Positions 1-64,000 of a stretch of 64,000 bases of DNA are shown here, piece after piece (within the stretch, counting starts at the first letter, position 1; every line of letters starts with the position of its first letter). The stretch is from Methylomonas paludis (GTDB lineage Bacteria > Pseudomonadota > Gammaproteobacteria > Methylococcales > Methylomonadaceae), in assembly GCF_018734325.1 (NCBI RefSeq), contig NZ_CP073754.1:3348001-3412000 (forward strand), in the 5' to 3' direction. The notes beneath the pieces were generated by a model, which saw only the letters and a program-made list of their open reading frames with translations, was not told the DNA's origin and ran no database searches. The translations under genes were made by a program, and so were the position numbers.

Positions 1-309
1 CTGCCTGACGATGGCTTTGACATTGGCAGCGGCTTCCATGAGTATAGGTAATTCGATACGATCACTATAGGCGAAGCCGGTTTTTTCACCACTAACCACC
101 CTGACGCCGGCACCTTGCTCTATGGAATGGCTGCCTTCCTTGATGATGCCGCCTTCTAATGACCAAGACTCAAAATGACTGGATTGAAAATAGATATCCG
201 CAGCATCTACCGGGGTATTGAGCAATGCCGACATCACGGTGTCGATATCGTGCAATTGCAGGCCATGCTGACTGAGTATGGTATTTGTGACTTGATCTAA
301 TAATGGCAT
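1..309 (-). CDS. tldD: TldD metalloprotease, N-terminal part (runs off window)
   Basis: First 103 codons of TldD, the partner of TldE/PmbA in a zinc protease that trims peptides (microcin B17 precursor and CcdA in E. coli). The visible part carries the family's N-terminal signature: 'ADIYFQSSHFESWSLE', then 'GVRVVSGEKTGFAYSD'. The catalytic HExxxH region would lie beyond position 1. The start is the ATG at 309-307. It is the last visible gene of a minus-strand run (cca, DUF486, rlmJ, membrane protein, tldD), 33 nt after the membrane gene. TldD has been linked to PQQ production in Gluconobacter, and pqqA lies about 3.2 kb away on the other strand; a role in PqqA processing here is inference. 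Confidence 0.9.
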   Translation of the reverse strand, partial: MPLLDQVTNTILSQHGLQLHDIDTVMSALLNTPVDAADIYFQSSHFESWSLEGGIIKEGSHSIEQGAGVRVVSGEKTGFAYSDRIELPILMEAAANVKAIVRQ

Positions 310-342
310 GGCTAAGTTAAAGTTAAATTTGGACTTGCGAAA

Positions 343-807
343 TCAGATGACAAAAAATGATGCCAGGTAGAGAAATATCACCGCAGAAATCACTGCAGCC
401 ACTTTTTGCCATTGATTAATTGAATACCAAAAAAGCTGTACCTGCGTTTTGCGGCGTACCCAGGCAATTAAGGTCAGACGCTTAACAAGTTCATAAACTC
501 GCGGCAGAAACTTGGCTAGCCTATAGCCACCCCAAGCTAGAAAGCTCATCAAGATATAAAAAGTGACAACCTGACTGCCGTGACGCTCGGTAATGAACAA
601 ATATGCCACGACTTCACCAATGTGCAAAGTGTGGAAGGCTTTGTCTACCAGCTCTTCAACCCCTAATTCCACCCATTCGAACAGGTTGTGAAACACTTCA
701 AACAATAAGTGTAATGTTTCACCAAAAAGATCAATGGTCACATCATACATGATGATGGTCAGCATTATAAAAAACACGATGATAAGGTCGAGATTTTTTT
801 TTATCAT
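343..807 (-). CDS. Small integral membrane protein of unknown function
   Basis: 154 residues; I do not recognise a named family. Three hydrophobic segments can be seen: about residues 8-28 (with no cleavable signal site), about 80-96, and 134-153 at the C-terminus. Between the first two lies an amphipathic, acidic stretch with many Leu, Phe and His residues (about 30-65) that could lie on the membrane. A basic loop (about 98-125, with Arg and Lys) suggests a cytoplasmic face. It sits 20 nt downstream of rlmJ and 33 nt upstream of tldD on the same strand, so it is probably co-transcribed with them. The context gives no clear function. Confidence 0.7.
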   Translation of the reverse strand: MIKKNLDLIIVFFIMLTIIMYDVTIDLFGETLHLLFEVFHNLFEWVELGVEELVDKAFHTLHIGEVVAYLFITERHGSQVVTFYILMSFLAWGGYRLAKFLPRVYELVKRLTLIAWVRRKTQVQLFWYSINQWQKVAAVISAVIFLYLASFFVI

Positions 808-827
808 TGTTTATTCCTTGCAACCCT

Positions 828-1676
828 CTATGCAATCAGCTCTGGAACTTGCCATTTTACCTGCCATTGACCTTGTCCATCAGTCAATACCTGATTTAAC
901 CAGGGCAATAGTGTTAGCGCCTGGTCATGCAATTGCCAAGGCGGATTAATAAACAGCATACCAGAACCGGTCATGCCGCGCACTGCGCCATCAGCGCAAA
1001 TACTCTGTTCTATGCGCAATTGCCTGGGAATAGCACTGGCAATAAAACGCTGGTGCATTTTTTCGGTAACACCGCGATCAATGACCGGATACCAAAGTGC
1101 GTATATGCCGGTGGCAAAGCGGCGATAGGCATTTTCCAAAGTTTGCACCACCTTAGTGTAATCGGATTTTATTTCATAGCTGGGGTCTATTAATATCAAG
1201 CCACGTTTTTGGATAGGCGGCAATTTCTTTTCCAGCATCAGCAAGCCATCTTCTTTTGCCACACTAACCTGTTTATCCTGGACAAACAATTGATATAAGG
1301 TATCGTAATCGGTGCCGTGTAATTCCGACAGCAACATGCGATCCTGATTTCTAATCAGGCGCCGAACCAGTTGGGGTGATCCTGGGTAACGCAGCAATTC
1401 GCCGCCGGTATTTTCCGCACGGATTGCGCCTAGATAGTCCTTGAGCTCAGGTAAAGCTTGGCTATTGGTCCATAATCGGCCGATACCTTGCTGATATTCG
1501 CCGGTTTTTTGAGAGAATTGGGATTTCAAGGCATACTTTCCGGCACCGGCGTGAGTGTCAATATAGACAAAAGGCTTATCCTTTTGCTTTAAGGCCTGAA
1601 CAACCAAAGCAATTAGGCTGTGTTTTAAAACATCAGCATGATTGCCGGCATGAAATCCGTGGCGATAACTAAGCAT
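828..1676 (-). CDS. rlmJ: 23S rRNA (adenine2030-N6)-methyltransferase RlmJ
   Basis: 282 residues, the usual length for RlmJ (formerly YhiR), which uses S-adenosylmethionine to methylate A2030 of 23S rRNA. The N-terminus 'MLSYRHGFHAGNHADVLKH' is the family hallmark. The SAM-binding segment 'IDTHAGAGKY' lies at about residues 39-48 and the catalytic 'IDPSYE' (an NPPY-type motif) at 163-168. The start is fixed by the conserved first residues. It is the third gene of the minus-strand run, 39 nt after the DUF486 gene. Confidence 0.95.
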   Translation of the reverse strand: MLSYRHGFHAGNHADVLKHSLIALVVQALKQKDKPFVYIDTHAGAGKYALKSQFSQKTGEYQQGIGRLWTNSQALPELKDYLGAIRAENTGGELLRYPGSPQLVRRLIRNQDRMLLSELHGTDYDTLYQLFVQDKQVSVAKEDGLLMLEKKLPPIQKRGLILIDPSYEIKSDYTKVVQTLENAYRRFATGIYALWYPVIDRGVTEKMHQRFIASAIPRQLRIEQSICADGAVRGMTGSGMLFINPPWQLHDQALTLLPWLNQVLTDGQGQWQVKWQVPELIA

Positions 1677-1715
1677 GACAACCCGCTGTTTTTATCATTA
1701 AATCCATAAAATTCC

Positions 1716-2066
1716 TTAGTGTAATTTGGCCCGAAAAATAAAAAATACCGCGCCCAACAGACAAAGCCCCGCCCACAAATAATCAAGCTTGAGCGGTTCT
1801 TTCATGTAAAACACTGAAAACGGCACAAACACCAGTAAGGTAATCACTTCCTGCATGATTTTCATCTGGCCTAAATTAAGCTCAGTATAAGCGATACGAT
1901 TGGCGGGAACCTGCAGCAAATATTCAAATAAGGCGATACCCCAACTGACTAAAGCCGCCACCAGCCAAGGCTTGGTATTTAGCTCTTTGAGATGTGCATA
2001 CCAGGCAAAGGTCATAAATACATTGCTGCACACCAATAAGCTGATTGAGATTAAAATTGCCTGCAT
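1716..2066 (-). CDS. DUF486 / DMT-like membrane protein
   Basis: 116 residues with four predicted transmembrane helices and no signal peptide, matching the DUF486 family, small relatives of the drug/metabolite transporter superfamily. Recognisable family features are the N-terminal 'SNVFMTFAWYAHL', a central 'ALFEYLLQVPANRI' segment and 'QMKIMQEVITL' before the third helix. The substrate is unknown. It starts only 2 nt after the cca stop codon, so the two are almost certainly on one transcript. Confidence 0.85.
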   Translation of the reverse strand: MQAILISISLLVCSNVFMTFAWYAHLKELNTKPWLVAALVSWGIALFEYLLQVPANRIAYTELNLGQMKIMQEVITLLVFVPFSVFYMKEPLKLDYLWAGLCLLGAVFFIFRAKLH

Positions 2067-2068
2067 AG

Positions 2069-3313
2069 TCAGAGCGCCGGATGCTGAGTAAGGTATTGTT
2101 GCTTAAAGTCGGCTATGGCCGCCACTCTGCGCCCACGTATCGCTGCGCCTATTTTTGCCCCCTGCAAGTCACTTTGTAAAATATCTGTGGTGTCAACGGC
2201 CTTAGCCGCGGCTGCGGCGCCGCGCAGATATTCGGCCTGCGGGTATGGGCGCGTTTCTAAACCGGTACGGCCACGGGCATCAGCCTCGCAGGCCAGAATA
2301 AAATCATCCAGCCGCGAACTGGTTTTAAATACACCCAATTCCTGAAACAAATCAATCAGGGTATCGGCGCGCAGTGCCATAGCCCGATGACAATGGGTAT
2401 GATATTGCATGACTTGGATAGCCAGAGTTTTAAACGATGTCGGGACGCGCAGGCGTTGGCAAAATTTTTCTAAAACCGGCAAGCCTTTTTGCTCATGTCC
2501 ATGATGGCTGGGCCAATGCTCACTGGGTGATAAGGCTTTGCCTAAATCATGTAATAAAGCCGCCAATCTGACTTCCGGCTTGACGGATAATTTGGCGGCC
2601 TGCGCCAATACCAGCAATACGTGGATGCCGGTATCGATTTCCGGATGATGCTTTTCCGGTTGCGGTACACCGAATAAAGCCTCAATTTCCGGAAAAATCA
2701 CGGCCAGTGCCCCACAAGCGCGGAGCACTTGAAAAAACACGGCTGGATTCATTTCCTGCAGGGCTTTATATAATTCCGCCCAAACCCGTTCCGGAACCAA
2801 ATAATCGGCCTCTCTGTCGTCAACCATCTGCTGCATCAAGATTTGGGTTTCCGCCGCCACTTTGAATCCCAAGTGGGCATAACGGGCGGCAAACCTGGCC
2901 ACCCGCAAGATGCGCACCGGATCTTCTCCAAATGCTGGAGAAACATGGCGCAATATCCGCTTATCCAAGTCCTGCCGGCCATGAAACGGATCAATCAGCT
3001 TGCCCTGGTCATCTATCGCCATAGCATTTATGGTCAAATCCCGGCGCAGCAGATCCTCTTCCAATGTGACTTCAGGACTGGCATAAACCACAAAACCTTT
3101 GTAACCCGGCGCCGTTTTACGTTCAGTGCGCGCCAGTGCATACTCATCATGGCTATCCGGATGTAAAAATACCGGAAAATCCTTGCCAACCGACCGGAAT
3201 CCTTGCGCCAGCATGGACTCTGTGGTTTCGCCAACGACCAGCCAGTCATGTTCTTTCACTGGATAATCCAGCAAACGATCACGAACAGCACCGCCAACCA
3301 GATAAGTTTTCAT
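2069..3313 (-). CDS. cca: Multifunctional CCA tRNA nucleotidyltransferase
   Basis: Adds or repairs the 3'-CCA end of tRNAs. I start it at the ATG at 3313-3311 (414 residues) because 'MKTYLVGGAVRD' is the conserved class II N-terminus; the same frame stays open 23 codons upstream without homology. 'LLRRDLTINAMA' is the RRDxxxN nucleotide-binding motif. The C-terminal half holds an HD phosphohydrolase domain ('LLHDLGK', 'HHGHEQKG'), as in the gammaproteobacterial multifunctional enzyme. Oddity: the metal-binding pair, Asp21/Asp23 in E. coli, reads Glu21/Asp23 here ('KEHDW'). First gene of the minus-strand run. Confidence 0.95.
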   Translation of the reverse strand: MKTYLVGGAVRDRLLDYPVKEHDWLVVGETTESMLAQGFRSVGKDFPVFLHPDSHDEYALARTERKTAPGYKGFVVYASPEVTLEEDLLRRDLTINAMAIDDQGKLIDPFHGRQDLDKRILRHVSPAFGEDPVRILRVARFAARYAHLGFKVAAETQILMQQMVDDREADYLVPERVWAELYKALQEMNPAVFFQVLRACGALAVIFPEIEALFGVPQPEKHHPEIDTGIHVLLVLAQAAKLSVKPEVRLAALLHDLGKALSPSEHWPSHHGHEQKGLPVLEKFCQRLRVPTSFKTLAIQVMQYHTHCHRAMALRADTLIDLFQELGVFKTSSRLDDFILACEADARGRTGLETRPYPQAEYLRGAAAAAKAVDTTDILQSDLQGAKIGAAIRGRRVAAIADFKQQYLTQHPAL

Positions 3314-3458
3314 GAAAGTACAATTTTTATGATACAAAATAAGGTGCTTAGTATAATCAAATTGTGCAAAGCTTGCGCTCAATCAACAATAAATTCAAAG
3401 CCTACCCCTGAAAAATAGCCGGTAATCCCTATTGCAATGTTTTTATCAAATCGTTACC

Positions 3459-3487
3459 TTGCACAAAAAAAAACTTCATCGTATACT
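3459..3487 (+). promoter_or_regulatory. Sigma70 promoter of the pqq operon
   Basis: TTGCAC (3459-3464), a 17-nt spacer with a run of nine A, then TATACT (3482-3487). This places the transcript start near 3494 and leaves a leader of about 48 nt before pqqA. The match and spacing are very good for a housekeeping promoter and fit strong expression of the PqqA precursor. Confidence 0.75.
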
Positions 3488-3541
3488 TGAGTGCAGCTTT
3501 CTTTATCAAGCTAGCACATTACAATAAACCTTTTGGAGGGT

Positions 3542-3622
3542 ATGACAATGAAATGGGAAACACCTGCTTACAACGACATGCGTTTTGGCTTCGAAGTCAC
3601 CATGTACATCTACAATCGTTAA
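3542..3622 (+). CDS. pqqA: PQQ precursor peptide PqqA
   Basis: 26-residue ribosomal precursor of pyrroloquinoline quinone. The conserved C-terminal block reads 'FEVTMYIYNR'; Glu18 and Tyr22 are the residues PqqE cross-links to begin PQQ formation, with the standard E-x3-Y spacing. 'KWETPAYNDMRFGFE' before it matches the family. A strong ribosome-binding site (GGAGG, about 3536-3540) precedes ATG 3542; Met3 is an alternative start but further from this site. It is too short for many gene finders. A hairpin begins within its last codon and a terminator-like stem-loop follows, which should make pqqA mRNA more abundant than pqqB-E. Confidence 0.97.
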   Translation: MTMKWETPAYNDMRFGFEVTMYIYNR

Positions 3623-3638
3623 TCCCTGGTGATTAACG
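3617..3638 (+). other. Perfect stem-loop overlapping the pqqA stop codon
   Basis: CGTTAATC (3617-3624) pairs with GATTAACG (3631-3638) around a 6-nt loop; the TAA stop codon lies in the left arm. It sits 1-2 nt upstream of the terminator-like hairpin. It may protect the 3' end of a short pqqA transcript; the function is inferred. Confidence 0.6.
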
Positions 3639-3640
3639 TA

Positions 3641-3671
3641 AAAAAGGGGCATATTCCTGCCCCTTTTTTTT
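3641..3671 (+). terminator. Intrinsic terminator/attenuator between pqqA and pqqB
   Basis: AAAAAGGGGCA (3641-3651), a 6-nt loop, TGCCCC (3658-3663) and a run of eight T. The hairpin lies 18 nt after the pqqA stop and 58 nt before pqqB. As pqqB-E need to be expressed too and no second promoter is obvious in the short gap, it probably acts as a partial terminator that sets a high pqqA to pqqB-E ratio. Confidence 0.8.
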
Positions 3672-3729
3672 GCCTGAAGGTTTTTAATCCCGTATCATTC
3701 GCCGCTCATTTATCTGCACCCCAACCAAT

Positions 3730-4641
3730 ATGAAAATTAGAGTTCTCGGCGCCGGCGCCGGCGGCGGCTTTCCTCAGTGGAACTGCAATTGCAATAACTG
3801 CCGACGCTTGCGTAGTGGCGAGCTTAACGGCAAAGCCCGTACCCAGTCATCCATCGCCATTAGTACCGATAACCGTAACTGGCTGTTGTTCAATACTTCG
3901 CCGGATATCCGTAGTCAACTGGAAGCTTTTCCGGATATACAACCCCGGGAAGGCATTCGCGATACGGGTATTAAAGCGATTATTCTGATTGATAGCCAAA
4001 TTGACCATACTACCGGCATGCTGATGCTGCGCGAGGGCAAACCTTTACAGGTTTATTGTACCGAAATGGTGAAACAGGATCTGACCAGCGGTTTTCCGCT
4101 GTTCACGATGCTCAAGGATTACTGCACTGTCGATCATCATGCCATAGCCCCTGACGGCAGCAGCTTCACTATTCCTGAGATAGCAGATATCCGCATCTAT
4201 GCCCATGCATTGAAAAGTAAAGCGCCTCCCTATTCACCGCACCGCCATGACCCGCATGACGGCGATAATATCGGAGTCATCGTCGAGCAGATATCCACCG
4301 GTAAAAAACTTTATTATTCTCCAGGTCTGGGCGAAATAGAACCTCATGTACTGGCCGCCATGCTGAGTGTTGACTGCCTGATGGTTGATGGTACTTTCTG
4401 GACTGACGATGAAATGTGCCGGCAAAATATCAGCCATAAAAAAGCCAGGGAAATCGGCCACTTGCCGCAGTCCGGCCCTGGTGGCATGATAGAAGTGTTA
4501 AATGGTGTGCAAAATGCTCGCAAGATTTTGATTCACATCAACAACACCAATCCGATTCTGGACGAAGATTCCCCGGAGCGTAAGACCCTGGATGCCGCCG
4601 GCATTGAAGTGGCTTATGATGGTTTGGAAATTGACTTATAA
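3730..4641 (+). CDS. pqqB: PQQ biosynthesis protein PqqB
   Basis: 303 residues, the usual length. A metallo-beta-lactamase-fold protein proposed to hydroxylate the tyrosine-derived part of the PQQ intermediate. The N-terminus '[19 protein letters not shown]' with the zinc cysteines Cys19, Cys21 and Cys24 is characteristic. '[10 protein letters not shown]' stands where hydrolases of this fold have HxHxDH, and His-rich '[12 protein letters not shown]' follows. It starts 58 nt after the pqqA terminator hairpin and 11 nt before pqqC. Cytosolic. Confidence 0.97.
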
Positions 4642-4652
4642 AAAGGTGTGAA

Positions 4653-5387
4653 ATGAGCTGCTGTGATAATCAACCCTGGTCTCGTGACGAATTTGAAGCC
4701 AAACTGCGGGGGATGGAAAAGTATTACCATATCCATCACCCTATGCATGTCTTGATGAATGAAGGCAAGCTGAATAAGCAACAATTACAAGGCTGGGTGG
4801 CCAACCGGTTTTATTATCAGGTAATGATTCCGATCAAGGACGCCAATATCATGGCCAATTGCCCGGATCGGGAAACTCGGGCGAAATGGGTGCAGCGTAT
4901 TCTGGATCATGACGGCCATCCCGGCGATTCCGGCGGCATTGAAGCTTGGATACAGTTAGGCATAGCTGTGGGCCTCAGCCGGGAAGAAATTACTTCTTTG
5001 CAGCATGTGCTGCCCGGAGTACGCTTTGCCGTAGATGCTTATGTCAATTTTGCCCGCCGCGCTGAATGGCACGAAGCGGCCAGCTCGTCGCTGACTGAAT
5101 TGTTTGCCCCCAAGATACACCAGCAACGCCTGGATAACTGGCCTGATGTTTACCCATGGGTAGATCAGGAGGGCTATACTTATTTTCGCAAACGCCTCAC
5201 GGAAGCACGCCGGGATGTGGAGCATGGCTTGGCACTGACCCTGGACTGGTATCAAACCCGCGCCCAACAGGAGCGCATGCTGGATATATTGAAATTCAAG
5301 CTGAACGTGTTGTGGAGCATGGCCGACGCCATTTACCTGGCCTATGTGGCCGAGATGCCGCCCTATTTTAATATTCAGGATCATTAA
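4653..5387 (+). CDS. pqqC: Pyrroloquinoline-quinone synthase PqqC
   Basis: 244 residues. Cofactor-free oxidase that performs the last ring closure and eight-electron oxidation, giving PQQ. Family landmarks are '[14 protein letters not shown]', '[14 protein letters not shown]', '[15 protein letters not shown]' and '[13 protein letters not shown]', which hold the His, Tyr, Lys and Arg residues lining the active site. The start ATG follows AAGGTG. It lies 11 nt after pqqB, and its stop codon directly abuts the pqqD start. Confidence 0.97.
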
Positions 5388-5660
5388 ATGGCTATAGACC
5401 CGCACCTGCCCATCGGCTTTTCTCCGCTCCACCGCCTGCAATGGGAAGAAGCTCAGCAAAAACACGTGATTCTCTACCCGGAAGGTATGGTGGAGTTGAA
5501 CCAAAGCTCTGCCGAGATACTCAAACTCTGCGACGGCAGCCTGGTGTTAGCGGAAATTGTCAGTAAACTGGAAGAAAAGTTTGCTACCACTGGCCTGACC
5601 AATGACATTACTCATTTTCTGAACATAGCATTCCAAAATGGCTGGATCAAACAATCCTAA
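5388..5660 (+). CDS. pqqD: PqqA-binding chaperone PqqD
   Basis: 90 residues. A RiPP recognition element with a small winged-helix fold that binds PqqA and presents it to PqqE. Conserved features include 'HLPIGFSPLHRLQWEEAQQK', 'HVILYPEGMVELNQSSAEIL' and 'LCDGS'. It starts on the base after the pqqC stop and overlaps pqqE by 23 nt. It is a separate gene rather than fused to PqqC or PqqE as in some methylotrophs. Confidence 0.96.
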   Translation: MAIDPHLPIGFSPLHRLQWEEAQQKHVILYPEGMVELNQSSAEILKLCDGSLVLAEIVSKLEEKFATTGLTNDITHFLNIAFQNGWIKQS

Positions 5661-6759
5661 CATCACTTCGCCGCGCTGGTTACTGGCTGAACTTAGCTAT
5701 AAATGCCCTTTACAGTGCCCGTATTGCTCGAATCCGCTGGATTACGCCAAATATTCGACAGAGCTTAGCACTGAAGACTGGAAACGGGTTCTGGCCCAAG
5801 CCCGAAAAATGGGCGCAGTACAGCTGGGTTTTTCCGGTGGCGAACCTCTGACGCGTCCGGATTTGGTCGAGCTGGTGGCTTATGCCCGGGAATTGGGTTA
5901 TTACTCGAATTTGATTACCTCCGGTTACGGTCTGAACGAAGCCAAAATTGTGGAATTGAAACAGGCCGGCCTGGATCATATTCAAGTCAGCATCCAGGCC
6001 AGTAGCCAGGAGTTGAATGACCATCTGGCCGGCACTACCAGTTACCAACACAAACAGGAAGTCGCCAGGCTGGTAAAAAAACACGGTTATCCGATGGTGT
6101 TATGTGTGGTGATACACCGGCAAAACATTCACCAAATGCCGGAAATTCTGGCAATGGCGGAAAACCTGGGTGCCGATTATCTGGAACTGGCCAATACCCA
6201 GTATTACGGCTGGGCTCACCTGAATCGTGACGCATTACTGCCTAGCCGGGAGCAATTCAGCAAAGCTGAAAAAATTGCCCAGGACTACAAGGATAAAGTT
6301 GCCGGCAAAATGAAGATTTATTATGTGGTGCCGGATTATTACGAAGACCGACCTAAAGCCTGTATGAATGGTTGGGGCACTACCTTTCTAACCATAGCCC
6401 CGGATGGCACCGCCTTACCCTGCCACTCGGCGCGGGAATTACCTGGACTGGATTGCCCGAATGTTAAGGATTTCAGTATTGAGCAAATCTGGCATGAATC
6501 CAAAACCTTTAATTTCTTTCGCGGTACGGATTGGATGCAGGAGCCTTGCCGGAGTTGTGACGAAAAGCTTAAAGACTTTGGCGGCTGCCGCTGTCAGGCT
6601 TATTTGTTTAATAACGATATATACAGTACTGACCCGGTTTGCAGTAAGTCCCCACAACGCAGCCGGATAGATGCGGCGATTGCTTCTGCAGAAAAAAACG
6701 CCGCTCAAACAGAGCAACCGCTGATTTTCCGCAACAGCAAAAATTCCAAGGCCTTCTAG
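5638..6759 (+). CDS. pqqE: PqqA peptide cyclase PqqE (radical SAM/SPASM)
   Basis: 373 residues. Forms the carbon-carbon bond between Glu and Tyr of PqqA. Cys23, Cys27 and Cys30 ('CPLQCPYC') bind the radical-SAM cluster; 'GFSGGEPLTRPD' is the SAM-binding GGEP motif. The C-terminal SPASM domain is visible through 'CHSARELPGL' and 'CRSCDEKLKDFGGCRCQA'. The start at 5638 lies inside pqqD and is the first Met ahead of the conserved region, 22 residues before the Cys motif. No pqqF or pqqG protease gene follows in this window. Confidence 0.97.
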   Translation: MAGSNNPNITSPRWLLAELSYKCPLQCPYCSNPLDYAKYSTELSTEDWKRVLAQARKMGAVQLGFSGGEPLTRPDLVELVAYARELGYYSNLITSGYGLNEAKIVELKQAGLDHIQVSIQASSQELNDHLAGTTSYQHKQEVARLVKKHGYPMVLCVVIHRQNIHQMPEILAMAENLGADYLELANTQYYGWAHLNRDALLPSREQFSKAEKIAQDYKDKVAGKMKIYYVVPDYYEDRPKACMNGWGTTFLTIAPDGTALPCHSARELPGLDCPNVKDFSIEQIWHESKTFNFFRGTDWMQEPCRSCDEKLKDFGGCRCQAYLFNNDIYSTDPVCSKSPQRSRIDAAIASAEKNAAQTEQPLIFRNSKNSKAF

Positions 6760-6829
6760 GATTGCCCGGCAGGCCTTGATTTCCGGCTAGCCGACCACAG
6801 CTAATACTGAGTCGGCGCAGATTGGAGGC

Positions 6830-7267
6830 TTATTCCGGTGTTAAGCCAGTCAAGCCTTCGATATTCCAATTTTCAAAGTTTGCGGCACCGGCTAAATCGT
6901 CGCCATTGGCGTACTGAATCCGGCACACATAATGATGCGTGGCAGCGGGGGCATCTTTGGGGGTAATTTCGACATCGGCATTAACGATATATTCATAATT
7001 GCCCAGACTCCAGACATTGGTAGGCTGGCCGGCAAATACCACCGACTGATCTTCATCCAGATCATTCTTGAGATAGGTATTGCAATGAGAAAATGCTGTT
7101 GCCGTCATATCATTGCTGATCGCCATCGGGTTAGCGGCATCTTTGCTGTCAACCAGAAATAAGTCGGATGCTGCGATTTCATACATAAACGGCAGGAAAA
7201 ATTTGATTTGCAAGGCCAGCAATGCCGCCAAACAAATGACAAATAGAATAATGGTTTTTTTGTTCAT
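6830..7267 (-). CDS. Hypothetical membrane-anchored/exported protein
   Basis: 145 residues, not recognised. A basic start ('MNKKTII') followed by a hydrophobic segment (residues 5-25) looks like an uncleaved anchor or signal. The rest is acidic and hydrophilic with two cysteines ('SHCNTYLK' and 'HYVCRIQY') that could form a disulfide in the periplasm. It is a single gene on the minus strand, convergent with pqqE (70 nt apart) and divergent from hemB. Confidence 0.65.
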   Translation of the reverse strand: MNKKTIILFVICLAALLALQIKFFLPFMYEIAASDLFLVDSKDAANPMAISNDMTATAFSHCNTYLKNDLDEDQSVVFAGQPTNVWSLGNYEYIVNADVEITPKDAPAATHHYVCRIQYANGDDLAGAANFENWNIEGLTGLTPE

Positions 7268-7574
7268 AAAAGATAGTGTCGTTTTTTATAATAATGAAAG
7301 TTGACAATAGGTATTTAGCATAGATCAGAATACTCGAAAACGGAATAAGTCTTTGATAGCTAATTAAGTTCCGCCAAACGGCTTTTTGGTCTGCGGCCAG
7401 AACAAGCGTATGATAAATCAAATCCGCCCCATAGCCTGCACTGACTGCAAATTTTTTGTTATATCGGCAATCCGTTTTTCATGCCCTAGTCATTCATTCC
7501 TTTGTGTTTTGTGTCCATTTAAAACCTGCTCAGGTACGGCAAAATTCAAAATTAGGCTACCAGCTTAATCGGAA
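7268..7574. other. Intergenic region between exported hypothetical and hemB
   Basis: About 300 nt with no ORF I would defend and no RNA gene I recognise. It must hold the promoter of the divergent minus-strand gene. The hemB promoter candidate lies just beyond, at 7575-7603. Confidence 0.5.
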
Positions 7575-8712
<1,138 letters not shown>

Positions 8713-8724
8713 CCTGGCCTGAAC

Positions 8725-9567
8725 ATGACATTCACTGATCAATATGCCGTGTTTGGCCACCCTATCAGCCACAGTAAATCACCGCGCATCCAACAATTAT
8801 TTGCCATTCAAACCGGACAAAACCTGGAATATACTGCCCAGGATGTCAGTCCTGAGCAATTTAGCGAGCGGGTTAAGGCTTTTTTTGGCGACGGCGGCAA
8901 AGGTTTGAACTGTACGGTACCGTTAAAAGAACTGGCCTGGCAATTTGCGGATCAGTTGAGCGAACGGGCCAAACTGGCCAAGGCCGTCAATACCCTGGCT
9001 GTGCAGGCAGACGGCAGTATTTTGGGTGAGAACACAGACGGTATTGGTCTGGTCAACGACTTGACCGGCAATCATCAGATCAGCTTAAACAGCAAACGCT
9101 TGCTGATTTTGGGGGCCGGCGGCGCCAGTCGCGGCATTATTGGCCCTTTGCTGGCATGCCATCCCGCCAGTCTGATTATCGTCAATCGCACCGCCGGCAA
9201 GGCTGAAACTATTGCCGGCGAATTTGCCGGGATCGGCAACATCAGCAGTTGCGTTTATGATGAGCTACCGAATCAGCAATTTGATCTGGTCATCAACGCT
9301 ACTTCGGCCAGCCTCAGCGCTGAGTTACCACCGCTACCCGACGGATTGCTGGCTGAACACGGCAGTTGTTATGACTTGGCTTATGCTAACCAGCCTACTG
9401 CATTTGTAAAATGGGGCCACACCCAACAGGCTGTTCATAGTCTGGATGGCTTAGGCATGTTGGTGGAACAGGCGGCGGAAGCGTTTTTTATCTGGCGCGG
9501 TATTCGTCCGCAAACGGCCGATATTATTGCGCTGTTAAACAATGAGCGGCAGATTCATGCAAACTGA
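8725..9567 (+). CDS. aroE: Shikimate dehydrogenase
   Basis: 280 residues. NADPH-dependent reduction of 3-dehydroshikimate to shikimate in aromatic amino acid synthesis. Substrate residues are seen in 'HSKSP' (16-20), Lys68 in 'NCTVPLKE' and Asp105 in 'ENTDGIGL'; the Rossmann motif 'LGAGGASRGI' follows. It begins 12 nt after hemB and is probably co-transcribed with it. Confidence 0.94.
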   Translation: MTFTDQYAVFGHPISHSKSPRIQQLFAIQTGQNLEYTAQDVSPEQFSERVKAFFGDGGKGLNCTVPLKELAWQFADQLSERAKLAKAVNTLAVQADGSILGENTDGIGLVNDLTGNHQISLNSKRLLILGAGGASRGIIGPLLACHPASLIIVNRTAGKAETIAGEFAGIGNISSCVYDELPNQQFDLVINATSASLSAELPPLPDGLLAEHGSCYDLAYANQPTAFVKWGHTQQAVHSLDGLGMLVEQAAEAFFIWRGIRPQTADIIALLNNERQIHAN

Positions 9568-9680
9568 GCTGAAGATGGTAAACTCAAAACCAGGGTAGCG
9601 GTTGAGCCGACTACCACTATTTTATAAACCCCAGGCTAGCACTGGACTCAATGTATTCCGAACTCTAAGCATTAATCGCC

Positions 9681-11720
9681 ATGACCAACCCATTACTGGA
9701 AGATACCCAATTACCGCAATTTTCCAAAATTCGCCCGGAACATGTTGAACCGGCTATTGATCAGCTGTTAACTGCGGCCAGACAGACCATCGCCGAACTG
9801 ACCGCCACTGGCGGCCCTTACAGCTGGGATAATCTGGTAGCACCGCTGGATGATGCTGAAGATAGGCTGAACCGGGCCTGGTCGCCGGTCAGTCATCTGA
9901 ATGCCGTATTAAATAGTGAGGGGTTACGCTCTGCCTATACTGCCTGCCTGGAAAAGCTCAGTGAGTACGGCACCGAAGTCGGTCAAAATCGGGATTTGTA
10001 TCTGGCCTATCAAGCTATCCATGACAGTGCCGAGTTTGCCGGCCTGGAACGCGCCCAGCAAAAAATCATTAGCAATGCCTTACGTGATTTTCATTTATCC
10101 GGTGTGGATTTGCCTGCCGAGCAACAGGCGCGTTACAAAGAAATCAGTCAACAACTTTCTGCGCTGGGTAGTCAGTACGAAAATAATCTGCTGGATGCCA
10201 CCAATGCCTGGCATAAACATATTATCGATAGCGATGAGCTGGCCGGCTTGCCGGAATCGGCACTGGCCCAGGCCAAACAGAGCGCTGAAGCAGAGGGCAA
10301 AACCGGCTGGTTATTGAGTTTGCAGTTTCCGTCCTATCTGGCCGTGATGACTTACGCCGATAACCGCGAGCTGCGTCATGAACTGTATCGGGCTTTTAGC
10401 ACCCGCGCCTCAGACCAAGGACCAAATGCCGGTACCTGGGATAATTCGGCACTGATGGAGAATATTCTGGCGCTACGCCACGAAAAAGCCCAATTGCTGG
10501 GTTTTAACAATTTTGCCGAATATTCTCTGGCCACCAAAATGGCGGACAGCACCACCAGCGTGGTGAGTTTTCTGGAAGATCTGGCTGATCGCTCTTGGCG
10601 GCAGGCACGCCGTGATCTGGCGGAATTGAAAGATTTTGCTGCTGCCGAATACGGCAATCACGATGTTCAAGCCTGGGATATTGGCTATTATTCGGAAAAA
10701 ATGCGTCAACATTTTTACCAGCTTTCTCAGGAGGAAGTTCGCGCCTATTTTCCCAGCCCTAAAGTCATCGCCGGTTTGTTCAGTATCGTCAAGCAGTTGT
10801 TTGGCCTGGAAATCACCGCGATCAGCGATTTCGATACCTGGCATCCTGACGTGGGCTTTTATCAGATTACTGATCAGCACGGCCAGTTACGCGGCCATTT
10901 TTATCTGGATTTGTTCGCGCGCAGCAAAAAACGCGGCGGCGCCTGGATGGATGATTGCGCGAGCCGGCGCAAGACTGCCAAAGGTATTCAAACCCCGGTG
11001 GCCTATCTGGTCTGCAATTTTACTCCACCTACCGGCGATGTTCCGGCCTTGTTGAGCCATGATGAAGTGCAAACGCTGTTTCATGAATTTGGTCATGGTC
11101 TGCACCACATGCTGACCCAAATTGATTACAGCGGGGTTTCTGGTATTAATGGGGTGGAATGGGATGCCGTGGAACTGCCCAGCCAGTTCATGGAAAACTG
11201 GTGCTGGGAAAAACCAGCCCTGGCCTTACTCTCGGCGCATTATCAAACCGGGGAACCGTTGCCGGATACCCTGTTCGAAAAAATGCTGGCGGCCAAAAAC
11301 TTCCAGGCCGGGATGCAGATGGTCAGACAGATTGAGTTCAGCCTGTTTGATTTTAAAATCCATCAAGACTACGACCCCACCAGAGGCGGCCGGATTTACC
11401 CGACCTTACACCAAATCCGCGAGCAGGTGGCGGTAGTGAAAGTACCGGATTTCAACCGGTTTGCCCACAGTTTTTCGCATATATTTGCCGGGGGTTATGC
11501 AGCCGGCTATTACAGTTACAAATGGGCGGAAGTGTTGTCCAGTGATGCTTTTTCCTTATTTGAAGAGAATGGTATTTTTGACCGCGCTACCGGCGAATCT
11601 TTTCTGCACAATATTCTTGAGCAGGGCGGCAGCAGCGAGGCTATGACCTTGTTTAAAAATTTCCGTGGCCGCGAACCGAATATCGATGCCTTGTTAAGAC
11701 ACAATGGCATAGCCGCCTGA
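9681..11720 (+). CDS. prlC: Oligopeptidase A (M3 metallopeptidase)
   Basis: 679 residues, almost the same length as E. coli PrlC (680). A cytosolic zinc peptidase that degrades signal peptides and other short peptides. The zinc motif 'HEFGH' is at 468-472, with the third ligand Glu498 in 'WDAVELPSQFMENW' just downstream. The 113-nt gap to aroE and the following small zinc-ribbon gene suggest its own promoter. Confidence 0.95.
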   Translation: MTNPLLEDTQLPQFSKIRPEHVEPAIDQLLTAARQTIAELTATGGPYSWDNLVAPLDDAEDRLNRAWSPVSHLNAVLNSEGLRSAYTACLEKLSEYGTEVGQNRDLYLAYQAIHDSAEFAGLERAQQKIISNALRDFHLSGVDLPAEQQARYKEISQQLSALGSQYENNLLDATNAWHKHIIDSDELAGLPESALAQAKQSAEAEGKTGWLLSLQFPSYLAVMTYADNRELRHELYRAFSTRASDQGPNAGTWDNSALMENILALRHEKAQLLGFNNFAEYSLATKMADSTTSVVSFLEDLADRSWRQARRDLAELKDFAAAEYGNHDVQAWDIGYYSEKMRQHFYQLSQEEVRAYFPSPKVIAGLFSIVKQLFGLEITAISDFDTWHPDVGFYQITDQHGQLRGHFYLDLFARSKKRGGAWMDDCASRRKTAKGIQTPVAYLVCNFTPPTGDVPALLSHDEVQTLFHEFGHGLHHMLTQIDYSGVSGINGVEWDAVELPSQFMENWCWEKPALALLSAHYQTGEPLPDTLFEKMLAAKNFQAGMQMVRQIEFSLFDFKIHQDYDPTRGGRIYPTLHQIREQVAVVKVPDFNRFAHSFSHIFAGGYAAGYYSYKWAEVLSSDAFSLFEENGIFDRATGESFLHNILEQGGSSEAMTLFKNFRGREPNIDALLRHNGIAA

Positions 11721-11755
11721 GGAAATCAGTTAAACCCAAGCATAAAGGAGTTTGC

Positions 11756-12043
11756 ATGAAAAACTGCCCAAAATGTGGCCAAGCCCGGCAAGGCGAGCTG
11801 TTCAAATGCCCAAGCTGTGATGTATTTTATTCACAAATTGATGAAATCCTTTATGAAGAGCAGTTATTGCTGGAAAAACATACCGTTAAAGGCCTGATCA
11901 AGAAAGTACTGGCGGCGCCAGACCGGAGTCAGGCCTTACGTAGCGAATTAAGCTCTATCTGGAAAAATACGCCCTGGCAAACCAAAATCAGTTTATGGAC
12001 AATTTTTGCGTTTGTGTTTGCCCTGATAGTCACGGTCTTGTAA
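11756..12043 (+). CDS. Small zinc-ribbon membrane protein
   Basis: 95 residues. Two CxxC pairs (Cys4/Cys7 'CPKC' and Cys18/Cys21 'CPSC') form a short zinc ribbon at the N-terminus. A soluble helical part follows, and a single hydrophobic segment (about 75-94) ends the protein, so it is probably tail-anchored with the ribbon in the cytoplasm. A very good Shine-Dalgarno (AAAGGAG) precedes the start. No named family recognised; it lies 35 nt after prlC and 68 nt before ubiD. Confidence 0.75.
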   Translation: MKNCPKCGQARQGELFKCPSCDVFYSQIDEILYEEQLLLEKHTVKGLIKKVLAAPDRSQALRSELSSIWKNTPWQTKISLWTIFAFVFALIVTVL

Positions 12044-12111
12044 CGATACGGCCTTTTGCCACGATTTTTGCCCAATTCTGCTCCGGTACGCCAAGCACAC
12101 CATGAAATATC

Positions 12112-13572
12112 ATGAAATATAAAGATTTAAGAGATTTTATCGCCCAACTGGAAAAACAGGGTGAATTGAAACGCATTACGGCCGAAGTTGATCCTTATCT
12201 GGAAATGACGGAAATTTGTGACCGGGTGTTAAAGCAGGCCGGGCCGGCGCTGTTGTTTGAAAATCCGAAAAATGCCAATATTCCGGTGTTGGCCAATTTG
12301 TTCGGCACGCCGAAACGGGTGGCGATGGGAATGGGGGCGCAGGATGTATCTGAATTGCGCGGTATCGGCGAATTGCTGGCTTACCTGAAAGAACCGGAAC
12401 CACCGCGCGGCATGAGAGATGCGTTTGAAAAATTGCCGGTGTTCAAGCAGGTGTTAAACATGACGCCCAAGCTGGTGGGTTCTGCGCCCTGTCAGGAACT
12501 GACCCGCATAGGCAGTGAAATTGATCTGGGCGATTATCCGATTCAGACCTGCTGGCCGGAAGATGCGGCACCGCTGATCACCTGGCCGCTGGTGATTACC
12601 AAAGGCCCGCACAAGGAACGCCAAAATCTGGGTATTTACCGTCAACAGGTGATCGGCAAAAATAAGCTGATCATGCGCTGGCTGACCCATCGCGGCGGTG
12701 CGCTGGATTTTCGGGAATGGCAGATTGCTCATCCCGGCAAGCCGTTTCCAGTAGCCGTGGCGCTGGGCGCTGATCCGGCGACGATATTGGCTGCGGTGAC
12801 GCCGGTGCCGGACACTTTGTCAGAATATGGCTTTGCCGGTTTGCTGCGCGGTTCAAAAACCGAAGTGGTAAAATGCCAGACCAATGATCTGCAAGTGCCG
12901 GCCAGTGCGGAAATTGTGCTGGAAGGATTTATTTATCCAGGCGAAACGGCACCGGAAGGGCCTTATGGCGATCATACCGGTTACTATAATGAGGTGGATG
13001 AGTTTCCGGTGTTTACCATCGAGCGTATCACCCAGCGCCAGGCCCCGATTTATCACAGCACGTATACAGGCCGGCCACCGGATGAACCGGCAATTTTGGG
13101 GGTAGCCCTGAATGAAGTGTTTGTACCGATTTTACAAAAACAGTTTCCGGAAATTATTGATTTTTATTTGCCGCCGGAAGGCTGTTCTTACCGAATGGCA
13201 GTGATCAGTATGAAAAAACAATATGCCGGCCATGCCAAACGGGTAATGTTGGGCACTTGGTCTTATTTGCGCCAGTTCATGTACACCAAGTTTGTGATCG
13301 TGGTGGATGATGATATTAATGTGCGTAACTGGCAGGATGTGATCTGGGCCATCACCACCCGGATGGATCCAGCCCGGGATTTGACTATCCTGGAAAACAC
13401 GCCTATCGATTATCTGGATTTTGCTTCGCCGGTATCCGGCCTGGGGTCTAAAGTTGGTTTTGATGCCACCAATAAATGGCCGGGAGAAACCAACCGGGAA
13501 TGGGGGCGGCCTATTGTGATGCGCGACGATGTGATTAAAAAAGTCGATGCGATGTGGGCTGATTTATTTTGA
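12112..13572 (+). CDS. ubiD: 4-hydroxy-3-polyprenylbenzoate decarboxylase UbiD
   Basis: 486 residues. A prenylated-FMN-dependent decarboxylase of ubiquinone synthesis, needing the UbiX-made cofactor. The N-terminus '[20 protein letters not shown]' and the active-site segment '[20 protein letters not shown]', with acidic residues of the catalytic E-R-E network, identify the family. ATG 12112 aligns with the known start; another ATG in the same short repeated 'ATGAAATATC' lies upstream but out of frame. Confidence 0.95.
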
Positions 13573-13607
13573 TTAATGTTTGCCTGAGTGTCTGAAATAC
13601 TGCTGCC

Positions 13608-14390
13608 ATGTCTATACTCGGTTTTGAGTTGCCCCTCAACTTTGCGCATCATCCCCTCAGTGAGTTATTGCTGATCGCACTGGCTGGACTTTATGCCGGC
13701 ACCCAGAACACTCTGGCGGGTGGAGGGTCTTTCATTACTTTTCCCACCTTGTTACTAGCCGGTCTGAATCCGCTGGCGGCCAATATTACCTCGACGATTG
13801 CGCTGTATCCGAATCAGATTACCTCGGCTTTAGCGGGGCGTAAACTGGCCGGAGGTGTGAATAAACTCAGCCTGGGCCAGTTATTCAGCCTCAGTATAGC
13901 CGGAGGCATCACAGGTGCGTTGCTATTGCTGAATACGCCGGTGAGTATTTTTGCCAAATTGGTGCCCTGGCTGGTGCTGGTCGCCACTTTGATTTTCTGC
14001 TGGGGTAGTTTTCGGCGTAAATCGCTGCATTCCAGCCGGGTTCCCACGCCGGTATTAGCTTTGATTCAGTTTGTGATCGGTATTTATGGCGGCTATTTCG
14101 GCGGCGGTATCGGTATTTTGATGCTGGCGGCGTTGACCATAGCCGGTCAACAGGTGCGCACCGCTACGGCCACCAAGAATGTGTTGGCTATGGCTATGAA
14201 TACGTCTGCGGTGGGTCTGTTTGCTTTTTCCAGCCAGATTGACTGGTTGGCGGCAGTGGCTTTAGCGATAGGCGGCATAGCTGGTGGTTTAACCGGAAGT
14301 TGGCTGGTGCATCGTCTGCCGGAAAAAATTATGCGCGGCTTTGTGGTGGTGGTGGGATTTGGTTTGACGGGCTGGCTGTTCTGGCGTTAG
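13608..14390 (+). CDS. TauE/SafE family permease
   Basis: 260 residues with about eight hydrophobic segments. The family hallmark appears near the N-terminus ('GLYAGTQNTLAGGGSFITFP') and in the second half ('GIYGGYFGGGIGILML'), showing the internal duplication of this superfamily of sulfite, sulfoacetate or other anion exporters. The substrate cannot be read from sequence. It lies 35 nt after ubiD, and a strong terminator follows. Confidence 0.85.
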   Translation: MSILGFELPLNFAHHPLSELLLIALAGLYAGTQNTLAGGGSFITFPTLLLAGLNPLAANITSTIALYPNQITSALAGRKLAGGVNKLSLGQLFSLSIAGGITGALLLLNTPVSIFAKLVPWLVLVATLIFCWGSFRRKSLHSSRVPTPVLALIQFVIGIYGGYFGGGIGILMLAALTIAGQQVRTATATKNVLAMAMNTSAVGLFAFSSQIDWLAAVALAIGGIAGGLTGSWLVHRLPEKIMRGFVVVVGFGLTGWLFWR

Positions 14391-14413
14391 TGCCGATTTT
14401 GGTTGGGCCGACG

Positions 14414-14447
14414 ACAGGCCCGGACTGCTATCGGGGCCTGTTTTTTA
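14414..14447 (+). terminator. Rho-independent terminator after the TauE/SafE gene
   Basis: ACAGGCCC (14414-14421) pairs with GGGCCTGT (14434-14441) around a 12-nt loop, followed by a T run. It is 24 nt after the permease stop codon. The reverse strand lacks a good T run, so it probably works in the plus direction only. Confidence 0.85.
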
Positions 14448-14542
14448 AACGCATTGGGCTCTAGGCGTATCTCAGCAGATTGGCCAAAAAACGCGATATG
14501 ATGCTGCGAAAGCCGTTTGGTCAAATCACTTATCAGCCAACA

Positions 14543-14575
14543 CCTCGATTCCGCTATGCTTCATCGAGGCTACGG
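14543..14575. repeat. REP-like palindromic repeat, copy 1
   Basis: CCTCGAT ... ATCGAGG arms around a 'TCCGCTATGCTTC' core, followed by CTACG. The core is shared with copies at 25257, 42859 and 43008. It lies just beyond the 3' end of lpdA. Confidence 0.7.
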
Positions 14576-14594
14576 AGTACACGGAGTACTTAGA

Positions 14595-16013
14595 TTATTT
14601 CTTGATGTACAGGTCGGTAATGGTGCCTTCTATCATCTCGGCAGCAAAGGCCAGCGTTTCAGACAGACTGGGGTGCGGATGGATGGTCAGGCTCAGATCT
14701 TCGGCATCGGCACCCATTTCCAGGGCCAGCACCGCTTCGGCTATCAGTTCCCCGGCACTGGGGCCGACGATGCCTGCCCCCAGGATACGACCGGTTTCTT
14801 TGTCGGTAATCAGTTTGGTCAGACCTTCGCTACGCCCCATACTCAATGAGCGACCGCTGGCGGCCCACGGGAAGGTGGCTTTTTCGTAGGCGATGCCTTG
14901 CTGTTTGGCCTGTGTTTCGGTCAAGCCCATCCAGGCCACTTCCGGGTCGGTGTAGGCGACGCCCGGGATGGTCAAAGCGTCAAATCCGACTTTCAGGCCG
15001 CTGATGGCTTCTGCGGCAATTTTACCTTCGTGGGCGGCTTTATGCGCCAGCATCGGGTTGCCGACGATATCGCCAATGGCGTGTATATGGCTGATATTGG
15101 TGCGCAGTTGCTTGTCCACCGGGATAAAACCAGCTTCATCAACAAACACCCCGGCAGCTTCGGCATTGATCAGCTTGCCATTTGGTCGGCGGCCAACAGC
15201 CACCAGTACCGCATCAAATACTTCGGATTCCGGTGCCGATTTGCCTTCAAAACTGACTTTCAGACCGGCATCAGTAGCTTCGATAGCCTGTACTTTGGTC
15301 TCCAGCCACAGGTTGTCGTATTGTTTTTTGATGCGACGCTGGAGCGGGGTGACAATGTCTTTGTCACAGCCGGGTATGATTTGATCCTGCAGCTCTACTA
15401 CGCTGATTTTGGAGCCCAGGGCATGATAGACCGTGGCCATTTCCAGGCCGATAATGCCGCCACCGACAATTAGCAGCTTCTCGGGTATGGTTTGCAGTTC
15501 CAGTGCATCGGTGGAGTCCCATAAGCGCGGATCGTCATTGGGAAATACCGGGATTTTGGTCGGATGGGAACCGGCGGCAATAATGGCTTTATCAAAATTG
15601 ATGGTTTGCTCGCCATCGGCGCTAGTAACTTGCAGGCTGTTGGCCGAGACAAATTTGCCGACCCCATTGACCAGGGTAATATTGCGTTGTTTTACCAATC
15701 TGGCCAGTCCCTGATTCAGGCCTTGGGAAACGCTTTGTTTCCAGGCTCTGATCTTATCCAGATCGATAGCCGGCTTGGCAAAGCTGACGCCGTGCGCTGA
15801 AAAATCTTCGGCTTCATGAATCACCAGCGCCACATGCAGCAAGGCTTTGGAGGGAATACAGCCCACATTCAGACACACCCCGCCCAAAACCGGATAGCGC
15901 TCGACCAGAGTGACTTTCAGACCCAGATCAGCCGCACGAAAAGCGGCGGTATAACCACCAGGACCACCGCCCAGCACTAACACTTCAGTTTGAATTGTAG
16001 AGTTACTTGACAT
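14595..16013 (-). CDS. lpdA: Dihydrolipoyl dehydrogenase (E3)
   Basis: 472 residues. FAD-linked E3 that reoxidises lipoyl groups of the pyruvate (and usually 2-oxoglutarate) dehydrogenase complexes. N-terminal FAD fold 'VLVLGGGPGGYTAAF', redox disulfide Cys47-Cys52 ('GGVCLNVGCIPSK'), NAD-binding 'IVGGGIIGLEMA' and the C-terminal His-Glu pair 'HPHPSLSET' are all present. No extra lipoyl domain at the N-terminus. Last gene of the aceEF-lpd operon, 10 nt after aceF. Confidence 0.95.
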   Translation of the reverse strand: MSSNSTIQTEVLVLGGGPGGYTAAFRAADLGLKVTLVERYPVLGGVCLNVGCIPSKALLHVALVIHEAEDFSAHGVSFAKPAIDLDKIRAWKQSVSQGLNQGLARLVKQRNITLVNGVGKFVSANSLQVTSADGEQTINFDKAIIAAGSHPTKIPVFPNDDPRLWDSTDALELQTIPEKLLIVGGGIIGLEMATVYHALGSKISVVELQDQIIPGCDKDIVTPLQRRIKKQYDNLWLETKVQAIEATDAGLKVSFEGKSAPESEVFDAVLVAVGRRPNGKLINAEAAGVFVDEAGFIPVDKQLRTNISHIHAIGDIVGNPMLAHKAAHEGKIAAEAISGLKVGFDALTIPGVAYTDPEVAWMGLTETQAKQQGIAYEKATFPWAASGRSLSMGRSEGLTKLITDKETGRILGAGIVGPSAGELIAEAVLALEMGADAEDLSLTIHPHPSLSETLAFAAEMIEGTITDLYIKK

Positions 16014-16023
16014 GCGCCTTCTC

Positions 16024-17337
16024 CTAAAGTAACAGGCGACGAATATCGCTGAGATTATTTTTTAGTGCTTCCATAAAACGGGCACCTTCGGCACCGTCGA
16101 TAACACGATGATCATAGGTAATATCCAGAGGTAACATCAGTTTGGGTTCAAAGCTGGTGCCATTCCAGACCGGCTGAATTTTGGAGCGGGTGACGCCCAG
16201 TATCGCCACTTCCGGCGCATTGACGATAGGGGTAAAGGCTGTGCCGCCGATACCGCCCAGACTGGAAATGGTCATACAACCGCCCTGCATGTCGGCCGGC
16301 TTCAATTTGCCCAGTCTGGCCAGTTCACTTTTTTCTGCCAGTTCGCTGGACAACTGAAAAATCCCTTTTTTATCGACATCGCGTATCACCGGCACCACCA
16401 GACCATTTGGTGTGTCTACAGCGATACCGATATGATAGTAATGTTTAAAAATTTGTTTCTCACCATCTGCAGACAAAGAGCTGTTGAAGGCCGGGTATTT
16501 TTGCAAGGCCGCCACCAGCGCTTTGATAATGAATACCAAGCCGGTGAGTTTAACGGCCTCTTTGCCTAATCCGGCATTGACACTTTTACGAAACTCTTCC
16601 ATGCCGCCAATATCCACTTCGTCGTGGTAAGTCACCAGCGGCAAATTCAACCAGACTCTGGTCAGATTTTGGCCGGTCAGCCGCTTGATTTTGCTTAAGG
16701 GCTTTTCTTCTATCTCGCCGAATTGTGAGAAATCGACAGCGGGTATGGCTGGTATGCCGGCACTACCGCCATTACTAACACCACTGCTGGCCGCTGTGAC
16801 AATTTGCTTGACGAAATTTTTAACATCGTCCTGCAAAATTCGGCCTTTACGGCCACTGCCTTTGACAATTTTACTTAGGTCAACGCCCAGTTCTCTGGCA
16901 AACAGCCGTACACTGGGGGTAGCATGAGGTTTATGCTCGTTATCACCCGTCACTTCTGCAGATACGGGGCCAAGCGCTACGGCAGGTAGTGCCGGCGCAA
17001 CTTCGACTTTGGCCGGTTCGGCTGCAATCTTGGTTTCAACCACCGCTGCCGGCTCAGGGGCGACAGCCGCTGGCGCAGGAGCAGCGGGGGCGGCATCATT
17101 GACTTCCAAGGTAACGATTAGGGTGCCTTCCGCTACTTTGTCACCAACCTTGATGTGTACCTGTTTGACTTTACCGGCAGCACTGGACGGCAAGTCCATA
17201 GTGGCCTTGTCGGTTTCCATTACTGCCAGGGTTTGCTCTGCGACTACATCGTCACCAGGCTTGATGAGAACATCAATGATATCAATATCGGCGACATTAC
17301 CCAGATCAGGTACTTTTACTTCGATTAAAACACTCAT
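16024..17337 (-). CDS. aceF: Dihydrolipoamide acetyltransferase (E2) of pyruvate dehydrogenase
   Basis: 437 residues. One lipoyl domain (1-78; lipoyl Lys44 in 'METDKATMD'), an Ala/Pro-rich linker (82-125), the E1/E3-binding domain (138-176, 'PSVRLFARELGVDL') and a catalytic domain with 'DHRVIDG' near residues 409-415. E. coli AceF has three lipoyl domains; the single one makes this protein about 190 residues shorter. It starts 13 nt after aceE. Confidence 0.95.
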   Translation of the reverse strand: MSVLIEVKVPDLGNVADIDIIDVLIKPGDDVVAEQTLAVMETDKATMDLPSSAAGKVKQVHIKVGDKVAEGTLIVTLEVNDAAPAAPAPAAVAPEPAAVVETKIAAEPAKVEVAPALPAVALGPVSAEVTGDNEHKPHATPSVRLFARELGVDLSKIVKGSGRKGRILQDDVKNFVKQIVTAASSGVSNGGSAGIPAIPAVDFSQFGEIEEKPLSKIKRLTGQNLTRVWLNLPLVTYHDEVDIGGMEEFRKSVNAGLGKEAVKLTGLVFIIKALVAALQKYPAFNSSLSADGEKQIFKHYYHIGIAVDTPNGLVVPVIRDVDKKGIFQLSSELAEKSELARLGKLKPADMQGGCMTISSLGGIGGTAFTPIVNAPEVAILGVTRSKIQPVWNGTSFEPKLMLPLDITYDHRVIDGAEGARFMEALKNNLSDIRRLLL

Positions 17338-17350
17338 AGGGTACTTTCCG

Positions 17351-20029
17351 TTAAATCAACCAAGGGGAGGTTGCTTCTGGGTTTATATTATATTTTGCTA
17401 TGGCAGCCTCAAGTTTGGCGGCCTGGAATTCACCATTTTTGACCAAGCTGTACAAGGCGGCCACCGTGACATGGTAACGGTCAACCTCAAAAAACTTGCG
17501 TAGATTGGCGCGGGTGTCGGAACGGCCAAAACCGTCGGTGCCCAAGACCAAATAAGGTTTGTTGAAATAAGGCCGGATTTGCTCGGCAAAGGCGCGATTG
17601 TAATCTGTTGCCGCAATCACTGGACCTTTGCTGGCAGCCAGACAATGTTCAACATGGGGGATGCGTGGTTTTTCGCTAGGATGCAGACGATTCCAACGTT
17701 CACAGCTTTGGCCATCGCGCCCCAGTTCGGTGAAACTTGGACAGCTCCACAAATCGGCTTCTACACCCCAATCTTCCTGTAACAACTTGGCGGCGGCAAT
17801 CACTTCGATAAAGATGGTACCGGAACCCAATAGTTGTACGCGCGGTTTTTTGCTGTTGGGTGCCGCTTTAAACGAATACATGCCTTTGAGAATATCCGCT
17901 TCTATACCGGCAGGCATGGCAGGCTGTTCATAATTTTCATTCATCAGGGTGATGTAATAAAAAATATCTTCCTGCTCAACATACATGCGCCGCAAACCAT
18001 CCTGGATAATCACCGCCAGTTCGCAGCCGAAGGTGGGGTCGTAGGAATAACAATTGGGTACGGTAGCCGACATTAAATGACTATGGCCATCTTCATGCTG
18101 CAAGCCTTCGCCGTTCAAGGTGGTTCTGCCGGCAGTACCGCCCAGCAAAAAGCCTCTGGTGCGTTGGTCGGCAGCGGCCCAGATCAGATCGCCGACCCGC
18201 TGAAAACCAAACATCGAATAATAGATAAAAAACGGGATCATCGGTACGCCGTGCGTGGAATAGGCGGTACCTGCAGCAATCCAGTCGCATAGACCGCCTG
18301 CTTCGTTAATGCCTTCCTGCAGCACCTGGCCGTGCTTGTCTTCCTTGTAAAACATCAGTTGTTCGGCATCCTGGGGAGTATATAACTGACCGACCTGCGA
18401 CCAGATACCCAGTTGTCTGAACATGCCTTCCATACCAAAGGTACGCGATTCATCGGGCACGATGGGCACAATGCGATTGCCTATCTGTTTATCCTTGACC
18501 AGGATGTTGAGGATACGCACAAAAGCCATGGTAGTGGAAATTTCGTGGCCTTCGCCAGTGCCTTCCAGCAAGGCTTTGAAGGCGCTCAGGCCCGGCACTT
18601 CCAAGGCGTAGGATTTGGCGCGACGTGCAGGCAGATATCCACCCAGATCGGCCCGGCGCTGTTGCATATATTTGAGTTCTTCAGATTCTTCGCTAAAGCG
18701 CAAATAGGGCAGATTTGCCAATTCATCATCGCTGACCGGCAGTTGATAACGATCACGGATATGTTTGATGGATTCCGAGCTCATCTTTTTCTGCTGATGG
18801 CTGGTATTCTGAGCTTGACCGGAATCTCCCATGCCATAACCTTTAATGGTTTTAGCCAGAATTACGGTGGGCTGACCACGATGATTAACGGCGGCTTGAT
18901 AGGCGGCAAAAACTTTTATGGTGTCATGACCACCGCGGTTTAATTCCCAGATGTCATGATCGGTATAATCTTTAACCAGTTCCTGCAGTTCCGGGGTATT
19001 GAAGAAGCGTTCACGCACATAGGCACCGTCTTTGGACTTAAAGGTCTGATAATCGCCATCCACGCATTCCATCATGCGTTTCACCACCAAACCTTTTTTA
19101 TCCCTGGCTAAAATCGGATCCCAACGCCGGCCCCAAATAACTTTGATAACATTCCAGTTGGCGCCACGGAAATTGCTTTCCAGTTCTTGAATGATTTTGC
19201 CGTTACCCCTTACCGGACCATCCAGACGTTGTAAATTGCAGTTAACCACAAATATCAGGTTATCCAGTTTTTCCCGGCCGGCCATACCAATGGCACCCAA
19301 GGTTTCCGGCTCGTCGGTTTCGCCGTCACCCAGAAATGCCCAGACTTTACGGCCTTCGATATTGGCCAGACCACGCCCATGCATGTAACGCATGAATCTG
19401 GCCTGATAGATAGCCATAATTGGCCCTAAGCCCATTGATACTGTTGGGAATTGCCAGAAATCCGGCATCAACCAAGGATGCGGATAGGATGATAGGCCGT
19501 TACCGCCGACTTCCTGACGAAAATTGTCTAATTGATCGGCAGTCAGACGGCCTTGCAAAAAGGCCTGGGCATAGGTTCCGGGCGCGGAATGTCCTTGTGA
19601 AAAAATCATGTCGCCACCATGAGTGTCGGTAGCGGCATGCCAGAAGTGATTTTGCCCGACATCATACAAAGTGACCGCTGAGGCAAAACTGGCAATATGC
19701 CCACCAACATTGGTGTATTTGTTGGCTCTTAACACCATCATCATGGCATTCCAGCGCACATAGGAGCGTATGGTCCGTTCCAGATCGGAATTGCCGGGGA
19801 AATTGGGCTGTTTATCGACTGGGATGCTATTTATATACGGGGTGGACGCTGAGAAGGGAATATCTGAGCCTGATTGCCGGGCGGTACTGACTAATTTTTC
19901 GATTAAAAATCCGGCACGAACACTACCTTCTTTTTGAATGACTGCCTCAAGGGATTCTATCCATTCTCTGGTTTCGTCTGGATCAATGTCGTGAGTTCCG
20001 TTAACCTCTGTATTTAAGCTATTGTTCAT
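17351..20029 (-). CDS. aceE: Pyruvate dehydrogenase E1 component
   Basis: 892 residues, homodimeric E1 type. Thiamine diphosphate-dependent decarboxylation of pyruvate and transfer of the acetyl unit to the E2 lipoyl arm. The ThDP motif runs from 'GDGETDEPE' (234-242) to 'NCN' (263-265). 'YVRWNAMMMVLRANK' and 'GGHIASFAS' are typical of this E1. First gene of the operon; about 140 nt without an ORF separate it from selO, and no pdhR-type regulator is adjacent. Confidence 0.96.
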   Translation of the reverse strand: MNNSLNTEVNGTHDIDPDETREWIESLEAVIQKEGSVRAGFLIEKLVSTARQSGSDIPFSASTPYINSIPVDKQPNFPGNSDLERTIRSYVRWNAMMMVLRANKYTNVGGHIASFASAVTLYDVGQNHFWHAATDTHGGDMIFSQGHSAPGTYAQAFLQGRLTADQLDNFRQEVGGNGLSSYPHPWLMPDFWQFPTVSMGLGPIMAIYQARFMRYMHGRGLANIEGRKVWAFLGDGETDEPETLGAIGMAGREKLDNLIFVVNCNLQRLDGPVRGNGKIIQELESNFRGANWNVIKVIWGRRWDPILARDKKGLVVKRMMECVDGDYQTFKSKDGAYVRERFFNTPELQELVKDYTDHDIWELNRGGHDTIKVFAAYQAAVNHRGQPTVILAKTIKGYGMGDSGQAQNTSHQQKKMSSESIKHIRDRYQLPVSDDELANLPYLRFSEESEELKYMQQRRADLGGYLPARRAKSYALEVPGLSAFKALLEGTGEGHEISTTMAFVRILNILVKDKQIGNRIVPIVPDESRTFGMEGMFRQLGIWSQVGQLYTPQDAEQLMFYKEDKHGQVLQEGINEAGGLCDWIAAGTAYSTHGVPMIPFFIYYSMFGFQRVGDLIWAAADQRTRGFLLGGTAGRTTLNGEGLQHEDGHSHLMSATVPNCYSYDPTFGCELAVIIQDGLRRMYVEQEDIFYYITLMNENYEQPAMPAGIEADILKGMYSFKAAPNSKKPRVQLLGSGTIFIEVIAAAKLLQEDWGVEADLWSCPSFTELGRDGQSCERWNRLHPSEKPRIPHVEHCLAASKGPVIAATDYNRAFAEQIRPYFNKPYLVLGTDGFGRSDTRANLRKFFEVDRYHVTVAALYSLVKNGEFQAAKLEAAIAKYNINPEATSPWLI

Positions 20030-20172
20030 TACGGTGCCTGATAAAAATCGTTGGACAAACTATAAAAAGGATACCTGAAATAGTGGCATTGAGCATGTTT
20101 TTTTCAGATATACCCGGTTTAAAATGATGCTGAAGCCTTAGGTCTATTTTGCTGTATCCACTGGGCTGGTTT

Positions 20173-21768
20173 TCATGAGCTACAAGACAACATTGAACAG
20201 CCGGCACGATGTTTTGCCCAGTCGGGGCGCTTGCCGGTAAAGTGATGTTTGCCTATCTGTTCCTGGTATGGATGTCGCAATATTTCCAGTAACTCCGCCA
20301 CCAAACCATAATCGCCCTGCTCGGCCTGATCGATAGCTTGCTGGGCCAGATAGTTACGCAGTACATATAAGGGATTGACGGCATTCATGGCGGTGCGGCG
20401 CTGGTGATCCGGCCAGGCATCCTGGCGTAATCGCGCCTGATAGCTGCGTAACCATAGACCTGCCAAGGCCTGGTTTTCATCAGTGAGGGTCTGATAACTG
20501 CATTCTTCTAGCCAATTAAAAAATCGGCTATCGTCACTGTCGGCATTGAAATTTGCCAATCCCCGATAAAACAGGGTCATATCAACCTCAGCAAGTTGTA
20601 GCAGCTTAGCCAAATCGTCGATCAAGACTGGGTCAGTTTCGATATTAAATGCCTGTAACCCCAGTTTGGCAGCCATCATATTTTGCCAACCCTGCTCAAA
20701 TCGGGCGGTATAAACGCTTAAGGCCTGTTGTAATGGTTCCGCACGTTTGACTAAAGGGTAAATGGCGTTAGCAAGCTGAACCAGATTCCAGTAGGCAATT
20801 TTGGGCTGATTGCCAAACCGATAACGTCGACCCTGAGCATCGGTGGTATTGGGAGTCCATTCCGGATCATAATTTTCCAGCCAACCATAGGGACCGTAAT
20901 CGATGGTTAAGCCGAGTATGGACATATTGTCGGTATTCATGACGCCATGAACAAATCCCACTCGCTGCCAATGGACGATCATATCGGCTGTTTTTTGACA
21001 AACATCAGCAAACCACTCTAGATAAGCGGCACTTCCTGATGCCTGAATATGGGGGAAATCGGTGCGGATGGTGTAGTCAGCCAGTTGTTTCAGGGATTGC
21101 AAATCATCCCGGGCGGTAAATATTTGGAAACTGCCGAAGCGGGTAAAGGATGGTGCCACCCGACAGACTATGGCACCGGGTTCGAGCTGCGGGTTGCCAT
21201 CATAAAACATATCGCGCCGCACTTGTTCGCCGCTGAGCACGATGCTTAACGCTCGGGTGGTTGGCACACCTAAATGGTGCATGGCTTCGCTACATAAAAA
21301 CTCACGAATGGAAGACCTTAACACCGCTAAACCATCTGCACTGCGCGAATATGGTGTTAACCCTGCACCTTTTAGTTGCAAAGTCAGATATTCGCCTTGG
21401 CGATTGACTACCTCACCCAGATTGATGGCGCGACCATCACCCAGTTGTCCGGCCCAGTGTCCGAATTGGTGTCCGCCATAACAACTGGCGTAGGGCTGCA
21501 TACCTGTGGTCAAGCGATTGCCGGCAAACACGGCGGCAAAATCGGCAGATGTGCAAATTTCCGGGGTTAAATCCAGTTTTTCGGCCATTTCCGCAGAAAA
21601 AGCGACTAAATGCGGGCGCCGAACCTGGGTTGGGCTTACCCATGAATAACAGGCTTGATAGACTTGACGGCGATAATTATCCGGTTCAGGGTCACCCGGC
21701 AGCTCACGCACAAAACGGTTATCAAAATGCAAAGCGTCCAGCGGCAAATTATCAGCCTGAACTGTCAT
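20173..21768 (-). CDS. selO: Protein adenylyltransferase SelO (YdiU)
   Basis: Pseudokinase that transfers AMP to Ser, Thr or Tyr of proteins and helps in oxidative stress. I start at the ATG at 21768 (531 residues, 'MTVQADNLPLDALHFDN'); the frame is open 15 codons further up. Kinase-like motifs appear in 'LQLKGAGLTPYSRSADG' and 'REFLCSEAMHHLGVPTTRAL'; 'HGVMNTDNMSILG' holds the metal-binding Asn/Asp. The C-terminus 'GCSMLSCSS' is the family's conserved cysteine tail, which carries selenocysteine in eukaryotes. Confidence 0.93.
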   Translation of the reverse strand: MTVQADNLPLDALHFDNRFVRELPGDPEPDNYRRQVYQACYSWVSPTQVRRPHLVAFSAEMAEKLDLTPEICTSADFAAVFAGNRLTTGMQPYASCYGGHQFGHWAGQLGDGRAINLGEVVNRQGEYLTLQLKGAGLTPYSRSADGLAVLRSSIREFLCSEAMHHLGVPTTRALSIVLSGEQVRRDMFYDGNPQLEPGAIVCRVAPSFTRFGSFQIFTARDDLQSLKQLADYTIRTDFPHIQASGSAAYLEWFADVCQKTADMIVHWQRVGFVHGVMNTDNMSILGLTIDYGPYGWLENYDPEWTPNTTDAQGRRYRFGNQPKIAYWNLVQLANAIYPLVKRAEPLQQALSVYTARFEQGWQNMMAAKLGLQAFNIETDPVLIDDLAKLLQLAEVDMTLFYRGLANFNADSDDSRFFNWLEECSYQTLTDENQALAGLWLRSYQARLRQDAWPDHQRRTAMNAVNPLYVLRNYLAQQAIDQAEQGDYGLVAELLEILRHPYQEQIGKHHFTGKRPDWAKHRAGCSMLSCSS

Positions 21769-21900
21769 GGAATTTTTACCAAAAAAGTTGTATACAGTAT
21801 AAAAACTATGCAAGATTCATGACAATAAGCGATCGGGCAAAAACTAATCCGGGTTTATTGTGTTTATAATACCTATTTTATCTGGCAAGCAGGCAAAATC

Positions 21901-22245
21901 ATGAGCAAGCGTTTCTTAAATCATCGTTTTAAAGCGGCAAAACTAAGTTCTATTTTATTGCTTGGCAGCATAGCCTTAACGCAGTTAAACGGCTGTTTTA
22001 CTGTCGGTCAGGAGTTTGCGGCCAGCCGGGTGCCGGATATTAAAATCGGTCAAACCCGTAAACAAGACATCTCGGATTTGTTCGGCACCCCCTGGCGCAC
22101 CGGACTTGAAGATGGTCGTCCAACCTGGACATACGGAATTTATAAATATTCGGTGTTTGGCACTAATGACACTCAGGATTTATTAATCCGTTTTGATAGC
22201 CAAGGCATTGTGCGCTCTTATACTTTTAGCTCTACGCATAAATAA
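21901..22245 (+). CDS. Small outer-membrane-type lipoprotein (SmpA/OmlA-like)
   Basis: 114 residues. A hydrophobic signal segment ends in the lipobox 'QLNGC' with lipid-modified Cys32. The mature part reads like a BamE/SmpA-type fold: 'VPDIKIGQTRKQDISDLFGTPW' (the recurring 'I..G.T...v...lG.P' pattern) and a C-terminal beta strand. It is not BamE itself on present evidence. A TATAAT box at 21865-21870 may be its -10 element. Stands alone between selO and pyrE. Confidence 0.75.
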   Translation: MSKRFLNHRFKAAKLSSILLLGSIALTQLNGCFTVGQEFAASRVPDIKIGQTRKQDISDLFGTPWRTGLEDGRPTWTYGIYKYSVFGTNDTQDLLIRFDSQGIVRSYTFSSTHK

Positions 22246-22274
22246 GCAACTAAAGGCTCTGGGTCAGACTCAAG

Positions 22275-22913
22275 TTAAATCCCATATTGCTGCCGATAGG
22301 CATGAATGATGGGCAGCTTTTCACTGTCGGGTTCATTGAGCTGGATATAGCTTATGATTTCAGCCAGAGAAATAATGGCGATGACCGGAATATTGTATTG
22401 GCGGGTTACTTCCTGTACTGCTGACAATTCGGTTTCGCCTTTTTCCTGGCGGTCAAGCGCAATTAAGACACCTGCTACGCTGGCCCCGGCCGCCGAGATG
22501 ATTTGAATAGACTCGCGTACTGAGGTGCCGGCAGTAATGACATCGTCAATTATCAGCACCTTGCCTTGTAATGGTGCGCCGACCAGTACTCCGCCTTCAC
22601 CATGATCTTTGGCCTCTTTGCGGTTAAAGGCAAAAGGAATATCGGCTTTAAGCTGGGAATAAGCAATAGCGGTACCTGCCGCCAGAGGGATGCCTTTGTA
22701 AGCCGGACCGTAGAGGACATCGACTTCCAGTCCTGAAGCAATCAAGGCTTGGGCATAAAACTGTCCCAGTTTATCAAGCTGGGCTCCGGTGCTAAACAAA
22801 CCGGTGTTAAAAAAATAGGGGCTGATCCGGCCGGATTTCAATTTGAATTGGCCGAATTTCAGCACACCATTTTCTAGGGCATATTGTATAAACTGGTGTT
22901 GATACTCAAACAT
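22275..22913 (-). CDS. pyrE: Orotate phosphoribosyltransferase
   Basis: 212 residues. Converts orotate and PRPP to orotidine monophosphate in pyrimidine synthesis. '[16 protein letters not shown]' at the N-terminus and the PRPP loop '[17 protein letters not shown]' are diagnostic, and '[10 protein letters not shown]' lies between. Its own promoter is likely: TATAAT on the minus strand (22943-22948). Confidence 0.95.
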
Positions 22914-23025
22914 TACGGATTTTCCCGAAAATTTAGGCTTGTATTATACCCGGATTATTAGCCGTAAGCAGGTTGCTTGTGTCGATTAATTTGCGGAATT
23001 TTTGCCGGATTTTCCGCATCGGCTA

Positions 23026-24183
23026 TCAATCGACAAATTTTTCCAGAATTAAATCCAGAAAATCCCAGCCCTGGGCGGAACAGGCGATGGTTTGTTGGTA
23101 TTCATAGAGTAAATTTTGTTGCAAACACTCAGACAAGCCAGGTTCCAGGCTGGTTTTTTGCAGGCCCGTGAGCTGTTGATAAGCTGGGACGGAAAAACCC
23201 TTAACCAAGCGCAAATGATTCATCATGAACTCAAGCGGCAATTGCGCCAAGGCGATGGCCTGCAGTTGGGTGTGATCCGGTTGTTGCATATATAAATCAG
23301 GATGTTTTGGCTTGATGGTGCGGATAATATTATCCGGAATTGCCAAGCTGATTTTGCCGTGCGCTCCGGCACCTATACCCAGATAATCCCCGAACTGCCA
23401 ATAATGACGGTTGTGCCGACATTGAAAATCAGTCTGGGCGTAGGCAGAAATTTCATATTGCTGATAGCCATACGCAGCCAACAGTTGTTGGCCGGCCTTC
23501 TGCAGACTATAAATTAAATCGTCTTCCGGCAGTCTGGGCGGGTATTTATGAAAATAGGTATTCGGTTCCAGCGTCAATTGGTAAAAGGAGATATGCTGGG
23601 GCTGTAAGTCTATTGCGGCTTGCACGTCTTGCAAGGCCTCAATTTCGGTTTGCTCAGGTAAGCCAAACATCAAATCCAGATTGATATTGGTAAAACCGGC
23701 GGCACGGGCTATTGCCACTGCTGAGATGGCTTCGTGCGAGTTATGTACCCGACCTAGTTTTTTTAAATGGGCATCATTGAAGCTCTGAATACCAATAGAC
23801 AGCCGATTAATTCCCAGCGCCCGAAACTCTCGAAACTTTTCACTTTCGAAGCTGCCGGGATTAGCTTCCAGGGTAATTTCACAATCATCGGCAAGCACTA
23901 GTAATTGCCTGATTTCCCGTAACAGTCTGTCCAGGCTCTCCGCTGCAAACAGGCTTGGAGTACCGCCACCCATGAAAATACTCTGGATAGGGCGCGGCGC
24001 GACCAGCAAACTCAATTGCTGGCGCAAATCGGTTAATAAAGCATCAATATAGCGTTGTTCAGGTATGCCGGATTTTGCTTCATGGGAATTAAAATCGCAA
24101 TACGGACATTTCCTGATACACCAGGGAAAATGAATATACAGGCTAAGTGGGGACAATGCAGCGCTTTTACCAGGTTCCGACAT
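23026..24183 (-). CDS. hemW: Heme chaperone HemW (radical SAM)
   Basis: 385 residues. HemN-like radical SAM protein that binds heme and delivers it, for example to respiratory proteins; often mis-annotated as coproporphyrinogen oxidase. 'SLYIHFPWCIRKCPYCDF' with Cys22, Cys26 and Cys29 binds the 4Fe-4S cluster; 'FMGGGTPSLF' and 'LSIGIQSFND' are further family motifs. The fourth cysteine that follows the motif in HemN proper is absent, supporting HemW. Overlaps the gloA end by 17 nt. Confidence 0.92.
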   Translation of the reverse strand: MSEPGKSAALSPLSLYIHFPWCIRKCPYCDFNSHEAKSGIPEQRYIDALLTDLRQQLSLLVAPRPIQSIFMGGGTPSLFAAESLDRLLREIRQLLVLADDCEITLEANPGSFESEKFREFRALGINRLSIGIQSFNDAHLKKLGRVHNSHEAISAVAIARAAGFTNINLDLMFGLPEQTEIEALQDVQAAIDLQPQHISFYQLTLEPNTYFHKYPPRLPEDDLIYSLQKAGQQLLAAYGYQQYEISAYAQTDFQCRHNRHYWQFGDYLGIGAGAHGKISLAIPDNIIRTIKPKHPDLYMQQPDHTQLQAIALAQLPLEFMMNHLRLVKGFSVPAYQQLTGLQKTSLEPGLSECLQQNLLYEYQQTIACSAQGWDFLDLILEKFVD

Positions 24184-24607
24184 TTGCCATTGATGCCCAG
24201 GGTTCCTGAACAGGCAGAGCCTGACCTTTTTGTAACAGTTCTATGGAAATTTGATCGGGGGAGCGAATAAACGCCATCCAGCCATCCCGCGGTGGCCGTA
24301 ATAAGGTGACACCCTGATCGAGCAAGTTTTGGCAAAAGCTGTAGATATTCTCAACTTCATAAGCCAAATGGCCAAAATTGCGCCCGCCGGTGTAGTCTTC
24401 AGTATCCCAGTTATAGGTTAATTCCAGCAGGGGTGCCTGATTTTGGCCGGCCTGGGCCAAATCGGCGGGTGCGGCCAGATAAACCAGGGTGTAACGCCCG
24501 GTGCTGTTGTCTATGCGTTTGACTTCTGCCAGCCCGAGGATGCGCTGATAAAATGCCAGAGATTCGTCGAGATTTTTAACTCTGATCATGGTGTGTAAGT
24601 AACGCAT
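24167..24607 (-). CDS. gloA: Lactoylglutathione lyase (glyoxalase I)
   Basis: Isomerises the methylglyoxal-glutathione hemithioacetal. The start chosen is ATG 24607, giving 146 residues beginning 'MRYLHTMIRVKNLDESLAFY'; the 43 codons upstream in frame lack homology. Metal ligands His5, Glu in 'LLELTYNW', His in 'NFGHLAYEV' and Glu in 'SIELLQKG' all match the family. Its 3' end overlaps hemW by 17 nt, so the two genes are likely co-transcribed. Confidence 0.92.
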   Translation of the reverse strand: MRYLHTMIRVKNLDESLAFYQRILGLAEVKRIDNSTGRYTLVYLAAPADLAQAGQNQAPLLELTYNWDTEDYTGGRNFGHLAYEVENIYSFCQNLLDQGVTLLRPPRDGWMAFIRSPDQISIELLQKGQALPVQEPWASMANVGTW

Positions 24608-24741
24608 AGGGCTGGTCCTGAACAATGGCGATGAAGATGCAGAATATTTTACTGGATAGCGGGACTTGTTATCATTAATGTTGCGGACAAGTTTTGTATA
24701 ATCTGCTGGAACCCCTGTTTGTTTACTAATCAACAAAAATA

Positions 24742-25083
24742 ATGACTGTTACCTACCCTGAAAAAACCTGCCAGATTGACCGGCTGATTCGCCAATCCAA
24801 ACTGGTCGCAGCCGCAATTGCGGGGCAAAAGACTCAGCAACGCCGCGATGGTTTGTATGCCTATCCTGGCGAGCGTTTTAGTCTGGAGGGGGTGGAGTTT
24901 GAAGTAACTAATGTGGAACGCCAGGCTCTGCATACCATGACGGATGCTGACGCTCAGGCTGAAGGCTATCCGGATTTAGCCGTATACAAGGCTATCATTT
25001 TGCAAATGCATCCGAATATGGAATGGCAGGAGCAAGGGTTGGTGTGGGTGCATAGTTTTAGGCGTTGTCTGTTGGAAGGATGA
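24742..25083 (+). CDS. ASCH/PUA-like domain protein
   Basis: 113 residues, soluble. The order 'DRLIRQSKLVAAAIAGQKTQ', 'LYAYPGERFSLEGVEFEV', 'TMTDADAQAEGYPDLAVYK' resembles small ASCH domains (PUA-like beta barrels thought to bind RNA or nucleotides): a basic 'G-x-K-T' turn, a 'G' strand and the 'A-x-x-E-G' turn. The exact function is unknown. Divergent from gloA, with starts 134 nt apart. Confidence 0.6.
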   Translation: MTVTYPEKTCQIDRLIRQSKLVAAAIAGQKTQQRRDGLYAYPGERFSLEGVEFEVTNVERQALHTMTDADAQAEGYPDLAVYKAIILQMHPNMEWQEQGLVWVHSFRRCLLEG

Positions 25084-25256
25084 GGTCTTTAGCGGCCATG
25101 TTGACGAGGATTTTCTGACTTGCTTTGTCAGTATGAGGGTATTGAATTGAGGACGTTTCTGTTTGAATGTGGGACCTGACCCCATATCCCTTAGGCTGCG
25201 AAACAACCGGGCGTTAATACCTGTTTCCAAAAACCTGAAGCTAATCAGCTTCGATT

Positions 25257-25287
25257 CCCGGATTCCGCTGCGCTGCATCCGGGCTAC
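25257..25287. repeat. REP-like palindromic repeat, copy 2
   Basis: CCCGGAT ... ATCCGGG arms around 'TCCGCTGCGCTGC', followed by CTAC. The core matches the copies at 14543, 42859 and 43008, while the arms differ yet remain complementary. It lies just downstream of hvfC. Confidence 0.7.
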
Positions 25288-25305
25288 AGGAGGTGTAGCG
25301 CAGTT

Positions 25306-26061
25306 TTAGAGCTTAGCAGCTGGCACGATAATGCCTTTTTCCGCCATGTCGATCAGGGTTTTACTGCCTTGCTCGGTCAACATGACGCTATCAAACTGGG
25401 GAAATTCCGCTGCTAGTAGTTGCAGGGATTGTGCGCCATTGAGTGCGCCGTGTTCGGCAATTATTTGTAATAGCCGGTAGGTGACGGGACTGGATAGCAA
25501 AAAATGCACTTGATAGTCCTGATCACGGTAGACGATCAGACAGGTGGGTTCGGCAGGCGGCTGTTGCGGCAGGTAGTCCGGGCCAATCCGCTGTACCGGA
25601 TAGCGATAGACCAGCGGCCATGCCACTGGCGACAATGATAATTGCTGATGCGGCAGACCGGCAATCAATGCGGCATCGGCGTAACGGGGTTCGGCCTGGG
25701 CAATAGCCAGAGCCATTTCCACCCATTCGTAATGGGCTAGTTCCAGCAGAAACGGGAAGATGTCGCCATGATCATGCTGCTGCAAATAGGTTAGAAATTC
25801 TTCAGCAATCTCGGAAAAATATGGGGTTTGACAGCGATGGTTTTTAAAAAACGCCTGGCTTAGGGTTTGCCATTGCTGGTCATCACAAATTTTGCGCAGT
25901 ACCGGAAAATTGCTGCTTAAGAATCCGTCTATATTATTGAAAAACAGCTCCCGATAAACCGCCATACGCTCTGGATCGACATCGGCGGGGGCGGGACTGG
26001 CAAGCGGGTCGCGGATATAGGCGGCAAACTCAGCTTGTTTGACTTTAAAATCAACGGCCAT
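25306..26061 (-). CDS. hvfC: HvfC/BufC-type RiPP partner protein (DUF2063)
   Basis: 251 residues. DUF2063 proteins accompany DUF692 (MNIO) enzymes and are thought to bind the precursor leader and help the enzyme. The N-terminal half shows the family pattern 'QAEFAAYIRDP' then 'RMAVYRELFFNNIDGFLSSNFPVLRKI'; 'LELAHYEWVEMAL' follows in the middle. The start codon overlaps the hvfB stop in ATGA, so translation is coupled and the two products probably act as a pair. Last gene of the locus; a REP-like repeat follows. Confidence 0.88.
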   Translation of the reverse strand: MAVDFKVKQAEFAAYIRDPLASPAPADVDPERMAVYRELFFNNIDGFLSSNFPVLRKICDDQQWQTLSQAFFKNHRCQTPYFSEIAEEFLTYLQQHDHGDIFPFLLELAHYEWVEMALAIAQAEPRYADAALIAGLPHQQLSLSPVAWPLVYRYPVQRIGPDYLPQQPPAEPTCLIVYRDQDYQVHFLLSSPVTYRLLQIIAEHGALNGAQSLQLLAAEFPQFDSVMLTEQGSKTLIDMAEKGIIVPAAKL

Positions 26062-26903
26062 CAGGCCACCTGTTGCTGCTGTTGGGCTTGCTGAGTGGCG
26101 GCTATGGTTTCCACTTCGTGCAATAATTCAGGTAAAGCCGGGATGTTAAAGTCCCGCTCCAACAGGGTTGGAAACACACCGTGACGCTGATAGGCCTGAT
26201 CCAGTAAATTCCACACCGGATCAACTACGGGCGCACCATGGGTATCTATCAAAAAGTCGTCGGCCTGGACGAAATGCCCGGCGATATGGGCATAGGCGAT
26301 ACGATCGGTGGGGATGGCCTGTAAAAAGCTTTGCGCATCATAGCCATGATTGATGCTGTTGACATAGATATTGTTAATATCCAGCAACACGTCGCAATCA
26401 GCTTCGGTTAGTACGGCCTGGAAAAACTCCAGCTCGCTCATTTCCTGACCGGGCGCGGCGTAATAGGAGACATTTTCTATGGCGATTCTTTGTTCAAGAA
26501 TATCCTGCACCCGCCGAATCCGGGCGGCAGTGTGACTAACCGCTTCGGCTGTGAACGGGATCGGCATCAGATCATATAAATGGCCTTGCTGACTGCAATA
26601 GCTGAGATGCTCACTGTAAAATTTGATGCCATGTTTCTGGATAAAACGCTTCAGGTCGTGAACGAAGACTTCATCCAGCTCATCAGTGCTGCCTATTGAT
26701 AAGGACAATCCATGACAAACAAATGCGAAACGTTCGGTTAAAGCCCGAAACTGTTTTCCGGCACGTCCGCCGATAGTCATCCAGTTCTCTGGTGCTACTT
26801 CATAAAAATCAATGAGCTGAGGCGGATTTGCCAAAACTTCATCGATAAAGCTACGCCTTAAGCCCAGACCTGCGCCATGAACCAGATGTTTTAGGGTAGC
26901 CAT
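26061..26903 (-). CDS. hvfB: MNIO (DUF692) RiPP-modifying enzyme HvfB/BufB-like
   Basis: 280 residues, TIM-barrel DUF692 protein. MNIOs are multinuclear non-heme iron oxidases (MbnB relatives) that oxidise cysteines of secreted precursor peptides, giving for example oxazolone-thioamides. Probable iron ligands are visible in 'FVCHGLSLS', 'YSEHLSYC', 'AIENVSYY', 'LLDINNIYVN', 'YAHIAGH', 'IDTHGAPV' and 'LLERDFNIP'. It starts 9 nt after the dedA-like gene and overlaps hvfC. The C-terminus is Gln-rich ('QQAQQQQQVA'). Confidence 0.9.
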   Translation of the reverse strand: MATLKHLVHGAGLGLRRSFIDEVLANPPQLIDFYEVAPENWMTIGGRAGKQFRALTERFAFVCHGLSLSIGSTDELDEVFVHDLKRFIQKHGIKFYSEHLSYCSQQGHLYDLMPIPFTAEAVSHTAARIRRVQDILEQRIAIENVSYYAAPGQEMSELEFFQAVLTEADCDVLLDINNIYVNSINHGYDAQSFLQAIPTDRIAYAHIAGHFVQADDFLIDTHGAPVVDPVWNLLDQAYQRHGVFPTLLERDFNIPALPELLHEVETIAATQQAQQQQQVA

Positions 26904-26912
26904 TGGTATATC

Positions 26913-27467
26913 TCACTTTGCCGATTTACGGGTCGAGCGCCAGAACAGAAAAAGACCGACAGCTATCAGCACACCCAGAAAATAAATTTCGTATTTTTTG
27001 GCTTGACCCAACATGGATTCCGCCAAATGACCAAATTGATAACCCAGGAAACCAACGGCAATCGCCCAGACCAATGCACCCAAAAAATTCAGCACAAAAA
27101 ATTTGCCTGGATGCATCCGACTAGCGCCAATGACAAACGGGGTGACATTACGTATCCCGTACAGAAAGCGAAAACCCAGCACCACCTTGATCTGATGCCG
27201 ACGCAGCATATCAAACACTTTATCTGTTTTACTATGCCACAATGGCCGCTTTTCCAGAAAGGCAATGCCTTTGAGCCGTCCCAGATAGAAAAAGGTCTGG
27301 TCGCCGGCAAAAGTACCCAGGAAAGCTGTCACCACCACCCAAGGCAGCTCCAGATAGCCGCGACTGGCCAGAAAGCCGGCGATGACCAGAATAGTCTCGC
27401 CTTCTAGAAAGGTGCCTATAAACAGAGCCCAATAGCCGTAATCAATAACGTATTGCTGTAAATCCAT
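26913..27467 (-). CDS. DedA family membrane protein within the RiPP locus
   Basis: 184 residues with about four to five hydrophobic segments. DedA signatures are the N-terminal 'FIGTFLEGETILVIAG', a short 'LGTFAGDQTFFYLGR', and 'FRFLYGIRNVTPFVIGASRM' with the conserved Arg and Gly-Pro region. DedA proteins act in lipid-carrier recycling and membrane-potential balance, some as C55-P or lipid flippases. It lies 61 nt after the hvfA-like precursor gene and 9 nt before hvfB, same strand, so it belongs to the same transcription unit. DoxX-type HvfD, frequent in such loci, is absent. Confidence 0.88.
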   Translation of the reverse strand: MDLQQYVIDYGYWALFIGTFLEGETILVIAGFLASRGYLELPWVVVTAFLGTFAGDQTFFYLGRLKGIAFLEKRPLWHSKTDKVFDMLRRHQIKVVLGFRFLYGIRNVTPFVIGASRMHPGKFFVLNFLGALVWAIAVGFLGYQFGHLAESMLGQAKKYEIYFLGVLIAVGLFLFWRSTRKSAK

Positions 27468-27528
27468 ATTCAGGAAGTATTATTATTTTAATGGAAATTA
27501 ATGATCGGCTGCGTTTTCAGCATTATGC

Positions 27529-27987
27529 TTAATGGCCTTTCATCATGGCGCCACATGATCCGTCTCCGCTTTTGTCATGCGCGGCTCCGCAACTGCCCTG
27601 GCTGGCTTTTTCCTGGGCCGGTTTATGATCGGCGTGTTCGCCAGCGGGGGTAGCGCTTACCGCCATGCCGCAGGCACCGTCATGATTTTTCATCATGGCG
27701 CCACAACTGTGTTCCATGCCGGGCTTCATTTTGCCGCCGCTCATCATGGCACCGCATTTACCCTCACCGCATGAACCTTGAGTCGCTTTGGTTTGGCCGC
27801 TATTGCCGTTGTTGGAACCGCAACCGCCTTCACTGACTTTATTGTTAAGATCAGCCATCTGCATATAGCCGCTGGAGAGTTCGGTAACGGCAAAAGGATT
27901 GACATCCGCACTGACATCAGCAATAAAACCGGTCAGAACCAGGGTGCCCATAGCGGCGGCAAGCGGGGATTTGGTGAATTTTTTCAT
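27529..27987 (-). CDS. hvfA: HvfA-like secreted Cys-Gly-rich RiPP precursor
   Basis: 152 residues. Sec-type signal peptide (about 1-27, cleavage near 'ADVSA'), then 'DVNPFAVTELSSGYMQMA', the leader motif of the HvfA family. The rest is low complexity with seven cysteines (56, 73, 78, 95, 106, 133, 145), every one followed by Gly, in recurring 'SCGAMMK'-type units; one 'EGKCG' at 75-79 matches the motif modified in Haemophilus HvfA. Many Met and His residues also suggest metal (copper) binding in the periplasm. A good ribosome-binding site (GAGGAAA) precedes the start. First gene of the hvfA-dedA-hvfB-hvfC unit. Confidence 0.9.
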   Translation of the reverse strand: MKKFTKSPLAAAMGTLVLTGFIADVSADVNPFAVTELSSGYMQMADLNNKVSEGGCGSNNGNSGQTKATQGSCGEGKCGAMMSGGKMKPGMEHSCGAMMKNHDGACGMAVSATPAGEHADHKPAQEKASQGSCGAAHDKSGDGSCGAMMKGH

Positions 27988-28006
27988 GATTTTTTCCTCT
28001 GAAATA

Positions 28007-28012
28007 ATTATA
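28007..28012 (-). promoter_or_regulatory. Candidate -10 box for the hvfA-like gene
   Basis: TATAAT on the minus strand, about 20 nt before the hvfA start codon. No good -35 match is seen at 16-18 nt, so an activator or an alternative sigma factor may be involved. Confidence 0.4.
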
Positions 28013-28090
28013 GTTATGCAAAACTGCGTTAAGCTGCCAGTATTTGATAAGCTTTCCCTGCTTAGATTTAGATGTCAGATTATGGCATAT

Positions 28091-28726
28091 TCAGCTTAAA
28101 TTCTTCTCTTTAAATTCACACAAGTCGACTATGCAGCAACCCTGACACAAGGGCTTTCTGGCCATACAAGTATACCGGCCATGTAAAATAAGCAAGTGAT
28201 GCGCCGTTTGCAGATAGGGTTTCGGCACAAATTTTTCCAATTTTTTTTCCACTTCCAGCACATTTTTACCCGGTGCCAAACCGGTGCGGTTGGCCAGGCG
28301 AAAAATATGCGTATCCACAGCAATCGTGGGCTGATCAAAGGCCGTGTTTAAAATCACGTTGGCAGTTTTACGCCCCACTCCCGCTAATGCTTCCAATTCG
28401 GCTCGCTGTTGCGGCACAACACCTTGGTGATGCTGGATTAACTGCTCACAGAGTTTGATGATATTGGCGGCCTTGCTGTTAAACAAGCCAATAGTTTTAA
28501 TATATTCCTTGAGTCCGTCCTCACCCAGTGCCAGGATAGTTTGGGGGGTATTGGCAACAGCAAACAATCTAAGCGTGGCTTTGTTGACACTCTTATCTGT
28601 GGCCTGAGCCGACAATACCACCGCAATTAGAAGCTCGAAAACACTACTATAATTAAGCTCTGTGACAGGATTAGGTATGGCAAGCGCTAAGCGCTGAAAA
28701 ATCTCCAGACGTTTCTGTGCATTCAC
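28091..28726 (-). CDS. nth: Endonuclease III
   Basis: 211 residues. DNA glycosylase/AP lyase for oxidised pyrimidines. The helix-hairpin-helix and catalytic Lys are in 'LAGVGRKTANVILN', the catalytic Asp in 'IAVDTHIFRLANR'. The 4Fe-4S cysteines follow the C-x6-C-x2-C-x5-C spacing ('CMARKPLCQGCCIVDLC'). The thyA gene ends 4 nt downstream of its start region on the same strand. Confidence 0.95.
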   Translation of the reverse strand: MNAQKRLEIFQRLALAIPNPVTELNYSSVFELLIAVVLSAQATDKSVNKATLRLFAVANTPQTILALGEDGLKEYIKTIGLFNSKAANIIKLCEQLIQHHQGVVPQQRAELEALAGVGRKTANVILNTAFDQPTIAVDTHIFRLANRTGLAPGKNVLEVEKKLEKFVPKPYLQTAHHLLILHGRYTCMARKPLCQGCCIVDLCEFKEKNLS

Positions 28727-28730
28727 AGTA

Positions 28731-29564
28731 TTACACCGAGATCAGCGCTTTTATGGCTGGATGGGCTTGATAATTCTGCACTTCAAAATCGGCGTAGTCA
28801 TAGTCAAAAATCGAGGCGGGCCTACGCTTCAGCTGCAAAACCGGGAGTGGGAAAGGCGCCCGGCTTAATTGCAATTGCGCTTGTTCCAGATGATTTAGAT
28901 ATAAATGCACATCACCACCGGTCCAGATAAAATCTCCCGGAAGCAAATCACATTGTTGCGCCACCATTTGTGTCAGCAAGGCATAGCTGGCTATATTGAA
29001 GGGCAAGCCTAAAAAGGTATCGCAACTGCGCTGATAAAGCTGACAGGATAATTTGCCGTCAGCCACATAGAATTGAAATAAGGCATGACAGGATGCCAAG
29101 GCCATTTTACCGTTGGCAACATTGGCCTGTGGCGATACGGACTCATCCGGCAAATCCGCAACATTCCAGGCTGAAACCAGCATGCGCCGGCTATTTGGAG
29201 TTTGCCGGATTTGCCGGATGATCTGGGCAATCTGGTCTATGCTGCCGCCTGCGCCGCTTGGCCAGCTTCGCCACTGCCGCCCGTAAACCGGCCCCAATTC
29301 GCCGGTCGCATCAGCCCACTCATCCCAAATGCTTACCCCGTTTTCGCGCAGATAAGCGATATTGGTATCGCCTTTCAGGAACCACAGCAATTCATGAATG
29401 ATTGATTTTACATGAACTTTTTTGGTAGTCACCAAAGGGAAACCTGCACTTAAATCGAACCGCATCTGATGTCCAAAAATGGACAGCGTTCCACTACCGG
29501 TCCGGTCACCCTTCTGATAACCTTGATCGAGAATTTTGTTGAGCAGATCCAGATATTGCTGCAT
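28731..29564 (-). CDS. thyA: Thymidylate synthase
   Basis: 277 residues (E. coli 264). Methylates dUMP with methylene-tetrahydrofolate. '[20 protein letters not shown]' at the N-terminus, the nucleophile Cys in '[16 protein letters not shown]', and '[20 protein letters not shown]' are diagnostic. The extra length is an insertion around '[12 protein letters not shown]' and '[14 protein letters not shown]'. It ends 4 nt before the nth start and begins 6 nt after the phosphohexomutase stop: a tight pgm-thyA-nth run. Confidence 0.95.
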
Positions 29565-29570
29565 GTGACT

Positions 29571-31004
29571 TTAAGAACCGGCAATGCTTTGCAGACTGGA
29601 ATTCACCAATTCTTCAGCCCGCGCCATGCTATCTGCTTCCGCATAACAACGTAATTCCGGCGCATTACCGGAAGGCCGTAGATGAATAATTTCGCCATTG
29701 GCAAAGCTTAACCGCAAGCCATCTGTGCTATCGTAGCGCACAACTGCACCCAGCTGCTCACCCCACAGACTGCGACAAGCTGCTTCTTCACTGCTTAATC
29801 GCGCCAGCAAAGCCTGACTATTCGCCACCGGAAAATTCTGTATGCGGTCACTGGCGGTGTAACGTTGCGGTAAATCGCTCAGTAAGCCGGAAATTTTTAC
29901 GCCAGTTTGTCTAGCCAAAGCTAACAAGGCCAGGGCCGGCAATACCGAATCACGGGTAGGTAAGGCAGCCAAGGTGTGAGAGCCAACTCGCAATCCGTTA
30001 CCCGCCAAAAAACCACCGTTTGCTTCAAAACCGGCCACACTCAAGCTGCCGTCAGCAACCGCCTGTTCCATACCGGCAATCACGTAAGGGGAACCAATAC
30101 GGGTGCGCAGCACTTTTGCAAACCAGCCGGAAGCTTCTATGGCGGTATTGCAGCTAACCGGGGTGACGACAGTATCGGCCTGCAAAAATTTCGCACACAG
30201 TAAGCCGACAATGTCACCACGCAACCAATTGCCGTGCTCATCGGCCAACAAGGGCCGGTCGCCATCGCCATCTGTGGAGATAATGGCATCCAATTGATAT
30301 TGGGTAGCCCATACCAAGCCACGCTGACGATCTTCGGCACTGACCGCTTCGGTATCGATTGGCACAAAAGTGTCAGTGCGTTCCAGACTGACAACTGTGG
30401 CGCCCAAATCGGTTAATATTTCACGCAAACAATCTCTGGCTGCACTGGAATGCTCGTAAATACCGATGCGCTGACCAGTCAGTAAATCAGCAGGAAATAA
30501 ATCGATATATCGTCGGATAAATTGCTGTAACGCAACCGGATTAATCTCAGGCGTGGTTACTGCAGAAATTTCCGGTACATCGACTACAGCTGCGCTGATA
30601 GCCAATTCATCAGCTTTACTGATTTCGCCTTCTGCCCGATAAAACTTGATGCCGTTACGATCAAAAGGAATATGACTACCGGTTATCATAATAGCCGGTA
30701 TACCGGCAGATAGGGCGTACAAGGCCAAGGCCGGCGTGGGTAATACTCCGCAAAAATCGACTTCGCATCCAGCAAGACCGATAGCAACAGCACAGGCCCG
30801 CACTATAGCCGGACTGGATGGCCGCAAATCCATGCCCAAGGCAATTTTTTGCCCCGGTTTAGCCAGATTAAGTCCTTGCAAAAAAGCCAGGGTGTAGGCG
30901 GCACAAACCTGATCGGTCATATTGCTGACCAAACCGCGCGCGCCACTGGTACCAAAAGCCACGCCGCTTTCGGTCATCATATTTTTGATATTAATTATTG
31001 TCAT
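29571..31004 (-). CDS. Phosphomannomutase/phosphoglucomutase family protein
   Basis: 477 residues with all four domains of the alpha-D-phosphohexomutase superfamily: phosphoserine loop 'MITGSHIPFDRNGIKFY', metal loop 'STDGDGDRPLL', sugar loop 'GFEANGGFL' and phosphate loop 'RPSGNAPELRCYAEAD'. 'TGSHIPFDRNG' is typical of a phosphomannomutase subgroup rather than GlmM ('TASHNP'). Whether it prefers mannose or glucose phosphates cannot be told; it may supply sugar nucleotides for the surface polysaccharide genes at 48-57 kb. Met9 or Met10 are alternative starts. Confidence 0.85.
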   Translation of the reverse strand: MTIINIKNMMTESGVAFGTSGARGLVSNMTDQVCAAYTLAFLQGLNLAKPGQKIALGMDLRPSSPAIVRACAVAIGLAGCEVDFCGVLPTPALALYALSAGIPAIMITGSHIPFDRNGIKFYRAEGEISKADELAISAAVVDVPEISAVTTPEINPVALQQFIRRYIDLFPADLLTGQRIGIYEHSSAARDCLREILTDLGATVVSLERTDTFVPIDTEAVSAEDRQRGLVWATQYQLDAIISTDGDGDRPLLADEHGNWLRGDIVGLLCAKFLQADTVVTPVSCNTAIEASGWFAKVLRTRIGSPYVIAGMEQAVADGSLSVAGFEANGGFLAGNGLRVGSHTLAALPTRDSVLPALALLALARQTGVKISGLLSDLPQRYTASDRIQNFPVANSQALLARLSSEEAACRSLWGEQLGAVVRYDSTDGLRLSFANGEIIHLRPSGNAPELRCYAEADSMARAEELVNSSLQSIAGS

Positions 31005-31361
31005 TGCTAATATTTGAAGGGAGTTTCACGACCCAGACCTGAATGCCTTATATTGGTATTGATACGGCAATTTGGCGCCTGGGCTCCAATTTGCAGGCGC
31101 TTAGCCCCAGCCACTGACAAACTCCAGCACCGTAGCTTAAGTATACCAAGAAATCTGCAAGGGCAACCATGACTCTGGACACCATAGTTTGGCAATTTAC
31201 CTGATTAAAATGTTGCTTGAGAAGTTGATCGCATATCTTGACTAACACATCCGCTTGGATAGCTGATTGGTTGGCCCTTTTCAAAGCAGAAAATCCTGCA
31301 GATTGATAGCGAGTTTCAGACTAAAACAGGCCGAAAATCTTTGCCGGTATCAAAGCCGACA
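31005..31361. other. Intergenic region, no gene recognised
   Basis: Between the phosphohexomutase start and the inverted repeat upstream of the nafY operon. A 78-codon minus-strand reading frame (31048-31284) crosses it but has no recognisable domain and no clear ribosome-binding site; I do not call it. Confidence 0.4.
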
Positions 31362-31436
31362 AAATTCAATTTTCTGTCTTCCGAAAATTGTCGGATTTAC
31401 GACATTTGCTGGTAAAAATCCTGGAAAATTGAATTT
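31362..31436. repeat. 13-bp perfect inverted repeat flanking the NifA-type UAS
   Basis: AAATTCAATTTTC (31362-31374) is the exact reverse complement of GAAAATTGAATTT (31424-31436). The 49-nt interval contains the TGT-N10-ACA site. It may bind a second regulator or form a cruciform; function unknown. Confidence 0.6.
31389..31404 (+). promoter_or_regulatory. NifA-type upstream activator sequence
   Basis: TGT-N10-ACA exact match (TGT at 31389-31391, ACA at 31402-31404). It lies about 140 nt upstream of the expected transcript start, within the range usual for NifA sites on nif promoters. Confidence 0.65.
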
Positions 31437-31510
31437 ACCATCATACCTGCATCACCTGGAAATTCGATAAGCCATTACTATATATAGCTTTAATTAAAAA
31501 CAACCCATAC

Positions 31511-31526
31511 TGGCAAGTGTTTTGCT
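31511..31526 (+). promoter_or_regulatory. Sigma54 (-24/-12) promoter of the nafY operon
   Basis: TGGCAAGTGTTTTGCT: GG at 31512-31513 and GC at 31524-31525 with exactly 10 nt between, matching the TGGCAC-N5-TTGC consensus. The transcript would start near 31537, with a leader of about 38 nt. Together with the TGT-N10-ACA site and nafY in the operon this strongly suggests nitrogen-fixation control by RpoN and NifA. Confidence 0.8.
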
Positions 31527-31574
31527 TATCTGCATATAAACACTTTCAACATTTTTTATAGGGGATTAAAGCCG

Positions 31575-32150
31575 ATGTTACTTGAAACATATGATAGCCA
31601 AGGGTTGTTATGGATTACCACCTTGGTCGGCAAAACAACGAAACCTGGACTGTCGGCTTTTCGCGGCGACCTGGTGTTAATCGAAGGCGCATTACGGGAA
31701 GGCTCGACCAATATCCGTGATCGCAAAACACCAGAGATGGTCATCAATCAGTCAGCCGTATTGGCAGATAGCGACAAGATATTATTTATCAACGGCTTAT
31801 TTTTTAAATTGGAGCATATACCAATTTTTGTTGAAAAATATCAGGCGGCACTAAGTCCGGAAACGGTCACTCTGTTTTATGTTGAAAACATTGCCAGCCC
31901 GCTGCAAATTAACTATGAGGGCATTAATTTCAGACTTTTGCCTTACAAGGAAGGCATGGTTTGGAATGAAACTCTGGAAGCTCTTTATATCGAAAAATCC
32001 GATTTGAAAGGTCAGACAGCTGAAGACAAAGTTATTACCATGTTTGAGGCCGCCAAAGGCTTTAAGATTAAATCTGCACCGGTAAGCTTTGAAGAAGCCT
32101 TAAGTCAGACTATCGAAGTTAAAAAAGACGCCAGCGTTGGACCAGTCTAG
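31575..32150 (+). CDS. Unrecognised protein, first gene of the sigma54-driven nafY operon
   Basis: 191 residues; no family recognised. No signal peptide or membrane segment, so soluble and cytosolic. The first half is rich in short beta-strand-like stretches ('GLLWITTLVGKTT', 'GDLVLIEGAL', 'DKILFINGLFF', 'VTLFYVENIA'). A conserved-looking 'FRGDLVLIEGALREGSTNIRD' is followed by an acidic, Lys-rich tail. No cysteine at all, so it does not bind an Fe-S cluster by itself. AGGGG stands about 11 nt before the start. Rhodanese and nafY follow at 33 and 10 nt, and a NifA/sigma54 promoter precedes it; a role in nitrogenase maturation or protection is inferred from context only. Confidence 0.7.
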   Translation: MLLETYDSQGLLWITTLVGKTTKPGLSAFRGDLVLIEGALREGSTNIRDRKTPEMVINQSAVLADSDKILFINGLFFKLEHIPIFVEKYQAALSPETVTLFYVENIASPLQINYEGINFRLLPYKEGMVWNETLEALYIEKSDLKGQTAEDKVITMFEAAKGFKIKSAPVSFEEALSQTIEVKKDASVGPV

Positions 32151-32183
32151 AACTGGCGACGCCGATCAGCCCAAGAGGAGTGT

Positions 32184-32492
32184 ATGAAAAAATTTAAAAC
32201 TATCTCGGTTCCTGATTCTGAACAACTGATAGTCGAGCAACAGCCGCTGATTCTGGATTGCCGGGAGCTTAAAGACTATAAAGCCGGGCATATAGAGAAT
32301 GCCATGCATGTCCATGAGCAATTACGTGACAGCCTGATCCGGAAGGGCGATAAAGACAGGCCGTTACTTATTTATTGCTATTATGGTCACTCAAGTGAAC
32401 ATTTGGCTGAGATGTTCGGCGATTTCGGTTTTCAACAGGTTTATAGCTTGGCCGGCGGTTACGCCGATTGGAAGCAACATCACACAGCTTAA
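32184..32492 (+). CDS. GlpE-like single-domain rhodanese (sulfurtransferase)
   Basis: 102 residues, one rhodanese domain. The active-site loop 'CYYGHSS' mirrors the 'CYHGNSS' of GlpE; the N-terminal 'LILDCRELKDYKAGHIENAMHV' and C-terminal 'VYSLAGGYADW' are the usual flanking motifs. It would transfer sulfane sulfur to a thiophilic acceptor. A strong GAGGAG site precedes ATG 32184. Lying between the unknown gene and nafY, it may feed sulfur to nitrogenase cofactor assembly, as proposed for rhodaneses in Azotobacter nif regions; this is inference. Confidence 0.85.
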   Translation: MKKFKTISVPDSEQLIVEQQPLILDCRELKDYKAGHIENAMHVHEQLRDSLIRKGDKDRPLLIYCYYGHSSEHLAEMFGDFGFQQVYSLAGGYADWKQHHTA

Positions 32493-32502
32493 AGGTGAGC
32501 TT

Positions 32503-33234
32503 ATGCATCAATTATCAAGAGAACTGGCTTTACGCATTGCCTTGGCCTCAAGAGTATTACCCGGGGTCGATGTACCGCGCTTGATTGGTATCATTCACGG
32601 TAAAGTCGGCTCTCCACTGGACGACGAAAAACTCAAATCCATCACCGTCACCAATCTCAAAACCGGTATAGGCAGTCTGGACGGCGAAGAGGATGGCGAA
32701 GACATAGGCATAGGCCTGGAAAATATCAAACTGGCAGTTCGTTATCTGTGGGGTGAAGAAGAAGGCGATATTGACTTACCGGAAGCCCAACCCTACAAAG
32801 AAGGCGATATTCCCGAATCGATCCGCGTAGCGATTGCTTCCAACAGCGGCGCTTTGCTGAATGGGCATTTTGGTTCCTGTATTCGCTTTCTGGTTTATCA
32901 ATTAAGTCGGCAGGAAATAAAACTGATCGACATCCGCTCCACGGTGGAAGCTGATAGTGCTGACGACAGAAATCTGTTCCGTACCAATTTGATCAAAGAC
33001 TGTCAGGTATTATTCGTCCAATCTATCGGTGGTCCGGCGGCGGCAAAAGTTATCCGTGCTGATATCTATCCTATTAAAGTACCGGATGTCATTGAGGCTA
33101 CGGCTCAATTACGTGAATTTCAAACGGTATTTGACGCACCACCACCCTGGATGGCAAAAATTCTGGGTAAGAGTGCCGAGGAACGTAAGCGTTTCTCTCA
33201 TCACGATGAGGAGGAGGCCAAGGCTGAAGGCTAA
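32503..33234 (+). CDS. nafY: Nitrogenase accessory factor NafY
   Basis: 243 residues from ATG 32503, chosen because 'MHQLSRELALRIALASRVLPG' matches the NafY N-terminus (the frame is open 40 codons upstream). N-terminal helical domain (about 1-100) binds apo-dinitrogenase; C-terminal NifX/NifB-type domain (about 105-225) binds FeMo-co, with 'IASNSGALLNGHFGSCIRFLVY' and 'FVQSIGGPAAAKV'. His in 'NGHFGSC' corresponds to the cofactor-binding His121 of Azotobacter NafY. The C-terminal tail is acidic and Lys/His-rich. Starts 10 nt after the rhodanese. Confidence 0.92.
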   Translation: MHQLSRELALRIALASRVLPGVDVPRLIGIIHGKVGSPLDDEKLKSITVTNLKTGIGSLDGEEDGEDIGIGLENIKLAVRYLWGEEEGDIDLPEAQPYKEGDIPESIRVAIASNSGALLNGHFGSCIRFLVYQLSRQEIKLIDIRSTVEADSADDRNLFRTNLIKDCQVLFVQSIGGPAAAKVIRADIYPIKVPDVIEATAQLREFQTVFDAPPPWMAKILGKSAEERKRFSHHDEEEAKAEG

Positions 33235-33348
33235 ATCTAGGTTCGCCATTAAGCTGGTTTTATTTGGCTACCGATCATAGGCAGACATAAAGGCTATGGC
33301 TTAGGCTAAAGGTAGGCGTAATTAACCGTTCGCTATTCAAATCTGAGG

Positions 33349-33386
33349 TGGGCAGAGCTCTCTATTATTGACAGCATCTCTGCCCA
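33349..33386. terminator. Stem-loop between the convergent nafY and phosphoesterase genes
   Basis: TGGGCAGAG (33349-33357) pairs with CTCTGCCCA (33378-33386), loop 20 nt. It lies between two convergent genes, where a terminator is expected, but neither side has a proper T run. Confidence 0.4.
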
Positions 33387-33410
33387 TATACTATCGGCAA
33401 CGGCATCAAC

Positions 33411-34748
33411 CTAACGGCGTTTAAATTCGAATGCGCCCAGCAAAGGTTGGGCACCGGCATCCCGATCTGAAAGCGGTTCCAAACCGAAACGTGTTTCGAT
33501 CAATTTTAGAATTGAGGTGGTGTCATACTGGGTATGGTCGACATGAGCCCGCTTGGCGTAGGGCGAAATGATAATGGCTGGAATTCGTGTTCCCGGCCCC
33601 CAACGGTCTATGCGGGGTGGTGCCACATGATCCCAGAATCCGCCGTATTCATCATAGGTGATAATAATGGCGCTATTCGACCAGATTGGACTATGGCGCA
33701 CGGCTTCGACAAGTTCTTTGACCTCCTGATCGGCGGCTAAAATTGTCGAATAACCAGGATGCTGATTTTTTCTACCGACTGGTTTAAAAAATGCTACTTG
33801 TGGAAAACCATGTTGCAAATCGTTAAAAAACCTGCTGCCGTCTCTTATGTGTTCATTACGCGCCGCAGTACCCGGGGCATAATTGGCATAAAATCCGAAA
33901 GGCTGATGATGATACTGGAATTCATCCTTAGTTTCGAGGCCAGCCACTGCATTATCCCATCCCCCTGAATACCATGCCCAAGTTATATTTTTTTCAGAAA
34001 GTCGATCACCGATGGTAGCGTGATATTGCGGCGGCAAGCGGTTATCGGCGTGATCGGCAGCAAAAGGTGGATAAAAAGGCTGTATGGTACCTACTGCGTA
34101 GCCATCGCTGGTAACACTGGGGTCGCTTACCTGCCTACCTGTGACGGCATCGATTTTCCATTGGCGCATTTCTGGAGGAGCTTCTTTAAACTCCGGCGTA
34201 CAGGCACAAATCAACCATTGATGATTGAGGAAGGAACCACCAAAAGCAGCCTGAAAGAAATTATCGGCCAGAGTATACTCTTTGGCGTAATTCCACAGTG
34301 CGCTACCTGACAAATCAAAATAACCCAGAGTTAAACCGCCAGCTGAAGACAATTGGGCAAAACGGTCATTACGACCAGCATTGATTTGCATTTGGTGGAT
34401 AAAAAAACGATGCGTCAAATCGACATGCTTGGCATCTGGCGCTACATACTGACCAATATCAAAAGGTTGATTGGCTAATTCATTGGGGAAACGTAAATCC
34501 CGGTTTTTGCCGTCCAGCACTGGAGGCAGATTTTGATACGGCCAACCATTGGCATCCACCTGAGGTGGAGCATGACGGGCCTTGGTCAGACCATTTGCAC
34601 CGGGAAACAGGCCAAACAAACTGTCGAAACTACGGTTTTCCAGGTAGATAACAATAATGTGCTCAAGTTTATCCAAACCTTTAACTTGAGCCAAGCTGAT
34701 TGCAGGGCATAACAACAGGCTTAAGCAAACCAAGCGAAGGATTATCAT
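33411..34748 (-). CDS. Secreted phosphoesterase (AcpA / phospholipase C family)
   Basis: 445 residues. A signal peptide (1-20, 'SLLLCPAISLAQ') sends it to the periplasm or outside. The catalytic domain begins 'LEHIIVIYLENRSFDSLFG', the motif with the metal ligand Glu-Asn and nucleophile region shared by acid phosphatase AcpA and bacterial phospholipase C; the second metal motif 'IIITYDEYGGFWDHVAPP' and 'AHVDHTQYDTTSILKLIE' follow near the C-terminus. It lacks the C-terminal repeats of true phospholipases C. Substrate unknown. Stands 32 nt beyond the methyltransferase gene on the same strand. Confidence 0.88.
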   Translation of the reverse strand: MIILRLVCLSLLLCPAISLAQVKGLDKLEHIIVIYLENRSFDSLFGLFPGANGLTKARHAPPQVDANGWPYQNLPPVLDGKNRDLRFPNELANQPFDIGQYVAPDAKHVDLTHRFFIHQMQINAGRNDRFAQLSSAGGLTLGYFDLSGSALWNYAKEYTLADNFFQAAFGGSFLNHQWLICACTPEFKEAPPEMRQWKIDAVTGRQVSDPSVTSDGYAVGTIQPFYPPFAADHADNRLPPQYHATIGDRLSEKNITWAWYSGGWDNAVAGLETKDEFQYHHQPFGFYANYAPGTAARNEHIRDGSRFFNDLQHGFPQVAFFKPVGRKNQHPGYSTILAADQEVKELVEAVRHSPIWSNSAIIITYDEYGGFWDHVAPPRIDRWGPGTRIPAIIISPYAKRAHVDHTQYDTTSILKLIETRFGLEPLSDRDAGAQPLLGAFEFKRR

Positions 34749-34780
34749 GACTTTTTGGTATTTAAAAGGAAACGGAGCAG

Positions 34781-35398
34781 TTATTTAACGGCCCTAATCA
34801 GCTTAATCATATCGGTACTGACTGGATCTATATAAATTTTCTGAAACGGACAGGCCTGAACATTTTTCACGGTTTGCCGATTGATGTTAACTCCAAATAA
34901 TTTAACGATAGCTGGATTAATCCGATTCATCAAGCTTGCCAGAACTTTATTGGAGCTTAATACATGTTCCAGTAACAATAATTGTCCACCCGGCTTTAAA
35001 ATCCGGTGCAATTCTTTCAAGGCCTTGCGCGGCCTCGGCACTGAACAAAACACAAAGCAGGCAATTACGGTATCGAAACTGTTATCCGCATAACAAATTG
35101 ACTGGGCATCCATTAAGGTTAGTTCGACCGCTAGCTGGGTTCTATCGCGCTTTTTTTTGGCCAGGGCCAGCATGTTCGGACTGAAGTCAATCGCCGTGAT
35201 CCGCACATTTTGCGGATAAAACTCAAAGTTTTTACCAGTACCCACCCCAATTTCGACAATATCCGTCCCCTGTACCTGTGACCAAAGGATTTTACGCAAG
35301 CGACGAAAAAACAGGCCCTCCATACCGGCGGCCAATACATCAAACCAGGGCGCCAACCGGTCAAAGCGGCGGCGAATGTTTTCACCGTCGCTATGCAT
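34781..35398 (-). CDS. Class I SAM-dependent methyltransferase (UbiE-like)
   Basis: 205 residues from ATG 35398, which overlaps the stop of the Tim44 gene by one base (TAATG), so translation is coupled; the frame is open 12 codons further. SAM motif I 'IVEIGVGTGKNFEFYP', then 'ITAIDFSPNMLALAK', 'LTLMDAQSICYADNSFDTV' and 'LHRILKPGGQLLLLEH' are typical of the UbiE/COQ5-like group that methylates quinone or lipid substrates. The substrate is not evident. Confidence 0.85.
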   Translation of the reverse strand: MHSDGENIRRRFDRLAPWFDVLAAGMEGLFFRRLRKILWSQVQGTDIVEIGVGTGKNFEFYPQNVRITAIDFSPNMLALAKKKRDRTQLAVELTLMDAQSICYADNSFDTVIACFVFCSVPRPRKALKELHRILKPGGQLLLLEHVLSSNKVLASLMNRINPAIVKLFGVNINRQTVKNVQACPFQKIYIDPVSTDMIKLIRAVK

Positions 35399-36309
35399 TA
35401 TTCTGCTACTTGTTGAATACCATCCAGAAACCATTTACTTTGTTGGGAACTGATCGGCTTAATAAAGTGCCAGACTTCCTGAACTCGCTCTGCCTGTCCT
35501 TCGTCTTCACGAATTAAAGTATCGAACAATACAGCTGCCTCCAAAATGGCACCGCTTTCACGGACACTCAACAACTCAGCATCGATTTTCAAGACTTCGG
35601 TTTTGTTCTGCACATTCCCCGCAGCAGTCAATTGCCCTTGAATTTCCACAAATACTTTATCTGTGGTCAATCCGCGCAAACCCGCCAAATCACGATTATC
35701 CCAACAGACTTGCAAATATCTAAAGGCTTTTTCCGCACCAGCTAAAAATGCGCGCTGATCGAAATTAGCTGGAATACTGGCGGCAACATGCTGACTTTTT
35801 CTAAACATCACATCGGTATCAAATCCACCGCCGGCCGTCGCTGCCTGTTGAACACTGGTTTCCTGATAGGCCTGACGACTATAGGCATTACCCAAATCCG
35901 CTGCCGGACGGGTAGCTTTTGCGGCAAAAAGCCGATAGGCCAAATAGGCAATCCCGGCAAACAGTAAAAAATCCATAATATTAAAGTTTTCAAAGGCGCC
36001 GCCGAAAAACAGCGAACCCAATAAGCCCCCCAAGGCCAATCCGCCCAACATACCCATCAAGCCACCACGACTAGCCATACCTTGCCGGGCTGTCTGATTT
36101 TGACTGGCCGCCTGTTGCTGACTTGGGGAACGCTGCGGTTGACTGATTCCACCAGGACTGGCTTCGCGTTGAAAAGGCTGGCTGTAACTTGGCCGACTGC
36201 CAAAAGAAGAACCACCACCAAGGCGTTTGGCTTGGGCCTCGTTAACACTGCCGAGCATTAAGCTCAAGGCGATAAAAAAACTTGCAAGAATTCCGAGTTT
36301 TTTGTTCAT
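35398..36309 (-). CDS. Tim44-like domain protein
   Basis: 303 residues. Signal peptide (about 1-27, 'VNEAQA'), then a long Gly/Ser/Gln/Pro-rich stretch (30-80), a Gly-rich pair of hydrophobic segments (about 83-128) and a C-terminal Tim44-like domain (about 165-300) with 'FLAGAEKAFRYLQVCWDNRDLAGLRGLTTD', split here only for reading. Bacterial members are membrane-associated proteins of unknown role. Start codon by the signal peptide. Confidence 0.85.
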   Translation of the reverse strand: MNKKLGILASFFIALSLMLGSVNEAQAKRLGGGSSFGSRPSYSQPFQREASPGGISQPQRSPSQQQAASQNQTARQGMASRGGLMGMLGGLALGGLLGSLFFGGAFENFNIMDFLLFAGIAYLAYRLFAAKATRPAADLGNAYSRQAYQETSVQQAATAGGGFDTDVMFRKSQHVAASIPANFDQRAFLAGAEKAFRYLQVCWDNRDLAGLRGLTTDKVFVEIQGQLTAAGNVQNKTEVLKIDAELLSVRESGAILEAAVLFDTLIREDEGQAERVQEVWHFIKPISSQQSKWFLDGIQQVAE

Positions 36310-36456
36310 GTTTTATATTTGCCTGTGATTTAAGGATAAATGCCATCTTTTATTCGGACTACTGTCAGCATTTATATATTAGAATAGCGCTTCATTGTCC
36401 GCTGTACAACTGCTGCCTTTACATAAAGACTATCCTTCCGACAATCGGCACAATAA

Positions 36457-36858
36457 ATGGTTGCAATTTTTCGTCAATTTCTGACTATACTTTTGGTGTT
36501 GCTGCAATATGCCGCGCCACTAGTTCATGCCCATAGCGGCGGCATTAGCCAACAACACGGTCTGCATCTTTATGAGTTTGAGTCGCTACACTTTAGCCCG
36601 GCACATGCCACACTAGAAAAATCAGGATATGACCAGAATCTAGGCCATTGCGTCTTCAATATAGGCTCGGCTATCCGCCAGCAGCCGATATTGCATGATA
36701 CTTTAAGCCCTGATATTGGCTTATTCAGTGGAAAATCGGTTTTTCCGGCAATATACCATCGGCATGTGCCGAGTCGCCTCCCGGCGCTAAACCATTCCAT
36801 CGCCCAGCCTTTCCTGTACCAAAACATCGCGCGCGGCCCACCCCAACGTCGCGTTTAG
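36457..36858 (+). CDS. His-rich exported protein ahead of an RND efflux operon
   Basis: 133 residues. A signal segment (about 1-25, ending 'PLVHAHSGG') and about a dozen histidines, with one Cys, point to a periplasmic metal-binding role. The C-terminus 'ARGPPQRRV' resembles the ending of the small CzcI-type and DUF2946 proteins that stand in front of czcCBA operons. I am not sure of the family. The efflux genes begin 128 nt downstream on the same strand. Confidence 0.55.
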   Translation: MVAIFRQFLTILLVLLQYAAPLVHAHSGGISQQHGLHLYEFESLHFSPAHATLEKSGYDQNLGHCVFNIGSAIRQQPILHDTLSPDIGLFSGKSVFPAIYHRHVPSRLPALNHSIAQPFLYQNIARGPPQRRV

Positions 36859-36986
36859 ATGCCAGCCGGAGTTGTTTACACACTTTTTCGGCCCACCGAC
36901 CAGCAAATACACATTGTTTTTTCCGCTTTGTCTGTTTGGATAAACACTTGCTGTACCTGAAGTTTTTAATTGTTTTGGAGTGTAAT

Positions 36987-38288
36987 ATGTACGGATGCCG
37001 TCATATTAATTACAGCCTGCCGGTGCTTTTACTATTGGCAGCCCGGGCATGCTATGCGGATGATTTGGTGCAAAACCCCGCCCCACCAGCCTATAGCGAT
37101 ATACAGCCCGGTTTTCGAGAGCACGATGTACTGAGTGTTGATGCCAATTTAAACTTGAGCCAGTTAGTCGATGGTACTCTGGAAAAATATCCCGACCTGA
37201 AAATTTCCGAAGCGCTGACTCTGGAAGCGGATGCCTTACAGGTCAGAGGCGACAGTTGGTTGGCAGGATCGACCCAGCTTGTACTGGATTATAGTAATGA
37301 TCAAGTTACTAAAGATCGCGGCTATAGTGAGTCAACAGCCCAGGTTGAATTTACGCCATGGTTTTGGGGACAAAAATCAGCCGCACAAAATGTTGCCGAA
37401 ACAGCTCATACCTCTGCCGCCAAACAATCCAGCGCTTTAAAATTGGAAGTGGCTCGCCTGGTCAGAGAAACGCTATGGGATATTGCATTGGCGGAAAGCC
37501 GCTTACAACAGTCAAAATTTACTGTGGATATTTCCCAGCAATTACTGGATAAAGTCCGGCGACGTGTGGAATTGGGTGATTTGGCCCGCGCTGATTTATT
37601 ATTGGCCGAAAGTGAACATTTGCAAAACCGCTCATTGTTTACTCAGGCACAAGCGGAATTGATCCGCACCCAGAAAAACTATGCCAGTTTGACCCGTATC
37701 ACCCAGATACCCGGCAATTACCGCGAACAGCTCAGCACGGTAGACACAATTCTGCCTAATCATCCGCAATTAGAAGCCATTAACGCCATCGTTGCCCGTA
37801 AGCAGGCGACCATAGAATGGGCAAAAACCACAGATACCATCAATCAGCCTAAATTTAATGTATCCACTACCAGCACACATGATCCGCTAGGCGGCGGAAC
37901 TAACCAGATTGCCGGCGTCGGGGTGGTCATTCCCTTTGGCCACAGCACTTATGATGCTCCGGAAATTGCTGCCGCTCACCTGGAGTTAAACCGGGTTTTG
38001 GCGCAACGCGAACATATTCAGCGCAGCCTGGAAAAAACCCTGCATGAAGCCGAACGAGCACTAGAGCTTTCTCACAAAGAATTAACCATCAATAATGAGC
38101 TGAAAGCCATTGCCGAAACTCATTTAAAAATGATGGAAACCAGTTTTGCTGCTGGTGAAATCAATTTAATGGATTTGCTAAGAATCCAAGCTCGCAGCTT
38201 GCAGGCCATCCGTAATGCTAAAGAACAGGAAGTCAAGTTACAACGCAACATCGCCTTTTATAATCAGGCCGTGGGCGTACTGCCATGA
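36987..38288 (+). CDS. Outer-membrane efflux protein (CzcC/TolC family)
   Basis: 433 residues from ATG 36987, preceded by GGAG at good distance; the frame stays open 17 codons upstream. Signal peptide about 1-25, then two TolC-type repeats of long amphipathic helices ('VRRRVELGDLARADLLLAESEHLQ' is the repeat turn, given here in parts: 'RRRVELGDLARADLLLAES') and 'FAAGEINLMDLLRIQARSL'. Forms the outer-membrane channel of the tripartite pump. It overlaps the next gene in ATGA. Confidence 0.9.
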   Translation: MYGCRHINYSLPVLLLLAARACYADDLVQNPAPPAYSDIQPGFREHDVLSVDANLNLSQLVDGTLEKYPDLKISEALTLEADALQVRGDSWLAGSTQLVLDYSNDQVTKDRGYSESTAQVEFTPWFWGQKSAAQNVAETAHTSAAKQSSALKLEVARLVRETLWDIALAESRLQQSKFTVDISQQLLDKVRRRVELGDLARADLLLAESEHLQNRSLFTQAQAELIRTQKNYASLTRITQIPGNYREQLSTVDTILPNHPQLEAINAIVARKQATIEWAKTTDTINQPKFNVSTTSTHDPLGGGTNQIAGVGVVIPFGHSTYDAPEIAAAHLELNRVLAQREHIQRSLEKTLHEAERALELSHKELTINNELKAIAETHLKMMETSFAAGEINLMDLLRIQARSLQAIRNAKEQEVKLQRNIAFYNQAVGVLP

Positions 38289-39376
38289 AAAAAATACTCC
38301 TGACATTACTGTTACTGAGTCCAGTTACGCTGAACGCCGCTGATCAACAAATTCTGATTAACCAAAATCAAATTGATAAGTTGGACATTGTGGTCGGCCC
38401 TTTATCAGTCAGCCATCAGGTTCCTATCTTATCGGCTCCCGCCAAAGTGGTTGTGCCGGCTAACCATGAGCGTTTGCTGAGCAGCACCCAACCCGGCCTG
38501 ATTGTACAACTGCTGGCCAATATCGGCGATTCTATTCAGAAAGATCAGGTGTTAGCCGTTATCAATAGTCCGGAATTGGTTACGCTGCAACGGGATTATT
38601 TAACAGCACAAAGTGATCTGAAATTATCCGATTTGGAATATTCCCGTGATCAGAAATTGCTTGAAGAAGGGGTGATTGCCGACCGGCGCTGGCATGAAAC
38701 CGAAACTCTGCATCTTAACAAAACTGCGCACTCGGACTCTGCCCGCCAGCTTCTGGAAATGGCCGGTATGTCATCGGTTGAAATTCAGAACTTGGTTCAC
38801 ACTGGAAAACTCAACAGCTTGCTGCTACTTCGCTCTCCTATCAGCGGCGTGGTACTGGAACGTTTCGCAACAGTGGGTTCGCGTCTGAATATACAGGAAG
38901 CTATCTATCGGATAGCCGATCTAACCCAATTATGGCTGGAAATCAATATTCCTCAGGAGCGTGTGCGCAATATTGCTATTGGTGATCGCGTTCATATTGA
39001 AAATACTGATATTAGCGCTAAAATCAGCTTATTGGGCCAAAGTGTCATCAACAATAATCAAACCGTTCTGGCTCGAGCAGTCATTGAAGGCCATACCGAT
39101 ATCCTCAGAGCCGGCCAGAACATCAATGTTCAAATCATGGAGAACAGCACTGAGAATAATTTTAAAGTGCCTAATTCCGCCATTGCCCAATATGCCGGGC
39201 ATAATTATATTTTTGTCCGTAATACCAACGGCTTTTATGTCACAGAAATAGACGTGACCGGCAAGCAGGATAGTGACTCCTTGATCAGCGGGCCATTTTC
39301 CGGTCATGAACTGATTGCCGTCAAAGGCTCGGTAGCCCTGAAAGCTGCCTGGTTAGGCTTAGGGAGCAGCGACTAA
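38285..39376 (+). CDS. RND efflux periplasmic adaptor (CzcB/CusB-like)
   Basis: 363 residues. Signal peptide (about 1-18), barrel-sandwich hybrid halves ('GLIVQLLANIGDSIQKDQVLA' and 'LRSPISGVVLERFATVGSRL'), a helical hairpin (about 100-155) and a beta-barrel domain. It bridges the inner-membrane pump and the outer-membrane channel. No His-rich N-terminal extension is seen. The start overlaps the CzcC-like stop by 4 nt; its own stop overlaps the pump start in TAATG. Confidence 0.9.
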   Translation: MKKILLTLLLLSPVTLNAADQQILINQNQIDKLDIVVGPLSVSHQVPILSAPAKVVVPANHERLLSSTQPGLIVQLLANIGDSIQKDQVLAVINSPELVTLQRDYLTAQSDLKLSDLEYSRDQKLLEEGVIADRRWHETETLHLNKTAHSDSARQLLEMAGMSSVEIQNLVHTGKLNSLLLLRSPISGVVLERFATVGSRLNIQEAIYRIADLTQLWLEINIPQERVRNIAIGDRVHIENTDISAKISLLGQSVINNNQTVLARAVIEGHTDILRAGQNINVQIMENSTENNFKVPNSAIAQYAGHNYIFVRNTNGFYVTEIDVTGKQDSDSLISGPFSGHELIAVKGSVALKAAWLGLGSSD

Positions 39377-42300
39377 TGGCCAGCTTGATTCGTTTTGCCT
39401 TGAGCCAACGCCTGCTGATCATGCTGAGCGTTGTGCTTTTGTCTGGAGGCGGCATTTACGCTTTTATTCAATTACCTATTGATGCCTTTCCGGAAGTATC
39501 ACCCACACAGGTAAAAATCATTGTTAAAGCCAATGGCATGACTCCGGAAGAGGTGGAATCCCGTATTACCGCCCCCATCGAAATTGAGCTGCTGGGCATC
39601 CCCCATCAAACCATGCTACGCTCTCTGGCTAAATATGCCATTACCGATATTACTCTGGATTTTGAAGAAGGTACTGACATTTATTGGGCACGTCAGCAAG
39701 TTGCGGAACGTTTAAACGCCATCTGGGGCAATTTACCCAGCGATGTCACCGGCGGTATTGCTCCCATGACAACACCACTAGGCGAAATCCTGATGTTTGC
39801 CGTTGAAGGCGGTGATTTAAACCTGATGCAACATCGTGAACTATTGGACTGGGTGATACGACCTGCCTTACGCACCGTAAAAGGTGTAGCCGATGTCAAT
39901 GCTCTGGGTGGATTGGTGCGCAGCTTTGAAGTGATACCCGACAATATCCGTATGGCGGCACGCAATATCAATACTACCCAACTAGTCGCTGCTCTGGAAA
40001 ACAATAACAAAAATGACGGCGCCGGCCGCCTTACAGAAGGTGAAGAAACCCTCATTGTGCGGGTTGAAGGGAGAATCAAAAACGAACAGGATCTGAAGAA
40101 CATCGTGGTTGCCGAACAGAATGGCTTACCTGTTAAAGTCGAAGATATTGCCGACATCAGAATTGGCGCACTGACCCGCTATGGTGCCGTGAGTATGGAT
40201 GGCCACGGCGAAAGTGTTACTGCGGTAGTATTGGGTTTGCGTGGTGCCAACGCCAGACAAACCATCACTCAACTGGAACAAAAAATTCAGGAACTACAGG
40301 CCTCTCTCCCTCCTGGGGTAAAGCTTAAAGTGTTTTACAATCGCGGCGTATTGGTCGGCCAGGCGGTAAATACCGTTATTAAAGCCTTATTTGAAGCCAC
40401 AGTACTGGTGGTGATATTGCTTGTGCTGTTTTTGGGTGACTTGCGGGCCGCGCTGACGGTTGCCTGCGCCTTACCCTTGGCGGCATTGCTGACTTTTATT
40501 TTGATGCATTTGTTTAATATGTCGGCTAATCTGATGAGCTTGGGGGGATTGGCGATTGCTATTGGTATGCTGGTTGACGGTGCCGTGGTGGTGGTTGAAA
40601 ACATAATGACGCAATTGACCGATCCAGTTAAATCCGCCCGTCTACCCAGATTACACCTGATTTACCGGGCCGTACGGGAAGTGGCGGTGCCTGTCACCTC
40701 CGGCATTTTAATCATTATCATCGTATTTCTACCGCTGTTAAGTCTGCAGGGCCTGGAGGGGAAGCTATTCAGCCCAGTCGCCATCACCATCGTCTTCGCG
40801 CTGGCCGGTTCACTACTGCTATCACTGACCGCCATACCGGTGCTGGCTTCTTTTCTACTCAAACAGGTTGATCATCAAGAACCTTGGTTACCCCGGCAAC
40901 TGCTCAAGCTATATTTACCTTTGTTAAACTGGTGTCTGACCAATAGTAAAAAAGTATTCAGCGTGGCCGGACTTTTATTAGTTGCCGCTTTACTGGTATT
41001 CGGCCAGTTAGGCAGCACCTTTATGCCAACTATGGATGAGGGCGACATTATCGTCCAATTGGAGAAACTACCTTCCATCAGCTTGCTGGATTCGATACAT
41101 CTGGATGGGCAAGTTCAAAAAAACATTTTGGCCCACATTCCTGAAATCGAAAAAGTGGTGTCCAGAGTCGGCACTGACGAACTTGGCCTAGATCCGATGG
41201 GACTGAATGAAACAGACACCTTTCTAGTTCTCAAACCCAAAGATCAGTGGCATGTTGCCGATAAGGCTGCGCTGATTGCCGAAATCCGGCAGGTTATGGC
41301 AGACACGCCGGGGATAGTGCATGGTTTTACCCAACCTATTGAAATGCGCGTTGCTGAAATGTTGACTGGCACCAGAGGGGATGTGGCTATCAAATTATTT
41401 GGTAATGATCTGGAGATGTTGAATAAGAAAGCCGAAGAAATTGCCGCATTGCTCAAAACCCTCCCCGGGGCCAGCGATGTGTTTTTGCGTAAAAATGAAG
41501 GTATGCAATTTCTGCGCGTTAAAATTGATCAACAAATGGCCGGTCGTTTCGGCCTAGACAGCAACCGTATCGAAACCATGCTTAGAGCCCAAATCGAAGG
41601 CCTGCAAATTGGTATTGTTCAGGAAGGCATAAAACGTACACCGCTATTATTGCGTGGTAACAGCAATACGGCGAATTTTGACAACCTGCAAATTTCCTTG
41701 GTCAACGGTAACCATTTACCTATAACGGCTATTACCAAAATTGAGCCTGTGGAAGGTGTGGTTTCTATCAGCCGCGAAAAAGGCCAACGTTTTGCAGTAG
41801 TCCGCAGCAATGTCATTGACCGGGATTTGGTCAGTTTTGTCGCTGAAGCGCGCCAAGCAGTCGCTGACCATATCCAACTGCCCACCGGATTCCGGGTAGA
41901 ATTTGGCGGTCAGTTTGAAAATCAGCAACGAGCCGCTGCACGCTTAGCCTTGGTGATTCCAATGGCCTTAGGTATTATTTTTCTGCTGTTATTTTCCACC
42001 TTCGGTTCGGTACGCCAAGCGATATTGGTACTTTCCAATATACCTTTGGCCATGATAGGTGGCGTGTTTGCCCTGGCATTGTCCGGCGAATATCTTTCCG
42101 TACCGGCTTCGGTAGGCTTTATTGCCCTACTGGGAATAGCGGTGTTAAATGGCGTAGTAATGGTCAGCTATTTTAATCAGTTATACGCTATCGGCATGGA
42201 AATGCCACGCATCATCATTACCGGCTCGGCTCGGCGGTTACGACCAGTATTAATGACTGCCAGTATTGCTGCCTTTGGTTTGATTCCGTTATTATTTGCA

Positions 42301-42432
42301 ACCGGCCCCGGCTCGGAAATTCAGCGCCCCTTAGCTATCGTGGTCACCGGCGGCTTAGTGTCGTCGACCTTTTTGACCTTAATTTTATTACCCATTTTAT
42401 ACAAACGCTTTGGTCAGGCTGGAGAGGTTTGA
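39376..42432 (+). CDS. Heavy-metal-type RND efflux pump (CzcA/CusA-like)
   Basis: 1018 residues, full length for an HME-RND proton antiporter with 12 membrane helices. Typical N-terminus 'PIDAFPEVSPTQVKI' and 'GMTPEEVESRITAPIE'. The signature in TM4 reads 'AIGMLVDGAVVVVEN' (Asp401 to Asn409): 'AIG' is usual in monovalent-cation (Cu/Ag) pumps, whereas 'DGAVV' is usual in divalent-cation pumps, so the metal cannot be named. Translation is coupled to the adaptor. A DUF3240 gene follows 3 nt later. Confidence 0.92.
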   Translation: MASLIRFALSQRLLIMLSVVLLSGGGIYAFIQLPIDAFPEVSPTQVKIIVKANGMTPEEVESRITAPIEIELLGIPHQTMLRSLAKYAITDITLDFEEGTDIYWARQQVAERLNAIWGNLPSDVTGGIAPMTTPLGEILMFAVEGGDLNLMQHRELLDWVIRPALRTVKGVADVNALGGLVRSFEVIPDNIRMAARNINTTQLVAALENNNKNDGAGRLTEGEETLIVRVEGRIKNEQDLKNIVVAEQNGLPVKVEDIADIRIGALTRYGAVSMDGHGESVTAVVLGLRGANARQTITQLEQKIQELQASLPPGVKLKVFYNRGVLVGQAVNTVIKALFEATVLVVILLVLFLGDLRAALTVACALPLAALLTFILMHLFNMSANLMSLGGLAIAIGMLVDGAVVVVENIMTQLTDPVKSARLPRLHLIYRAVREVAVPVTSGILIIIIVFLPLLSLQGLEGKLFSPVAITIVFALAGSLLLSLTAIPVLASFLLKQVDHQEPWLPRQLLKLYLPLLNWCLTNSKKVFSVAGLLLVAALLVFGQLGSTFMPTMDEGDIIVQLEKLPSISLLDSIHLDGQVQKNILAHIPEIEKVVSRVGTDELGLDPMGLNETDTFLVLKPKDQWHVADKAALIAEIRQVMADTPGIVHGFTQPIEMRVAEMLTGTRGDVAIKLFGNDLEMLNKKAEEIAALLKTLPGASDVFLRKNEGMQFLRVKIDQQMAGRFGLDSNRIETMLRAQIEGLQIGIVQEGIKRTPLLLRGNSNTANFDNLQISLVNGNHLPITAITKIEPVEGVVSISREKGQRFAVVRSNVIDRDLVSFVAEARQAVADHIQLPTGFRVEFGGQFENQQRAAARLALVIPMALGIIFLLLFSTFGSVRQAILVLSNIPLAMIGGVFALALSGEYLSVPASVGFIALLGIAVLNGVVMVSYFNQLYAIGMEMPRIIITGSARRLRPVLMTASIAAFGLIPLLFATGPGSEIQRPLAIVVTGGLVSSTFLTLILLPILYKRFGQAGEV

Positions 42433-42435
42433 GTC

Positions 42436-42741
42436 ATGACACATGAAGATTATTTACTGACTATTGATGTACCGCCCAGTCTCGAAGAAACACTAGTGGA
42501 TTGTCTACTTGGCCTGGACAATGTGCTGAAGTTTTCCAGCTTCTCTAGCAATGCCCATGACCACCTATTGCAAGATTTAAGTCTGGTCGAACAAGTCACT
42601 GGCCGTCAGCGCAAAATAAGCTTCCAAATCCATGTAGACAAATCGGGTGTGGCTGAATTAATCAATAGGTTAAAAACCGAATTTAGCGGTTCTGGCTTAC
42701 ATTACTGGGTAATTCCCATCATTGTCCACGGCAAACTATAA
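42436..42741 (+). CDS. DUF3240 family protein
   Basis: 101 residues, soluble. 'LLTIDVPPSLEETLVDCLL' at the N-terminus and 'FQIHVDKSGVAELINRLKTEF' in the second half match DUF3240, small ferredoxin-like (PII-like) proteins often found just after heavy-metal RND pumps. It may be a regulatory partner of the pump. Lies 3 nt after the pump gene and ends the operon. Confidence 0.8.
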   Translation: MTHEDYLLTIDVPPSLEETLVDCLLGLDNVLKFSSFSSNAHDHLLQDLSLVEQVTGRQRKISFQIHVDKSGVAELINRLKTEFSGSGLHYWVIPIIVHGKL

Positions 42742-42858
42742 AGTATTAGCTTCCAGCGTTATAGAACAAAATACGAAGACCAACTTGTCCAGAAAGATTA
42801 AACAGCGGTGCTGGAAAAGATTTACGCTGTCAACTTGATTTGATTAAGGCTACGCTGC

Positions 42859-42895
42859 GAACCCCTCGATTCCACTGCGTTGCATCGAGGGGTTC
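42859..42895. repeat. REP-like palindromic repeat, copy 3
   Basis: GAACCCCTCGAT (42859-42870) pairs perfectly with ATCGAGGGGTTC (42884-42895) around 'TCCACTGCGTTGC'. Longest stem of the four copies (12 bp); preceded by GGCTACGCTGC, which recurs before copy 4 as GCCACGCTAC. Confidence 0.8.
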
Positions 42896-42941
42896 ACGAT
42901 GATGCAGGCTATAGTAGCCCAACAAATACCCGCGAAGTTTT

Positions 42942-42968
42942 GGTGGCTTGCCTAGCGGCAAAGCCACC
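42942..42968. repeat. Second type of palindromic repeat
   Basis: GGTGGCTT (42942-42949) pairs with AAGCCACC (42961-42968); the inner GCC/GGC adds pairs with a small bulge. Lies between REP-like copies 3 and 4. Confidence 0.6.
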
Positions 42969-43007
42969 CTACATAAAGGTCTCTTGATAAAAGCCACGCT
43001 ACAAATC

Positions 43008-43037
43008 CCTCGATTTCGCTACGTTGCATTGAGGCTA
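43008..43037. repeat. REP-like palindromic repeat, copy 4
   Basis: CCTCGAT ... ATTGAGG around 'TTCGCTACGTTGC', followed by CTACGGGC. One arm has a G-T wobble relative to copy 1. Confidence 0.7.
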
Positions 43038-43228
43038 CGGGCATCTTTAAATAGCCGGTTTTCTTGCTCTAAACGACACAAAACAGCATATCAACTATTA
43101 ACGCAAACATAGCCTTTAAACAGAGGGGGGGTGAGTATTGAACTGTTTCAAGGTAACTATTGCTACCTAGCTTCACTTAGTGAAGTAAGTAAAGCTATTT
43201 TTCTGGCACACTGTAATGGCAGTTTGAT

Positions 43229-43552
43229 TTATTTTTCCAATAATTCAAATTTGCCTGCTTTACCGTTCCATTCATCGGCACCCGGCAAAGCATCTTTCAC
43301 TTCAGTGATAATTGGCCAAACCTTGGACAATTCTGCATTCAGTGCAATAAAGTGTTCTTGTCCTTCCGGCACTTCATCTTCGGCATGGATAGCATTTGCC
43401 GGACACTCGGGTTCGCATAAGGTGCAATCGATACATTCTTCAGGATCGATAACCAAAAAATTGGGGCCTTCATGAAAGCAGTCGACAGGGCAAACGTCAA
43501 CGCAATCGGTAAATTTGCATTTGATACAGTTTTCGGTGATTACAAAAGCCAT
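43229..43552 (-). CDS. fdxA: 7Fe-8S ferredoxin FdxA
   Basis: 107 residues from ATG 43552 ('[17 protein letters not shown]'); an 18-codon open extension upstream is not part of the family. Nine cysteines (9, 12, 17, 21, 25, 40, 43, 46, 50): the first cluster region '[13 protein letters not shown]' holds the 3Fe-4S type spacing, the second '[11 protein letters not shown]' the 4Fe-4S cluster, as in Azotobacter ferredoxin I. Low-potential electron carrier. Single gene; a palindrome lies upstream. Confidence 0.94.
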
Positions 43553-43614
43553 AGTGTTCTTCCAGGGTCTGATAAATGAACTCGTTTCCGGGCATGGCGG
43601 AAACATTATGGTTT

Positions 43615-43634
43615 CCTACTGTAAACACAGTAGG
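43615..43634. promoter_or_regulatory. Perfect palindrome upstream of fdxA
   Basis: CCTACTGT (43615-43622), AAAC, ACAGTAGG (43627-43634). It lies 63-82 nt ahead of the fdxA start and just downstream of the EF-G2 terminator, near the place where an fdxA promoter -35 region would fall. Could be an operator or a leader hairpin. Confidence 0.45.
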
Positions 43635-43662
43635 TAAAGAGTTAGTTTTATAAATTCGGGGT

Positions 43663-43691
43663 AAAACTGCAGACGGGTTTGATCTGCAGTT
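43663..43691 (-). terminator. Terminator of the EF-G2 gene
   Basis: Nine-base stem AACTGCAGA (43665-43673) / TCTGCAGTT (43683-43691) around a 9-nt loop; read on the minus strand it ends in a run of four T, 11 nt after the stop codon. Confidence 0.65.
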
Positions 43692-43702
43692 TGAATAACC
43701 GC

Positions 43703-45787
<2,085 letters not shown>

Positions 45788-46022
45788 GGTTACACTCTAA
45801 AATAGATGAAAACTTTACTCACCGGGCACCATGCCACGGCGTCTTCATGGACACTGTCAATGAAAATCCCCCCATTCTACCCGAAAAATTAAAAAAAACA
45901 GAATGTCAATTTTATTTCGACCAGTTTTGCGGTAGAGTATTCAGATTTGCAGTTTGCATCATCCTGATATTTAGCGGTTGAGGCGGGATTTTCTTTGCTG
46001 AATGAGTGACTCTGCCAAGCGA

Positions 46023-46727
46023 TTAAAACCCCTGCTCTTCAGCCAGAATTTTCTTTAAGAATGGGATGGTCAACTTACGCTGGGCTGCCAGTGTGGCACG
46101 ATCTATTTTTTCCAAAAGCAGCCACAGGGCAGGTAATTCATGCACATAATGGTGCAATAAAAACCGTCCAACCGAAGCAGGTATATCAAAACCCAAATAA
46201 TGGGCCTTATGGGTCAAGGCTGCTATCAATTCATCGTCACGCAGAGCCTGGATTTTCATAGTCAAGCCCCAGGCCATTCGGGTTTTTAAATCCGTCAACT
46301 CAAAAGCTAAATATTTGGGTGGACAATCTGCCGCCAGCAATAGCTGATGATTATTTTGCCGGTGGCGATTATAGAAATTGAAGAGACTCTGCTGCCAGAG
46401 CGGATGTCCGGCAATATTCTGGATATCATCCAGACAAACCAGTTCCAGCATATCCAATCCATCCAATATTTCAGGCTCAGGCAGTTTATCCTTGGGGAAT
46501 TGCAAATAAAATGGTTGTTTGCCCAATAATTTTGCCTGCTGGCAACAGGCTTGCAATAAATGACTTTTACCGCTGCCGGTCTCGCCCCAAACATAAATTT
46601 GTTGTTCCGAACCACCCTCAGCCAAGCGCTGTAATTGACTTATTATTTCCGCATTATTACCGAAAAAAAAACTATCAAACGTCTGGTTAGCTTGAAACTC
46701 AAACTGTAAAGCTACTTGTTTGCCCAT
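46023..46727 (-). CDS. hda: DnaA regulatory inactivator Hda
   Basis: 234 residues. AAA+ protein that, with the DNA-loaded sliding clamp, stimulates ATP hydrolysis by DnaA and prevents re-initiation. The clamp-binding motif lies at the N-terminus ('QVALQFEF'); Walker A 'GETGSGKSH', Walker B 'LVCLDDIQNI' and sensor 'LLLAADCPP' follow. The DUF2069 gene precedes it by 5 nt, the usual hda neighbour in gammaproteobacteria. Confidence 0.93.
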   Translation of the reverse strand: MGKQVALQFEFQANQTFDSFFFGNNAEIISQLQRLAEGGSEQQIYVWGETGSGKSHLLQACCQQAKLLGKQPFYLQFPKDKLPEPEILDGLDMLELVCLDDIQNIAGHPLWQQSLFNFYNRHRQNNHQLLLAADCPPKYLAFELTDLKTRMAWGLTMKIQALRDDELIAALTHKAHYLGFDIPASVGRFLLHHYVHELPALWLLLEKIDRATLAAQRKLTIPFLKKILAEEQGF

Positions 46728-46732
46728 CGATT

Positions 46733-47083
46733 TCAGATTTTTTCAGCTTTGTAAACATACATGCCAGCACCAAAACACAACAATAAACTGAACAATAGTT
46801 CCAGTAGGGCGTAAGGACGCTCTGGGACGCTAACATAAGCTTCCGCTACGCCATGAGCAAAATAGGGTAAGCTCAAATAAGTCATCCATGTGCAGCTTTT
46901 CAAATTCGCTCTTAGAAACCCTCTGAACGGTAACAGCAAAGGACCCACACTTATCAGTAATAATATAGCGGTCGGAAAACCTTGACTGGGAAATAAAACA
47001 GTATGCCAAGCCATTTGCAATAGAAACAAGCCGAAAAATCCGGCGCTGGCCACATAGTGGTAATAGACTCGCTGCATAATCAA
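46733..47083 (-). CDS. DUF2069 membrane protein
   Basis: 116 residues with four hydrophobic segments and short loops. 'TWMTYLSLPYFAHGVAEAY' is the conserved centre of DUF2069, a family of small inner-membrane proteins usually encoded beside hda or wrbA. The role is unknown. Co-transcribed with hda (5-nt gap). Confidence 0.85.
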   Translation of the reverse strand: MIMQRVYYHYVASAGFFGLFLLQMAWHTVLFPSQGFPTAILLLISVGPLLLPFRGFLRANLKSCTWMTYLSLPYFAHGVAEAYVSVPERPYALLELLFSLLLCFGAGMYVYKAEKI

Positions 47084-47660
47084 ACAATATCCAAATTCGG
47101 GTGTAAAAACCGGTTAACCGGCGCTTAAAATATCATAACAACTGCCAAGTTGCTGTAAACAGTCGATCTGTAGCAATCACAGACTCCGCATCGGACAACC
47201 AACTGAGTTTGCAGAATGAGGTGTATTCGACAGCCAGCGCCGAATAGCCCTCGTTCATTTTGGCATTAAAATGGCAGTCAGCTGAGTTTAATTGCTGTCT
47301 TGCTCAATGCAGCGATAGATGATTCCACCAGATAGAATTGCCTAATTTTGCCACAATGCCGAGTTGCATCTGCTCAGACGAGTTTTCCCGGACTATGTCA
47401 GTATGTGATATCCTTTAGAATATAAGATACCGGTATGTTTTTCCTAAACCATCATCGGGTTCACTTAATTGCGCTAGCCGTTAACAGCTTATAACTTTTG
47501 GGAATTTGGTAGAAATGGACATCCGCCCACCAGAAATCTGTATTGTCAGTACAGGCACTATTTTTCGAGCTGTTCGACAGCGCGAGCTTAGCCGCTTGCC
47601 AATATTTACGCATGACACCCTTTGTCATAGCCTACCCTTAAAGATTGTGCCGCACACTTT
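47084..47660. other. Intergenic/decayed region at the left edge of the polysaccharide island
   Basis: Nearly 580 nt without a gene I can support. A 52-codon frame at 47515-47673 is open but unrecognised and overlaps the flippase relic; it may be another remnant. Promoters for the DUF2069 gene (leftward) should be in the first 100 nt. Confidence 0.4.
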
Positions 47661-48155
47661 ATGTTCAGGATAAAAAAGCTAGCTTTGAGCGTGAGCTGGG
47701 GGGCTTTTTCGACCATATTTATGACGAATTCCCAGCTGGCTTTCTTAGCTGTTATGGTTCGCCTACTTGATAAGGCCAGCTTTGGCGCCCACATCGGCCC
47801 GTTTTTTTTCGATTTTTTCGCGCAAATGGGTTCAGCACCAACTCTTATTCAAAAGCTACAGCAATCATTCGGCAACATAGCTGCTGCGCTAAGTGCATCG
47901 ATTGGTATCTCTTTACTATTCTTTTGCCTGACCCTGCGTGCTGCACCCTTCTTTGCATGCTTTTATGGCTTGGCCGAATTTACCCTATTTATTGTAGCTC
48001 TGGGGCTCAATTTTTTGATCGGCTGTTTCTCAACGGTTTTAACAGTTTTGATGCTGGTTTTTTCTGTAATTATTATGTTGCTGTGCCGTTACCGGCGAGA
48101 CACTTTGGTCGATCACGCTCCCATTGTTACCAAACTATTTCCTAAATTTAGTTAA
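47661..48155 (+). pseudogene. Truncated oligosaccharide flippase (Wzx/RfbX-like) remnant
   Basis: 164 codons. The first part reads like the start of a polysaccharide flippase ('LALSVSWGAFSTIFMTNSQLAF', then 'MVRLLDKASFGA', 'GSAPTLIQKL'), matching the family pattern 'R-L-L-s-p-x-d-F-G' and 'G-x-x-a-a-L-I-q', followed by a few more hydrophobic segments. Full-length proteins have 12-14 helices and 400-500 residues; here the frame stops after about four and ends in an unrelated basic tail. A functional flippase is encoded later, at 54462. I regard this as a decayed copy, with moderate confidence. Confidence 0.45.
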
Positions 48156-48176
48156 TCCGATATTAAGAGGTCTTTC

Positions 48177-49223
48177 ATGCGCTGGCTTTATGTACCAAAC
48201 GAAAACAAAGAAGGCGATCAGATCGGGCCGCGTATGGCGTTCGAAAAACTACATCAGCAGGGGGTTTTTTCTGCTTATACTACTTATTCTTATCTGGTCA
48301 GACAAAAAAATCTGTCCAGCCATCAAGATGCCTTGGACGATTTCGTGGCAACAGCCCGCGCCTTTGCACCGGATGTGATTTTTATCCAGCATCCTGATAA
48401 TAATTACCCAATGGATAGAGTTTTTTTACAAAAACTTAAAGCCATTCCCAGTCAACCAAAATTGATACTTTATGAAGCTGATCCTTATGGCCGCATCATC
48501 AAACGTATGGACTCAACACTACGCGCGGTAATTGCCGAGACTGACATTTGCTATTTGGTCGGAGCCGGAATTTTAACGGATATGGCTTATGCCGCAGGCG
48601 CCAGAAAAATCAGGTTTGCCCCTCATTCTTATGATAGTCAACGCTTTGGCACACCTTGGCAACCTACCCTAAGTCGAACTTATGATGCCATCATGATCGC
48701 CAATTTACCCTGTCTAAAACGCATACCCTGGCTTTACGTACCGGGCGGACGTAAACGAAAGCGCACTGCGGAAATACTCTATAAGCACTTGGGCAACCGC
48801 TTCAGGGTATATGGCGGCCATCAGGGCTGGTCTGGCGTACCTTATTGTCAAGGCGGCATCGCCTTTGATAAACAAGGGGAAGTCATACGCGATGCCTGGA
48901 TGAGTGTTAACTGGGGACACTACGACGATATTGCCATGTATGCCTCAGATCGCCTGCCTATCAGTCTGGCATGCGGAGTGCCGCATATCACAAATTACCA
49001 GGCCGGTTATGAGCATATTTTTGCCAATATCCCCGGTTTATTCATCATCAAAAGCCCATCCGAAGCCCTTGATGTAGCGCATTACCTGTTAAGCCTGCCT
49101 ATAGAACACCGCAACGAATTGGGGTTTCAGGCCGCAGAATATGCTCGTGAACACTTAGAGGCCAGCGTGGTATACCGGGATATAGTGACGGTTATTCAGG
49201 AACAACTGGCGATAACTAACTAA
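48177..49223 (+). CDS. Glycosyltransferase-like protein (CgeB-like)
   Basis: 348 residues, cytosolic, two Rossmann-like halves. The first half has 'FAPDVIFIQHPDNN' and 'PKLILYEADPYGRII'; the second half 'SLACGVPHITNYQAGYEHIF' resembles the nucleotide-sugar site of CgeB-type/GT4-like transferases ('a-a-g-g-p-x-l-t-d-x-x-x-g-x-e-x-x-f'). Start ATG 48177 follows AAGAGG. It lies 21 nt after the flippase relic and 16 nt before a GT4 gene, as part of the polysaccharide cluster. Confidence 0.6.
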   Translation: MRWLYVPNENKEGDQIGPRMAFEKLHQQGVFSAYTTYSYLVRQKNLSSHQDALDDFVATARAFAPDVIFIQHPDNNYPMDRVFLQKLKAIPSQPKLILYEADPYGRIIKRMDSTLRAVIAETDICYLVGAGILTDMAYAAGARKIRFAPHSYDSQRFGTPWQPTLSRTYDAIMIANLPCLKRIPWLYVPGGRKRKRTAEILYKHLGNRFRVYGGHQGWSGVPYCQGGIAFDKQGEVIRDAWMSVNWGHYDDIAMYASDRLPISLACGVPHITNYQAGYEHIFANIPGLFIIKSPSEALDVAHYLLSLPIEHRNELGFQAAEYAREHLEASVVYRDIVTVIQEQLAITN

Positions 49224-49239
49224 GCACACTCAGTTTATC

Positions 49240-50469
49240 ATGACTCTACATATTGCCATTGCCGCCCCGATTGCTACCGAACATGTCGCCCATCTTTTGT
49301 CAGGCACTACGGATGACTTGCCCAAAGGTAACAGTGACGCACCATTTACCAGTGTGCTGATTGCCGAATTGTTAAGGCAGGGCCATAAAGTATCGGCGTT
49401 TACCACTGATACCGGCATGTACCCGGATAAGCAAATCGTTAAAGCGCAGGGTACCAATTTTGACTTGTACATTTGCGCCCAACGCCGTCATGCCTGGCGC
49501 CCCAACAGTTGGCGTCCGGGCCGGGCGCTGGATGCGTTTGGCTATGAAAGACGGCTGCTGGCTAAGGCCATCAGCGCAGCCCAACCCGATATCATTCATG
49601 CCCACTGGAGCTATGAGTTTGCTCTGGCGGCCATTAAGACAGGGCTGCCGCATTTAATCAGCTGCCACGACGCACCGGCAGTGGTGTTGCGTTTTAGCCC
49701 GTATCCTTATCGAGCCATACGTTATCTGATGGCTCGCCAAGTATTTAGGCGCGGCAGTCATTTCTCTACGGTATCTGAATACATGGTAGAGCAATTGCAG
49801 CACTATGTTCGGTCGAAAATTGCTGTCGTTCCGAATCCACTTGCTGATTATGTGCTTAGCAGTGGTCATATCCGCCAGACACCTGACAGTTGGCAAATCG
49901 GCCTAATCTGCAATGGCTGGGATGCGCGTAAAAACCCTAAACCGGCTTTGCAGGCTTTTGCCATGCTCCATGCCAACCAACCGCTGGCGAAACTGCATGT
50001 TTATGGCCATGGGTTTGGTTCGGGTCAAGAGGCGGAAATCTGGTGCAGAGAGCAGAACATCAGCTCCGGCATAGTGTTTCATGGCGCTACCCCGCATCGA
50101 CAACTGATTAGCCAGTTAGACAAGCTGGATTTATTATTGCATCCGGCGCGGGAAGAATCGTTTGGCGTGGTGTTGGCCGAAGCGATGGCGCTAGGTCTGC
50201 CTATCGTGGCGGGCAAGTTCAGTGGCGCTGTGCCCTGGGTTGTAGGAGCGGATAATAATGATACTGTGTCTTGTGCAGTTTTGACGGATATCAATGATGC
50301 CCATGCCATACTGACAGCGATCGAGGCTGCTATGGATCAGGATTATGCGATCCGCTCCGCCGCCGGATTTCACCGTGCCCGACAACTGTTTGGCTCAATC
50401 CAGGTAGCTGATGCTTATTTGGCTTTGTGCCGACAAATTTTGTTGCAATCGGCTACCTCGGTTAGTTAA
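49240..50469 (+). CDS. Glycosyltransferase family 4
   Basis: 409 residues. GT-B fold retaining transferase. 'PDIIHAHWSYEFALAA' and 'STVSEYMVEQLQ' mark the N-terminal half; 'AREESFGVVLAEAMALGLPIVAG' carries the E-x7-E motif that binds the donor nucleotide sugar (quoted here over 20 residues in two parts: 'REESFGVVLAE' and 'AMALGLPIVAG'). Probably adds a sugar to a lipid-linked surface glycan. Starts 16 nt after the preceding gene; 306 nt free of genes follow. Confidence 0.85.
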   Translation: MTLHIAIAAPIATEHVAHLLSGTTDDLPKGNSDAPFTSVLIAELLRQGHKVSAFTTDTGMYPDKQIVKAQGTNFDLYICAQRRHAWRPNSWRPGRALDAFGYERRLLAKAISAAQPDIIHAHWSYEFALAAIKTGLPHLISCHDAPAVVLRFSPYPYRAIRYLMARQVFRRGSHFSTVSEYMVEQLQHYVRSKIAVVPNPLADYVLSSGHIRQTPDSWQIGLICNGWDARKNPKPALQAFAMLHANQPLAKLHVYGHGFGSGQEAEIWCREQNISSGIVFHGATPHRQLISQLDKLDLLLHPAREESFGVVLAEAMALGLPIVAGKFSGAVPWVVGADNNDTVSCAVLTDINDAHAILTAIEAAMDQDYAIRSAAGFHRARQLFGSIQVADAYLALCRQILLQSATSVS

Positions 50470-50775
50470 CACTTATACCAACAGGATAAGATGAATATCT
50501 TGAAGTTTTTCTACCAGTTGTTGATTAGAATACGCAATGCCTGATCGGTGCAAATATATATTTGACCATGATATTCATAAACTGACTTCGGCAAATAGTC
50601 ATCACGATAATAGTATTGAGCAAATCGGCAGCCGACAACGCAGCACGAATCATTGCTCACTTAGCTTAATAAGCACTAACCATGATGTTAATAATGGACA
50701 AACACGCCCTTCAAACCAATGATTGGTTTGAATTTAAATATAGCTACTATATAAAGATGAGCAACAGGTAACTTT
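50470..50775. other. Intergenic region upstream of the O-antigen ligase pair
   Basis: No gene recognised. A perfect 23-bp palindrome lies at 50710-50732, and AT-rich DNA with possible -10 boxes (near 50740-50752) follows, so this is likely the promoter region of the second part of the island. Confidence 0.5.
50710..50732. promoter_or_regulatory. 23-bp perfect palindrome, possible operator
   Basis: TTCAAACCAAT (50710-50720), G, ATTGGTTTGAA (50722-50732), 11-bp arms with one central base. It ends 43 nt before the start of the first O-antigen ligase-like gene. No T run follows, so an operator is more likely than a terminator. Confidence 0.5.
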
Positions 50776-51990
50776 ATGCATATATCCGTAAGATTTAAAA
50801 CCCTTACTATTATTACTTTATGTCTATATATATTTTGGGGCACATTTGGCGTTGACATTATGTTAAATCCAGATGTGGAACGCTATCCATTCCACAGAAT
50901 ATTAATTGTTATTACTGCTCTGATCGTATTTTTTAATGGTCAACAGGTGTTGATGGTCTGCCGACAAAACAAGACCCTTATTGCATTAATTTCATATACA
51001 TTACTTTCCGCACTCTGGGCTGAAAACTCACCAACCGTCATCAAATCATTTATATTTCTGATCTCAGCGTTTTTTATTTCCATACTGACAGCTATCGCAT
51101 TTGCCGACAAAAACACCTCCTTAATCCGCTGGCTGTTTTGGTTATTTATTTTCATGAATATAGGCAGTATTTATTTTGCTTATACTCATCCAGAAATTGC
51201 CATTAATACCAAAGATTTTGGCAAACCCAGATGGGTGGGCATTACCACTCACCCTAATGCTCTGGGTGCCACAGGTTTAATTTTAATCTGGCTGTCGTCA
51301 AATCTATTCTTTTTGACTAAAAGCTTTCTGGAAAAAATTGCCATTATAACCGCGACTTGTATTTCATTATTTGTAATTATTAAAGCAGACAGCATGACCA
51401 GCCTGGTTGACTCATTCATTGTAATTGAAGTTGTTTGTTACTATTATTTATTCAATCGATTTAGCTTGCCAATCAAAATAATACTGATTACATTGGGGGT
51501 AATCGTGGTGTTATTTGGTTATTTTATTTATTTGGATGATGTAGATATCACCTCTACTGCTTTTAAGTCTGCCGGGCGCAGCTCTAACTTTTCTGGACGT
51601 ACCGTTTTATGGGATAAATCCTTAAGCGCTTTTTCAGATAGTCCTCTTATCGGCTATGGCTTTGACGAACTTGATGGTTTAACTAAAAGATATCACCTGC
51701 TGATGTCGCACCTGCATAATGGCTATATAGAAATATTGGTTAAAGGCGGCATTATTGCTAGTATATTACTGTTATATATATTTTTGCAAACACTGTTTGA
51801 ACAGATGTTTATCCGAGTGAAACGCCGCGAAAATTTTATTTTTTTAAACACCGGGTTCATTATGGTATTAATTCATAACATTACCGAATCTTCAATTTTA
51901 AAAGGCTTGAGCGCATTAAGCATAATATTAATCTTGATTATTGTTTCAACCAGTTTTTTGAGAATCTATCCAAAACAGCCAGATTCATGA
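50776..51990 (+). CDS. O-antigen ligase/polymerase-like membrane protein (copy A)
   Basis: 404 residues, about 11 hydrophobic segments. The Wzy_C-type region reads 'GRTVLWDKSLSAFSDSPLIGYGFDE' (here: 'GRTVLWDKSLSAF', 'PLIGYGFDE') and 'HLHNGYIEILVKGG', with the conserved His-x-His-Asn-Gly of O-antigen ligases in the large periplasmic loop. Either ligates glycan to lipid A core/protein or polymerises repeats. It is clearly homologous along its whole length to the next gene. The DNA is AT-rich compared with the window. Confidence 0.85.
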   Translation: MHISVRFKTLTIITLCLYIFWGTFGVDIMLNPDVERYPFHRILIVITALIVFFNGQQVLMVCRQNKTLIALISYTLLSALWAENSPTVIKSFIFLISAFFISILTAIAFADKNTSLIRWLFWLFIFMNIGSIYFAYTHPEIAINTKDFGKPRWVGITTHPNALGATGLILIWLSSNLFFLTKSFLEKIAIITATCISLFVIIKADSMTSLVDSFIVIEVVCYYYLFNRFSLPIKIILITLGVIVVLFGYFIYLDDVDITSTAFKSAGRSSNFSGRTVLWDKSLSAFSDSPLIGYGFDELDGLTKRYHLLMSHLHNGYIEILVKGGIIASILLLYIFLQTLFEQMFIRVKRRENFIFLNTGFIMVLIHNITESSILKGLSALSIILILIIVSTSFLRIYPKQPDS

Positions 51991-52048
51991 ATCCTTTACC
52001 GGTTATTTTACAACCTTAAAATGAAAATATTTTCTTATCTTTGCCCAT

Positions 52049-53296
52049 ATGGCTAACACTATTACCTTTAAAAACCTGGTAATATTTACTTTTGCCTTGT
52101 ATCTGGTTTTGGATAATATAGGCATTGATATTACTTTAGGCCATGTACGTGCTGATCAGCGGCTTCCTTTTCACAGAATTTATTTATTTCTTACTGCCTT
52201 TATTTTTTTATTTAATATGCAGCAAGTAATTACGGCATTTCTGAACAATAAACTGTTTGTAACGCTGATTCTATATGTATTAGTTTCTTCCGCGTGGTCT
52301 TCGAGTCCCATCAATACGGTAAAAAACTTTACCGCACTATTAGCCATAATGACCATTTCTGTAACAGTTATTATGGTTTATTTTAATGATAGAAGACTGT
52401 TAATTAGAAGATTGTTTCAGCTGTTTTTTATATTCATTTTTGCCAATATTGTCACAACACTATTGTTTCCACAAGTCTGTATCGATACCGTTAATTTTGG
52501 CTACCCTCGTTGGATAGGCATAACCACCCACCCTAATGTATTGGGAGTAACAGCGTTAGTGTTGATTTGGTTAGCCTCAAATCTTTATTTTAGCGCAACG
52601 AGTTTTTTAAAAAGAGTAACAACCTTAATAGCCCTAGCAATGGGCTATTATGTTATTTTAAAAGCCGACAGCATCACCAGTCTATTTTCTTCTTTAGCCA
52701 TATCCTGTTATGTTTTTTATTCTTACAAACTGGCTAATCTCAATTTTCTAGTCAAGATGTTTACTATTATATCTATTATTTTAATATTCATCACTATCCT
52801 AGGTTTTTATAAAAGCTTACCGGATTTGATTAGTTCCATACTGGAAACCGGCGGCAGAAATGCCACCTTAACCGGTCGCACTAAATTATGGCGCATTGCT
52901 TTTTTGTCTATTCAGGATCATTTATTTTTTGGCTACGGATTCGACGATTTACGCCAGGTTACGGAACGACAATATAAACAAAGGTATCAGATGTCTCACT
53001 TACACAATGGCTTTATAGAGATACTACTAAAAGGCGGAATTATCGGCATATTTTTACTGGCTGCTACAATTTTTAGAACCATTTACTATCAATTTAAATT
53101 ACGTAAGAAATACAGGTACGACTGTATTTTTTTGAACTCCGGTTTAATTATGATTATTTTGCATAACTTTGCCGAATCATCTATTCTTAGAGGCACGATG
53201 ACTATAGGTGTGTTTTTTATTTTTATAATCGTCTTTACAAATTTATTGTATCAGCATAGCCAATATGAAAATCTGGATTTGCATACCCGTATTTAA
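52049..53296 (+). CDS. O-antigen ligase/polymerase-like membrane protein (copy B)
   Basis: 415 residues, about 11 hydrophobic segments. Parallels copy A: 'PFHRIYLFLTAFIFLFN' versus 'PFHRILIVITALIVFFN', 'PRWIGITTHPNVLG' versus 'PRWVGITTHPNALG', 'HLHNGFIEILLKGG' versus 'HLHNGYIEILVKGG', and the C-terminal 'HNFAESSILRG' versus 'HNITESSILKG'. The pair probably arose by tandem duplication and has diverged. The 3' end overlaps the next glycosyltransferase by 32 nt. Confidence 0.85.
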   Translation: MANTITFKNLVIFTFALYLVLDNIGIDITLGHVRADQRLPFHRIYLFLTAFIFLFNMQQVITAFLNNKLFVTLILYVLVSSAWSSSPINTVKNFTALLAIMTISVTVIMVYFNDRRLLIRRLFQLFFIFIFANIVTTLLFPQVCIDTVNFGYPRWIGITTHPNVLGVTALVLIWLASNLYFSATSFLKRVTTLIALAMGYYVILKADSITSLFSSLAISCYVFYSYKLANLNFLVKMFTIISIILIFITILGFYKSLPDLISSILETGGRNATLTGRTKLWRIAFLSIQDHLFFGYGFDDLRQVTERQYKQRYQMSHLHNGFIEILLKGGIIGIFLLAATIFRTIYYQFKLRKKYRYDCIFLNSGLIMIILHNFAESSILRGTMTIGVFFIFIIVFTNLLYQHSQYENLDLHTRI

Positions 53297-54134
53297 TCGC
53301 ATTGAATACACTTTAAAATGCCTGGCATCCTTACAGGTGCAAAGTTTTAGAAATTTTCAGGTCGTGGTCTGTGATCATGGTTCCAGCGATGGCACTACTG
53401 CTACTATCCAGGCACAATTCCCCGATATGGTAGTCCTTAACGCCGACAGTAACCTCTGGTGGACCGGTGCCATCAATCGCTGCCTCGCTTATGCACTCGA
53501 ACATGCAGCGGCTGATGATGGTTTGCTGACCATGAACAACGATAATGAAGTGCCAGAAAATTATCTACAAAATTTGGCCATCCATTTTAGCCAATTTCCA
53601 AACTCGATAATTACTTCAGTAATACACGATATCAGCAGCGGCAAACTGATAGAACCCGGCTATCGGCAAAATTGGTTTCATGGCACCGCATATCCTGTAG
53701 ACCATGCTAAACAACATGTAGTTGGTTATCCAGATGTGATAGCGGTGACCCACGCCTCCGGACGTGGTACCTTATTTCCAGTTCAGGTATTTAGACAATT
53801 GGGATTGTTTGATGAAATCCATTTACCGCATTATGCCGCTGATTATGATTTCACTTTTAAAGCCGCCAGAGCGGGTTACCCAATTTATATCTGCCGGGAT
53901 TGTCAGGTTTTTTCTTATATTCAGGCCACCGGCATAGTTAAGGTACTCAACCGGTTTTCGCTTAGCAGTTTCGTCAATTATTTCACCAGCATCCGCTCAC
54001 CGGCTTATTTACCAGCGCGTTGGTGGTTTGGTTGGCATAACTGCCCAAAATGGTATTTTCCGGTATATTTTATGATTGATTTAATGCGTATTTCGGGTGG
54101 ATACTTTAAAATTTTTATCAAACCCTATTTATAA
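53265..54134 (+). CDS. Glycosyltransferase family 2 (rhamnosyltransferase-like)
   Basis: 289 residues, GT-A fold. 'WICIPVFNRIEYTLKCLASL' at the N-terminus, 'VVVCDHGSSDGTTATI' and the metal-binding 'LLTMNNDNEVPENYL' are typical for inverting GT2 enzymes; 'PHYAADYDFTFKAARAGYP' is the acceptor-side motif. A hydrophobic C-terminus may dock on the membrane. The start lies within the 3' end of O-antigen ligase copy B, so translation is coupled. Confidence 0.85.
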   Translation: MKIWICIPVFNRIEYTLKCLASLQVQSFRNFQVVVCDHGSSDGTTATIQAQFPDMVVLNADSNLWWTGAINRCLAYALEHAAADDGLLTMNNDNEVPENYLQNLAIHFSQFPNSIITSVIHDISSGKLIEPGYRQNWFHGTAYPVDHAKQHVVGYPDVIAVTHASGRGTLFPVQVFRQLGLFDEIHLPHYAADYDFTFKAARAGYPIYICRDCQVFSYIQATGIVKVLNRFSLSSFVNYFTSIRSPAYLPARWWFGWHNCPKWYFPVYFMIDLMRISGGYFKIFIKPYL

Positions 54135-54461
54135 CCGACTCTTGAACAATATTTATTGGCTTTATGCGTCAATAACCAACATAAGAATATGTATATTCTA
54201 AGCTGACTGTTCAAAAATAAAACGGCCTGTACTAATTTCATCGGCAAGTACCGCCGAGTGATGCCGTTAAAAGCCAAAACCAAGCTTTTTGATTATCTCG
54301 GAAGCTTATATCAAAAAATGCTTAGCCAGGCATACACTGTTGGTAATACTGCCCAAATAAAATAAAATCATTAGCTTGATCACATTCAGACAGGCATAAC
54401 GTAGCTTATACCCAGCCAATTTGCACTAACAGATAAATTTCTTAAAACCAAAATACCAACC
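54135..54461. other. Intergenic region inside the island
   Basis: 327 nt with no gene recognised. A small palindrome (AGAATAT-GT-ATATTCT, 54184-54199) shortly after the glycosyltransferase stop could act in transcript ending. No insertion-sequence ends were identified. Confidence 0.4.
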
Positions 54462-56006
54462 ATGGACAATTCAAAACGTGTGGTCAAAAATACAGGCATA
54501 CTTTACGCCAGAATGGCAATCACAGTACTGATTGCTCTTTACACCACGCGCTTGACTCTGGCTGTACTCGGTGCTGAGAACTATGGGCTTTTCGGGCTAA
54601 TAGGCGGGGCTATTTCCTTGCTGGGTTTTTTGAACGCATCCTTGGCCAGTGCCACCCAGCGATTCATGTCTTTTGCTCAGGGCGCGGGGGAAATCGGTAA
54701 ACTCAAACGCATTTTCAACATGAGCATCATTCTGCACATGGCTACTGCAATATTGGTGCTGGTATTACTAGAAATTGGCGGTCATATTTACTTTAACGGC
54801 ATTTTAAACATACCGGCAAATCGTATGGAAGTTGCCAGTTATATCTACCAGTTTATGGTCGCCAGCATGGTGTTCACCATTATATCGGTACCTTATGATG
54901 CCATCATCACCTCTCATGAAAACATGACATTCATTGCGTTCATGGCCATTATCGAATCTGTATTAAAGCTGCTGATTGTGTTCGCCATCGGCTATAGCAG
55001 TTTCGATCATTTGCTAAGCTATGGCGCTTTGATGGCGGCTTTGCCGGTATTTTTGCTGATAATCCGGGTCGGATACTGCCACTGGCGTTATCAGGAATGT
55101 ACGTTGCGGCCGGTGCGACACTTCGACACTATCTTACTAAGGCAGATGACCAGCTTCGGGGCCTGGTCGTTTCTGGGGGCCGCCAGCACAATGATTACCA
55201 ATTACGGCCAGGGTATCATTCTGAACATGTTTTTCGGCACAGCCATCAATGCTGCCCAAGGTGTAGCCAACCAACTTAACGGCCAGTTAATCGTATTGTC
55301 CACCAATATGTTGAAGGCCTTAAATCCATTGATAGACAAAAGCGCTGGTGCCGGCAATCAGGCCCTGATGCTGAAGGCCACCATGATGGGCAGTAAACTG
55401 TCGTTTTTTTTGATCATGGCCCTGCACATTCCGGTATTGATTGAAATGCCGTACATTCTGGAGCTATGGTTGAAAAACATCCCGGATTCTACGGTGATGT
55501 TTTGCCGTCTGCTGTTAGTGCGCAGCCTAGTTGAGCATCTGTTTTTTCCGTTAGTGTCTGCGATTGCCGCAGTGGGCAATATCAGACCTTACCAGCTCGC
55601 CAGCTCGCTATTGACGCTATTGCCGTTACCAGTAACCTACTATTTATTCCAGTTAGGCTTTCCTGCCTATTACATCTATGTGGTATTTCTGGTTTACGCC
55701 ATATTTGCTTCAGTCATTATTTTTTATTACACCGTTAAAAACTGCGGATTGCCGGTCTCCACATTCCTGTTTAATGTGTTATTTCGCTGCTGGCTCAGCT
55801 TTAGTTTTGTTTTTGGGTTATCTTGTCTGCCATATATTTATTTAGAGCCCAGCCTTTGGCGATGTATTTACACAGCGCTTACCAGTAGTTTAAGCTACTT
55901 GCTGATAGTATACCTGTTCGGATTTTCACCCGGTGAAAAACAGCAAATCACAGCATTACTGTCTACCATTCTTATCAAATTGAGAATCAAAAAATGTTCA
56001 GCGTAG
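54462..56006 (+). CDS. Polysaccharide flippase (Wzx/MATE-like)
   Basis: 514 residues with about 14 hydrophobic segments. N-terminal 'NTGILYARMAITVLIALYTTRL', then 'LGAENYGLFGLIGGAISLLGFLN' (in parts: 'LGAENYGLFGL'), and 'SATQRFMSFAQG' are characteristic of a lipopolysaccharide/O-antigen flippase group. It would move lipid-linked glycan units across the inner membrane. It overlaps the next glycosyltransferase by 13 nt. Confidence 0.85.
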   Translation: MDNSKRVVKNTGILYARMAITVLIALYTTRLTLAVLGAENYGLFGLIGGAISLLGFLNASLASATQRFMSFAQGAGEIGKLKRIFNMSIILHMATAILVLVLLEIGGHIYFNGILNIPANRMEVASYIYQFMVASMVFTIISVPYDAIITSHENMTFIAFMAIIESVLKLLIVFAIGYSSFDHLLSYGALMAALPVFLLIIRVGYCHWRYQECTLRPVRHFDTILLRQMTSFGAWSFLGAASTMITNYGQGIILNMFFGTAINAAQGVANQLNGQLIVLSTNMLKALNPLIDKSAGAGNQALMLKATMMGSKLSFFLIMALHIPVLIEMPYILELWLKNIPDSTVMFCRLLLVRSLVEHLFFPLVSAIAAVGNIRPYQLASSLLTLLPLPVTYYLFQLGFPAYYIYVVFLVYAIFASVIIFYYTVKNCGLPVSTFLFNVLFRCWLSFSFVFGLSCLPYIYLEPSLWRCIYTALTSSLSYLLIVYLFGFSPGEKQQITALLSTILIKLRIKKCSA

Positions 56007-56989
56007 TCATCCCGCTTTATAACAAGGCACATATTATTATCCGCACCCTGACTGCGGTATTGACCCAAACCTTTAGCGAATTCGAGGTAGTGATAGTCAA
56101 TGACGGTTCGACTGATAACAGCCTGGAGATTATCAGCAAGATTGCCTCTGGCGATGCGCGTATCCGTATTATCAATCAAGTTAATCAGGGCGTCAGTGTC
56201 GCCCGTAATACCGGAGTTAAATCGGCCAATTATGACTACATAGCCTTTCTGGATGCCGATGACGAATGGTTGCCAGGTTATCTGCAAAAAATGCGCGAAG
56301 CCATTCAACAGTTTCCGGATGCGGTAATTTGGGGTTGTCCAAGTTGGCACCGTAACATTATGGACGGCGAAGCAGGTAATGCTTCATTGAATCGCTACCG
56401 GAATAAAATCCAAATAGCCCGTTACTTTGAAAACCCGCAAGCCATGCCACATATCAGCGCCACAGTGGTTGCCAAAATCGCTCTGATGCAAATTGACGGC
56501 GGCGATGCTTTCCCGCCCGGTATGAAATGTTGCGAAGACTGGAGCTGTTTCAACCGCCTGGCGTTTTTAGGAGATTTTGTCTATGTGGGATTTGCCTTGG
56601 CAATAAAAAATAATGGCGTACAGGGACAGATAACCGGGCTGTCAAATGCAGAACGGACAAATCTGATCGAACATATCGTGAATTTTTATAATCTTACCCA
56701 GGCTTTTTCCTTAAGCCAGCAGGCTAAAACGGACAAAGCAGAGTTATTCGAAATTTTCTTTCGCTATGATCTTAGACAAAGAATCATCTGCGCACTAAAG
56801 GAAAAAGATTATGCCCTTGTTAATTATTTGTTCGACAATCTTTCCCAGGAAAGCCTGGATCAGTTAAGTGGTTTTGAGAAAAGGCTGTATCAAAATCAAA
56901 CATTGAACTTTATTGCCAAGCTTTATATCTACGCCACAAAATTAATATGGCGCGCACATGGCTTTCCAATAGTAGGCAAACCGGATTAA
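55994..56989 (+). CDS. Glycosyltransferase family 2
   Basis: 331 residues, GT-A fold at the N-terminus: 'FSVVIPLYNKAHIIIRTL', 'VVIVNDGSTDNSLEII', 'GVSVARNTGV' and the metal motif 'AFLDADDEWLP'. The C-terminal third is helical and specific for the enzyme. The start lies in the 3' end of the flippase gene. Last plus-strand gene of the island. Confidence 0.88.
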   Translation: MFSVVIPLYNKAHIIIRTLTAVLTQTFSEFEVVIVNDGSTDNSLEIISKIASGDARIRIINQVNQGVSVARNTGVKSANYDYIAFLDADDEWLPGYLQKMREAIQQFPDAVIWGCPSWHRNIMDGEAGNASLNRYRNKIQIARYFENPQAMPHISATVVAKIALMQIDGGDAFPPGMKCCEDWSCFNRLAFLGDFVYVGFALAIKNNGVQGQITGLSNAERTNLIEHIVNFYNLTQAFSLSQQAKTDKAELFEIFFRYDLRQRIICALKEKDYALVNYLFDNLSQESLDQLSGFEKRLYQNQTLNFIAKLYIYATKLIWRAHGFPIVGKPD

Positions 56990-57027
56990 ATAATGCTAGC
57001 AGTTAGTAGGGAAAATCGACAAACTGT

Positions 57028-58572
57028 TTAATGCCCTAATGAATACAATACTTTCACCGAATGGGTAAAACCTAAAACGTTATTCCCCAGTTTACTTTTA
57101 AACTCATCAATAACATTTTTTTCGATGTCTTTGCCGCAGTATTGCATTAAAATAATAAATGGCGGTTTAATATTATTCAAATTGTCACAGCGTAACGGTT
57201 TGGGAGAATCTGCATAAGATAGGCCAAATTTAAAAAGATAAAATGTTGCCTCATGAAATCTAAACATAGTATCTTGTTCAGTGGTATTTGGCTCTATAAC
57301 AAAATAAGTCGCACAATTTTGACATTCTTTCTTTAATTTTAAAAAGGTTTTTGAAGCTGCTATATTGTTCTGGGCAGAATCGACTCCGGCAATACAAAGT
57401 TGATAATATAGATAGCCATTAGCTGCAGCAAAAACAGAACAGAATGCAAATATTATAACCGGGGACTTTATAAATTCTCTAACAAGAAGCGCTATCAATA
57501 TCGAAAAAAGCGGCAAAAGCACGATAAAGTTTCTTGGTGTTGAAATCGGACTGACCGAATCAATCAACATCAAGCTAAAAATAAAAGCCATCCCTACCAA
57601 TGCCAAAGCATTAAATATTTTTCGGTCAGAATTTTTCAGGGTATTGAATTTAACCTTGTTTCTAAACAGCAATTGCAGATAAAAAAAGCAGACACCAACA
57701 AAAACCACAGCGACAATGTCTTCTACCAACAGTGTATTTGCCATTTTTTGCAACACACGATTGATCACTGGCAACATGGCCTCGACAAAGATCGATACCG
57801 TGGTTTGCGGTCCATTGGAAATAATCCAAAAATTGCCACCTGCTCTATTAGTTAATGTTCCAATCCCTATATGTATTATTGGCCAAATCAGTAAAATACA
57901 TCCGGCAATAAAATATGGTATGGATTTTTTGACGTCCTTACGACTCAAATATATCGATGCAACCAATATTAATCCAGAATAAATAAGCCCGAAATAATGC
58001 GTCAACGACAAACAAAGCGCTAAAAAGCACAACAATAAAACATCAGACACTTTGTTATGTAAATTTAAAACCGGCGTACAAATAAAACTGATAGTCAAAA
58101 CGCTTGAAAAACACAAAAGCATCGCATAAGATCGAGCTTCTTGTGCATAGATTGCAAAAAAAATGTGGGTAACAAAGAAAATTATTACTATATAAATTAC
58201 TGTTTCATCAAATATCTTCTTTCCTTTCTGCCAAATAAAGAAAATCGAGAAAAAGGCAAAAATCGTACTTAAAGATCTGGTCACCCATTCTTCATTATTA
58301 AAAACGTGTATCCATATATTTAGCAAAAATTGATACAAAGGCGGATGGACATCATTTAGTATCATTGTGCGGAACATCTCTTGCATTTCCACACTACCCC
58401 ACGAAACTGAAAAAATCTCATCAACCCAATAGGAATAGTTTTTAGAAATTCCCTTTAAAACAAGCGAGAAACTAAATAGACAACAAGCAATAGCAAAAAA
58501 TTTTAAAAAATTTTTTTTGTCGCCTGTTTTTATTTTCAGCAAACCAATATAACTGTTGGTATACGCCATCAT
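57028..58572 (-). CDS. GT-C membrane glycosyltransferase (family 39/ArnT-like)
   Basis: 514 residues with about 11 hydrophobic segments. After the first helix comes 'YWVDEIFSVSWG' with the acidic catalytic Asp-Glu pair, then 'NDVHPPLYQFLLNIW' and 'IYAQEARSYAMLL', the standard landmarks of polyprenyl-phosphate-sugar-using GT-C enzymes (mannosyl- or arabinosyltransferase-like). It points leftward, against the rest of the island, and its DNA is AT-rich. Probably modifies the surface glycan in the periplasm. Confidence 0.8.
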   Translation of the reverse strand: MMAYTNSYIGLLKIKTGDKKNFLKFFAIACCLFSFSLVLKGISKNYSYWVDEIFSVSWGSVEMQEMFRTMILNDVHPPLYQFLLNIWIHVFNNEEWVTRSLSTIFAFFSIFFIWQKGKKIFDETVIYIVIIFFVTHIFFAIYAQEARSYAMLLCFSSVLTISFICTPVLNLHNKVSDVLLLCFLALCLSLTHYFGLIYSGLILVASIYLSRKDVKKSIPYFIAGCILLIWPIIHIGIGTLTNRAGGNFWIISNGPQTTVSIFVEAMLPVINRVLQKMANTLLVEDIVAVVFVGVCFFYLQLLFRNKVKFNTLKNSDRKIFNALALVGMAFIFSLMLIDSVSPISTPRNFIVLLPLFSILIALLVREFIKSPVIIFAFCSVFAAANGYLYYQLCIAGVDSAQNNIAASKTFLKLKKECQNCATYFVIEPNTTEQDTMFRFHEATFYLFKFGLSYADSPKPLRCDNLNNIKPPFIILMQYCGKDIEKNVIDEFKSKLGNNVLGFTHSVKVLYSLGH

Positions 58573-58721
58573 GAAGCCTATAATTAAATATTAAGCCAAG
58601 TATTTTTAAAGCCTGATCTATGATTTAAGTGCCTAATTAATCCGAAAAAGAGGTAGCAATCAATGCCAAATAATTTCATAGTGTATCTGGCCTTGCAATG
58701 CATGACTCGTTGTAGCAAACC

Positions 58722-59851
58722 CTATTTCCCAAACATCACTTTGGCTACAAACGCTATAACTTGGCGCTTCGTTAGTTCAGCGTCATCGCATAAACTTAAT
58801 ATATCCATAATTCCTTTACAATTACTGCCATTCTCAGCCGACTCTGATATGTTTGTAGGTAGAACCAGCCAATGTACATTATGATCTTTGAGATATTTAG
58901 CCGCTTTATGAGCATACAAAAGGCACGAAGTCAGGATCAGTCAAGCCTCTCAAATCAATCAGATTTATTTTTCCTGCATAACCGATACCGCCTATATCAA
59001 AACTAGCTACCTTCTCTCCGGGCAGATTTTCAGCCAACCAATTTGCCATGCGTAAATGTGTAGCATTTATATGCTGTATGCCGGCAGCTGTAATTTGTGA
59101 CCATCGCAATAGCGATAAAAAGGCCATTCCAATAATACTGATTATGAAAGCGCTATTCGCGGCAATCTTTACAGTTGAGCGGAGTTTTATATATTGACTC
59201 AATCTTTCTATCGATTCTATCCCCCCCAAGGCTAGTAAAGGAAAGCAAAAAATCAATAACATTGCCAAATAGCGCATTCCATGACCAGTGGTAGGTAACA
59301 TAATGCAATATACTGACAGATTTACAAACACTAACAGCAATAAAAACAATATACGCCATGCCTGATACTTAGTCAAACGTAAACAACCGAAAATAAGCAG
59401 CGGAATAGACACAATCAAAGCAATTATTTTCAAACCGAAATACTTCACTCCAAATAAAAAGTCTACTATTTGCAGTGCAATTTTTTTTAACAGACTGCCA
59501 ATTATAATTAATGGATTAGGTCTGACATCCCCAAACAACAACCATTTCCGTCCACTAAAAGTCACTGGCAATATTGAGTGCGAGGTAATAAAGTTATTTA
59601 ATCCCACCAAAAAAATTGCAAATAAACAAGGTAGAGCGTGACTTACCCAATAATTTACCTGAAACTCCAAATATCGGCAGAAAAACCACCGCTTCAGAAC
59701 GGGTAAGAATGGCAAATCCAATCAATTCCCCACTAATTAAAGCATTCATGGTGTCACCACCGGATTTTTTAAACCAGAAACCAGTGCTTAAAAATAGGCA
59801 GGCGATCAACAATAAATGTTCCATTCCAGTCACTACCAGCCAAACATGTAA
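58722..59851 (-). pseudogene. Frameshifted, 5'-truncated membrane glycosyltransferase-like relic
   Basis: Three frames read one broken protein. 59594-59851 gives 'WLVVTGMEHLLLIACLF' and 'GFAILTRSEAVVFLPIFG', the usual middle part of multi-helix mannosyltransferase-like proteins; after a frameshift near 59625-59680 a second frame continues to 58906 ('NLIDLRGLTDPDFV' split across membrane helices before it); a further frameshift near 58917 leads into 'YAHKAAKYLKDHNVHWLVLP' and ends at 58722. The N-terminal half is missing: the homologous reading stops at 59852, a few bases from the leuA stop codon. Sequencing error could explain a frameshift, but not the missing start. Confidence 0.7.
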
Positions 59852-59855
59852 TTAT

Positions 59856-61400
59856 TTAAACCTCCACCATTTGCGGATGCTGTCTTAACTCCAGGTAGTT
59901 GAGCTTATTGACTGCATTGATATAAGCCTTGGCCGAAGCGATGACGATATCAGTATCAGCACCGGAGCCGTTGACGATACGGCCGGCTTTTTCCAGCCTG
60001 ACGGTGACTTCTCCCTGGGCATCGGTGCCGGTGGTGATGTTGTTCACCGAGTACAGGGCCAATGTGGCTTGGGTATGTAACAGGCTTTCCAAGGCTTTGA
60101 GGCTGGCATCCACAGCACCGCCGCCCTGGGCGCTGCCGGTGAGTTCCTGGCCGCCGCTGCGGATGGTGACGCTGGCATTGGGTACTTCGCCGGTTTCGGA
60201 GCAGACTTTCAGGCTGAGCAGTTTGATCTGTTCTTCTTCGGCAGCGCCGCTTTGTTCGGAGATCAAGGCTTGCAAGTCTTCATCAAAGATGTCGTGCTTT
60301 TTGTCGGCCAGTTGTTTGAAGCGGAAGAAGGCTTCGTTCAAGGCTGTTTCGCTGCTGAACGGCATCCCCAGTTCGATCATCCGGGTTTTGAAGGCATTAC
60401 GCCCGGAGTGTTTGCCTAACACCATGCGGTTGGTAGACCAGCCCACATCTTCGGCACGCATGATTTCATAGGTTTCGCGGCTTTTCAGGACACCGTCCTG
60501 ATGAATGCCGGATTCATGGGCAAAGGCATTGGCGCCGACAATGGCTTTGTTGGGCTGTACCGGGAAACCGGTAATGGAAGACACCAGTTTTGAACAGGTG
60601 ACGATTTCCCGGGTATCCAGCCGGCTGTCACAGCCAAAGAAGTCCTGACGGGTGCGTACGGCCATCACCACTTCTTCCAAAGAGGCATTACCGGCCCGTT
60701 CGCCCAGGCCGTTGATGGTACATTCCACCTGACGGGCGCCGTTCATCACCGCCGCCAGCGAGTTGGCAACCGCTAAGCCTAAGTCATTATGGCAATGCAC
60801 CGAGAAAATGGCTTTATCAGCATTGGGGATACGTTGCCGCAAGTTAGCGATGGTGGCGCCAAACTGCTGGGGCATGCTGTAACCCACGGTATCGGGGATA
60901 TTCAGCGTGGTGGCGCCGGCATCGATTACCGCTTCCAGAATCCGGCACAAGAAATCCTCTTCCGAACGTCCGGCATCCTCCGGGGAAAATTCCACATTAT
61001 CGGTATACTGCCGGGCCCGTTTCACCGCCCGCACCGCATGTTCAATTACCTGTTCCGGACTCATCTGCAGCTTCATCTGCATATGGATCGGTGAAGTAGC
61101 GATAAAGGTATGAATCCGGGCGCTGTTGGCGCCACGCAAAGCCTCACCGGCTCGGTCTATGTCTTTATTCAGAGCCCGAGCCAGACCGCATACCGTGCTG
61201 TCTTTCACCACACCGGCCACCGCCTGCACCGACTCAAAATCACCCTGACTGGCAGCCGGAAAACCGGCTTCAATCACATCGACTTTCAGGCGTTCCAGCG
61301 CTCGGGCAATGCGGACTTTTTCATCGCGCGTCATCGACGCGCCGGGACTTTGCTCACCATCGCGCAAAGTGGTATCAAAAATAATTAATTTGTCTTTCAT
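59856..61400 (-). CDS. leuA: 2-isopropylmalate synthase
   Basis: 514 residues from ATG 61400, which has GGAG at 61413-61407 on the minus strand; ATG 61415 upstream is weaker. First step of leucine synthesis, acetyl-CoA plus 2-oxoisovalerate. '[17 protein letters not shown]' holds the metal-binding Asp; '[13 protein letters not shown]' carries the metal His pair; the C-terminal regulatory domain (about 385-510) binds leucine. A gene relic lies 3 nt beyond its stop codon. The upstream region holds a short palindrome (61423-61435) but no clear leader peptide. Confidence 0.95.
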
Positions 61401-61488
61401 GATCACTCCGTTCATGAAAATTGCGGTTTAACCGCCGGGAATACTAAAAAATGAGTTGGGTGGTGCGAATGAGATGTCTGGGTGCCCC

Positions 61489-61584
61489 TCAGGGCAGCAG
61501 CATCAACAGCAGGGCGAACAAGCAAGCACTGGCCAGCAGCAGGGCTGAACCAATAGGCTTGATTTTGACTAGGGATGCGTTCAT
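61489..61584 (-). CDS. Possible 31-residue membrane microprotein
   Basis: 'MNASLVKIKPIGSALLLAS' followed by a hydrophobic stretch to the C-terminus makes a single membrane helix with a basic N-terminus, between ampD and leuA on their strand. No convincing ribosome-binding site and no recognised family, so it may not be real. Confidence 0.3.
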   Translation of the reverse strand: MNASLVKIKPIGSALLLASACLFALLLMLLP

Positions 61585-61633
61585 GGCACTAACTATACTG
61601 GATTGCCAGGCTGGGCTCAAGTTTAGCCGACAA

Positions 61634-62176
61634 CTAAGCCAATAAACTGTATAAGTATTGCCAATCAAATAAAGGGCCGGGGTCGGTTTTACGGCCAGGA
61701 GCGATATCACTATGAGCGACTATACGCTGCCGGGACAGGCCAGGATAGTGGTTGAGCAATATCCTGATCACGGCAGTGAGTTGCTGATATTGAAACTCGG
61801 TGTAACTCTGCTTTACCGAGCCTTCCAATTCGATGCCTATCGAAAAATCATTACAGCGCTGACGGCCTTGATATTCTGAGACACCGGCATGCCAAGCACG
61901 CTGATGGAATGGCACATATTGATTAATACTACCGTCGCGGCAGATTAATAAATGAGCCGAAACCTTAAGCTGATAAATTTCGGCAAAACTGGGATGGTCC
62001 AGAGGATTTAAGCGATTGGTAAACAACTGATTGATATAGTCCCCACCAAATTGTTCCGGGGGCAAGCTAATGCAATGGATCACCACTAAAGATATATCAT
62101 TGGGATCTGGACGCTGATCAAAATTGGGTGATATCAGCTTATTGGCTATACTAAGATAATGCTCATGGATTATCAT
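61634..62176 (-). CDS. ampD: 1,6-anhydro-N-acetylmuramyl-L-alanine amidase AmpD
   Basis: 180 residues. Cytosolic zinc amidase of peptidoglycan recycling that also affects AmpC induction. The zinc ligands are in 'LVVIHCISLPPEQFGG' (His) and 'IVAHSDIAPGRKTDPGPLFDW' (His and Asp; here in parts 'AHSDIAPGRKTDPG'). 'AWHAGVSEYQGRQRCNDFSIG' is also typical. Divergent from nadC (starts about 130 nt apart). Confidence 0.93.
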   Translation of the reverse strand: MIIHEHYLSIANKLISPNFDQRPDPNDISLVVIHCISLPPEQFGGDYINQLFTNRLNPLDHPSFAEIYQLKVSAHLLICRDGSINQYVPFHQRAWHAGVSEYQGRQRCNDFSIGIELEGSVKQSYTEFQYQQLTAVIRILLNHYPGLSRQRIVAHSDIAPGRKTDPGPLFDWQYLYSLLA

Positions 62177-62303
62177 CGACCTACTTTTCCTTAGATGTAT
62201 CTAGCGAAGATCAAAGCAAGACCAGCTGGCTTGGAGCGGGCAAAACCGGCCAGATTTATTGCTGACAGTATAATAGCAAGCTTTACCCAATCAGGTTTAT
62301 TCC

Positions 62304-63128
62304 ATGCAACCCAATAGCGCAGAGATAGCCGCATTTTTAGCGGAAGACATCGGCAGCGGTGATTTAACCGCGCAAATAATTCCAGAGGCCAGTTTGGCGA
62401 CAGCTACTGTCATAAGTCGCGAAGCCTGTGTAATTTGTGGTCAGGCCTGGTTCAATGCGGTATTCCAACAGTTACACCCGACTATTAGCATCGATTGGTT
62501 TTGTGCGGAAGGTGCGACTGTTCCTGCCGATACTTTGCTGTGCCGGCTTTCCGGCCCAGCTCGGCCCTTGTTGAGTGGCGAACGTACCGCGCTGAATTTG
62601 CTGCAAACTTTATCGGCTACGGCCACCATTGCCCGCAATTATGCTGATGCGGTATCAGGAACCGGTTGCAAGGTATTGGATACCCGAAAAACCCTGCCGG
62701 GATTACGACTGGCGCAAAAATACGCCGTGCGCTGCGGGGGCTGCTTTAATCATCGCATTGGTTTGTTCGACGCTATTCTTATCAAGGAGAATCATATTAT
62801 TGCAGCCGGTTCTATCGCCAGTGCCGTGGCCGCTGCCAGACTAACCAGCCATGCCACGATTGAGGTTGAGGTGGAAAATCTGAATGAATTCCAGCAAGCC
62901 CTGGCCGCTAAACCTGAACGCATTATGCTCGATAACTTTGCACTTGCCGATATGCGTCACGCTGTCCGGCAAAATGCCGGACAACTCGAATTGGAAGCCT
63001 CGGGTAATATTACTCTGGACAATATCCGTACGGTTGCCGAAACCGGAGTTGATTACATTTCGATTGGGGCCTTGACCAAACATGTCCATGCGATTGATTT
63101 ATCCATGCGCATAGAACTGCAGCCCTAG
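62304..63128 (+). CDS. nadC: Nicotinate-nucleotide pyrophosphorylase (carboxylating)
   Basis: 274 residues. Converts quinolinate and PRPP to nicotinate mononucleotide in NAD synthesis. 'LAEDIGSGDLTAQII' at the N-terminus, 'LLSGERTALNLLQTLS', 'LDTRKTLPGLRLAQKYAV', 'GGCFNHRIGLFDAILIKENH' and 'EVEVENLNEF' are diagnostic. ampD and nadC are common divergent neighbours in gammaproteobacteria. Confidence 0.95.
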   Translation: MQPNSAEIAAFLAEDIGSGDLTAQIIPEASLATATVISREACVICGQAWFNAVFQQLHPTISIDWFCAEGATVPADTLLCRLSGPARPLLSGERTALNLLQTLSATATIARNYADAVSGTGCKVLDTRKTLPGLRLAQKYAVRCGGCFNHRIGLFDAILIKENHIIAAGSIASAVAAARLTSHATIEVEVENLNEFQQALAAKPERIMLDNFALADMRHAVRQNAGQLELEASGNITLDNIRTVAETGVDYISIGALTKHVHAIDLSMRIELQP

Positions 63129-63183
63129 CAGCTAGGAGCAGTATAATAGTAAACTTGTTTTATAAACCTGAACACGACTGTAT

Positions 63184-64000
63184 ATGACTGCCAGCAAAAC
63201 TGTTTTTATTACCGGCTGCTCTTCTGGAATTGGTTACACCACGGCAGTCGCTTTAAGAGACCGAGGTCATCGGGTAATTTGTTCTGCTCGGAAACCTAGT
63301 GATGTTCTGCGCTTACAGCAGGAAGGCTTTACCTGCTTGCAACTGGACCTGGCCGATTCTGCCAGTATTGAGCAAGCGGTTCTGGAATTACTTGCTCTGA
63401 CCGATGGTAAACTCGATGCTTTGTTTAACAATGCTGCTTTTGGTCAGCCCGGCGCAGTGGAAGATTTGAGCCGAGCCGCTTTGCGCAATCAGTTTGAAAC
63501 AAATTTGTTCGGCACACATGAACTGAGCAATCTGCTGATTCCGGTCATGAGAAAACAAGGCCATGGCCGAATTATTTACAATAGCTCTATACTGGGCTTC
63601 GTGGCAATGAAATATCGTGGTGCCTATAATGCCAGCAAATTTGCGCTGGAAGGTTTGGCCGATACCTTACGCCTGGAATTACGCGGCTCGGGCATCCATA
63701 TTATTCTGGTGGAACCTGGCCCTATTGAAAGTCAGTTTAGACGTAATGCCATGATTATGTATCAACAATACATAGACCCCCAGCATAGTTATCATCAAGC
63801 CACTTATCAGGCTTTAGAAAACCGTCTGCAAAAGCCAGGCCCAGCGGCACCGTTTACCTTACCGGCAACTGCTGTGGCGGCAAAAGTATTGGCTGCTCTG
63901 GAATCTAAACACCCAAAATGCCGTTATCCGGTCACATTTCCTACTTATTTATTCGCGATTTTGAAACGACTACTACCCAGCGCTTGGTTGGATAAAATTT
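63184..64000 (+). CDS. Short-chain dehydrogenase/reductase (runs off window)
   Basis: 272 codons visible, no stop before the window end. Classical SDR: NAD(P) motif 'TGCSSGIG' (10-17), 'DALFNNAAFG', Ser in 'IIYNSSILG' and the catalytic 'YNASK'. 'ICSARKP' after the second strand suggests NADP. The tail 'PVTFPTYLFAILKRLLP' is of the type seen in membrane-near SDRs acting on lipids or retinol-like substrates. ATG 63184 fits the conserved start. A TATAAT at about 63143-63148 may belong to its promoter. Confidence 0.85.
   Translation, partial: MTASKTVFITGCSSGIGYTTAVALRDRGHRVICSARKPSDVLRLQQEGFTCLQLDLADSASIEQAVLELLALTDGKLDALFNNAAFGQPGAVEDLSRAALRNQFETNLFGTHELSNLLIPVMRKQGHGRIIYNSSILGFVAMKYRGAYNASKFALEGLADTLRLELRGSGIHIILVEPGPIESQFRRNAMIMYQQYIDPQHSYHQATYQALENRLQKPGPAAPFTLPATAVAAKVLAALESKHPKCRYPVTFPTYLFAILKRLLPSAWLDKI

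Follow-up and report, generated by a model that had tools for sequence, protein, structure and literature searches.

The closest described relatives of the locus analysed here are the hvf operon of Haemophilus influenzae and the EGKCG-type (fontiphorin) clusters, in which a Cys-rich secreted precursor of the HvfA type is combined with an MNIO enzyme, HvfB, and with a DUF2063/RRE partner, HvfC. According to excerpts of two recent reports, the structure of the Haemophilus product, oxazolin, has been revised to 5-thiooxazole (PMC13097082), and the DoxX-like protein of the same operon, which the original prediction called HvfD, is named HvfX and described as uncharacterised (PMC13419390). The bufferin/gig (buf) operons likewise unite an MNIO, a DUF2063 partner and a secreted Cys-rich precursor, often with a DoxX gene, and the methanobactin (mbn) clusters of methanotrophs share the MNIO enzyme superfamily. 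DedA goes unmentioned in the main text of the MNIO literature examined. The open-licence PMC literature holds no co-mention of DedA with DUF692 or bufferin, nor of SNARE associated Golgi with DUF2063, which is weak evidence, and its co-mentions of DedA with methanotrophs (judged by title) and of DedA with copper and RiPP together concern other subjects. Why does a small membrane protein belong to hvf operons? The dedA gene of Methylomonas bears on this question.

An hvf-type operon carrying dedA

The window, that is, the whole 64,000-nt stretch of Methylomonas paludis DNA that was analysed, contains on its minus strand the gene order nth, hvfA, dedA, hvfB and hvfC. The first gene of the operon, hvfA (27529..27987), encodes a 152-aa Cys-rich precursor recognised by the broad HvfA-domain model NCBIfam NF050137 (26.1 bits, cut-off 19.5), and dedA (26913..27467, minus strand) encodes a 184-aa membrane protein of the VTT/DedA family (Pfam PF09335, VTT_dom, 69.4 bits, cut-off 33.9). 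The next gene, hvfB (26061..26903, minus strand), specifies an MNIO (DUF692) RiPP maturase of the HvfB type (NCBIfam NF003818, 439.1 bits, cut-off 360; Pfam MbnB_TglH_ChrH, 357.8 bits, cut-off 25), for which 3bww is the closest solved structure by sequence (E 4.3e-71) and which is the one MNIO match in the host genome. It is followed by hvfC (25306..26061, minus strand), whose product is a DUF2063/RRE-type partner protein (NCBIfam NF050145, 314.4 bits, cut-off 142; Pfam DUF2063, 96.7 bits, cut-off 27.2, and NGO1945_C, 95.2 bits, cut-off 27). The upstream gene nth (endonuclease III; 28091..28726, minus strand; NCBIfam TIGR01083, 270.9 bits, cut-off 211.7) is regarded as a conserved neighbour, and no membership of the pathway is claimed for it.

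The coordinates and families thus bear out the original prediction of four genes on one strand with dedA lodged between precursor and enzyme, and HvfB and HvfC exceed their NCBIfam cut-offs while HvfA exceeds that of the domain model, and the locus is read as an hvf-type MNIO RiPP operon with an inserted dedA. The gaps had been given as 61, 9 and -3 nt: the first two are correct (hvfA-dedA and dedA-hvfB), and the third must be amended, since hvfB and hvfC share a single nucleotide (TGATG).

HvfA does not reach the equivalog cut-off of NF050188 (23.4 of 95 bits). Its N-terminus resembles a signal peptide by eye, and each of its seven Cys belongs to an xCG motif, the canonical EGKCG in one case and GGCG, GSCG, HSCG or GACG in the rest. 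The precursor has no Pfam match and is therefore not of the DUF2282 type. By analogy with its characterised relatives, HvfA is probably a modified, copper-binding peptide in Methylomonas.

Upstream of hvfA, the alignment of upstream regions reveals a -10-like stretch, TGAATATGCCATAATC (28078..28093, minus strand), which is taken as a candidate promoter element only. It appears similar, by eye, in most dedA-carrying Methylomonas loci; in the window it has one match at up to 2 mismatches, where 0.33 are expected and where 26 of 100 shuffles yield at least one match. The promoter and terminator scans performed at chance level, and the consensus scan, itself at chance level overall, placed no terminator-like site in the hvfA-dedA or dedA-hvfB gaps.

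Conservation of the arrangement within Methylomonas

The original prediction was to be given up if DedA lay next to hvfB only in this strain. A comparison of the coordinates of both searches places dedA beside hvfB in 26 of 37 Methylomonas genomes, a recurrence that also excludes a chance adjacency of the two genes. DedA of the locus type occurs in 33 of the 37 genomes (E <= 1e-30) and hvfB in 36 (E <= 1e-80), G159 being without a match. In seven genomes dedA lies elsewhere, intact in six (G063, G115, G141, G153, G154, G157) and as a fragment in G162, and at E <= 1e-30 it was not found in four (G116, G121, G158, G159), so that dedA is apparently kept in hvf by most but not all Methylomonas species. 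Three of the latter (G116, G121, G158) retain hvfB. The seven displaced copies and these three loci indicate that dedA and hvf are separable.

The reading towards which we lean, giving it slightly better than even chances, is that the hvf operon has recruited a flippase-like or membrane-homeostasis protein of the DedA family, which would be co-expressed for the upkeep of the envelope and accessory to the copper peptide. The three genomes that keep hvfB without a DedA of the locus type weigh against it, as does the number of Cys in HvfA, which is the same in Methylomonas loci with dedA (median 8, n=25) and without it (median 8, n=10).

The spacing was analysed in 35 Methylomonas loci, G152 being excluded because of a contig end. 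In the 25 with dedA and full gene calls, the hvfA-dedA gap ranges from 29 to 107 nt (29-31 nt in 19 loci) and the dedA-hvfB distance from -31 to 17 nt (3 nt in 17), and in the 10 loci lacking dedA, hvfA directly precedes hvfB. A GGAAGA or GGAGGA stretch is seen by eye within or at the end of dedA, right before the start of hvfB, in 18 of the 25 loci, which suggests a translational coupling of dedA and hvfB; a strict Shine-Dalgarno scan found SD-like words in 5/25 loci with dedA versus 12/47 without.

These figures bear on the proposal that the insertion is neutral, dedA having been trapped by a chance rearrangement, so that its placement would be functionally meaningless and would merely give it the use of a promoter. 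Such an origin is in keeping with the four genomes in which dedA was not found, with the unrelated PgaB/nhaD/trkH neighbourhood of the relocated orthologues and with a dedA-hvf association observed in a single genus. It is at odds with the persistence of dedA inside the operon in 26 of 37 genomes, with a 3-nt distance to hvfB in 17 of 25 loci and with the purine-rich stretch before hvfB, for which the by-eye count is tempered by the strict scan. On balance we consider a neutral insertion unlikely.

Probable insertion and relocation of dedA

On the 52-row nth+hvfB+hvfC tree, a single change accounts for the label "dedA at hvf"; the hvf-linked clade is weakly supported (18) and G167 sits on a long branch, which counts against the recruitment that we favour. 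The G162 fragment was excluded from the dedA trees, in one of which the Methylomonas copies form one clade (100/97). The relocated copies, too, group as a single clade (95/93), which falls among the hvf copies, and the other dedA tree shows the same nesting; constraining the hvf copies to a single clade is rejected (p-AU 0.019). These trees fit one insertion early in Methylomonas and one later departure to the PgaB/nhaD/trkH region. A PgaB-like gene lies near all 6 intact relocated copies, trkH near 5, nhaD near 4 and motAB near 4. Around the nhaD orthologue, 10 stretches were taken from genomes that lack a relocated copy; all contain nhaD, none contains dedA, and trkH occurs in 8. The G162 fragment lies in a different neighbourhood (L114), beside what appear by eye to be metal-efflux RND genes, an observation that speaks against our preferred reading.

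The new neighbours raise the possibility that DedA serves the balance of pH, Na+ or divalent cations, in the manner of YqjA/YghB, in connection with copper stress, a proposal that overlaps with envelope upkeep and differs from it in the substrate. The presence of NhaD near 4 and of TrkH near 5 of the 6 intact relocated copies is consistent with it. Furthermore, excerpts of PMC10846249 report that the loss of a DedA protein in Klebsiella disturbs divalent cations and membrane potential. For the flippase reading that we favour, excerpts of PMC9876793 make the need for a C55-P translocase in Vibrio dependent on pH and Na+; both effects would suit the proximity of nhaD and trkH to most relocated copies. 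On the other hand, this neighbourhood apparently stems from one relocation event, and the residue pattern described below fits lipid-phosphate flipping equally well; we retain ion balance as a tentative reading, well short of even chances.

Distribution outside the genus

MNIO genes are present in at least 148 of 151 sampled genomes of the order, and the family loci compared are a part of the MNIO places listed. The other genera of the family contributed 37 hvf loci, none with dedA at hvf; hvfA was recognised in 34 of these, and the stretches of 30 contain nth. Outside Methylomonas, a search of 151 genomes from 29 genera of the family returned only DedAs about 36-41% identical, in two genera (g14, g22). 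Across the order, the DedA type (E <= 1e-45) occurs in 42 of 301 genomes, 30 from Methylomonas and 12 from another family (f4), and the 12 stretches around the latter copies contain neither hvfB nor hvfC. The dedA of the genus may have been transferred from a donor resembling f4 or may have survived only in Methylomonas.

With profiles built for this analysis, DedA was detected in 24 of 77 family loci, in 2 of the 20 that represent other families of the order and in 1 of the 60 that represent other orders of the class. The two order matches (L200, L201) lie three genes downstream and show 26-29% identity, and the single class match is partial, at the end of its stretch and on the other strand. 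Of the 78 class places listed above the cut-off, 60 make up the sample; the other 18 were the window's own, G003 (from the same order), some at the ends of contigs and the majority of the weakest matches. In one set of 76 listed neighbour proteins, 55 were scanned. The hvfA-dedA-hvfB-hvfC order, for which a conservation across Methylococcales had been envisaged, is hence rejected as a common trait of the order and is seen in Methylomonas only.

The question of DoxX

As originally predicted, DoxX is absent from the M. paludis locus: none of seven proteins scanned belongs to this family, and the sole DoxX match in the host genome (840054-840308) lies about 2.5 Mb away. With the profiles built for this analysis, DoxX was found in 41 of the 60 class loci outside the order, within stretches of up to about 4 kb on either side. 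The corresponding figures are 0 of 20 for the other families of the order and 8 of 77 for the family itself. Of these 77 loci, 71 are hvf-type, and just 2 of the hvf-type loci (L055, L063, genus g4) carry DoxX, the other 6 DoxX-bearing loci being MNIO loci of another type.

The claim that DedA takes the place of DoxX must be divided. By descent it fails: both DoxX and DedA are missing from 35 of the 37 hvf loci of the other genera in the family, so dedA is not the successor of a doxX that the sister loci have preserved. As to position, doxX lies directly upstream of hvfB in 8 (L216, L218, L236, L243, L247, L252, L255, L263) of the 41 class loci that carry it, and a Cys-rich GxCG ORF precedes doxX in all 8, as its immediate neighbour in 5 and at a distance of about 1.7 kb in 3. 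In at least these 8 loci, doxX occupies the slot that dedA has in Methylomonas.

This shared slot, together with the near-fixed spacing of dedA between hvfA and hvfB in the 25 analysed loci, would accord with DedA being a working part of the metallophore system that carries the modified peptide, its complex with copper or a helper lipid through the inner membrane. The slot can nevertheless be empty, as in the 35 sister loci, and a special exporter would be unneeded if the Sec-like signal of HvfA is functional. Moreover, hvf exists without dedA at the locus in 10 of 35 Methylomonas loci and in 37 of 37 from other family genera, and dedA persists away from hvf in 7 Methylomonas genomes; that DedA itself transports the peptide or copper is for these reasons possible but less likely, and we regard DedA as a working part of the system as rather improbable. 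Quite improbable, in our view, is the more elaborate form in which a DedA lipid transporter was recruited to the DoxX slot as the dedicated membrane partner of the MNIO operon, coupling the recycling of a lipid carrier or the handling of the metallopeptide at the inner membrane to copper buffering.

Probable nature of the DedA protein

The host genome contains two VTT matches over the cut-off and one weak match, and the DUF368-type flippase family PF04018 was not found in it at E <= 0.001. Residues G55, D56, R100 and R106 are invariant across 44 aligned DedA sequences, and E22 and E24 across the 31 Methylomonas copies. In the AF2 model (mean pLDDT 80.5) the helices are broken at residues 22-23 and 103-107, that is, at both re-entrant tips. 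Foldseek gave no match between this model and solved structures at E <= 0.001, and the best PDB sequence match has an E of 0.43. The UptA model matches DedA at E 7.9e-13, yet the score is below the equivalog cut-off (48.9 of 250 bits).

In the COG0586 undecaprenyl-phosphate flippases, an excerpt of PMC10127716 ties an Arg pair at the second re-entrant helix to the binding of phosphate-lipids and adds to the pattern the acidic Glu39 and Asp51 in the first re-entrant helix. R100 and R106 are two Arg at the second re-entrant tip, and their correspondence to R130/R136 of YghB is set by spacing, with no YghB sequence aligned. The part of the first re-entrant helix that bears Glu39 in YghB apparently has no counterpart, judging from a 10-residue gap relative to longer DedAs, YghB again not being aligned. 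E24, with E22, lies near the probable position of Asp51. The protein shares with the COG0586 DedAs (YqjA, YghB, UptA) the second re-entrant Arg pair and, apparently, an acidic residue at the first, and differs from them by a shortened first re-entrant region, by the want of a clear Glu39 counterpart and by scores below the NCBIfam equivalog cut-offs. The seeming absence of the Glu39 segment and the UptA score leave the residue pattern as the ground for a flippase reading, under which the Methylomonas DedA is most likely a proton-driven flippase of a phosphate-headed lipid, for instance undecaprenyl phosphate, or otherwise a keeper of membrane or ion balance. DedA as a self-immunity gene, an idea raised for other BGCs in the same excerpt (PMC10127716), was also considered; nothing at the locus points to an antibiotic.

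A model for the operon and comparison with known systems

In the model we propose, HvfA would be made in the cytosol, where HvfB and HvfC would oxidise its Cys, a reaction that leads in characterised relatives to copper-binding thiooxazoles. The product would likely be exported via Sec, as family knowledge and excerpts of PMC13419390, PMC13097082 and PMC12452194 lead us to expect, and would bind copper in the periplasm. At an early stage of Methylomonas, a dedA whose type occurs outside the genus, in the order genomes sampled, in just one other family would have been inserted precisely between hvfA and hvfB and then coupled to both. DedA, presumably co-transcribed with its neighbours and acting on a lipid substrate, would gain from simultaneous expression with the copper peptide, with a benefit expected under copper stress, and would probably be accessory rather than a step of peptide making. 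One subclade would later have moved dedA to the PgaB/nhaD/trkH region while keeping hvf. Methylomonas thus offers a natural experiment in which the same peptide operon exists with dedA inside, elsewhere or absent, and the cultured strains of the genus make the question of the membrane partner genetically testable.

In conclusion, the locus is a genus-level variant of a known operon, for which a copper role of DedA is put forward as a proposal. It does not belong to the methanobactins, its MNIO scoring far under the MbnB model (TIGR04159, 50.6 of 325 bits) and its partner being HvfC-type and not MbnC. Membership of the bufferins is likewise ruled out, the enzyme remaining under the BufB cut-off (NF050167, 277.7 of 310 bits) and the precursor being of a type other than DUF2282. 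It is with the hvf operon of H. influenzae and the fontiphorin clusters that the M. paludis locus shares its enzyme and partner and, by the domain model, its precursor, and it differs from them in three respects: it has no DoxX-like HvfX, six of the seven Cys of its precursor lie outside EGKCG, and it carries dedA between the precursor and the enzyme.

Identity of the dedA genes and the regions upstream of hvfA

The DedA protein of the Methylomonas genome G167 (locus L166) is 89-90% identical to that of the window (26913-27467, minus strand), a value that exceeds the identities measured between the same two loci for Nth (73%; window 28091-28726) and for HvfC (54%; window 25306-26061). Judged from these sequences, dedA may have been recombined or exchanged between the lineages of G167 and of the window.

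When the regions upstream of hvfA were aligned and compared by eye, letters resembling TGAATATGC[AC]ATAATC were common to most dedA-carrying loci of the genus, and in the window this stretch lies at 28078-28093 on the minus strand. Letters resembling TTTACAATG were seen by eye 5' of hvfA in many loci of the genus without dedA. The promoters of the hvf loci with and without dedA may differ within the genus.

The HvfA precursor and the surroundings of the hvf genes

Most of the Methylomonas HvfA proteins listed (window hvfA, 27529-27987) carry EG[SAM]CG and not EGKCG, and among them many Cys residues are followed by GAMM or GGMM, which makes these proteins Met-rich Cys/Met peptides. In the G165 assembly, hvfB contains a single in-frame TAA (L168; G165:C339:1924-2739).

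A gene with an MCP signalling domain is found shortly 3' of hvfC in some Methylomonas loci, such as L033 and L038, and 13 of the 55 neighbour proteins scanned matched MCPsignal. Two hvf loci of the family, both from genus g4 (L055 and L063), possess a DoxX gene 5' of hvfB, and differ in this from the remaining 69 hvf-type loci of the family, which have no DoxX gene upstream of hvfB.

In two other families of the order (f7 and f8; loci L200 and L201), a different DedA (26-29% identity) is encoded 3' of hvfC, at about 507-1340; a class-III aminotransferase gene separates it from hvfC in both loci, and a globin gene also precedes it in L201. Finally, G162 (L114) harbours a dedA fragment covering query residues 86-181, at about 5914-6330 and away from hvf, whose neighbours resemble, by eye, a metal-efflux RND set.
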